The notes under the pieces: generated by a model | Seen by the model: the letters and a program-made list of their open reading frames with translations, nothing else | What the model was told of the DNA's origin: nothing | The model's database searches: none | Program-made: the position numbers and the translations under genes | NCBI GenBank assembly: GCA_903903975.1 | Contig: CAIVAS010000176.1 | Location: 1-32,774 of the forward strand | From: an uncultured Burkholderiales bacterium | GTDB taxonomy: Bacteria > Pseudomonadota > Gammaproteobacteria > Burkholderiales > Burkholderiaceae_E | DNA: 32,774 bases | Direction of reading: 5' to 3' | Part shown: piece after piece, positions 1 through 32,774 of the stretch | Numbering within the stretch: the first letter of the stretch is position 1 | Layout: each line of letters begins with the position of its first letter

Positions 1-143
1 CGACATGAGCACGACATGAGCACGACATGAGCACGACATGAGCACGACATGAGCACGACATGAGCACGACATGAGCACGACATGAGCACGACATGAGCAC
101 AACATGAGCACGACATGAGCACTACATGAGCACTACATGAGCG
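1..143. repeat. 11-bp tandem repeat array, about 13 copies, open at the left edge
   Basis: Thirteen head-to-tail copies of the 11-base unit CGACATGAGCA fill positions 1-143, and position 1 coincides with the start of a unit, so the array probably continues outside the window. Ten of the units that lie away from the gene are identical; the variants are CAACATGAGCA at 100-110, CTACATGAGCA at 122-132 and a last unit at 133-143 ending in G. On the minus strand the unit reads TGCTCATGTCG. The last unit overlaps the final codons and TAG stop of the minus-strand peptidase gene, so the array looks like an amplification of that gene's 3' end. Eleven is not a multiple of three and no coding role is visible. 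Confidence 0.97.
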
Positions 144-1344
144 CGTCCAGCGCGCTCGCGAAGGCTCGTGCGACCGGCTCCAGAATTGCCGGGCTGGTGG
201 TTTGCGGGCCGTCGGTCGGCGTGTGAAAAAAGCGATGCGATCCGGCCATCCCGAAAAAATCGCGATAGCCGGCGGCCTTGACATCGCGCAGCTCGCCGAT
301 GGCTTCCTTGTCGGCGATGAATGGCACGGCATCAATTTGCCGGAATTGCTGGCTGACCATCGCCTGCATCGACGGACTCATCACCAGTCGTCTGGCAGCC
401 CCATCGACCGAACCGTCGGTTCGCCAGCCGTCGCCATCTTGCGTCCACTGATGGCAGGCATTGGAGGCACCGAGGTGGATCCAGGCCTTGACCTCAGACG
501 GCGGCGGTGCGGCATGGCGCAGGAAGTGCTCCATGCCGCCGTGTCCGATCTCATGACCTGCGGTCGCAACGAACACGAGCTTGTTGCTGAGCGGTCGACC
601 TGATACCTGCCGCGCGGCATGCCTTGCGAGGGCCAGAAAGTTTGCGATGCCGGGACCGCGCTCGCCGGTGCTGGTAAACCAGCTGGTGATTGGTGTCGAG
701 ATAACGATCGCCTGCGAGGCGCTGCCATCGAGGTGGCCGATCAGGTTGCGTCCGGGAACGTCCTGCCGGTAACGTCCTGCGACATCGATCGACATCACGG
801 TGCCCTCGTGCAGCGCTTTTGCAAGCAGCGCCTTGTGGCGCGCGGCGACCACAATGACCGGTACCGGCCAGGGAGCGTCTTCCTGATTGGCGTTGTAAGT
901 GAAGATGTCGTTGGCCGGATTGTCGATCGTGAGCACGATGGCCACAGGATTGCGTCCGGCCGCCTGATGAATCGCCGTGCGGTGCGAATCATTGAGGTAG
1001 GCGCTGCGATCGTGCGGCAGGTGAACCCAGACCAGCTTTCCTGTCGCATCGGCCTCATCGCTCAGCCGTGCCGACAAGGCGAAGGTCGCGCGATCTTCTG
1101 GCAGCCACCAGTGTGGAAAGGCCTCGAGCGCGGCGGTGCCGATGTGCAATTGCGCATGATCGAGTTCATATTGCCGCGGCATTGTCAGCGCCTGGGAGTC
1201 GACCTGATACCCGGCGGCAGCGAGCTCATGTTCAATCCATGACATGGCCGCTTCGGCACCGAGGCTGCCGTATCGATGCAGACCAAAACCGGCGTAGCGT
1301 TCGATGTCGCGATAGAGCGCTTGGCCCGACAGCGGGTCTGACAT
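133..1344 (-). CDS. M28-like metallopeptidase family protein, divergent
   Basis: A 403-residue protein without a signal peptide. The layout resembles M28 aminopeptidases: an N-terminal segment, a PA-like insert around residues 60-190 containing VPVIVVAA, then GRNLIGHLDGS (198-208) leading into the catalytic domain. The family normally shows a His-x-Asp metal motif at about 216-222; here the stretch is STPITSWF, and the next metal-Asp position is occupied by GERGPG (228-232). ATAGHEIGHGG (260-270) and HTPTDG near the C-terminus match later family motifs. Some metal ligands therefore seem replaced, and peptidase activity is doubtful. The start is supported by AAGGAG 8 bases upstream of the ATG. 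The stop lies inside the 11-bp repeat array. Transcribed divergently from the nitroreductase gene. Confidence 0.75.
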   Translation of the reverse strand: MSDPLSGQALYRDIERYAGFGLHRYGSLGAEAAMSWIEHELAAAGYQVDSQALTMPRQYELDHAQLHIGTAALEAFPHWWLPEDRATFALSARLSDEADATGKLVWVHLPHDRSAYLNDSHRTAIHQAAGRNPVAIVLTIDNPANDIFTYNANQEDAPWPVPVIVVAARHKALLAKALHEGTVMSIDVAGRYRQDVPGRNLIGHLDGSASQAIVISTPITSWFTSTGERGPGIANFLALARHAARQVSGRPLSNKLVFVATAGHEIGHGGMEHFLRHAAPPPSEVKAWIHLGASNACHQWTQDGDGWRTDGSVDGAARRLVMSPSMQAMVSQQFRQIDAVPFIADKEAIGELRDVKAAGYRDFFGMAGSHRFFHTPTDGPQTTSPAILEPVARAFASALDALM

Positions 1345-1448
1345 GACGGTGCTCCTTACGGTTGATGGTGTCGCATTGTCGGGTTTAGGCGACTTGGTGA
1401 GAAGATCCCACTATTCCAGGCACCACGACAAACATTGAGGAGACACTC

Positions 1449-2123
1449 ATGAATACTTACGAAGCGGTTGCCAGCCGGCGCTCAATCCGCGCGTTTCTCG
1501 ACAAGCCGGTGGACGCAGAGGTGATTCGCCGAGTGCTGACTGCGGCGTCGCGGTCGGCCACTGGCGGCAACCTGCAGCCCTGGCATATCGATGTCGTGGC
1601 GGGCGAGCCGCTCTCCAGCCTCAAGGACATCATGCGCACGCGGGTGGTCGAGGCGCCTGCCGGCGACCCGGTCAAGGACTACAGCATTTATCCGCCCGAA
1701 CTGGTCGCGCCGTATCGTGACTATCGGTTCCAGGTCGGTGAAGACATGTATGCGTTGCTCGGCATTCCTCGTGAAGACAAGGCCGCAAGGCTTCAGTGGT
1801 TCGCGCGGAACTATCAGTTTTTCGGCGCCCCACTTGCCTTGTTTTGCACGGTCGATCGGCGAATGGGCATGCCGCAGTGGTCAGACCTCGGCATGTATCT
1901 GCAGACCGTGATGGTCCTGCTGCGCGAAGAGGGGCTCGACAGTTGCGCACAGGAATGCTGGGCGGTGTATCCGCAAACCATCACGAATTTTCTCGGCACA
2001 CCTGCCGAGCGCATGCTTTTTACCGGCATGGCGATCGGTTATCGGGACGACAGCCATCCGATCAACCAGCTGGTCACACGCCGCGCGCCGCTTGAGACTT
2101 TCGCGAAGTTTCACGGGCTGTAA
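1449..2123 (+). CDS. Nitroreductase family protein (FMN-dependent)
   Basis: A 224-residue protein of the nitroreductase fold, which uses FMN and NAD(P)H to reduce nitro-aromatics, quinones or related acceptors in the cytoplasm. The N-terminal SRRSIRAF (about 9-16) is the standard phosphate-contacting motif of FMN binding, followed by SATGGNLQPW (36-45). The C-terminal GMAIGYRDDSHPIN matches the usual family ending. Length is normal. GAGGAG precedes the ATG. It is followed 59 bases later by an SDR gene on the same strand, with which it may be co-transcribed. The true substrate cannot be read from sequence. Confidence 0.9.
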   Translation: MNTYEAVASRRSIRAFLDKPVDAEVIRRVLTAASRSATGGNLQPWHIDVVAGEPLSSLKDIMRTRVVEAPAGDPVKDYSIYPPELVAPYRDYRFQVGEDMYALLGIPREDKAARLQWFARNYQFFGAPLALFCTVDRRMGMPQWSDLGMYLQTVMVLLREEGLDSCAQECWAVYPQTITNFLGTPAERMLFTGMAIGYRDDSHPINQLVTRRAPLETFAKFHGL

Positions 2124-2182
2124 GCGGCATTTGGCATCAGGTTCGAGATCACCATTTCAACATCGACTCAAGGAGACGACTC

Positions 2183-2959
2183 ATGGATGTGAAGGGAAAA
2201 ATTGCAGTCATCACCGGTGCGGCGAGCGGCATTGGTCGCGCCACCGCGCTCAAGTTTCATGCTGAGGGTGCGGCAGGCATCGTCGTGGCCGACATGAATG
2301 AAGCCGGACTGCAGCCCGTGGCGCAGGCAGTCAACGGCCTGGCGGTGCGTTGCGACGTCAGTCGTGAAGCCGATATCCAGGCGCTGGTGGCAGCCGCCGA
2401 AGCCCGTTACGGGCGGGTCGATATTTTCTTTTCGAATGCCGGCATCGGCAACAGCAAAGGGGCCGAGCCGGATGACGAGATGTGGGACAAGATGTGGAAG
2501 ATCCATCTGATGGCCCATGTCTGGGCGGCGCGCGCACTGGTCGACAAGATGGTCGCGCGCGGCGAGGGCTACTTCCTCATCACCGCCTCAGCGGCCGGTC
2601 TGCTCAACATTGTCGAGTCGGCCGCCTATGCGGTCACCAAGCATGCGGCGGTCGCGTTTGCCGAGTGGCTCTCGATCGCCTACGGCCGCAGCGGCCTGCA
2701 TGTGTCCTGCCTTTGCCCGCAGGCCGTTCGAACCGGAATGGTTCCTGGCGATGGCGGGTCGGCCGGTGGCGACGGCATCCTGAGCGCCGAGGTGGTGGCT
2801 GATGAGATCGTGAAGGTCATGGCTGCCGAGACCTTTCTGGTCCTGCCTCACCCCGAGGTGCTGCAGTACATGCGCAAGAAAACCGATGACTACGATCGGT
2901 GGCTGGGTGGCATGCAAAAGCTCTTCATGAAATCGCAGTCAGAGACTGTCTGGAAGTAG
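2183..2959 (+). CDS. SDR family NAD(P)-dependent oxidoreductase
   Basis: A 258-residue classical short-chain dehydrogenase. The cofactor motif TGAASGIG is at 11-18, NAG at about 85-87, and the catalytic Ser136, Tyr149 and Lys153 are in place (YAVTK). Asp37 at the end of the second strand favours NAD over NADP. AAGGAGACGACTC precedes the ATG. It sits between the nitroreductase and chrA genes on the same strand with short gaps (59 and 20 bases), so the three may share a transcript. Substrate unknown. Confidence 0.92.
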   Translation: MDVKGKIAVITGAASGIGRATALKFHAEGAAGIVVADMNEAGLQPVAQAVNGLAVRCDVSREADIQALVAAAEARYGRVDIFFSNAGIGNSKGAEPDDEMWDKMWKIHLMAHVWAARALVDKMVARGEGYFLITASAAGLLNIVESAAYAVTKHAAVAFAEWLSIAYGRSGLHVSCLCPQAVRTGMVPGDGGSAGGDGILSAEVVADEIVKVMAAETFLVLPHPEVLQYMRKKTDDYDRWLGGMQKLFMKSQSETVWK

Positions 2960-2979
2960 ATGGCGGTCCGGAATAAGCA

Positions 2980-4335
2980 ATGGCGATCGATGAGGGCTCG
3001 GTAATCGACCCACCGTCAGCGCCTGCGCCAGTGAGTTTTCGCGAGGCGCTGGTCTTCTGGCTCAAGCTGGGCTTCATCAGTTTTGGCGGGCCGGCCGGGC
3101 AAATTGCCATCATGCATAGCGAGCTGGTCGAGCGTCGCCGCTGGATCAGCGAGCGGCGCTTCTTGCATGCGCTCAACTACTGCATGGTCCTGCCTGGCCC
3201 CGAGGCCCAGCAGCTGGCGACCTACATCGGCTGGCTGATGCATCGCACATCAGGCGGTCTGGTGGCGGGTGGACTCTTCGTGCTGCCGTCGCTGTTGATC
3301 CTGATCGGCCTGTCGTGGATCTATCTGCGCTTCGGTGAACTACCAGTCGTGGCCGGTATCTTTTATGGTTTGAAGCCGGCGGTGGTCGCGCTGGTTGTCC
3401 ATGCGGCATACCGCATCGGATCACGTGCACTTCGCAATCGGGTGATGTGGGGCATTGCGATTGCAGCCTTCCTTGCGATCTTTGTCCTCGATGCACCGTT
3501 TCCGCTGGTGGTGATCGTTGCCGCGATGGTTGGCGCGATTGGTGCACGCCTGGCTCCCGGGTTTTTTACGCTCGGTGGCGGTCATGGTGCATCAGACAAG
3601 GACTACGGCCCAGCGCTGATCGACGACGATACCCCGATCGCCCCGCATGCTCGCTTCTCGCCTGTGCGTCTCTTGACCGTGATCGCAGTCGGCTTGCTGC
3701 TCTGGGGGATTGCAATGGGGGCCTTGCTTGCCACAAGCGGCCTGCAGGGGACGCTCACACAGATGGGGTGGTTCTTCACCAAGGCTGCAATGCTGACCTT
3801 CGGAGGCGCCTATGCGGTTCTGCCTTATGTGTACCAGGGCGCGGTCGAGGGCTACCAGTGGTTGAGTGGCCCTCAAATGATCGATGGCCTGGCGCTGGGC
3901 GAGACCACGCCCGGGCCGCTGATCATCGTGGTGGCATTCGTCGGATTCATCGGTGGCTGGAGCCGGGAGGTCCTGGGGCCGGAGATGCTGTTCCTGGGCG
4001 GTGCGATGGCCGCCTGCATCGTTACCTTCTTCACTTTCCTGCCGTCTTTCGTGTTCATCTTCGCCGGCGGACCCCTGATCGAAGCGACGCACGGCAAGAT
4101 TGGTTTTACCGCGCCGCTGTCGGCCATTACCGCGGCGGTTGTCGGTGTCATCCTCAATCTCGCGTTGTACTTCGCACTGCATGTGGCCTGGCCGCAGGGC
4201 AGGGCAGGGCAGCCTGACCTGATCGCGGCGGCAATCGCGATCGCCGGCTGTGCGGCGCTCTTTCGATTCAAGATCGGTGTGATACCGCTGCTGGCAGGCT
4301 GCGGCACCCTCGGACTTTTGATCAAGCTTTTCTGA
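2980..4335 (+). CDS. chrA: Chromate transporter, ChrA (CHR) family
   Basis: A 451-residue inner-membrane protein of the long-chain CHR family, built from two homologous halves. The first half carries FISFGGPAGQIA (about 32-43) and the conserved MVLPGPEAQQLA (about 69-80). The second half has TFGGAYAVLPYVYQ and GLALGETTPGPLI. About ten to twelve hydrophobic segments are visible. Characterised members expel chromate; many homologues have untested substrates. The ribosome binding site before this ATG is weak and the gene begins 20 bases after the SDR stop. GGCAG occurs three times in tandem at 4198-4213 within the coding region. Confidence 0.92.
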   Translation: MAIDEGSVIDPPSAPAPVSFREALVFWLKLGFISFGGPAGQIAIMHSELVERRRWISERRFLHALNYCMVLPGPEAQQLATYIGWLMHRTSGGLVAGGLFVLPSLLILIGLSWIYLRFGELPVVAGIFYGLKPAVVALVVHAAYRIGSRALRNRVMWGIAIAAFLAIFVLDAPFPLVVIVAAMVGAIGARLAPGFFTLGGGHGASDKDYGPALIDDDTPIAPHARFSPVRLLTVIAVGLLLWGIAMGALLATSGLQGTLTQMGWFFTKAAMLTFGGAYAVLPYVYQGAVEGYQWLSGPQMIDGLALGETTPGPLIIVVAFVGFIGGWSREVLGPEMLFLGGAMAACIVTFFTFLPSFVFIFAGGPLIEATHGKIGFTAPLSAITAAVVGVILNLALYFALHVAWPQGRAGQPDLIAAAIAIAGCAALFRFKIGVIPLLAGCGTLGLLIKLF

Positions 4336-4400
4336 GTCGCAGGCCCGCGCGTTCAAGCCACGCTGTCGATCTCACGCCCCGCTGTTGCAGGAGATGTTTC

Positions 4401-5105
4401 ATGCCTTCCCGTCACGAGTCCCCATCCGGTGAACCGGTTGGCCAGCAGTCGGCAGCACCCGGCGCCGTTATCCCGTTCGATGCGATTCTGATGGCGGCTG
4501 GTGCGGGGTCGCGGTTGGGGCATCGCCCGAAATCACTGTTGCAACTCGATGGCGAGCCGCTGATCATCCGGCAAATCAATGCCCTGAAAGCGGCGGGTGC
4601 AGATGAACTGGTGGTCGTGCTGGGTTTTTATGCCAATGAGATTGCGCCATGGCTGACCCGCTGTGGCGCGCGAATCGTTCTGAATCCTGATCCGGCACAG
4701 GGGCAGGTTTCATCGCAGCGTATCGGGCTGCAGGAGCTGAGCGGCAGAAGCAATGCGGTCCTGATGGCCCTGGCAGATCAACCGATGATCGATTCGCACG
4801 ATGTGACTGATCTGATCGCACGCTTTGCCGTGCGCCCCGCTGAATGCCTGCTGGTGTTTCCGCGCGTGCAAGGCCAGCCTGGCAATCCGGTGATCTTTAC
4901 CCCTGAAGTCCGCGATGCGGTGCTGTCAGCCGATCAGAGCATCGGATGCAGGCAATGGCGACAGGCCAATCGTTTGTCGGCACTGCCTTTCGACAGTGAC
5001 AATCCGCATTATGTGGTCGACATTGATACGCCCGACGATATCGAGTCGTTCTGTCGAACGACCGGTCGGCGCCTGTCGTGGCCGACCGACCGGACAGAGC
5101 GCTGA
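4401..5105 (+). CDS. MobA/MocA-like nucleotidyltransferase
   Basis: A 234-residue cytoplasmic nucleotidyltransferase with an N-terminal tail of about 25 residues before the fold starts. LMAAGAGSRLG followed by PKSLL (30-47) is the nucleotide-binding signature of the MobA/MocA/IspD group. LADQPMI (about 130) is the metal-binding region typical of MocA/CoxI-like cytidylyltransferases, and GQPGNPVIF fits the same subgroup. Such enzymes attach CMP or GMP to the molybdenum cofactor, often for xanthine-dehydrogenase-type enzymes, but no such enzyme is in this window. GCAGGAGATGTTTC precedes the ATG. It converges with the next gene with 18 bases between stops. Confidence 0.82.
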   Translation: MPSRHESPSGEPVGQQSAAPGAVIPFDAILMAAGAGSRLGHRPKSLLQLDGEPLIIRQINALKAAGADELVVVLGFYANEIAPWLTRCGARIVLNPDPAQGQVSSQRIGLQELSGRSNAVLMALADQPMIDSHDVTDLIARFAVRPAECLLVFPRVQGQPGNPVIFTPEVRDAVLSADQSIGCRQWRQANRLSALPFDSDNPHYVVDIDTPDDIESFCRTTGRRLSWPTDRTER

Positions 5106-5123
5106 CATACGCTCAAATTGCGC

Positions 5124-5444
5124 CTAAGTCGCTGCGCGGGCGAGCGCTGCACGGGCCTCGGCCTCGGCGGCCAGCGACGCACTCAGGGGTGATCGGCAAA
5201 GCCCTGCCTTGTCGTAATTCATGTTTTCGTGAATCTCCGACATGTCCGGAAAGGCGCTCAGCAATTGGCGAAAGGTATCGTCGTGTTCGACCGATCCCAG
5301 TTCTTTCACCAGATGCTGAACCACCGAGCGGTATTGCTCAGCATGAATCGGCTTGCTGCTTCGCTCCAGCCGCTCGAGCAATTTCGCCAGAGTCAACAGC
5401 ACGGTGAGCCGTGCCGGTACGTCGATGCGAGTCGTGGTGGCCAT
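5124..5444 (-). CDS. Small conserved hypothetical protein (106 aa)
   Basis: The start is placed at the ATG giving MATTTRID because AAAGGAATGAC lies directly upstream; a longer frame from 5513 would overlap the upstream exporter gene by four bases and lacks a clear ribosome site. The protein has no signal peptide or membrane segment. It appears mainly helical, rich in Leu, Glu and Ala, with VLLTLAKLLERLERS in the first third. I do not recognise the family. It lies 65 bases downstream of the FUSC exporter gene on the same strand and may be in its operon. Confidence 0.6.
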   Translation of the reverse strand: MATTTRIDVPARLTVLLTLAKLLERLERSSKPIHAEQYRSVVQHLVKELGSVEHDDTFRQLLSAFPDMSEIHENMNYDKAGLCRSPLSASLAAEAEARAALARAAT

Positions 5445-5509
5445 GTCATTCCTTTGAGCCGCCAACAAGACTGGCGAGCAGGTCAGACTTTGGGCTGAAG
5501 CCGGCAGCT

Positions 5510-7420
5510 TCAAGCGAGGCGGTTCAAATTCGCAATGCGCCGCTCGATGGCAGTGATCGCTGTCTCGAGTTCTGTCCAGATCGAGGCATCTGCTGCGAGG
5601 CTCGCAGCCGTGATGTCAACATGCGCCAGGCTCGACAGCCATGCCTCCAATTCATGAAGGATGACGCTTGCGTCTTGAACATTGATCCTGATCGATTCCT
5701 TCTGCAAAAAGCCGGCAGGCTCGACCGACGCTGCAGCCAGTGTGCCGCTTGCCACCGTACGGGCTTGCAGCAAGGTCATGCGGATCTGCCTCAGTTCGTC
5801 GCCGCGCATCCCGCGCTTGAGGGCATCGGCATAGCCTCGAAGTTCGGCGCAGAGGCGATTGAGATGGCCTGCGGCCGCAGTCCCATTTCGAACAGGTCGA
5901 ATGACCGAGGTCACCACCACCAGAAGACCGCCGACCAGCGTGGCCCACAGTCTTACCCAGGCTTCGTCCCCGACAGGCGATCCGGTGAGCGCGCCAAGGC
6001 ACAGCACGACCATGGTGATGCCGATGACAGTCAGCGTGTAGTTGGCCCACAAAAAAGCGACTGTCAGCAGTGCGCCGAGGGCAGTAATCAGGATGATGCC
6101 GTCGTCGGTGCCGATCAATTTCAGGGCCAGCACTGCCAGCACCACGCCAAGCGCCGAGCCGACCATGCGCATGCCGACCTTGCTGATCGTGCCGCCGAGA
6201 TCGGGCTTGCAGATCCAGGCGACGGTCAAGGGTATCCAGTAGGCATGCAGGGATTTCGAATGGTCCCAGTGCAGCAGCGACAGGCCGCTGGCGAGCGTAA
6301 ACGTGATGGCGAGCTTGAGTCCATGGGTGACGAAGAGATCGTTCGGCTTGAAGTGCTGGCGCAGCCTTTCGCCCACCGTGGGCAGGGTGTCCTTGATCGC
6401 CGCGCAGACCGCGGCCGATCCGATCGGCCACGGATCGAGTATTCGATGCACGGCGTCCTGCATGTCGGCACGCAGGCGATGGATGAGTTCCACGCCTGGC
6501 GCGTTGCCGAAGGCGTCGCAGGCGTTCTGAAGTCTGACCAGCTGACCGGCAAGCTGGCGTTTTCGGCTCTGGCGCTTCAGCGTGCTTGCAATGCCGCCTG
6601 CGACGCCACCGACCGCGCTCAATACCCGGTCAAGTGCTGCGGCGTCAGGATGATTTGCACGCTGGGACTCGATCGCGAACATGACGACGCGACTGCGATC
6701 GAGACAGGCCATCAGGCTGCGCAGCCAGACCTCTGTCCGGCCGGCTGCGCCCGATTGATCGATTGAGCGGGTGGCATCGAGGATGGCCGAGGCGACACCG
6801 GTCGTGGCCCAATTCGTTTTGGCATCGAGACACAGGTCGTGAAATTGATCAAAGGCAATGGCAAGCTTGCGGCGGTTCGCGCCGAAGCGGTGAAAGGGCC
6901 ATCCGATCAAGGCACGCAGACTGGCGATCAGACTGCCAAGCATCACGAGCAGCCCATCGATCAGCGCATGCTCACTACCGATTTTCGAGCCGGAGTAGAT
7001 GGCAAACATGGCAAGGCAGATGCTGCCGATCAGGCTGCTCTTTGACCCCAGCAGGCTGGTATATCCCACGACGCCGGCAAGGCAGAAGGCAAGGGCGAGA
7101 TGGGCGCTCCAGCTCGCTTCCACCAGGCCTGCAAGGGTGGTTGCAACGCCTGTCCAGACGCCGGCCCACAGCATGCTCTGCAGGCGCAGTGGATGCGGCT
7201 CATTGATGTCGCACAGGTTTGCGAACAGAACGCCGAGCGAAATCGGCACCCCGATTCTGGGTTGGCCCCAGTGATCGGCAGCCAGGAGTATCACTGCCAT
7301 GGTCAGCGCGCATCGAAGGCCGCGTGACCAGGCGATCTGCGAGTGTTCGACTTTCAGGCAAAAGCGCAGCAGTTCCCGGACGAGCCCGGGACGGCCATCA
7401 GTCGAAGAGACCATCCGCAT
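5510..7420 (-). CDS. FUSC family protein, probable aromatic acid or toxic-compound exporter
   Basis: A protein of about 636 residues with two clusters of hydrophobic helices, one near the N-terminus (from WSRGLRCALTMAVILL) and one in the middle (from LKLAITFTLASGL to MVVLCLGALTGSP), separated by cytoplasmic stretches. This is the two-module arrangement of the fusaric-acid-resistance/AaeB/YccS group, which exports aromatic acids and related compounds across the inner membrane. In-frame starts are TTG 7429, ATG 7420 and ATG 7414, none with a strong ribosome site; ATG 7420 is chosen. All three overlap the end of the upstream small gene (stop at 7398), so translation is probably coupled. No membrane-fusion partner protein is adjacent. 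Confidence 0.85.
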   Translation of the reverse strand: MRMVSSTDGRPGLVRELLRFCLKVEHSQIAWSRGLRCALTMAVILLAADHWGQPRIGVPISLGVLFANLCDINEPHPLRLQSMLWAGVWTGVATTLAGLVEASWSAHLALAFCLAGVVGYTSLLGSKSSLIGSICLAMFAIYSGSKIGSEHALIDGLLVMLGSLIASLRALIGWPFHRFGANRRKLAIAFDQFHDLCLDAKTNWATTGVASAILDATRSIDQSGAAGRTEVWLRSLMACLDRSRVVMFAIESQRANHPDAAALDRVLSAVGGVAGGIASTLKRQSRKRQLAGQLVRLQNACDAFGNAPGVELIHRLRADMQDAVHRILDPWPIGSAAVCAAIKDTLPTVGERLRQHFKPNDLFVTHGLKLAITFTLASGLSLLHWDHSKSLHAYWIPLTVAWICKPDLGGTISKVGMRMVGSALGVVLAVLALKLIGTDDGIILITALGALLTVAFLWANYTLTVIGITMVVLCLGALTGSPVGDEAWVRLWATLVGGLLVVVTSVIRPVRNGTAAAGHLNRLCAELRGYADALKRGMRGDELRQIRMTLLQARTVASGTLAAASVEPAGFLQKESIRINVQDASVILHELEAWLSSLAHVDITAASLAADASIWTELETAITAIERRIANLNRLA

Positions 7421-7709
7421 TCCAGTCAAGCAGTTCGGCGAGACGTCGCGCGACCCATTGCGACTCGGCCAGGGATAAATTCACCTCACCTCCGATCAGC
7501 CCCTGCTGCATGCGTTGAAGCACATCCCACTCGGTGATGCTCAGTTTCCAGAGCGTTTCGCGCGCCGGTTCCATGAGCATCTGTGCCATGTCTTCGCAAA
7601 GATCGTAGCGTTGCGCGATGAAAGCGCGCGACTCCCGGGGCTTGATGCGCCCGGGGTCGAGATACAGACGAATGAAGGACTCGGGAATCTCGATCTGGCT
7701 GTCGCTCAT
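7398..7709 (-). CDS. Small conserved protein (103 aa), unknown function
   Basis: A soluble 103-residue acidic protein beginning MSDSQIEIPESFI. From memory it resembles short betaproteobacterial proteins sometimes labelled 'ATPase with chaperone activity', but no Walker motif is visible and that label is not supported here. AGGACACCGC precedes the ATG. Its 3' end overlaps the start of the FUSC gene by about 17-32 bases, so the two are likely translated together and may act together. Confidence 0.75.
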   Translation of the reverse strand: MSDSQIEIPESFIRLYLDPGRIKPRESRAFIAQRYDLCEDMAQMLMEPARETLWKLSITEWDVLQRMQQGLIGGEVNLSLAESQWVARRLAELLDWNADGLFD

Positions 7710-7753
7710 GCGGTGTCCTGATGGTGCTGAGCGACGGCAGATGCCTCGAGAAC

Positions 7754-9007
7754 TCAGGTTGAAGAAATCGTGCCGGATTTGGCCAGCGCATCGATTGCGG
7801 CGTCGTCCATACCGAGTTCACGCAGCACCTCATTCGTGTGCTGGCCGAGCATCGGCGGGGGGCGGCGATACGACACCGGAGTCTTCGACATCCGGATCGG
7901 GCTACCGATGCCAGGCGCCTCACCACCCAGCGGATGGGGGATGCCGATGCGGGTGCCAAGATGCTTTACCTGGGGATGATCGAGGGCTTGTGCGTAGTTG
8001 TTGATCGGCCCGGCCGGCACGCCGACTTTCGTAAACAGCGTCTCCCAGTGCTCGCGGGTCTGGGTACGGGTGACCGAGCCAAAGAGTTCACCCAGTTCGT
8101 GACGATGAGCGATGCGCGAGGCGTTGTCCTTGAAGCGCGGATCTTCGCCCCACTCGGGATGCTCGAGCGCCTTGCACAGGGTCACGAACTGCTTCTGGTT
8201 GGCGCTGGCAATGATCAGCAGACCGTCGGAGCAGGGGTAGACGCCGTAGGGCGTGATATTGGGGGCATGGTTGCCGGTACGTCCCGGAATCGCGCCGCCG
8301 ACCATATGGTTCGACAACTGGCCGGAGCTGATCGCCATCACGGTCGACATCAGCGAGATGTCGAGATGCTGGCCTTCGCCGCTGACCGTGCGGTGATGCA
8401 GCGCCGCCAGGATGGCGACCGTGGCATACATGCCGGTGGACAGATCAACCAGCGGCACGCCCAGGCGCTGCGGCCCGCCGCCCGGCAGATCGTCGCGCTC
8501 GCCCGTCACGCTCATCAGTCCGCCCATGCCCTGGAACAGATAGTCATAGCCGGGACGCTCGGCCCACGGGCCGGTCTGGCCGAAGCCGGTCACCGAGCAG
8601 TAGATCAGGCGCGGGTTGAGTTTGCGCAGCGACGCGGCATCAAGCCCATAGCGCGCCAGGTCGCCGACCTTGAAGTTCTCGATGCAGATGTCGGCGCTCA
8701 TGGCGAGCTTGCGGATGACTTCCTGCCCATCAGGGCTGGCCAGATCAACGGCGACCGAACGCTTGTTGCGGTTGGCCGACATGAAATAGGCCGACTCCTT
8801 GGTCTGCTCGCCCTTGTCGTTCTTGAACCAGGGAGGACCCCACTGGCGCGATTCGTCGCCGATGTTGGGGCGCTCGATCTTGATGACGTCGGCACCGAGA
8901 TCGCCGAGGGTCTGCACGCAAAACGGCGCTGCCAGCACCCGCGAGAGGTCGAGAACTCGAATTCCGTTCAGCGGGCCGGTATTTTCGGGAAGGGTGACGG
9001 TATTCAA
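7754..9007 (-). CDS. CaiB/BaiF family CoA-transferase (class III)
   Basis: A 417-residue class III CoA-transferase, which moves CoA between carboxylic acids in the cytoplasm. The N-terminal LNGIRVLDLSRVLAAPF (13-29) and LGADVIKIERP (37-47) are standard, as is PGYDYLFQGMGG (152-163). Asp188 in VDLSTG is probably the catalytic aspartate equivalent to Asp169 of formyl-CoA transferase. The start is TTG: AGGAG lies five bases upstream and the next in-frame ATG would remove the conserved N-terminus. It follows the ABC permease gene on the same strand after 139 bases. The acid substrate cannot be determined from sequence. Confidence 0.93.
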   Translation of the reverse strand: MNTVTLPENTGPLNGIRVLDLSRVLAAPFCVQTLGDLGADVIKIERPNIGDESRQWGPPWFKNDKGEQTKESAYFMSANRNKRSVAVDLASPDGQEVIRKLAMSADICIENFKVGDLARYGLDAASLRKLNPRLIYCSVTGFGQTGPWAERPGYDYLFQGMGGLMSVTGERDDLPGGGPQRLGVPLVDLSTGMYATVAILAALHHRTVSGEGQHLDISLMSTVMAISSGQLSNHMVGGAIPGRTGNHAPNITPYGVYPCSDGLLIIASANQKQFVTLCKALEHPEWGEDPRFKDNASRIAHRHELGELFGSVTRTQTREHWETLFTKVGVPAGPINNYAQALDHPQVKHLGTRIGIPHPLGGEAPGIGSPIRMSKTPVSYRRPPPMLGQHTNEVLRELGMDDAAIDALAKSGTISST

Positions 9008-9146
9008 GGGGTCTCCTGTTGTGATGGTTATTCAATGATGCCAATCGACTCGATGAAGATCGATTCGTTGCGCGTTGCCGGTATCTTATTCCAGAGGATG
9101 ACCGGGCAGCCTTGGATGGCGGTCAGCGAACTTTCCAGTACAGGGT

Positions 9147-9929
9147 TTATCGCGCCAGCCGACTTCTGACGCCATAGCTGATCGCGTCAACCAGCCCCAC
9201 CAGTGCCAGCATCGCGACCAGGATCGTGGCGGTCTTTCCCATGTGGAAAAGTCCCATGTGAAAGGCCAGCATCTGCCCAAGGCCGCCTGCGCCCACCACG
9301 CCCAGCATCGCCGCGGCACGGATATTGTTCTCCCAGCGATACAGGGTGTAACTGATGATCTGCGGGAGCACTTGCGGCAAGGTCGCATACAGGAATACCT
9401 GGATCGGTCCCGCCCCCTGTGTTCGCAAAGCGGCAGCGGGCCCCGACGGCAGGTTTTCAATCGCCTCGGCAAAGAGCCGCCCAAGCACGCCGCTGGTGTG
9501 CAGTGCGAGTGCCAGGGTGCCTGCCATCGGCCCCAGGCCGGCCGCGATCACAAGGAGCCCGGCCCAGACCAGCTCGGGCACTGATCGCAGCGCATTGAGC
9601 AGCAGCCTGACTGGTGTGCGTGCCGGGGCACGGTCCTGCCCTTGCTGGCGGCTTGCGGCAAGGGCGAGGGTAAGCCCGACGATGCCGGCAAGCAGCGTGC
9701 CGAGCGCCGACATCGCGAGGGTCTCGACAAGCGCGCTGCGCACCTTTGCCAGAAAAGCGGGTGAGGTATCAGGCGGAAAGAACTCACCGATGAATCGGCC
9801 CATGCTGCGCAGGGACTCATTCGAAAAGAACTGCGCCCATTGCAGATCGAGCGACCAGAAGCTGGCGACCACCAGCGCCCCGAGGCCAAGCATGAGCATC
9901 AACGCCTGCTGACGGGTCGACATCGGCAT
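9147..9929 (-). CDS. PhnE-type ABC transporter permease (second), probable selenium-oxyanion importer
   Basis: A 260-residue inner-membrane permease of the phosphonate/phosphite/selenate type. The coupling-helix region includes LPQVLPQIISYTLYRWENNIR followed by VGAGGLGQML, the family signature contacting the ATPase. It starts two bases after the stop of the first permease gene (TGAGGATG), so translation is coupled; an alternative ATG six bases downstream (9923) has GAGG at better spacing. It likely forms a heterodimer with the preceding permease. Substrate assignment rests on the binding protein and on the sen genes next door. Confidence 0.88.
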   Translation of the reverse strand: MPMSTRQQALMLMLGLGALVVASFWSLDLQWAQFFSNESLRSMGRFIGEFFPPDTSPAFLAKVRSALVETLAMSALGTLLAGIVGLTLALAASRQQGQDRAPARTPVRLLLNALRSVPELVWAGLLVIAAGLGPMAGTLALALHTSGVLGRLFAEAIENLPSGPAAALRTQGAGPIQVFLYATLPQVLPQIISYTLYRWENNIRAAAMLGVVGAGGLGQMLAFHMGLFHMGKTATILVAMLALVGLVDAISYGVRSRLAR

Positions 9930-9931
9930 CC

Positions 9932-10801
9932 TCAGCCCATGATCCGGCGCAGCGCCGTGCTCAGCAGGTCGGCGAGGGCGACCAGGCCGACGAATACCGC
10001 CAGCATGGTGAACACTTCACCGCCCATGAACATCTTCATCGAGTTGTCGAGCTGCTGGCCCAGGCCACCGGCACCCACGAATCCGAGGACGACAGAAGAA
10101 CGGATCGCGCACTCCCAGCGGTAGATGGTGTAGGAGGTGAGTTCGGCCGCGTTTTGCGGCAGGAAGCCAAAAAAGAATGACTGAAGACGCGAGCCACCGT
10201 TGCGCAGCAGCGCCTCGCCGCTTGCACTGTCACCACTTTCCAGGATGTCGCCATAGACCTTGCCGAGCATGCCGCCATAGGTGAGTCCGATTGCCAGCAC
10301 GCCTGCGGTCGGACCCAGCCCCACAACCCTGACAAACACCAGCGCCCAGACCAGCTCCGGAATGCTGCGCAGCACGATCAGAGCCCATCTCACACCTTGC
10401 CGGATCACGAAGGGCAGTGTTGCCATCTTTCCGCTCAGCGTCGAGATCGACAGCACGCGGGTCGATACCAGTCCAAGCGGGGCGGCGATCAGGAAGGCCA
10501 GGGTCATGCCGGCGGTTGCAATCGCCACCGTGCGCCAGGCTTCTCGCATCACCATGCGCAGAAAGTCGGGTGAGAGTTCGGGCGGAAAGAAGCTGCGCAG
10601 AAAATTTGCTGTGACCTGACGACTCTGGGGCTCGAACATCGTCCAGGGGCGAAACTCGGTGGCGACCAGCATCGGCCACAGTAGCGCAAGGCAGGCAGCG
10701 CCCCAGAAGAGGCGGGAAATCCAGGCCGGATCCCGATTTGGTGCCGAGTTCTGCAACGCCTTGCGCAATGGCAGCTCAGGCGAAGGGAGCGCCGCGCTCA
10801 C
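9932..10801 (-). CDS. PhnE-type ABC transporter permease (first), probable selenium-oxyanion importer
   Basis: A 289-residue permease paralogous to the following one, with the same signature (TSYTIYRWECAIRSS, then VGAGGLGQQL). The start is a GTG whose last two bases lie in the TGA stop of the ATPase gene (GTGA overlap), which implies tight coupled translation. Several membrane segments are visible, the first around GAACLALLWPMLVA. Paired permeases in tandem also occur in phosphonate systems, so the family alone does not reveal the substrate. Confidence 0.88.
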   Translation of the reverse strand: MSAALPSPELPLRKALQNSAPNRDPAWISRLFWGAACLALLWPMLVATEFRPWTMFEPQSRQVTANFLRSFFPPELSPDFLRMVMREAWRTVAIATAGMTLAFLIAAPLGLVSTRVLSISTLSGKMATLPFVIRQGVRWALIVLRSIPELVWALVFVRVVGLGPTAGVLAIGLTYGGMLGKVYGDILESGDSASGEALLRNGGSRLQSFFFGFLPQNAAELTSYTIYRWECAIRSSVVLGFVGAGGLGQQLDNSMKMFMGGEVFTMLAVFVGLVALADLLSTALRRIMG

Positions 10802-11628
10802 CGGCAGTTCATCACGGCGACCGATGCCTGCCCGCTCGCCTGTTCGGGCTGTGCAACGTCGCCATGCAGCTCATGCTCGAACTGCTGGTAGAGCGCCTGG
10901 AGCCGGTCCTCTCCGACCGCTGAGGGCGGCAGGTCAAACACGATACGGCCGGCGCGCATACCGATGATTCTCGGGAAGCTGGCGAGTGCGGCATCGACCT
11001 GATGCAGGGTTGCGACCAGGGTCGCGCCGCGCTCGCGTGCGCCCTGCGTGACCGTGGCGAGGGCCTGCCGGGCACGGCTCGGGTCGAGTGCCGAGAGTGG
11101 CTCGTCGATCAGCCAGAGCCGTGCCGGCGCGAGCAGTGCACGCGCCAGTCCCACCCTTTGCCGCTCGCCGCCCGAGAGCCGGTCGACTCGCTCGAAAAGT
11201 TTGTCGGCCAGATCAAAGCGTGCGAGCGCTTCGTGGGCGGCAGGGATGTCGTGCGGATAGAGCAGTGATCGCAGACTGGCTGCAAGGCTCATGGCAGGCA
11301 GGCGGCCTGCCAGCACCGCGGTGACAACCCGCTGGCGCGGTGGCAGCGGCGGCACCTGCGGCGCCAGAAAAAGCTGGCCGCGCAACCCCTGGAGCGCAGA
11401 TCGGGACAGTTGCCAGGGGTCCTGATCGTCCAGGCGAAGACTGCCCGAGGAAGGCTTCATCGCACAGGCCACCACGTGCAGCAGGCTGGTCTTGCCGGCA
11501 CCCGAGGGGCCGATCACCGCAACATGCTCGCCCGATTCGATCGACAGACTCAGGATGTCGATCGCGGGCGATGACCCTGCCCGTGCACTCGCATGGCGTG
11601 CGCTGATGCTGTCGAGTTCAATGCGCAT
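10798..11628 (-). CDS. PhnC-type ABC transporter ATP-binding protein
   Basis: A 276-residue ATPase energising the importer. Walker A is GPSGAGKTSLL (about 40-50), the signature is LSGGERQRVGLARALL, and Walker B is LWLIDEPLSALDP, all intact. A C-terminal tail of about 35 residues after the nucleotide-binding domain is unlike minimal PhnC. There is no clear ribosome site before the ATG. It begins 45 bases after the binding-protein gene and overlaps the next permease by four bases. Confidence 0.9.
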   Translation of the reverse strand: MRIELDSISARHASARAGSSPAIDILSLSIESGEHVAVIGPSGAGKTSLLHVVACAMKPSSGSLRLDDQDPWQLSRSALQGLRGQLFLAPQVPPLPPRQRVVTAVLAGRLPAMSLAASLRSLLYPHDIPAAHEALARFDLADKLFERVDRLSGGERQRVGLARALLAPARLWLIDEPLSALDPSRARQALATVTQGARERGATLVATLHQVDAALASFPRIIGMRAGRIVFDLPPSAVGEDRLQALYQQFEHELHGDVAQPEQASGQASVAVMNCR

Positions 11629-11673
11629 GTCGACAGGCGCCGTTTCTGAAGGTGTCGCTCGGCAGCGCGATGC

Positions 11674-12537
11674 TCAGAGCAGTCCGGCGCTCTTTGCAGC
11701 GGCTTCAATGCCCTTGTAGTTCTCGACGCGTGTCGGCACGAAGCGGGTGGCGCGCTGCAATTCGAGGATCTCCTTGCCTGTCGGGTCATCCCGGTTGAGC
11801 GACAGAAAAGCCTGGGCGATCTTGTCGCGCAGTGCAGCGGGCATGTCCGCGTTCACCGACCAGTTGTAGTCGAAATAGGGCGGCGTGGTGTAAAAGGCGA
11901 TCACCTTGGCGGGATCGACTTTTTTGTCGGCAACAAACTTTTCCCAGACCGAGATGTTCAGTGCGCCAGCCTGTACCTTGCCCGAGGCGACTGCCGCGAT
12001 CGTGGCATCGTGGGCGCCGCTGAAGGCGACCCGGCGAAAGTCCTTGTCAGGGTCGATACCGGCTTGCAGCAGATAGCTGCGAGGCATCAGGTGGCCGGAG
12101 GTCGAGCTTTGAGAGCCGAAGCTCACATCCTTGCCCTTGAGATCGGCGAGTTGCCTGATCGCCGGGTCCGAGGTGATGAAGACCGAGCGGAATTTCTCGT
12201 CTTCTTCACGTTGCACGATCGGGATGATCTTGCCGCCGGAACGGGTATTGGCCTGCACGAAGGTAAAGCCGCCGAACCAGGCCAGATCGACCTTGCGATT
12301 GACCAGCGCTTCGACCGACGCTGCATAGTCGGTGACCGGAGTGAATTCGACTTTCATGCCGAGCTTTGTTTCGAGGTACTTCATGAGTGGCGCGGCTTTG
12401 CGGGCCAGCTCGGTCGGCGCTTCATCGGGGATGGCCGTGACCCGCAGTACCTGTTGTGCCGTAGCGGGAAGGGACACGGCTGACAGCGCGCAGGTCAGCA
12501 GCGTGATCAGTGCGAAAGTTTTGCATCGGTGAATCAT
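11674..12537 (-). CDS. Periplasmic binding protein of a putative selenate/selenite ABC transporter (PhnD family)
   Basis: A 287-residue exported protein starting at MIHRCKTF, chosen because AGGAGCCCACCGC lies upstream; the longer frame from 12591 has no ribosome site. The signal peptide ends near LPATAQQ. The mature part reads VLRVTAIPDEAPTELA, then VDLAWFGGFTFVQA and GSQSSTSGHLMPRSYLL, characteristic of the PhnD-like clade that databases label putative selenate transporter because it is usually found beside selenium genes. Here the selenoneine genes are immediately upstream, which supports a selenium-oxyanion role. Phosphonate or phosphite transport is the alternative but no phosphonate-degradation gene is present. 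Confidence 0.88.
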   Translation of the reverse strand: MIHRCKTFALITLLTCALSAVSLPATAQQVLRVTAIPDEAPTELARKAAPLMKYLETKLGMKVEFTPVTDYAASVEALVNRKVDLAWFGGFTFVQANTRSGGKIIPIVQREEDEKFRSVFITSDPAIRQLADLKGKDVSFGSQSSTSGHLMPRSYLLQAGIDPDKDFRRVAFSGAHDATIAAVASGKVQAGALNISVWEKFVADKKVDPAKVIAFYTTPPYFDYNWSVNADMPAALRDKIAQAFLSLNRDDPTGKEILELQRATRFVPTRVENYKGIEAAAKSAGLL

Positions 12538-12565
12538 GCGGTGGGCTCCTGATGTTTCCATAAGC

Positions 12566-12589
12566 GGACACAGCGATTTATCTGTGACC
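12566..12589. promoter_or_regulatory. Dyad upstream of the transporter operon
   Basis: GGACACAG (12566-12573) and CTGTGACC (12582-12589) form an inverted repeat with one mismatch, arms separated by eight bases. It lies 28 bases upstream of the binding-protein ATG, between senA and the transporter genes. It could be an operator or part of a leader hairpin. No regulator gene of obvious relation is nearby. Confidence 0.35.
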
Positions 12590-12615
12590 ATCCTGTCCGA
12601 GGCGCGAGTGTGCCA

Positions 12616-12631
12616 CGCATGCAGACATGCG
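12616..12631. promoter_or_regulatory. Perfect 6-bp stem, 4-base loop hairpin downstream of senA
   Basis: CGCATG-CAGA-CATGCG is a perfect short hairpin just after the senA stop (12652 on the minus strand). No T-tract follows on either strand, so it is not a classical intrinsic terminator; it might stabilise the senA 3' end or attenuate read-through into the transporter genes. Confidence 0.35.
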
Positions 12632-12651
12632 CCGGTAGCGTCTGTCGGTCA

Positions 12652-13905
12652 TCAGACTGCGCAGCTGCGAAAACCGGTCGCGACGTCATGGCGTGTGGGC
12701 GGAAAGAAATTACGGTAGAGCGGGTGCCGCATCCGCGGCTGCGTCATGAAAGAGGCGCCGCGCAGCACCTGTCGTGCCTGTCCGCTCAGGCTTGCATCGG
12801 CGCACTGCTGCGGCGTTGCAAACCAGGGTTGCGAATAATCGCGATAGGGATGAGCGATGAAGCCGGGATAGGGAATAAAGGGGCTGTCTGTCCACTCCCA
12901 CACGCTGCCCCATGCGAAATCGTCAGCCCCTTCGACGGCAGCGCGCTCCCACTCGGCCTCCCGTGGCAGGCGGCGGCCTGCCCAACGACACCAGGCCTGA
13001 GCTTCGAAAAGTGTGAGGTGGCTCGCGGCTAAGGTCGTATCAACCGCGGTCCAGTGGCCGTAGCGCCGTTGCTGCCATCCGCTGGTGTGCTTGCGCAGAT
13101 AGAGCGGACTCGTTTGCCCCGACTCAATCAGCCAGGCGCGCCCAACCGGACTCCACCAGCTCGGGTCCTGATAGCCACCCGCGTCAATGAAGGGCAGAAA
13201 CTCGGCCCAGCTGACGACGCGATCATCGATCTGGAAAGCAGGCAACGATATGGTGTGTTCGCCGATCTCGTTGTCAAACGAAAACCCGTGCACGGGCGGC
13301 CTGCCAGTCGTCCAGTCCAACCGCGAAAACGCGAGCTGTCGAACAGCCCCAGGATGCCCGGTGGCCTGCCAGCGCGGATCCGCAATCGCGATGTCCAGCG
13401 CCTGTGCCGTATACAGCGCCGCTTCATGATGCATATCCTCATGCAGCAGCGTCAGTCGGCTGGAGTAGAGCGCATCGTCGTCTGCCGGTGATCGACTCAG
13501 GATGTCGAGCGTGCCGGCGAGTTGCTGATGCAGATCGCGACGGGTGTCTTCCACGGCAGGCAAGTTCAGCTGCCAGCGTGAGGCGTGGTGCACTTCGCTG
13601 GAGTTGTACAGCGCGTCGGCGTCGCCCCGAACGCCTGCCCACCGTGGACGTGCCGGATCAGCCTTCGTGCCGCGAGAGTGATGCGGATTGCGCGACGTCC
13701 AGTACTCCTGAAACCAGCCGATATGGCCCAACTCCCACAGAGGCGGGTTGAAGGTGGGTCGGTGCGGCACGCTCAAATCAGGCAGCGCAGCCGCAAAAAC
13801 CGCGAAAGTGGCCAGTGTGTCTTTGCGGCTTGCTTGCAGCGCTGAGGCCAGGGTGTCGGCGTCGGCCGTGCGAATCTGCTGCCCGATCAGGGTGGTGAGG
13901 CTCAT
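12652..13905 (-). CDS. senA: Selenoneine synthase SenA (EgtB-like)
   Basis: A 417-residue homologue of the ergothioneine sulfoxide synthase EgtB: an N-terminal DinB-like domain followed by a formylglycine-generating-enzyme-like domain. The probable iron ligands are His61 (LGHIGWF), His155 and His159 (LLHEDMHHEA). The C-terminal part has RRLPREAEWERAAVEG (311-326) and ends in RHDVATGFRSCAV. SenA joins hercynine to a selenosugar on the way to selenoneine. Neighbouring senB and senC homologues make SenA likelier than EgtB, whose usual partners egtC and egtD are absent. The start at 13905 fits the domain; a longer frame from 13998 would overlap senB. It has no clear ribosome site. It runs toward the selenium transporter, 114 bases away. 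Confidence 0.87.
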   Translation of the reverse strand: MSLTTLIGQQIRTADADTLASALQASRKDTLATFAVFAAALPDLSVPHRPTFNPPLWELGHIGWFQEYWTSRNPHHSRGTKADPARPRWAGVRGDADALYNSSEVHHASRWQLNLPAVEDTRRDLHQQLAGTLDILSRSPADDDALYSSRLTLLHEDMHHEAALYTAQALDIAIADPRWQATGHPGAVRQLAFSRLDWTTGRPPVHGFSFDNEIGEHTISLPAFQIDDRVVSWAEFLPFIDAGGYQDPSWWSPVGRAWLIESGQTSPLYLRKHTSGWQQRRYGHWTAVDTTLAASHLTLFEAQAWCRWAGRRLPREAEWERAAVEGADDFAWGSVWEWTDSPFIPYPGFIAHPYRDYSQPWFATPQQCADASLSGQARQVLRGASFMTQPRMRHPLYRNFFPPTRHDVATGFRSCAV

Positions 13906-13983
13906 TGCCGTTAGACTGAGTTGGTGGAAAAAAGCGAGATCGTCATCGTCACCCCTGCACTGGCCGATGCCAATAACGGCAAT
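13904..13983. promoter_or_regulatory. Perfect 10-bp inverted repeat spanning the senA/senB divergent starts
   Basis: ATTGCCGTTA at 13904-13913 and its exact complement TAACGGCAAT at 13974-13983 flank the two start codons, centres 70 bases apart. On the senA strand the first copy ends on the first two bases of the senA ATG. The second copy encodes the conserved Asn-Asn-Gly-Asn of SenB, so codon constraint could explain it. It may be a chance match, a pair of operator sites, or a long-loop hairpin in the senB leader. Confidence 0.35.
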
Positions 13984-14889
13984 TGGCAGACCGCGCATCG
14001 GTGGGAGCGATTCCTGTCGCGAGCTTACCGTGTGAGGCTTTGCAATGCCTGGGAAGGCGGGCCCGAATCACTGCTGATCGCCATGCATGCTCGCCGGTCG
14101 GCAGCATCGTTGGCTGCCTGGCGATCGATGCGTGCAGATCGCCCGATCCTGCTGGTTCTGACCGGGACCGATCTCTATCGGGATATCGCCAGGGATGAGT
14201 CGGCGCGCCAGTCGATCCGGCTTGCCGATTCGCTGGTCGTTCTCAACGAACTCGGTGCGCAGCGCCTGGGGCCCGAGGACCAGCGAAAAGCAACCGTGAT
14301 CCTGCAATCCAGTTCGCCGCGCAAGCCGCTGCAGCACACCGATCGGCATCTGCGTGCGCTCATGGTCGGTCATCTGCGTGCCGAGAAATCGCCGCAGACC
14401 TACTTCAATGCGGCACGCCGTCTGGTCGATCGCGATGACATCCTGCTCGACCATATCGGTTCGGCGCTCGATCCCGCGTTGGGTGAGCAGGCCCAGGCAC
14501 TCATGCAGCAATGCCCGCAATATCGCTGGCTCGGCCCCTTGCCGCATCAGGCGGTGCGAAGGCGCATTCAGGCCGCTCACCTGCTGGTGCACCCGAGCAG
14601 TATGGAAGGTGGTGCTCATGTGGTGATCGAGGCGGTGCGAAGCGGCACGCCTGTGCTGGCCTCAGGCATCGACGGCAATATCGGGCTGCTCGGCCCTGAC
14701 TACACAGGCTATTTCCCTGTTGGCAACGACCTCGCGCTGGCCAGCCTGCTCGAATCTGCGCGCGACCTTCCCGGTATGCTCGCAGGCTTGAAAGCCGAGT
14801 GCGATGCGCGTGCGCCCTTGTTTGAGCCAGCGCGTGAGCGGGCTGCAGTGCTGAGCCTTGTCGCGTCCCTCATCAGGCGCCCCTCATGA
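13921..14889 (+). CDS. senB: Selenosugar synthase SenB (glycosyltransferase-like)
   Basis: A 322-residue GT-B type glycosyltransferase. IVIVTPALADANNGNW (about 7-22) is the N-terminal motif of the family found beside selenophosphate synthetase genes and now assigned to SenB, which transfers selenium from selenophosphate to a UDP-sugar to give a selenosugar. SSMEGGAHVVIEAV (227-239) holds an E-x7-E pair (Glu229, Glu237) for nucleotide-sugar binding. The start must be non-ATG: an in-frame TAG at 13912 blocks extension, and only TTG 13921 or GTG 13924 keeps the conserved N-terminus. The start is 15 bases from the senA start on the other strand. senC follows 36 bases after the stop. Confidence 0.87.
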   Translation: MVEKSEIVIVTPALADANNGNWQTAHRWERFLSRAYRVRLCNAWEGGPESLLIAMHARRSAASLAAWRSMRADRPILLVLTGTDLYRDIARDESARQSIRLADSLVVLNELGAQRLGPEDQRKATVILQSSSPRKPLQHTDRHLRALMVGHLRAEKSPQTYFNAARRLVDRDDILLDHIGSALDPALGEQAQALMQQCPQYRWLGPLPHQAVRRRIQAAHLLVHPSSMEGGAHVVIEAVRSGTPVLASGIDGNIGLLGPDYTGYFPVGNDLALASLLESARDLPGMLAGLKAECDARAPLFEPARERAAVLSLVASLIRRPS

Positions 14890-14925
14890 AGCGCCAACCC
14901 TCTGTCGATCTGTGAAGGAGTCAAC

Positions 14926-15990
14926 ATGAATTCGCCCGAAACGCCGGCCGAGCCGCGCCTGACCTCGTTGTCGCATGGCGGCGGTTGCGGCTGCAAGATT
15001 GCCCCAGGCGTGCTGTCCGAAATTCTCAAGGGCACGGTGGTGATGCCGGTGCCGAAAGAACTGCTGGTCGGCATCGAGACCGCCGATGATGCGGCGGTCT
15101 ATCAGCTCAATGACGAACAGGCACTGATCGCCACGACCGATTTCTTCATGCCGATCGTCGATGATCCGATCGACTTCGGACGCATTGCTGCAACCAATGC
15201 GATCAGCGATGTCTATGCCATGGGCGGGCGTCCGATCATGGCCCTGGCGCTGGTCGGCATGCCGATCAATGTGCTGTCGACGCAGACCATCGGCAAGATC
15301 CTCGAGGGCGGCGCATCGGTCTGTCGTGCTGCCGGTATTCCGATTGCAGGCGGTCACACCATCGATTCGGTCGAAGCGATTTATGGCCTGGTGGCGATCG
15401 GCCTGGTACATCCGAAGCATGTCAAGCGAAACGCTGATGCGCGCCCGGGCGATGTGCTGATCCTGGGCAAGCCGATCGGCGTGGGTGTGATGTCGGCAGC
15501 CCTCAAGAAGGGCGAGCTTGGCGAGGCCGGTTATGCGCAGATGATTGCGACCACGACCAAGCTCAATACGCCGGGCCCCGATCTGGCGGCCTTGCCCGGG
15601 GTTCATGCCCTGACCGACATCACCGGTTTTGGTCTGGCCGGGCATACGCTTGAACTGGCGCGTGGTGCCCGATGCGAGGTCTCAATCGACTGGCGATCAG
15701 TGCCGCAACTCGACGGCGTGCGTGCGCTTGCCGCTCGTGGCTTCATCACCGGTGCCTCCGAGCGCAACTGGGCTGGCTATGGCCACGATGTCGCGCTGCC
15801 GCAGGGTTTCGACCCGTTCGATCGTGCTTTGCTGACCGATCCGCAGACCAGTGGCGGGCTGCTGGTCTCGTGCGACCCATCAGCAGTCGATGCGGTGATG
15901 GCGGTCTTCAGACGCCATGGCTTCGAGCAGGCTGCGGTGGTCGGGGTGGTCAATCCGGCGAGCGGATCGCCGCGACTCGTCGTGGTCTGA
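14926..15990 (+). CDS. selD: Selenophosphate synthetase SenC/SelD
   Basis: A 354-residue ATP-dependent selenide, water dikinase that makes selenophosphate from selenide. HGGGCGCK (17-24) contains the catalytic Cys21 and Lys24, equivalent to Cys17 and Lys20 of E. coli SelD. Position 21 is encoded by TGC, so this is the cysteine and not the selenocysteine form. ADDAAVY, TTDFFMPIVDDP and NAISDVYAMGG carry the metal and nucleotide sites. AAGGAGTCAAC precedes the ATG. Position directly after senB marks it as SenC, though the same enzyme could also feed selenocysteine or selenouridine synthesis. It converges with the next gene with ten bases between stops. Confidence 0.95.
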   Translation: MNSPETPAEPRLTSLSHGGGCGCKIAPGVLSEILKGTVVMPVPKELLVGIETADDAAVYQLNDEQALIATTDFFMPIVDDPIDFGRIAATNAISDVYAMGGRPIMALALVGMPINVLSTQTIGKILEGGASVCRAAGIPIAGGHTIDSVEAIYGLVAIGLVHPKHVKRNADARPGDVLILGKPIGVGVMSAALKKGELGEAGYAQMIATTTKLNTPGPDLAALPGVHALTDITGFGLAGHTLELARGARCEVSIDWRSVPQLDGVRALAARGFITGASERNWAGYGHDVALPQGFDPFDRALLTDPQTSGGLLVSCDPSAVDAVMAVFRRHGFEQAAVVGVVNPASGSPRLVVV

Positions 15991-16000
15991 GGCGCTGGGT

Positions 16001-16540
16001 TTAGCGGCCAGTGAGTATGCGCAGCAGTTGCGTGCAGGTGTCGAGATCCGATGCGACCAGTGGGTCTTCCGAGACATATCGGCCGACCCCGAGGTCGGCT
16101 TCGATGCGTGAGCGGTAGGCCTCAAGCCACCGCTGAACCGCAACCTGTTTTTCCTGGATGGCCGTGCTGCCGTTGTCGCGCGCCGTCGCGTTGATGATTC
16201 GGGTGGCGGTGACATCGAAAGTTGTTGCCGCCTGCCGGCTCGATTCAATCAACACCGGTGGCGCGATCGGTCGCGGGTAGTAGGCGGTCGACGCAATGTA
16301 AAGAGACAGGCCCTCGCATCGGCTGCAGGCATCGACCTGCACGGCCGGTTGGTTGAGGTCGTTTCGCTGAAAATAAGTCGCCAGCGGATCGAAGGGCTCG
16401 GAAGTCTGCGCCAAAGAGAGCGGTGCGCTCAGTGCGAGCACTAATGCGGTCGCGGAGGTGGTCGCTAGTGTGGGTGCCAAGGCGCGTGCCATCTCACTCG
16501 GATAGCGAAGTCTGGTTCGGCGAAAGAGGGGCATGACCAT
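16001..16540 (-). CDS. Exported hypothetical protein with a Cys-x-x-Cys motif
   Basis: A protein of up to 179 residues; an internal start MARALAPT (16492) is equally possible and would give a cleaner signal peptide. The hydrophobic stretch TATALVLALSAPLSLAQ predicts export with cleavage near LAQ. The mature part has CSRC and a later single Cys near TCTQLL. No thioredoxin-like fold or haem motif (Cys-x-x-Cys-His) is present. I do not recognise a family. It is convergent with senC, ten bases apart, so a functional link to selenium is only positional. Confidence 0.6.
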   Translation of the reverse strand: MVMPLFRRTRLRYPSEMARALAPTLATTSATALVLALSAPLSLAQTSEPFDPLATYFQRNDLNQPAVQVDACSRCEGLSLYIASTAYYPRPIAPPVLIESSRQAATTFDVTATRIINATARDNGSTAIQEKQVAVQRWLEAYRSRIEADLGVGRYVSEDPLVASDLDTCTQLLRILTGR

Positions 16541-16655
16541 CGATTGTTCGCTCAGGGGCTGTGGTGATTATTCTGCGTGATTCGATCGCGCACCGCGTTC
16601 AGGTCGAACGCGCGGGGCGTTCGAGCATACGTGAATCGCATCGGGTGCCAGGGTT

Positions 16656-16694
16656 TCGCTGATGGGATTCGCTGATGGGTTTCGCAGATCGGGG
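16656..16694. repeat. Three 13-bp tandem units upstream of the cupin gene
   Basis: TTCGCTGATGGGA (16656-16668), TTCGCTGATGGGT (16669-16681) and a diverged third unit TTCGCAGATCGGG (16682-16694) lie in the intergenic region 16541-16774. The rest of that region holds no gene I can support. Confidence 0.7.
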
Positions 16695-16774
16695 CTTTGA
16701 CAAGATTGTGTGGGTCATGGCCTGATGCCTGGTCAGGCGACAAAAGCGCCGCTCACACATTCAGGGAGACCAGC

Positions 16775-17215
16775 ATGAACCGCAGCGCGACAGTCAGCCA
16801 ATCCGAGGCCGCACAGATCGTGAGTCCTGGTTTAATGGTCCATGCCACATCGCTGACCGCGCCGGTGGTGCCAGGCCGGCGCGAATTCTTTACTTATCGC
16901 GATCTGATGGTTGCCGCGGCCACGGGTGGCAAGATCCGGGCTCAGGTCATGTCATCGAGTCAAGGCCTGTCGCAGCCAACCGGCTGGCACTACCATGTTT
17001 GCGAGGCCCAGTTCATTTATGCCCTCAAGGGCTGGGTCGATCTCGAGTTTGAGGATGGCCGATCGATTCGACTGCAGGCCGGTGAGTCGATGCTGATTCC
17101 CGGCGGGATGAAGCACAACGAGATCGCAACCTCGAGCGAATTCGAATTGCTCGAGGTCACGCTGCCGGGTGAAATGGGCACCGTACCCTGCGACAAGCCG
17201 GCGGGTCTCGCCTGA
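16775..17215 (+). CDS. Cupin domain-containing protein
   Basis: A 146-residue single-domain cupin, a small beta-barrel that binds a metal or small ligand. Motif 1 is GWHYHVCEAQF with His72, His74 and Glu77; motif 2 is GESMLIPGGMKH with His114. These give the usual three-His-plus-Glu metal site. The start is chosen because AGGGAGACCAGC lies upstream of this ATG; the frame extends to 16697 without support. No signal peptide. Substrate and role unknown; the gene is monocistronic and convergent with the SDR gene. Confidence 0.88.
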   Translation: MNRSATVSQSEAAQIVSPGLMVHATSLTAPVVPGRREFFTYRDLMVAAATGGKIRAQVMSSSQGLSQPTGWHYHVCEAQFIYALKGWVDLEFEDGRSIRLQAGESMLIPGGMKHNEIATSSEFELLEVTLPGEMGTVPCDKPAGLA

Positions 17216-17231
17216 TTTCGTTGCCTGATCA

Positions 17232-17253
17232 CTGAGCTTGTCGGCAGGCTCAG
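17232..17253. terminator. Hairpin between convergent genes, likely bidirectional terminator
   Basis: CTGAGCTTG-TCGG-CAGGCTCAG forms a nine-pair stem (one G-U) with a four-base loop, placed between the cupin stop and the SDR stop and overlapping the latter. There is no clear T-tract, so efficiency is uncertain. Confidence 0.6.
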
Positions 17254-18002
17254 TAGGTCGATCGCCCGCCGGTGATGTCGAAGACCGCACCGGTCGAGAA
17301 CGAGCACTCCTCGCTCGAGAGCCACGCTGCCATGGCGGCGATTTCGCCCACCTCGACGAATCGGCCCATCGGAATTTTGCCAAGCATGTAATCGATGTGG
17401 CTGCGGGTCATCTGTTCGAACATCGATGTCTTGGCCACTGCGGGCGTGATCGCATTGACCAGCACGCCACGGGTAGCGACCTCCTTGGCCAGGGATTTCG
17501 TGAGGGCGATCAGGCCGGCCTTGCTGGCGCTGTAGTGCGAGGCATTCGGATTGCCTTCCTTGCCGGCGACCGAGGCGATGTTCACGATGCGGCCATAGCC
17601 CTGCGTGAGCATTGCCGGAACCACGTGACGGCAGGTCAACCAGGGAGCGACCAGATTGACTTCGATCACCTGGCGCCAGACCGCCGGGTCGAGTTCCCAG
17701 GATGGCGCATTGCCGCCAGTGATGCCGGCGTTATTGATCAGGATGTCGATCTTCCCGGCTTGAGCGATCGCGGCAGCACTTGCGGCCGCGATCGCGTCAT
17801 CGTCGGTCAGCTCCACAACGCGGGTGTCGACCGGGCCAAGTGACCCCAGCTCGTGAGCGGCGCTGTTCAGGCCCTGTTGATCGATATCCCAGAGGATCAC
17901 CCGCGCGCCCGACTGAAGCAGACGCTGCGCGATCGCTCGCCCTATCCCTTGTGCGCCGCCAGTGATGACCGCGACACGGCCTTTGAGGTCGATCTGATTC
18001 AT
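17250..18002 (-). CDS. SDR family oxidoreductase, probable sugar-acid dehydrogenase
   Basis: A 250-residue classical SDR. TGGAQGIG is at 14-21, NNAG at 90-93, and Ser144, Tyr157 and Lys161 complete the active site. Asp39 after the second strand points to NAD. The ATG overlaps the stop of the upstream epimerase-like gene (ATGA), so the two are translationally coupled. Location in a sugar transport and dehydratase locus suggests it oxidises a sugar, aldonate or 2-keto-3-deoxy sugar acid, but FabG-like activity cannot be excluded from sequence. A longer frame to 18134 would intrude into the upstream gene. Confidence 0.9.
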   Translation of the reverse strand: MNQIDLKGRVAVITGGAQGIGRAIAQRLLQSGARVILWDIDQQGLNSAAHELGSLGPVDTRVVELTDDDAIAAASAAAIAQAGKIDILINNAGITGGNAPSWELDPAVWRQVIEVNLVAPWLTCRHVVPAMLTQGYGRIVNIASVAGKEGNPNASHYSASKAGLIALTKSLAKEVATRGVLVNAITPAVAKTSMFEQMTRSHIDYMLGKIPMGRFVEVGEIAAMAAWLSSEECSFSTGAVFDITGGRSTY

Positions 18003-19009
18003 GCGCTCAGTCCCTTGAGAGCCGCCGGTGTGCTTGCGCAGTCGGCGATGTACTGTCTGATGATGTCTTCGAAACCCGACTCCGGCTTGAGGCCGAGCTT
18101 TGCGGCCCTTGCCGCACTGGCGCCCTTTGGCCAATTGGCGACGATCGAGGCAATTCGCTCATCCTTTTCAAAGCGGACCCGCGCCCGCACTGCCGGTCCG
18201 GCGACCTTTTCGAGTGCATCGAGCATCTGCTGCACGGTGACATTGAGAGCCGGCTGGTTCATGGCGGTTCGACCGACAAAAGCGTCGCGACTCGCCTCAT
18301 AGACCGTAATCAGGCCTTCGACGGTCCGTTGCGGTGACGACACCGGATGTGAGACCTCGGGTGAGACCGGACAGATCGATGCTTCGCCGGCCAACGGTTC
18401 GCGGATGATGCCGCTGAAAAATGAACTGGCCGCGCCGTTGGGTCGCCCGGGTCTGACGGTCACCGTCATCAGGCGGGTCGCACGGCCATCGATGTAGCCC
18501 TTGCGGGTGTAGTCGGCGACAAGATGCTCGCAGATCAGCTTGTGCGTGCCATAGCTGGTCTGCGGGGCAGGGAAGGTGTCGTCGCCCACGATTGACGGTA
18601 GCGGCACGGCCGGATCCGGACCGTAGACCGCGACCGAGCTTGAAAAGACCAGGCGGGTGGCAGCAATGCCTCGATCGGACTGGCTGCGAAGGGCGTCGAG
18701 CAGCGCACGGGTACTGTCCAGGTTCGATCGCAGACCCAGATCGAAATCGGCCTCGCATTCGCCCGACACCGCCGAAGCGAGATGGAAGACGCCGTCGAAG
18801 GTTTCGTCTTTGAGCGCCTGACACTGAGCGAGCAGGGGGCTGGTGCGAGCTTGCACCCGAGCATCGGCGCGAAGGTCAGCGGGCGCTTCAAACTGGTCGC
18901 TCAGCACAAGCTGCTCGATCGGCTTTCCATTGAGATGGCCACGTGCAAGCAGCGTTCGGGCAAGACGTGCGCCGAGAAAGCCTGCGCCGCCGGTAATCAG
19001 GAGTTTCAT
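17999..19009 (-). CDS. NAD-dependent epimerase/dehydratase, D-erythronate dehydrogenase (DenD)-like
   Basis: A 336-residue extended SDR. TGGAGFLG (6-13) binds NAD, SSSVAVYG provides the Ser, and TSYGTHK the Tyr-x3-Lys pair. VTVRPGRPNGAASSFFSG resembles the DenD group, which oxidises D-erythronate to its 2-oxo acid. None of the later enzymes of that pathway (OtnI, OtnK, OtnC) is in the window, so the actual substrate may be another sugar or sugar acid. The stop overlaps the next gene's ATG. It follows the GntR gene, whose stop at 19006 overlaps its start by four bases. Confidence 0.82.
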   Translation of the reverse strand: MKLLITGGAGFLGARLARTLLARGHLNGKPIEQLVLSDQFEAPADLRADARVQARTSPLLAQCQALKDETFDGVFHLASAVSGECEADFDLGLRSNLDSTRALLDALRSQSDRGIAATRLVFSSSVAVYGPDPAVPLPSIVGDDTFPAPQTSYGTHKLICEHLVADYTRKGYIDGRATRLMTVTVRPGRPNGAASSFFSGIIREPLAGEASICPVSPEVSHPVSSPQRTVEGLITVYEASRDAFVGRTAMNQPALNVTVQQMLDALEKVAGPAVRARVRFEKDERIASIVANWPKGASAARAAKLGLKPESGFEDIIRQYIADCASTPAALKGLSA

Positions 19010-19848
19010 GAGGTTTTCCTTCTCGATTGAGCGATTGCTTGCCTGGTGGGCTGTTTGCTGGCCATCGTTCGGGCAGGGGGGCCTGTGCGGCTGGTCACGG
19101 CAGGTTTGAGCAAGCCGCCGATCTGCAGGCGAAGCTGCCCATTGGCGAGATGTTCCAGCGCTTTTTTGCGGGCCAGGACAGGATCATTCGCTGCGATCGC
19201 ATCGCTGATCGCCCGATGCTCCGACCTGACTGCCTCCATGAAGTCCTGGCGACGTGCTTCGTTGGCCCGGGTCACGCGCATCGCGTCACGCAGATACTGC
19301 TCGAGAAACGCGACGATCTGTCCGAACTGCGGATTGCCGCAAGCCTCACCGATGGCTCGATGAAATTCGAGGTCTTCATCGACACCGTCACCGCCGGCGC
19401 GGGCCGCGGTATCAATCGCGGTCAGCTTGCGGCGGATGGCGGCGATCTGGGACCGGCTGGCCCTTTGTGCGGCGAGCGCTGCAATTTCACCTTCGATGAC
19501 CCGTCGCACTTCGACGACCTGAACAACCGATTCGACCGACTTCATCACCTCGGGGTTGAAGGCGAGCGGGCGATTTTGACTGTCGGCAACGAAAATCCCT
19601 GCGCCTTGTCGAGAGACCAGCAGTCCGCGAGACTTGAGTTGGTGTACCGCTTCCCGAACCACGGTGCGCGATACGCCGTGCGTTTCGGCAAGCTGTCGTT
19701 CGGTGGGCAGTCGCGAACCGGGGCACATTCCTGGGCGTTCAAGCTGCTGTGTGAGCAGCGTGGCGAGCCGATCTGACAAGCGCTCCGTCACCAGTTGGCC
19801 GCCGCCGCTTGTCGAAGCGCTTTGAGCGGAAATCTTCGCGGTTGACAT
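19006..19848 (-). CDS. GntR-family transcriptional regulator (FadR/FCD subfamily)
   Basis: A 280-residue regulator from MSTAKIS. An N-terminal winged helix (LPTERQLAETHGVSRTVVREAVHQLKSRG region) is followed by an all-helical FCD ligand domain with DLEFHRAIGEACGN, where Asp and His residues usually bind a metal and an organic acid. The C-terminal 35 residues are basic and low-complexity. An ATG 21 bases upstream (19869) is in frame but lies inside the divergent promoter, so the downstream ATG is preferred; neither has a good ribosome site. It overlaps the DenD-like gene by four bases and probably represses both arms of this locus. Confidence 0.88.
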   Translation of the reverse strand: MSTAKISAQSASTSGGGQLVTERLSDRLATLLTQQLERPGMCPGSRLPTERQLAETHGVSRTVVREAVHQLKSRGLLVSRQGAGIFVADSQNRPLAFNPEVMKSVESVVQVVEVRRVIEGEIAALAAQRASRSQIAAIRRKLTAIDTAARAGGDGVDEDLEFHRAIGEACGNPQFGQIVAFLEQYLRDAMRVTRANEARRQDFMEAVRSEHRAISDAIAANDPVLARKKALEHLANGQLRLQIGGLLKPAVTSRTGPPARTMASKQPTRQAIAQSRRKTS

Positions 19849-19870
19849 ACTGGTCAGGTTATCATACAAG
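19842..19870 (+). promoter_or_regulatory. Sigma70-like promoter of the sugar ABC transporter operon
   Basis: TTGACA (19842-19847) matches the -35 consensus exactly; 17 bases later TACAAG (19865-19870) matches four of six -10 positions. It lies about 70 bases upstream of the ATPase start and reaches into the first codons of the GntR gene. Confidence 0.55.
19859..19869. promoter_or_regulatory. Candidate operator for the adjacent GntR/FCD regulator
   Basis: TTATCATACAA is a near-palindrome differing by one base from the FadR-family pattern TNGTNNNACNA (A instead of G at position 3). It overlaps the -10 element of the transporter promoter, so binding would block transcription. Confidence 0.5.
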
Positions 19871-19940
19871 CTAGACCGAGCGGCTCAGGTCGGTGCATCA
19901 GCCGACTCAAAAAAGGGCTGACAAAGGGGAGACTCGCAGG

Positions 19941-21017
19941 ATGGCCAGTGTGACCATTCGATCGGTCAAAAAATGGTTTGGCGACGTGCAGGTTCTGCAT
20001 GGCGTCGACATCGACATTCCCGATGGGTCTTTCACGGTACTGGTAGGCCCCTCAGGCTGCGGTAAGTCGACACTGCTGCGAATGATTGCCGGCCTTGAGC
20101 ATGTCAGCGACGGCGAGATCAGCATCGGCCAGACGCTGGTCAACGATGTGCCGCCCAAACAGCGCGACATCGCCATGGTGTTCCAGAACTACGCGCTCTA
20201 TCCGCACATGACCGTGCGCGACAACATGTCCTTTTCGCTGATGCTTGCGAAAGTCAGCAAGGCTGATATTGATGCCAAGGTCGGGCGTGCCGCCGAGATT
20301 CTCGGACTGACTCAGCTGCTTGGTCGTTTCCCTCGGCAGCTGTCCGGCGGCCAGCGTCAGCGGGTGGCCATGGGGCGAGCGATCGTCCGCGATCCGCAGG
20401 TCTTTCTTTACGATGAGCCGCTCTCAAACCTTGATGCCAAACTGCGGGTTGCCATGCGCACCGAGCTCAAGGAGCTCCACCAGCGGCTCAAGACAACCTC
20501 CATTTATGTCACTCACGATCAGATCGAGGCCATGACTATGGGCGATCAGATCGTGGTGATGAAAGACGGACGGATTGAACAAGCGGGCAGTCCATTGCAC
20601 CTTTACGACCAGCCGGCGAACCTGTTTGTCGCCGGTTTCATCGGTTCACCTGCCATGAACTTTCTGCCTGGTACGGTCCGGATCGACCGAGGCGTTCGAC
20701 AGATCGAGCTTGCCGATGGCACCCGTATTCCGGCGCCTTCTGCAGTCCGGCTGGAGGGCGGTCAGTCGGTGATCTTCGGGACCCGGCCCGAGAATCTCAG
20801 TCTCGAACAGCAAGACGCCATTCCGGTGCAAGTCGTGACGGTTGAGCCCACCGGAGCCGATACCTTCGTCGTCTGCCGTCACCGTGGCAACGAAATCTCG
20901 GCTGTCTTTCGCGAGCGCCACAGCTTTACCCCGGGCAGCACGATTCATCTGCGCCCTGATACCTCGCGCTGCCATCTTTTTGACCCCGAAAGCGGCATGC
21001 GCCTGCCTGATGAGTGA
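19941..21017 (+). CDS. Sugar ABC transporter ATP-binding protein (UgpC/MsmX/MalK type)
   Basis: A 358-residue ATPase with Walker A GPSGCGKST (about 37-45), signature LSGGQRQRVAMGRA, Walker B VFLYDEPLSNLD and a C-terminal TOBE-type regulatory region of about 120 residues. This length and layout are those of CUT1 carbohydrate importers. The start at 19941 is preceded by GGGGAG at nine bases; the frame upstream to 19893 lacks support. First gene of an operon with the binding protein and permeases. Confidence 0.93.
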   Translation: MASVTIRSVKKWFGDVQVLHGVDIDIPDGSFTVLVGPSGCGKSTLLRMIAGLEHVSDGEISIGQTLVNDVPPKQRDIAMVFQNYALYPHMTVRDNMSFSLMLAKVSKADIDAKVGRAAEILGLTQLLGRFPRQLSGGQRQRVAMGRAIVRDPQVFLYDEPLSNLDAKLRVAMRTELKELHQRLKTTSIYVTHDQIEAMTMGDQIVVMKDGRIEQAGSPLHLYDQPANLFVAGFIGSPAMNFLPGTVRIDRGVRQIELADGTRIPAPSAVRLEGGQSVIFGTRPENLSLEQQDAIPVQVVTVEPTGADTFVVCRHRGNEISAVFRERHSFTPGSTIHLRPDTSRCHLFDPESGMRLPDE

Positions 21018-21084
21018 GCTTTCCCGTTTCTGACCCTGGTGCCTTTTCGACTCATTTGCCACACGGATTCCAAGGAGACCTTTC

Positions 21085-22419
21085 ATGACCAAAGAGCATT
21101 TTGATCGTCGCCGATTTCTCGAGGGCACCGCAGGTGTCGCGGCAGGCACTGCGCTTTCGGGCGCATCGGTCTGGGCACCTGCCGTCCATGCGCAGAGCGC
21201 ACTGTCCTTCAAGCCCGAGCCTGGCGCCAAACTGCGGGTGCTGCGCTGGAGCCGTTTCGTTCAGGGCGACATCGATGCCTACATGGCCAATGTCAAAAGG
21301 TTCACCGAAAAAACCGGCGTTGAAGTCAGGGTCGACAATGAAGGCTGGGAGGACGTCCGTCCCAAGGCAGCTGTTGCGGCCAATACCGGCGCGGGACCTG
21401 ACATCATTTTGTCGACCAACGACGACGCCAACCTTTATCCCGAAAAGCTGCTCGACGTCACCGATCTGTGCGACTACCTCGGCAAGAAATACGGCGGCTG
21501 GTATCCGGCAGGTGAGGCCTATCTGAGGCCTGATGGCAAGCGATGGATCGGCGTGCCGCTGGGATGCGCCGGCGCGATGATGGTTTATCGCGAAAGCATG
21601 ATCAAAGCGGCGGGCTTCGATACCTTTCCGAAAGATACCGATGGCTTTTTGCGCATGTTCAAGGCGCTCAAGGACAAGGGCACGCCGGGTGGCATGGCGT
21701 TGGGCAATGCCACCGGTGACAGTGGCTGGACCCACTGGCTGATGTGGGCTTTCGGCGGATCGATCGTCGATGCGAACAATCGCGTCGTGATCGACAGCAT
21801 CGAGACCTATCGCGCACTTGAATATGCCCGTGAGCTTTATCCGACCTTTGTTCCCGGAACGCTGTCATGGCTCGATCCGAACAACAACAAGGCCTTTCTT
21901 GACGGACAGATCAGTGTCACCAACAACGGCATCTCGATCTACTACGCGGCCAAGAACTCGCCCGACCCCAAGCTCAAGGAGATCGCCGCCGACATGAATC
22001 ACGCGACCTTCCCGGTTGGTCCAGTTGGCAGGCCGACCGAGTACCACCTCTTCTTCAATCAGATGATCATGAAGTACACCAAGTACCCGCAGGCTGCCAA
22101 GGAGTTCCTGCGCTTCATGATGGAGGCCGACCAGTTCAATGCCTGGATTGCCGGTGGTGGTGGCTATGTGTCGCAGCCGCTGCGTGCCTATGCAGCAAAT
22201 CCTATCTGGACGTCGGATCCGAAGAACACGCCTTATCGCGATGCGTTCGCAAATCTTCGGCCGGCAGGCTATGCCGGCAAGCTCGGTTATGCCTCGGCTG
22301 GGGCGCTTGCCGACTTCATCGTCGCCAATATGGTGGCCGAGGCGGCCAGTGGTTCGAAGTCGCCGAAAGAAGCGGCCGAAAGAGCGCAAAAGCGGGCTGA
22401 GCGCTACTACAAGGTCTGA
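21085..22419 (+). CDS. Extracellular solute-binding protein (family 1), Tat signal
   Basis: A 444-residue periplasmic sugar-binding protein. The N-terminus DRRRFLEGTAGVAAG (7-21) is a twin-arginine signal, with cleavage near AVHAQS, so it is probably exported folded. The rest matches the CUT1 binding protein fold, with GAGPDIILSTNDD near residue 105 and GWTHWLMWAFGG near 215. AAGGAGACCTTTC precedes the ATG. The ligand is probably a sugar, sugar acid or polyol; residues fixing identity cannot be read from sequence. Confidence 0.92.
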   Translation: MTKEHFDRRRFLEGTAGVAAGTALSGASVWAPAVHAQSALSFKPEPGAKLRVLRWSRFVQGDIDAYMANVKRFTEKTGVEVRVDNEGWEDVRPKAAVAANTGAGPDIILSTNDDANLYPEKLLDVTDLCDYLGKKYGGWYPAGEAYLRPDGKRWIGVPLGCAGAMMVYRESMIKAAGFDTFPKDTDGFLRMFKALKDKGTPGGMALGNATGDSGWTHWLMWAFGGSIVDANNRVVIDSIETYRALEYARELYPTFVPGTLSWLDPNNNKAFLDGQISVTNNGISIYYAAKNSPDPKLKEIAADMNHATFPVGPVGRPTEYHLFFNQMIMKYTKYPQAAKEFLRFMMEADQFNAWIAGGGGYVSQPLRAYAANPIWTSDPKNTPYRDAFANLRPAGYAGKLGYASAGALADFIVANMVAEAASGSKSPKEAAERAQKRAERYYKV

Positions 22420-22460
22420 TACGAGCGCACGACGATCCAGACCATTCAAAGCCGGCAGCC

Positions 22461-23366
22461 ATGACATTGCTTGAGAGACTGCAGAACAGCCGCAATGCGC
22501 TGGGACTGCTCTTCATGCTGCCGGCGGCGGTCCTGCTGCTGCTTTTCCTGACTTATCCGCTTGGCCTTGGGACCTGGCTTGGATTCACCGATGCCAAGAT
22601 CGGGCGCGCCGGCGAATGGGTCGGTCTGGACAATTTCAGTTTTCTGGTCGGCGACAGTGTCACGCAACTGGCGCTCTTCAACACGCTGATCTACACGTTC
22701 GTCGCGAGCGTGATCAAGTTTGTTCTCGGGCTGTGGCTGGCATTGCTGCTCAACCGCAATCTGCCCTACAAGTCCTTCTTTCGGGCGGTGGTGCTGCTGC
22801 CCTGGATCGTGCCGACCGCGCTGTCGGCGATCGCTTTCTGGTGGATTTACGATGCGCAGTTTTCGGTCATCAGCTGGGTTCTGACGCGACTCGGACTGAT
22901 CAGCAGCTACATCGATTTCCTGGGTGAGCCCTGGCATGCCCGACTGTCCACCATTGCTGCCAATGTCTGGCGAGGCGTGCCCTTTGTTGCGATTTCCCTG
23001 CTTGCCGGCCTGCAGACAATCTCGCCGTCTTTTTATGAAGCCTCGGCGATCGACGGCGCAACCGCCTGGCAACAGTTTCGTCATGTCACGCTGCCGCTGC
23101 TGTCACCGATCATTGCGGTCGTGATGACCTTCTCGGTGCTGTTCACCTTTACTGATTTTCAGCTGATCTATGTGCTGACGCGTGGCGGCCCGCTCAATGC
23201 GACGCATCTGATGGCCACACTGGCATTTCAGCGCGCCATCCCGGGCGGTGCGCTTGGCGAGGGCGCAGCGCTTGCCACACTGATGGTGCCGTTTCTGCTT
23301 GCTGCGATCATGTTCAGTTACTTCGGACTTCAACGCCAGGCTTGGCAGCAGGGAAGCGACCGATGA
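22461..23366 (+). CDS. Sugar ABC transporter permease (MalF type)
   Basis: A 301-residue inner-membrane permease with six hydrophobic segments, the first around GLLFMLPAAVLLLLFLTYPL. The coupling motif is EASAIDGATAWQQFRHVTLPLLSP near residue 193, the EAA loop that docks on the ATPase. It overlaps the next permease gene by four bases (ATGA), showing coupled translation. Confidence 0.92.
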   Translation: MTLLERLQNSRNALGLLFMLPAAVLLLLFLTYPLGLGTWLGFTDAKIGRAGEWVGLDNFSFLVGDSVTQLALFNTLIYTFVASVIKFVLGLWLALLLNRNLPYKSFFRAVVLLPWIVPTALSAIAFWWIYDAQFSVISWVLTRLGLISSYIDFLGEPWHARLSTIAANVWRGVPFVAISLLAGLQTISPSFYEASAIDGATAWQQFRHVTLPLLSPIIAVVMTFSVLFTFTDFQLIYVLTRGGPLNATHLMATLAFQRAIPGGALGEGAALATLMVPFLLAAIMFSYFGLQRQAWQQGSDR

Positions 23367-24268
23367 CCCGCGCGCCGGATGACCCGAACAAGTCTGCGCA
23401 AAGCAGCCGCGACGATGTGGTCGGCATGGATTACCTGCAGTCGCTGCCAAGACGCTGGGTCACGACCTACATCCCGCTGCTCGTCTTTGTCTTCGTTCTG
23501 CTGTTTCCGTTCTACTGGATGGTGGTCACCTCGCTCAAACCCAATGAGGAGCTGCTGTCGCGCGGCGGCAATCCCTTCTGGATCATCAAGCCGACGCTGG
23601 CGCATTTTCACAAGCTGCTCTTTAACACCGCCTATCCCGAGTGGCTCTGGAATACCGTCGTGGTGTCGGTGGTTGCGACTGCGCTATCGCTTGCTGCCTC
23701 GGTGCTTGCGGCCTATGCGATCGAGCGTCTGCGATTCAGGGGCGCCAGGTCGGCTGGCGTGGCGATCTTTCTGGCCTATCTGGTGCCGCCCTCGATTCTG
23801 TTTATTCCGCTTGCGGCGATTGTTTTCAAGCTCGGGCTCTTTGATACCCGTTGGGCATTGATCCTTACCTACCCGACCTTCCTGATCCCTTTCTGCACCT
23901 GGCTGCTGATGGGGTATTTCCGCTCGATTCCTTACGAGCTCGAGGAATGTGCCCTGATCGACGGCGCGTCGCGCTGGCAAATTCTGATCAAGATTGTTCT
24001 GCCGCTGGCGGTTCCCGGCTTGATTTCGGCGGGCATCTTTGCCTTCACGCTGTCCTGGAACGAGTTCATCTACGCCCTGACTTTCGTGTCCTCATCCGAG
24101 GTCAAGACCGTACCTGTCGGCGTGGTCACCGAACTGGTCGAAGGCGACGTTTATCATTGGGGCTCGCTGATGGCAGGTGCCCTGCTGGGTTCCCTGCCGG
24201 TTGCTTTCGCCTATTCCTTCTTCGTCGAGCATTACGTCTCGGGCATGACCGGTTCAGTGAAGGAATGA
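23363..24268 (+). CDS. Sugar ABC transporter permease (MalG type)
   Basis: A 301-residue permease. The start at 23363 overlaps the previous stop (ATGA) and has AGGGAAGCGACCG upstream; a frame from 23342 is less likely. A soluble N-terminus of about 40 residues precedes the first segment, IPLLVFVFVLLFPFYWMV. The EAA loop is ECALIDGASRWQILIKIVLPLAVPG. It forms the channel with the MalF-type partner. Confidence 0.92.
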   Translation: MTRAPDDPNKSAQSSRDDVVGMDYLQSLPRRWVTTYIPLLVFVFVLLFPFYWMVVTSLKPNEELLSRGGNPFWIIKPTLAHFHKLLFNTAYPEWLWNTVVVSVVATALSLAASVLAAYAIERLRFRGARSAGVAIFLAYLVPPSILFIPLAAIVFKLGLFDTRWALILTYPTFLIPFCTWLLMGYFRSIPYELEECALIDGASRWQILIKIVLPLAVPGLISAGIFAFTLSWNEFIYALTFVSSSEVKTVPVGVVTELVEGDVYHWGSLMAGALLGSLPVAFAYSFFVEHYVSGMTGSVKE

Positions 24269-24296
24269 GCGGGCCCCCACTCTCAGGAGCATCGCC

Positions 24297-26033
24297 ATGA
24301 CCAGCAAGCCCAGAAAGAAGCCCTCCGAACTTCGCAGTCAGCAGTGGTTCGGTCGTCAGGACCGCGACGGCTTTGCCTACCGCAGCTGGGTCAAGGGAAA
24401 AGGAGTGCCGCACGATCAGTTCGACGGCCGTCCGGTCATCGGTATCTGCAACACCTTCAGCGAACTGACGCCCTGCAATTCGCACTTTCGAACACTGGCT
24501 GAGCAGGTCAAGATCGGCGTCTACGAAGCCGGCGGCTTTCCGCTCGAATTTCCGGTCATGTCATTAGGCGAGACGCTGCTCAGGCCGACTGCGATGCTCT
24601 ATCGCAATCTCGCCAGCATGGATGTCGAAGAAAGCATTCGGGGCAATCCCATTGACGGTGTGGTGCTGCTGATGGGCTGTGACAAGACCACGCCGAGTCT
24701 GCTGATGGGCGCAGCCAGCGCCGATCTGCCGACCATCGGTGTATCGGGTGGACCGATGCTCAACGGTAAATGGCGCGGTCAGGAGCTTGGCTCCGGGACC
24801 GGCTTGTGGAGCATGAGCGAGCAGGTGCGTGCCGGTACCCTCAAACTGCAGGACTTTTTCGAAGCCGAGAGTTGCATGCATCGCAGCCACGGCCACTGCA
24901 TGACCATGGGCACTGCGAGCACCATGGCATCGATGGTCGAGGCGCTGGGCGTCGGACTGCCTGGCAATGCGGCTTATCCGGCAGTCGATGGCCGCCGCAA
25001 TGTGCTGGCCAGAGGGGCAGGGCGGCGCATTGTCGAGATGGTGCACGAGGATCAGAAACTGTCGAGCATCCTGACTCGCGAGGCCTTCGAAAACGCGATC
25101 CGCACACTGGCAGCCATTGGTGGCAGTACCAATGCGGTGATTCATCTGATCGCGATCGCAGGGCGACTCGGTGTGCCGCTGTCGGTCGATGATTTTGATC
25201 GTCTGGCCAGCGAGTTGCCGTGTCTGGTCAACCTTCAGCCGTCGGGCAAGTACCTGATGGAAGACTTCTGCTATGCAGGCGGTCTGCCTGTGGTCATGAA
25301 GGCCATGGCGCCGCATCTGCATCTTGACGCGGTCACAGCCAACGGCAAGACCATTGGCGACAACATTGCAGATGCCGAGAATTACAACCCCGATGTGATC
25401 ATGAGTCTTGAGGTGCCCTTCAAGGAGCGAGCCGGCATCGCGGTGCTGCGTGGCAATCTCGCGCCCGGCAGCGCTGTCATCAAGCCGAGTGCAGCAACCC
25501 CGGCGCTCATGAAGCACACCGGGCGCGCGGTGGTCTTCGAAGACAGCGATGATTTTCACCGCCGCATCGACGATGAGTCGCTTGATGTCGACGAGACCTG
25601 CGTGCTGGTGCTCAAGAATTGCGGACCCAAGGGCTATCCCGGCATGGCCGAGGTCGGCAACATGCCCCTGCCGCCGAAGGTGCTGCGAAAGGGCATCACC
25701 GACATGGTTCGGATCAGCGATGCCCGAATGAGCGGTACGGCCTATGGGACGGTGGTGCTTCACACCGTGCCAGAGGCCGCAGCGGGGGGCCCGCTGGCCT
25801 TGGTGGCCAACGGTGATCTGATTACGCTGGATGTGGCGGCACGCAGTTTGCACCTGCATGTCGACGATGCCGAACTGGCGCGGCGTCGTGCCCTCTGGAC
25901 CGCGCCCCCCGAGCAGTTGAAAAGCGGCTACTGGAAGCTGTATACCGATCATGTGCTGCCGGCTGACGAAGGTGCAGACCTGGATTTTCTGCGCGGCAAA
26001 CGCGGGGCGTTTGTGCCGAAAGACAATCATTGA
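24297..26033 (+). CDS. IlvD/Edd family sugar-acid dehydratase
   Basis: A 578-residue iron-sulfur dehydratase that removes water from a 2,3-dihydroxy acid to give a 2-keto-3-deoxy acid. Cys60 (TPCNSH), Cys128 (GCDK) and Cys201 (GHCMTM) match the [2Fe-2S] ligands of L-arabinonate dehydratase, Lys130 matches the carbamylated magnesium ligand, and Ser479 (RMSGTAYG) is the catalytic serine. The best subgroup match is the pentonate (L-arabinonate/D-xylonate) type and not the branched-chain amino acid enzyme. CAGGAGCATCGCC precedes the ATG. Genomic position after the transporter implies it acts on the imported sugar's aldonate. Confidence 0.92.
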   Translation: MTSKPRKKPSELRSQQWFGRQDRDGFAYRSWVKGKGVPHDQFDGRPVIGICNTFSELTPCNSHFRTLAEQVKIGVYEAGGFPLEFPVMSLGETLLRPTAMLYRNLASMDVEESIRGNPIDGVVLLMGCDKTTPSLLMGAASADLPTIGVSGGPMLNGKWRGQELGSGTGLWSMSEQVRAGTLKLQDFFEAESCMHRSHGHCMTMGTASTMASMVEALGVGLPGNAAYPAVDGRRNVLARGAGRRIVEMVHEDQKLSSILTREAFENAIRTLAAIGGSTNAVIHLIAIAGRLGVPLSVDDFDRLASELPCLVNLQPSGKYLMEDFCYAGGLPVVMKAMAPHLHLDAVTANGKTIGDNIADAENYNPDVIMSLEVPFKERAGIAVLRGNLAPGSAVIKPSAATPALMKHTGRAVVFEDSDDFHRRIDDESLDVDETCVLVLKNCGPKGYPGMAEVGNMPLPPKVLRKGITDMVRISDARMSGTAYGTVVLHTVPEAAAGGPLALVANGDLITLDVAARSLHLHVDDAELARRRALWTAPPEQLKSGYWKLYTDHVLPADEGADLDFLRGKRGAFVPKDNH

Positions 26034-26057
26034 ACCCAAGGCTGGTTTGATCTTTTG

Positions 26058-27353
26058 ATGTCACGCAAATTTTACGGACGCGCCTTGCTGGCCGCGGCGT
26101 GTCTGGTTTTAGCAAGTGCGGCGATTCCGCGATGGTCTCTGGCCAAAGAGCCGCTCGATCCTCAGGCGGCTCAGATTGCAGCCCTGGCCGCTCAGCAGGC
26201 GCCTGCCTTGTTGAGAACGCTCGAGGCGCTGGTGGCGATCGAGTCGGGCAGCAAGGACCTCGAGGGTCTTGCGAAAATTCGTGCGGCGATCTGCGCGCGT
26301 CTGGAGGCCTTGGGTATTGCTTATCAGATCGTGCCAGGTGCCAGCCCGGTTGCGACTGCGCCAATGATCCTCGCAAAGCTCACCGGTCGCGGCAGCGCGC
26401 GCATTGCCCTGATCGCCCATATGGACACGGTTTATCAGAAAGGCGACAGCCGAAAGCAGCCATTCCGATTGAGCGATGGCAAGGCCTATGGGCTCGGTAT
26501 TCAGGATGATCGTGCTGGCATCGCCGTGATTTTGCATACGCTCGAGATGCTCAAGGCGGCACAGGTCGATTCGTATGGCGAGCTCACGGTCATGATCAAT
26601 GCTGATGAGGAAATCGGCTCGCCCGGCTCCCGTGAAACCATCATGGCCTTGGGTGAGTCCCATGATCTGGTGATCTCTTTCGAGAGCAGCGGCTCGAGAT
26701 CCGACTATGTGCGATTGGCGACTTCCAGCATTGCGCGGGCAGACCTGATCGTCAAAGGGCGCGCGTCGCACTCGGGCGCCAATCCTGAAGGTGGACGTAA
26801 TGCGCTCTATGAATTGGCGCATCAGGTTTTGCAGACCCGTGACCTGACCGATATCCGACCGGGTGTGAAGTTCAATTGGACGCTGGCGCAGGCTGGAACG
26901 GTGGCCAACATGATTCCGCCTGAAGCCAGAGCGACCGCCGACATTCGCGCCAACAAGGCCAGCGATTTTGATCTGATCGAGGCGGCACTGCGCGAGCGGA
27001 TTTCAAAGACGCTGGTGCCTGAGACAAGCATCAGGCTTGACTTCGTTCGCGGCAGACCACCTCTTGTGCCCAACCAGAAAGGGCTTGATGTCGCCAGATT
27101 GGCGCAGACCATCGCTGCTGAAATTCAGTGGCCGCTGGGTATTCTTGAGACGCCGACCGGCGGTGGAACCGATGCGGCGTATGCGCAGGCACGCAGTACC
27201 GGTGCTGTCATCGAAAGTTTCGGTCTGCAGGGCGCGGGCGGCCATAGCGACGATGCGGAATACATTCTTGTCGATTCGATCAGGCCCAGGCTTTTCATCA
27301 CGACGATGCTGATCAGCCGCTATTCGCAACAGGGGACGGCGGTCAAGCCGTAA
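26058..27353 (+). CDS. M20 family metallopeptidase, glutamate carboxypeptidase (CPG2)-like, exported
   Basis: A 431-residue zinc hydrolase with an N-terminal signal sequence (AACLVLASAAIPRWSLAKE). The five metal-site motifs of carboxypeptidase G2 are all present: AHMDTV, GIQDDRAG, NADEEIGS, SFESSG and GAGGHSDDAEY. Between them lies the dimerisation insert with KGRASHSGANPE. Characterised relatives cleave C-terminal glutamate from folates and peptides. TTG 26055 is just upstream of the ATG; neither has a strong ribosome site. It follows the dehydratase by 24 bases, so is probably in the same operon, though its link to sugar use is unclear. Confidence 0.9.
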   Translation: MSRKFYGRALLAAACLVLASAAIPRWSLAKEPLDPQAAQIAALAAQQAPALLRTLEALVAIESGSKDLEGLAKIRAAICARLEALGIAYQIVPGASPVATAPMILAKLTGRGSARIALIAHMDTVYQKGDSRKQPFRLSDGKAYGLGIQDDRAGIAVILHTLEMLKAAQVDSYGELTVMINADEEIGSPGSRETIMALGESHDLVISFESSGSRSDYVRLATSSIARADLIVKGRASHSGANPEGGRNALYELAHQVLQTRDLTDIRPGVKFNWTLAQAGTVANMIPPEARATADIRANKASDFDLIEAALRERISKTLVPETSIRLDFVRGRPPLVPNQKGLDVARLAQTIAAEIQWPLGILETPTGGGTDAAYAQARSTGAVIESFGLQGAGGHSDDAEYILVDSIRPRLFITTMLISRYSQQGTAVKP

Positions 27354-27380
27354 GGACATTCGGTAAAAAAAGGGATTCCT

Positions 27381-29063
27381 ATGAGTGCTTCGATTGAAGT
27401 CAATCGCGCCGAAGGTGCCAAGCCGGGACTGCTCTCTAAAGAGCGAATCGTTGCCAACAGCCATTTCAATCGGTGGCTGGTTCCGCCGGCGGCGCTGGCG
27501 ATCCATTTGTGCATCGGTATGGCCTACGGTTTTTCGGTGTTCTGGTTGCCATTGTCAAAGGCGATCGGCATCAAGGAGGCCGTCAAGTGCGGACCCGAGG
27601 TCGGCTTCTTCCAGGAACTCTTCGTCACCCATTGCGACTGGAAAATCGCGACACTCGGCTGGATGTACACCCTTTTCTTTGTTTTTCTCGGATGTGCCGC
27701 GGCGGTTTGGGGCGGATGGCTCGAGCGCGAGGGACCTCGAAAAGCCGGTGTCGTCAGTGCGGTGTGCTGGTGCGGTGGCATGCTCCTGTCGGCGCTTGGC
27801 GTATACCTGCATCAGTTCTGGCTCATGGTCCTCGGCTCGGGGGTCATCGGCGGGATCGGGCTTGGCTTGGGCTACATCAGTCCGGTCAGCACGCTGATCA
27901 AATGGTTCCCCGATCGCCGAGGCATGGCAACCGGCATGGCGATCATGGGCTTTGGCGGTGGCGCGATGATCGGATCGCCGCTGGCGGCCGACCTCATGAA
28001 GCGCTTTGCGACGGCGGACCAGGTGGGTGTCTGGCAGACCTTTGTGGTGATGGCGCTCGGCTACTTTGTTTTCATGATCGGCGGCGCGATGAGTTACCGC
28101 ATACCGCCCTCGGGCTGGACGCCGTGGGGATGGCCTCGCTCGCGCAAGAGCCCCCAGAGCGCGATGATCACCACCCGGCATGTGCATGTCAGGAATGTCT
28201 GGGGGATTCCGCAGTTCTGGCTGGTATGGATGGTCCTTTGCATGAATGTCAGCGCAGGAATCGGTGTGATCGGTATGGCCTCGCCAATGCTTCAGGAGGT
28301 CTTCGGTGGCAGTTTGATCGGGATATCCACACGCTATGCCGATCTGGACAAGTCGCAATTGACGATGATTGCGGGCATCGCGGCCGGGTTCGCGGCCTTG
28401 CTGAGCTTGTTCAATATCGTCGGCCGCTTTTTCTGGGCAAGCCTGTCGGACAAGCTCGGACGCAAGAACACCTATGTGGTGTTCTTTGTGTTGGGCGGCA
28501 TCCTGTACGCCAGCATCCCGAGCAGCGCCGCAGCGGGAAACCAGCTGCTGTTCGTGGCCGCGCTCTGTCTGATTCTGAGCATGTATGGCGGAGGATTTGC
28601 CACCGTGCCGGCTTATCTGGCTGATCTATTCGGCACGCAGATGGTTGGCGCCATCCATGGCCGATTGCTGACAGCCTGGGCGACTGCCGGTGTTCTCGGG
28701 CCAGTGGTGGTCAACTACATGCGCGAATACCAGCTAAGCCTGGGCATGCCGCGAGAAGCGGTCTACAACCAGACCATGTACATCCTGGTTGGCATGCTGG
28801 CTATCGGGTTGATCTGCAACCTGATGGTCCGTCCGGTTGCCGAGAAATGGTTCATGACGCCGGAAGAGTTGGCCACAGAAAAGCGCCTCGCCCACGAAAA
28901 GATGTTTCAGGCCGGGGACGTTGCACCGCTTGTCGACGACGACGGGGTGAGGCCTCGTCCAAGCAATCCGCTCCTGGTCGCTGCGGCCTGGTTGGTGGTC
29001 GGCATTCCCCTCGGATGGGGGGTGTACAAGACCCTCGTCAGTGCTGCCAGGTTTTTCCAGTAG
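27381..29063 (+). CDS. OFA-type MFS transporter (oxalate/formate antiporter family)
   Basis: A 560-residue inner-membrane carrier, longer than the usual 400-430. An insert follows the first helix (about 65-88, including KCGPEVGFFQELF) and the C-terminus carries an added soluble linker and an extra hydrophobic segment (AAAWLVVGIPLGWGVYKTL). WFPDRRGMATGMAIMGFGGGAM and DKLGRKNTY are MFS loop motifs. Family members exchange or import small carboxylates such as oxalate, formate or pyruvate. AAAGGGATTCCT precedes the ATG, 27 bases after the M20 gene. Confidence 0.9.
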   Translation: MSASIEVNRAEGAKPGLLSKERIVANSHFNRWLVPPAALAIHLCIGMAYGFSVFWLPLSKAIGIKEAVKCGPEVGFFQELFVTHCDWKIATLGWMYTLFFVFLGCAAAVWGGWLEREGPRKAGVVSAVCWCGGMLLSALGVYLHQFWLMVLGSGVIGGIGLGLGYISPVSTLIKWFPDRRGMATGMAIMGFGGGAMIGSPLAADLMKRFATADQVGVWQTFVVMALGYFVFMIGGAMSYRIPPSGWTPWGWPRSRKSPQSAMITTRHVHVRNVWGIPQFWLVWMVLCMNVSAGIGVIGMASPMLQEVFGGSLIGISTRYADLDKSQLTMIAGIAAGFAALLSLFNIVGRFFWASLSDKLGRKNTYVVFFVLGGILYASIPSSAAAGNQLLFVAALCLILSMYGGGFATVPAYLADLFGTQMVGAIHGRLLTAWATAGVLGPVVVNYMREYQLSLGMPREAVYNQTMYILVGMLAIGLICNLMVRPVAEKWFMTPEELATEKRLAHEKMFQAGDVAPLVDDDGVRPRPSNPLLVAAAWLVVGIPLGWGVYKTLVSAARFFQ

Positions 29064-29164
29064 ATCGACGGTGACCTGACCCGCATTTATCCTTGCTCAA
29101 GGCGTCTGCCATGATCAAGCTCGCATTCTGTCTTCGTCGACCAGATCGAAGCGGTGTCGAGTGT

Positions 29165-29677
29165 TCAGCCGAGCTTTGTGAACTTCAGCAGTTGCTGCGC
29201 CGATTCAGCGCCCGAGATCGGTAATCCGCTGCCATCGATCAGGCCGATCTGCTTGAGGAGCGATGCCTGATCCCAGTAGATGTGCTCATAAGCGACCTTG
29301 CCTTCTTCAAATCCGACGATGACCACGAAGATCACCGACACCGGCTTTCCGGTCGGTGCGACGCCCGGCAGGACGTGAGTCATCTTATGGGTGTGGGTGA
29401 ACGAAATGACCATCTCATCAACCAGTCGGTTTTCGCCATGCGTGCGCGAGATGGACTTGAAGGTCACATCCGGCGGGAAGAACTGGCCGATGAGGTCATT
29501 GGCATAAAATTGCCGCACCGCTTCCTGGCCTTCACCACCGCGCAGGGAAGGGCCGTTGAGAATATGCGGGTTGGCCGACATCGTGGCCATCGTCTGATCG
29601 AGGTCACTCGATAATTCGGCGTCCATATGCTGGCTAAACAGCGTATCCATCTGCTCGGGGGAGGTCGTCATCGTCAT
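29165..29677 (-). CDS. SnoaL-like (NTF2 fold) protein
   Basis: A 170-residue soluble protein starting MTMTTSPEQ; GAGGAAACTCAAGCC lies upstream, while the longer frame to 29842 overlaps the acyl-CoA synthetase gene. It resembles SnoaL-like polyketide-cyclase or ketosteroid-isomerase-related proteins, with VIFVVIVGFEEGKVAYEHIYWDQASLLKQIG as the characteristic last strands (split by Glu-Gly). Function not known. Follows the acyl-CoA synthetase after 47 bases and may be co-transcribed. Confidence 0.82.
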   Translation of the reverse strand: MTMTTSPEQMDTLFSQHMDAELSSDLDQTMATMSANPHILNGPSLRGGEGQEAVRQFYANDLIGQFFPPDVTFKSISRTHGENRLVDEMVISFTHTHKMTHVLPGVAPTGKPVSVIFVVIVGFEEGKVAYEHIYWDQASLLKQIGLIDGSGLPISGAESAQQLLKFTKLG

Positions 29678-29724
29678 GGCTTGAGTTTCCTCAGTGAGGT
29701 GTGGTGCTTCGTTGGGTGAGTTGC

Positions 29725-31359
29725 TTAGTTGGGTGAGGTAAATACGCCGCCGTACTGCTTGCGCAAATCCGCTTTCTGCACTTTTCCAGTACCGCCAACC
29801 GGCAGGGCATCCAGGAAGACAACGTCGTCGGGTACCCACCACTTCGCGACCCGTTCAGCCAGAAAGCGGAGGATGTCGTCCTTGCTCACCTCCTGGCCTG
29901 GTTTTCTGACGATGAATAGCAGCGGGCGCTCATCCCATTTGGGATGCTTGATACCGATCACCGCTGCCATCTGCACGCCGGGGTGGCCGACTGCGGCGTT
30001 CTCCAGATCAATCGAGCTGATCCACTCTCCGCCGGTCTTGATGACGTCTTTCGTGCGGTCGCGAATCTGCATCACGCCATCGGGTGCAATCACCGCGATA
30101 TCGCCGGTGGGGAACCAGCCGTCCACCAGAGGCGATGCTTCGCCCTTGAAATAGCGCTCGAGGATCCACTGCCCGCGCACCATCAGCTCACCCTGCGAGG
30201 TGCCGTCGCGCGGCAGGGTGGCGCCGGTGTCGTCCACCACCTTGATTTCGATACCGAAGACGGTCTTTCCCTGCTTGGCAATCAGTGCGTGGCGCTGCTC
30301 AGGCGTCCACTCGGCCTGTTGCTGCGCGGTGATCACGCCCATCGTGGCGACTGCCGTGGTCTCGGTCATCCCCCAGCCGTGGCGAACGTCGACGTCGTAC
30401 TGGTCGTTGAATTTAGCGATCAGGGCAAGCGGCATGGCCGACCCGCCTGTTGCGGTGCGCCGCATCGTCGAAAAGGTGAGTCCGTGCTGGTCGAGGTGGG
30501 CGATCAGGCCCTGCCAGATGGTGGGCACGCCAGCGCTCACGGTGACCTTCTCGGCTTCCATTAACTCGTAAAGCGACGGTCCATCCAGCTTGGGGCCAGG
30601 CAACACCAGTTTGGCGCCGGCGATCAGCGTTGCATAAGGAAGGCACCAGGCATTGATATGAAACATTGGCACGACCGGCAGGATGGCCTCCTGCGGTGAT
30701 AAGCCCAGTGCGCCCGGGAGGCAGATGGTGATCGCATTGAGCACGATGGCCCGGTGAGAATAGAGTGCGCCCTTGGGATTGCCGGTGGTGCCGGAGGTGT
30801 AGCACAGCGCCGCAGCGGTGCGCTCGTCGAAACTCGGCCAGGCAAAGAACTCGCTTGCAGGCGCGATGAGGTCCTCGTAGTTGAGGACGTCGGCGACACC
30901 CTCGATCGCTAGGGTATTCGCTGCATCGGCCAGGCAGATCCAGTGGCGCACCTTGGGGCAATGCGCTGCAATGCCCTTGATGATCGGCGCAAAGCTTGCG
31001 TCGAAGATGACGGCTTCGTCGTCGGCGTGGTTGATGATGTAGATGAGCTGCTGCGGGTGCAGCCGGGGATTGCAGGTGTGCATCACCATGCCACTGCCTG
31101 ATACCGCGTAATAGGCCTCGAGATGGCGGTGGTTGTTCCAGGCGATCGAGGCGACCGCGCTGCCGGGGGTGAGGCCCAATCCAGCCAGTGCGTTGGCAAG
31201 TTTTCTTGCGCGGACCGCACACCGCGCTGCGGTGTAGCGAAAGAGCGGGCCATGGGTCTCACGCGAAACGATTTCGGCGTTGCCGTATTGAGCCGCCGCG
31301 TGTTCGATGATGCTGGAAAGCAGCAGCGGCATATCCATCATCAGGCCTGATTGAAGCAT
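29725..31359 (-). CDS. AMP-forming acyl-CoA synthetase (fatty acid / methylmercaptopropionate-type)
   Basis: A 544-residue ANL-family ligase that activates a carboxylic acid with ATP and joins it to CoA. The phosphate loop is YTSGTTGNPKGALYSHR (about 190-206), the adenine motif is GWGMTETTA, the hinge is DGWFPTGD followed by RDRTKDVIKTGG, and the catalytic lysine is in GTGKVQKADL. Sequence resembles medium- and long-chain acyl-CoA synthetases and the DmdB group. AGGAA lies upstream of the ATG. The 218 bases behind it hold no supported gene. Substrate undetermined. Confidence 0.92.
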   Translation of the reverse strand: MLQSGLMMDMPLLLSSIIEHAAAQYGNAEIVSRETHGPLFRYTAARCAVRARKLANALAGLGLTPGSAVASIAWNNHRHLEAYYAVSGSGMVMHTCNPRLHPQQLIYIINHADDEAVIFDASFAPIIKGIAAHCPKVRHWICLADAANTLAIEGVADVLNYEDLIAPASEFFAWPSFDERTAAALCYTSGTTGNPKGALYSHRAIVLNAITICLPGALGLSPQEAILPVVPMFHINAWCLPYATLIAGAKLVLPGPKLDGPSLYELMEAEKVTVSAGVPTIWQGLIAHLDQHGLTFSTMRRTATGGSAMPLALIAKFNDQYDVDVRHGWGMTETTAVATMGVITAQQQAEWTPEQRHALIAKQGKTVFGIEIKVVDDTGATLPRDGTSQGELMVRGQWILERYFKGEASPLVDGWFPTGDIAVIAPDGVMQIRDRTKDVIKTGGEWISSIDLENAAVGHPGVQMAAVIGIKHPKWDERPLLFIVRKPGQEVSKDDILRFLAERVAKWWVPDDVVFLDALPVGGTGKVQKADLRKQYGGVFTSPN

Positions 31360-31577
31360 CTTGCGTGGTTCCTAAGGGGAATGAGAGGTGGCCGCGGGTG
31401 CGGCGGTGACGAATCCTATCAACAGCCGGCGTGTGTCGGCGTGATTTCGTCTTCAGGCGAGGTGGTCGCCTGAGGATGGTGGCGGGTCGGTGCGCGGCCC
31501 TTGGGTTGGTGAATGCAGCGTTGTGTCAGCCAGCTTCAGACATTCATCGCGTACGGGCCCAGCGATCGAGTTGGAAC

Positions 31578-32027
31578 TTACTTCGCCGGAACGTCCTTGA
31601 CATCGCTGGCTGGCTTTGTCTGGTTCGGCGTGACGATTTCGCGCGTCTGAAGCTCGCGGAAGATGCCGCCGGCGCCGACGCTGCCACTCGTCGTACCCTG
31701 GCCCTGCATCCGGGCGATGCAGTCAATGCGGTCCGCATCGGGCAGACGCTGGCAGCGAATGATGGCGTTGCCCTTGTATTGCGCAGGGTCCTCCCCCAAT
31801 CCGCGCTTTTGCGCCTGCGCGAAGGCGGCGCCGGCTTCGCGCAGGCAGCTTGTGCGGTCCTGGTTCGATTGGCCGCTCATGCACGCGGCACGCTCCTGCT
31901 GAAAGCGTGCGAGCGCGTCGCCCGGGTCGGTTTCGCTCTGGGCCAGCGCTGGTGCCGAACCGAGCGCAAGGCCCAGCATCAGCAGAGCCAGCTTTGAGCG
32001 GGAAAGGGGAATACCCGGGAGGTTCAT
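31578..32027 (-). CDS. Small exported protein with four cysteines, unknown function
   Basis: A 149-residue protein with a clear signal peptide (LALLMLGLALGSAPALAQ) and cleavage near ALA-QS. The mature part has Cys at AACMSG, TSCLRE, IRCQRL and IDCIAR, a spacing that suggests two disulfides. A region rich in Gln, Thr and Gly follows. I do not recognise the family. It lies 29 bases downstream of the BON lipoprotein gene and is probably co-transcribed. Confidence 0.75.
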   Translation of the reverse strand: MNLPGIPLSRSKLALLMLGLALGSAPALAQSETDPGDALARFQQERAACMSGQSNQDRTSCLREAGAAFAQAQKRGLGEDPAQYKGNAIIRCQRLPDADRIDCIARMQGQGTTSGSVGAGGIFRELQTREIVTPNQTKPASDVKDVPAK

Positions 32028-32056
32028 TCGCGCCGCCCTCAGTGCCAGCGCAATCC

Positions 32057-32368
32057 TTATTTGAGCCTGATGTCGTTCTTGACGGACTTGACGCCAGACA
32101 CGCCGCGCGCAACCTCGGCGGCCTTGTTGATGCTTGCCTGCGAACTGACGAAACCGCTCAGCTGCACCACTCCTTTGAAGGTCTCGACATTGATTTCCGC
32201 TGATTTGAGTGTCGGTTCGTTTAAGACCGCTGCCTTGACCTTAGCTGTGATGGCCGTGTCGTCGATGTATTCCCCGGTGCCTTCTGTCCTGGCTGTGGAC
32301 GCACAGCCGATCATCGAAGCGAGCCCGAGCATCAGGAGGGAAGTCGAAAAGCGTCTGCGCTGTGTCAT
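32057..32368 (-). CDS. BON domain-containing lipoprotein
   Basis: A 103-residue protein starting MTQRRRF, chosen for CGGAGAATTGACC upstream. A signal with a lipobox-like MIGC predicts lipid anchoring at the envelope. The mature part is a single BON domain (DDTAITAKVKAAVLNEP, then VQLSGFVSS and GVSGVKSVKND). BON domains bind phospholipid and occur in OsmY-like stress proteins, which carry two. The 171 upstream codons in the same frame lack support. Confidence 0.88.
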   Translation of the reverse strand: MTQRRRFSTSLLMLGLASMIGCASTARTEGTGEYIDDTAITAKVKAAVLNEPTLKSAEINVETFKGVVQLSGFVSSQASINKAAEVARGVSGVKSVKNDIRLK

Positions 32369-32623
32369 GGTCAATTCTCCGGGTAAATCGTTGATCGTCG
32401 CCGCTCGGCCGAGGTCACGCCGCAGTGCCTTATGTGTACAGCCCTGCCGCTTGGCGGCATTGAGTGCGGTCAACGTCATGCGGTCTGTTTGCTGCCGCTG
32501 AATCGTTCGGGATGCCGTCAGGCATGTTGTCTGCTTCAACCCCAGGGGGGAGGGGCTGCCGGTTTCCTGGCGGACATCCCTAAGCTCTCCGCGCGACGCG
32601 CATCAACTAAGTCAGGGATTGCC
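32369..32623. other. Divergent intergenic region between two lipoprotein genes
   Basis: These 255 bases should contain promoters for the BON lipoprotein (-) and the collagen-like lipoprotein (+). A small hairpin ATGCC-GTCA-GGCAT is at 32512-32525. I could not assign a convincing promoter. Confidence 0.5.
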
Positions 32624-32774
32624 ATGAACCGATCAATGCTGATGGCTGTACTCATTGCAACGCTGACCTTTGCAGCGTGCGACAAGCCCACCGTGGTCAA
32701 TGTCCCTGCTGCGCCGGTTGCCGTTCCCGGCCCGTCCGGTCCTCCGGGAGCCACAGGCGACCAAGGCGCAACCG
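32624..32774 (+). CDS. Collagen-like lipoprotein, N-terminal part cut by the window edge
   Basis: The first 50 codons are present. The signal LIATLTFAAC ends in a lipobox with Cys19, so the protein is lipid-anchored. After a Pro-Val-rich spacer it enters Gly-x-y triplets (GPSGPPGATGDQGA), the collagen-like pattern that forms triple helices on bacterial surfaces. AGGGATTGCC precedes the ATG. Total length and C-terminal domain are not visible. Confidence 0.85.
   Translation, partial: MNRSMLMAVLIATLTFAACDKPTVVNVPAAPVAVPGPSGPPGATGDQGAT

Follow-up and report, generated by a model that had tools for sequence, protein, structure and literature searches.

A selenoneine biosynthesis locus adjoined by a probable selenium-oxyanion importer in an uncultured Burkholderiales bacterium

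Analysis of a 32,774-nucleotide stretch of contig CAIVAS010000176.1, hereafter the window, revealed a selenoneine biosynthesis (sen) locus, together with an adjoining ABC importer that probably supplies it with inorganic selenium in the form of an oxyanion, selenite being the likeliest. We assign this reading a probability of roughly 0.7. The pathway itself is a known one and its product, selenoneine, is a selenium antioxidant. The genes senA, senB and selD (senC) and a four-gene ABC transporter were found at the positions given by an earlier sequence-only reading, as were the SenB motifs ADANNGNW and E-x7-E and the placement of the importer after senA.

Identity of the selenoneine genes

Curated profile models were utilized in order to establish the identity of the three biosynthetic proteins, and all three scored above curated cut-offs, in agreement with their initial assignment. 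SenA, the selenoneine synthase (12652..13905, minus strand), reached 461.5 bits on NF041186 (cut-off 420) and 216.9 bits on the EgtB model TIGR03440, below the cut-off of 360. SenA is a relative of EgtB, and hercynine is common to the selenoneine and ergothioneine pathways. EgtB from contig C6 of the same genome served as a control and was clearly told apart, as the EgtB model gave it 515 and the SenA model 320. Among solved proteins, SenA matched the SenA structures 8k5i/8ryz at 360 bits, OvsA at 138 bits and EgtB at 134 bits. In a tree built from 34 of the 75 SenA rows and 8 EgtB rows, two of which are one protein, the two groups fell on opposite sides of a branch supported at 100/100, with the SenA of the window among the SenA rows. 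Taken together, the model scores, the same-genome control and the tree rule out that the gene encodes EgtB. The open reading frame spans 12652-13998 and its conserved start is the ATG at 13905, which is retained in the remnant of the gene in a close relative (L036).

SenB, the selenosugar synthase (13924..14889, plus strand), scored 432.9 bits on TIGR04348 (cut-off 300). Its best solved matches were the Se-glycosyltransferases 8k5u/8jjq/8jjn/8fbx, which sets it apart from ordinary glycosyltransferases. All ten residues checked were retained, namely N20, T23, R155, K158, E231 and E239, to which PMC10891094 and PMC10702425 draw attention, along with N17, G19, T83 and T85 (V. paradoxus numbering). 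The open reading frame (13921-14889) is listed from a TTG at 13921, and the GTG start at 13924 is also present in L035, L036 and L037. The selD gene (14926..15990, plus strand) starts 36 bp past the end of senB. SelD scored 423.3 bits on TIGR00476 (cut-off 125) and 533 bits on NF002098, and its solved match was 3u0o, a selenide, water dikinase. No second SelD was seen in a genome-wide AIRS_C search.

The importer operon and its binding pocket

Four importer genes adjoin senA downstream on the same strand. These encode a periplasmic binding protein (SBP) of the TIGR04553 family (11674..12591), a PhnC-like ATPase (10798..11628; PF00005) and two PhnE-type permeases (permease 1, 9932..10801, and permease 2, 9147..9929; both PF00528). 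The genes are separated by 60 bp (senA-SBP) and 45 bp (SBP-ATPase), followed by a 4 bp overlap between the ATPase and permease 1 and a 2 bp gap between the permeases, and this close spacing suggests that senA and the importer form a single transcription unit. The SBP scored 402 bits (cut-off 250) on TIGR04553, a 'hypoth_equivalog' model for the binding protein of a 'putative selenate' ABC transporter, and 163.9 bits on the PhnD equivalog TIGR03431, below the cut-off of 261.1. On the PhnE model TIGR01097 (cut-off 216.7), permease 2 scored above the cut-off at 262.3 bits and permease 1 slightly below it at 196.7 bits. The ATPase, at 181.1 bits, remained below the cut-off of 266.1 on the PhnC model TIGR02315.

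The closest solved relatives of the SBP were 7s6g, which we take to be Synechococcus PhnD1, and the phosphite-binding 5lq5, with PtxB also near. Mapping of the binding pocket returned D56, F134, S163, T164, S165, H194, N212, D241 and Y242 (numbered from the ATG at 12591), and all nine of these mapped positions are identical to those of the phosphite binder Pm_PhnD. The corresponding phosphite pocket is described in PMC5700983, which lists D13, F90, H158, N176, D205 and Y206 for Pm_PhnD and an STS motif for PtxB, with a capping tyrosine that keeps bulky groups out in the phosphite-binding relatives. The S-T-S motif, the histidine and the tyrosine were invariant in all 91 SBPs that scored at least 300 against that of the window. 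In a separate check of 18 SBPs from outside the host order, S-T-S and the histidine were present in all 18 and the tyrosine in 17. As a three-oxygen, tyrosine-capped pocket of the phosphite type, it favours selenite over selenate as the predicted cargo.

Importer and selenium genes across genomes

The distribution of the importer was investigated further in near kin, in the host order and beyond it. The layout of the locus had been thought unusual; this does not hold in near kin, where a neighbourhood survey found the SBP at 26 of the 52 SenB loci with enough flanking sequence, including that of Variovorax soli (L052), in which the importer lies about 2 kb from senA. Roseateles saccharophilus (L062) has the locus as well. 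The arrangement is still a minority one in the order sample, with the SBP within 10 kb of SenB in 6 of 70 SenB genomes. An SBP above cut-off was missing from 40 of the same 70 genomes, indicating that the sen genes do not depend on the importer, and relatives that retain selA, mnmH and senB yet have no importer also exist.

SBP and SenB were present together in 30 of 250 genomes, where 15.7 would be expected (p 3e-6). SenB, SelA or MnmH was carried by 52 of the 56 SBP genomes, the expected number being 41 (p 5e-5); both p-values are too small, as the genomes are related. A SelD gene no more than about 10 kb away from that of the SBP was present in 11 of the 56 genomes from the order, counting the window, and in 5 of the 18 from elsewhere. 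The resulting 16 of 74 loci compare with an expectation of about 2 of 74, a rough estimate for a 4-Mb genome in which six genes may count as partners. At the other 45 of the 56 order loci SelD was absent from the fetched stretch, some of these stretches being ended by contig ends, and most importer copies were near none of the selenium genes searched for. Outside the order, SBP, SenB and a SelD fusion occurred together in three genomes (L253, L256 and L258). The importer adjoins egtD in L219 and lies beside selD-mnmH in L188 and L195, the latter two being genomes without SenB above cut-off. The first description of the importer as dedicated is not supported, since members of its family adjoin selD-mnmH where no SenB exceeds the cut-off and most copies lack the searched selenium neighbours. 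Selenium as the cargo is nevertheless supported by this genomic context and, taken together with the pocket comparison, the importer probably carries inorganic selenium. No paper linking the TIGR04553 importer to sen genes was found among the titles listed in searches of the open-licence PMC literature, in which one paper, PMC10903977, speaks of an ergothioneine transporter.

Alternative cargoes

The resemblance of the SBP to phosphite binders raises the alternative that the importer carries phosphite or phosphate, its place beside the sen genes being either accidental or a means of supplying phosphate. The nearest solved proteins and the nine retained pocket positions agree with this, one permease passes the PhnE cut-off, and PhnD1, a binder of both phosphite and phosphate (PMC10284923), has the same pocket; the main text of that paper mentions neither selenite nor selenate. 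We nonetheless regard a phosphorus cargo as unlikely, given that the SBP falls below the PhnD cut-off, that the importer recurs beside selD, senB, mnmH or egtD in separate lineages and that a selenium trait accompanies the SBP in nearly all genomes that carry it. A role in sulfur assimilation, in which the importer would take up a sulfur oxyanion and selenium would merely travel along, was judged quite improbable. It would account for four loci (L196, L203, L205 and L215), seen as gene clusters and with genes named in L205, in which the importer lies beside a sulfite/nitrite-reductase-like gene and one for a CysB-family regulator, and a review has selenium possibly using sulfate transport and reduction (PMC9312934). 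These four loci, however, all come from one genome family (f46), and the three-oxygen, tyrosine-capped pocket speaks against sulfate, though not against sulfite. The L205 locus also contains a uroporphyrinogen methyltransferase. Apart from the loci of this sulfite-reductase type, no constant importer partner was seen among the named neighbours in loci without selenium genes.

An organic cargo such as selenoneine, ergothioneine, hercynine or a selenosugar would fit the proximity of the importer to senA here and to egtD elsewhere. Retention of the capping tyrosine, which excludes bulky groups in relatives, and the occurrence of the importer with selD-mnmH in the two genomes without SenB above cut-off make this explanation highly improbable. 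An inorganic selenium oxyanion is preferred as the cargo.

Proposed pathway and supply of hercynine

In the pathway proposed, the SBP would capture the selenium oxyanion and the two permeases and the ATPase would import it, whereupon enzymes encoded outside the locus would reduce it to selenide. SelD would then convert selenide to selenophosphate, SenB would transfer selenium to a UDP-sugar and SenA would couple the selenosugar with hercynine, so that the host may be expected to produce selenoneine. The hercynine would be provided by EgtD, which is encoded next to EgtB on a different contig from the sen locus (G000:C6:4213-5103; 382 bits against a cut-off of 290.9). No selenium-oxyanion reductase was seen among the ten window proteins scanned, and SelA and MnmH in the same genome also draw on the SelD of the window. 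The sequence-only reading had described a self-contained module, a description that had to be abandoned as hercynine comes from an EgtD encoded elsewhere, no such reductase was seen among the ten proteins and SelD also has to serve SelA and MnmH.

Loss of senA and use of SenB without it

In the close relative L036, senA and the importer are both absent, senB is intact and a scar retains both ends of the operon. As these ends are in register, sequence comparison identifies the event as a deletion that removed senA and the importer together, and an insertion in the lineage of the window is ruled out. Even the operon ends are missing in L035 and L037, which by kinship and position probably also underwent deletions. 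Where senA is gone, senB is intact and constrained. The importer also occurs beside senB or selD with no senA nearby, as in Tepidicella baoligensis (L113), where it accompanies senB-selD and the genome has no SenA or EgtD match. A search of all open frames returned no match to SenA, EgtB or EgtD in any of 13 SenB loci from genomes without SenA. No new partner common to SenB was found in the 4 of these 13 loci whose neighbours were named. The neighbours named there were MotA/MotB, HDOD, SpoU and SPOUT methylases, HlyD and pentapeptide repeats. The retention of senB without senA, together with the importer-senB-selD sets, leaves room for a selenium metabolite not yet known, which such genomes may produce, and raises the question of whether the selenosugar serves something besides selenoneine in SenB genomes without a visible SenA.

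More broadly, we tentatively propose, at somewhat below even odds, that transporters of the TIGR04553 family are devoted to the uptake of selenite (HSeO3-) and have repurposed the three-oxygen pocket of phosphite binders, and that the SenB selenosugar is also used without SenA. If true, these transporters would be the missing high-affinity selenium uptake system of bacteria. It is pure conjecture that picocyanobacterial PhnD1, a phosphite binder in strains unable to live on phosphite, is a selenite importer as well. The operon described here offers a concrete candidate, with a pocket prediction of selenite over selenate and natural losses in close relatives.

Comparison with known systems

The window contains the same three enzymes as the sen cluster of Variovorax paradoxus, all past curated models and with solved SenA and SenB as the best matches; in the window, senA is in addition followed directly by an importer operon. 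With the ergothioneine pair EgtB/EgtD it shares the kinship of SenA to EgtB and the use of hercynine in both pathways; that pair is nevertheless present as a separate copy on contig C6, and the SenA of the window lies across the 100/100 branch. The SBP exceeds the family cut-off of the putative selenate importer TIGR04553 and is accompanied by an adjoining ATPase and two permeases, yet in contrast to the selenate label its pocket has the design of a phosphite binder. It resembles the PhnD1/PtxB proteins (5lq5, 5jvb and 7s6g) in a clear sequence match and in the nine mapped Pm_PhnD pocket positions, and unlike these phosphite binders it has selenium genes as its genomic partners.

Identity and genomic setting of the sen locus

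Seven genes between 9147 and 15990 of the window (C176:1-32774; source genome 3.95 Mb in 270 contigs) were assigned from curated-model and domain matches. The minus strand carries two PhnE-type permeases, an ATPase and the binding protein (SBP) of an ABC importer, followed by senA, and the plus strand carries senB and selD (senC). The starts of senA (13905) and senB (a GTG, 13924) lie on opposite strands just 18 bases apart, so the divergent promoters would have to overlap coding sequence. SenA scored 461.5 bits on NF041186 (cut-off 420) and 216.9 bits on the EgtB model, below its cut-off of 360, while SenB scored 432.9 bits on TIGR04348 (cut-off 300) and SelD 423.3 bits on TIGR00476 (cut-off 125). 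The top solved matches were SenA structures for SenA (8k5i and 8ryz, 360 bits, vs 138 for OvsA and 134 for EgtB), SenB structures for SenB (8k5u, 8jjq, 8jjn and 8fbx) and 3u0o for SelD. Ten SenB positions singled out in PMC10891094 and PMC10702425 are all retained. A 42-row tree, built from 34 of 75 SenA rows and eight EgtB rows (two of them one identical protein), split SenA from EgtB at 100/100 and placed the window protein on the SenA side. The sequence-only reading of these genes as senA, senB and senC is thus upheld by model scores, solved matches and SenB residues, and the locus belongs securely to the sen family. In the named collection, the SenB proteins nearest to that of the window come from Burkholderiales-type MAGs (90-91% identity), one titled from Lac Pavin. 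Elsewhere in the window, a MocA-like NTP transferase gene at 4401-5105 (TIGR03310, 115 bits, below the cut-off of 186.45) possibly has a role in molybdenum cofactor metabolism.

Hercynine for the pathway is accounted for on another contig, C6, where EgtB (515 bits on the EgtB model against 320 on that for SenA) adjoins EgtD (382 bits, cut-off 290.9). The cell can therefore make hercynine and also has the ergothioneine pair, and the sen locus relies on C6 rather than forming the self-contained module first proposed. AIRS_C was found at four places genome-wide, namely the window SelD, two in a single 1366-aa frame (contig C115) and one in a 378-aa frame (contig C228) that received no SelD label from its stretch. 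With the C115 frame judged by length, the window SelD is taken as the only one in the genome. SelA and MnmH were both found, which makes it probable that the organism also produces selenocysteine and selenouridine.

Frequency and gene context of the importer

The best 80 of 405 SenB relatives were ranked by likeness to the window, which biases this set towards kin, and 35 of these 80 loci carry the SBP. Where the senA side extended for 6.5 kb or more (52 loci), SBP was found in 26 (including Variovorax soli, L052), SenA in 39, EgtD in 27 and SelD in 41. The layout, initially considered unusual, is accordingly not so among near kin. Across 250 sampled genomes of the order, matches above cut-off were observed for SenB in 70, SBP in 56, SelA in 70, MnmH in 177 and SenA in 55. 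SBP and SenB co-occurred in 30 genomes vs 15.7 expected (p 3e-6), and SenB, SelA or MnmH (the last as 179 genomes at E <= 1e-40) accompanied SBP in 52 of 56 vs 41 expected (p 5e-5), both p-values being too small because the genomes are related. The four SBP genomes in which all three were absent are G159, G170, G195 and G205. No SBP above cut-off was seen in 40 of the 70 SenB genomes, and in six of the 70 the two genes shared a contig at a distance of no more than 10 kb, many contigs being short.

Fifty-five further order loci were fetched around the SBP. SelD was present in ten of these stretches (L164, L171, L172, L173, L177, L182, L186, L188, L195 and L206), or 11 of 56 with the window, leaving 45 with none. 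At L171 and L172 senB-selD lies upstream of the importer on the same strand, and at L188 and L195, from genomes with no SenB above cut-off, MnmH is also near; egtD adjoins the importer at the separately fetched L219. A wider set of 299 phylum genomes gave 24 with a match, six of them already in the order sample. The 18 new loci, all outside the order, had SelD at five (L250, L253, L256, L258 and L265) and none at 13, some stretches in both sets ending at contig ends. Importer, SenB and a SelD fusion occur together, with no SenA in the fetched stretch, at L253, L256 and L258. At L253 the SBP scored 422.6 bits on TIGR04553, SenB 390.1 (cut-off 300) and SelD, fused to an oxidoreductase domain, 297.8 on TIGR00476 (cut-off 125). 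Overall, SelD was near the SBP at 16 of 74 loci vs about two expected when six partner genes per 4-Mb genome are allowed, the genomes being related and not independent; the 45 order loci and 13 others lacking SelD weigh the other way. At L196, L203, L205 and L215 the importer adjoins a CysB-family regulator and a sulfite/nitrite-reductase-like gene (grouped by gene clusters, with names taken from L205). No common theme emerged among named genes near other importer copies.

Loss of senA with the importer, and SenB without SenA

The importer and senA are jointly missing from close relatives. The alignment of L036 with the window runs to 9154 and resumes, base to base, at 13875; the 4,720 bases absent from L036 hold the importer and all of senA except its start. 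As the scar fuses ten senA codons to the final codon and stop of phnE2, and so retains both ends of the operon, loss from a former full operon is evident. The same genes are absent from L035 and L037, with a slightly larger gap and similar junctions; the site lies at about 9940-9985 in the three loci vs 9118-13906 in the window. The three genomes have no SenA above cut-off and no TIGR04553 match at E <= 1e-60, and retain SelA and MnmH. In all three senB is open with its residues kept; the L036 contig ends before selD. Between L035 and L037, the base differences of senB number 27 in synonymous codons and 15 in non-synonymous ones (dN/dS 0.165). The CoA transferase, selD, mocA and cupin genes show synonymous divergence of 0.34-0.73, above the 0.12 of senB, which may therefore have been affected by recombination. 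The L036 contig, from a MAG, shows 85-91% similarity to the genome of the window across matched stretches and is titled Bordetella parapertussis, a name that may be wrong.

SenA above cut-off was missing from 20 of the 70 SenB genomes of the order. Seven had a lower-scoring SenA relative near SenB, leaving 13, one of which (G062) has a 336-bit SenA match elsewhere. SenA, EgtB and EgtD were absent from all 13 fetched loci (L221-L233) and SelD was present at two. Eleven of these SenBs were checked; all keep nine of the ten SenB residues, and the replacement of N17 by R in ten suggests that they form a separate clade. SenA above cut-off was likewise absent in five of 18 searched genomes (G250, G251, G252, G256 and G266). 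Of these, Tepidicella baoligensis (G266, L113) has importer, senB, selD and MnmH, and its genome gave no match to SenA, EgtD or SelA. The interest of the locus lies in the importer, and in SenB occurring without SenA, rather than in the layout.

Seven genomes of family f17 hold divergent full-length SenB relatives of 173-229 bits, below the TIGR04348 cut-off. At L237 (8888-9907) and L238 (4181 onwards) these adjoin SenA, EgtD and SelD relatives and hence look like true sen loci missed by the model; L239 of the same family showed no SenA.

Binding pocket and predicted cargo of the importer

Selenite and phosphite both carry three oxygens, together with a lone pair in selenite and a hydrogen in phosphite; selenate carries four. 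PMC10284923 concludes that PhnD1 requires at least three covalently bound oxygens, trigonally arranged. For Pm_PhnD, PMC5700983 gives phosphite-pocket residues D13, F90, H158, N176, D205 and Y206, along with the S-T-S motif of PtxB and a tyrosine that closes the fourth side of the pocket and keeps bulky groups out; this list may be incomplete. All nine aligned window positions equal those of Pm_PhnD (D56, F134, S163, T164, S165, H194, N212, D241 and Y242). Across 91 SBPs scoring at least 300 against that of the window, S-T-S, H and Y were unchanged and F was kept in 90, while D56/N212/D241 were jointly replaced by E/D/N in 36. Both pocket types occur among sen-linked loci. E/D/N is the type at the five loci labelled f46 in this comparison, a sixth f46 locus (L199) not carrying that label; the four loci with sulfite-reductase-type neighbours, which belong to f46, are of this type. 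All 18 SBPs from beyond the order keep D, F, S-T-S and H, and 17 keep Y (T in L262); position 241 is N in L253, L256 and L258.

No test of the importer's cargo was found in the open-licence PMC papers searched. Phosphite or phosphate would also be compatible with the pocket. Given the phosphite-type pocket, the trigonal three-oxygen requirement and the three oxygens of selenite, we predict selenite as the cargo. For this recurrent importer, gene context thus points to selenium, and a pocket matching that of Pm_PhnD points to selenite.
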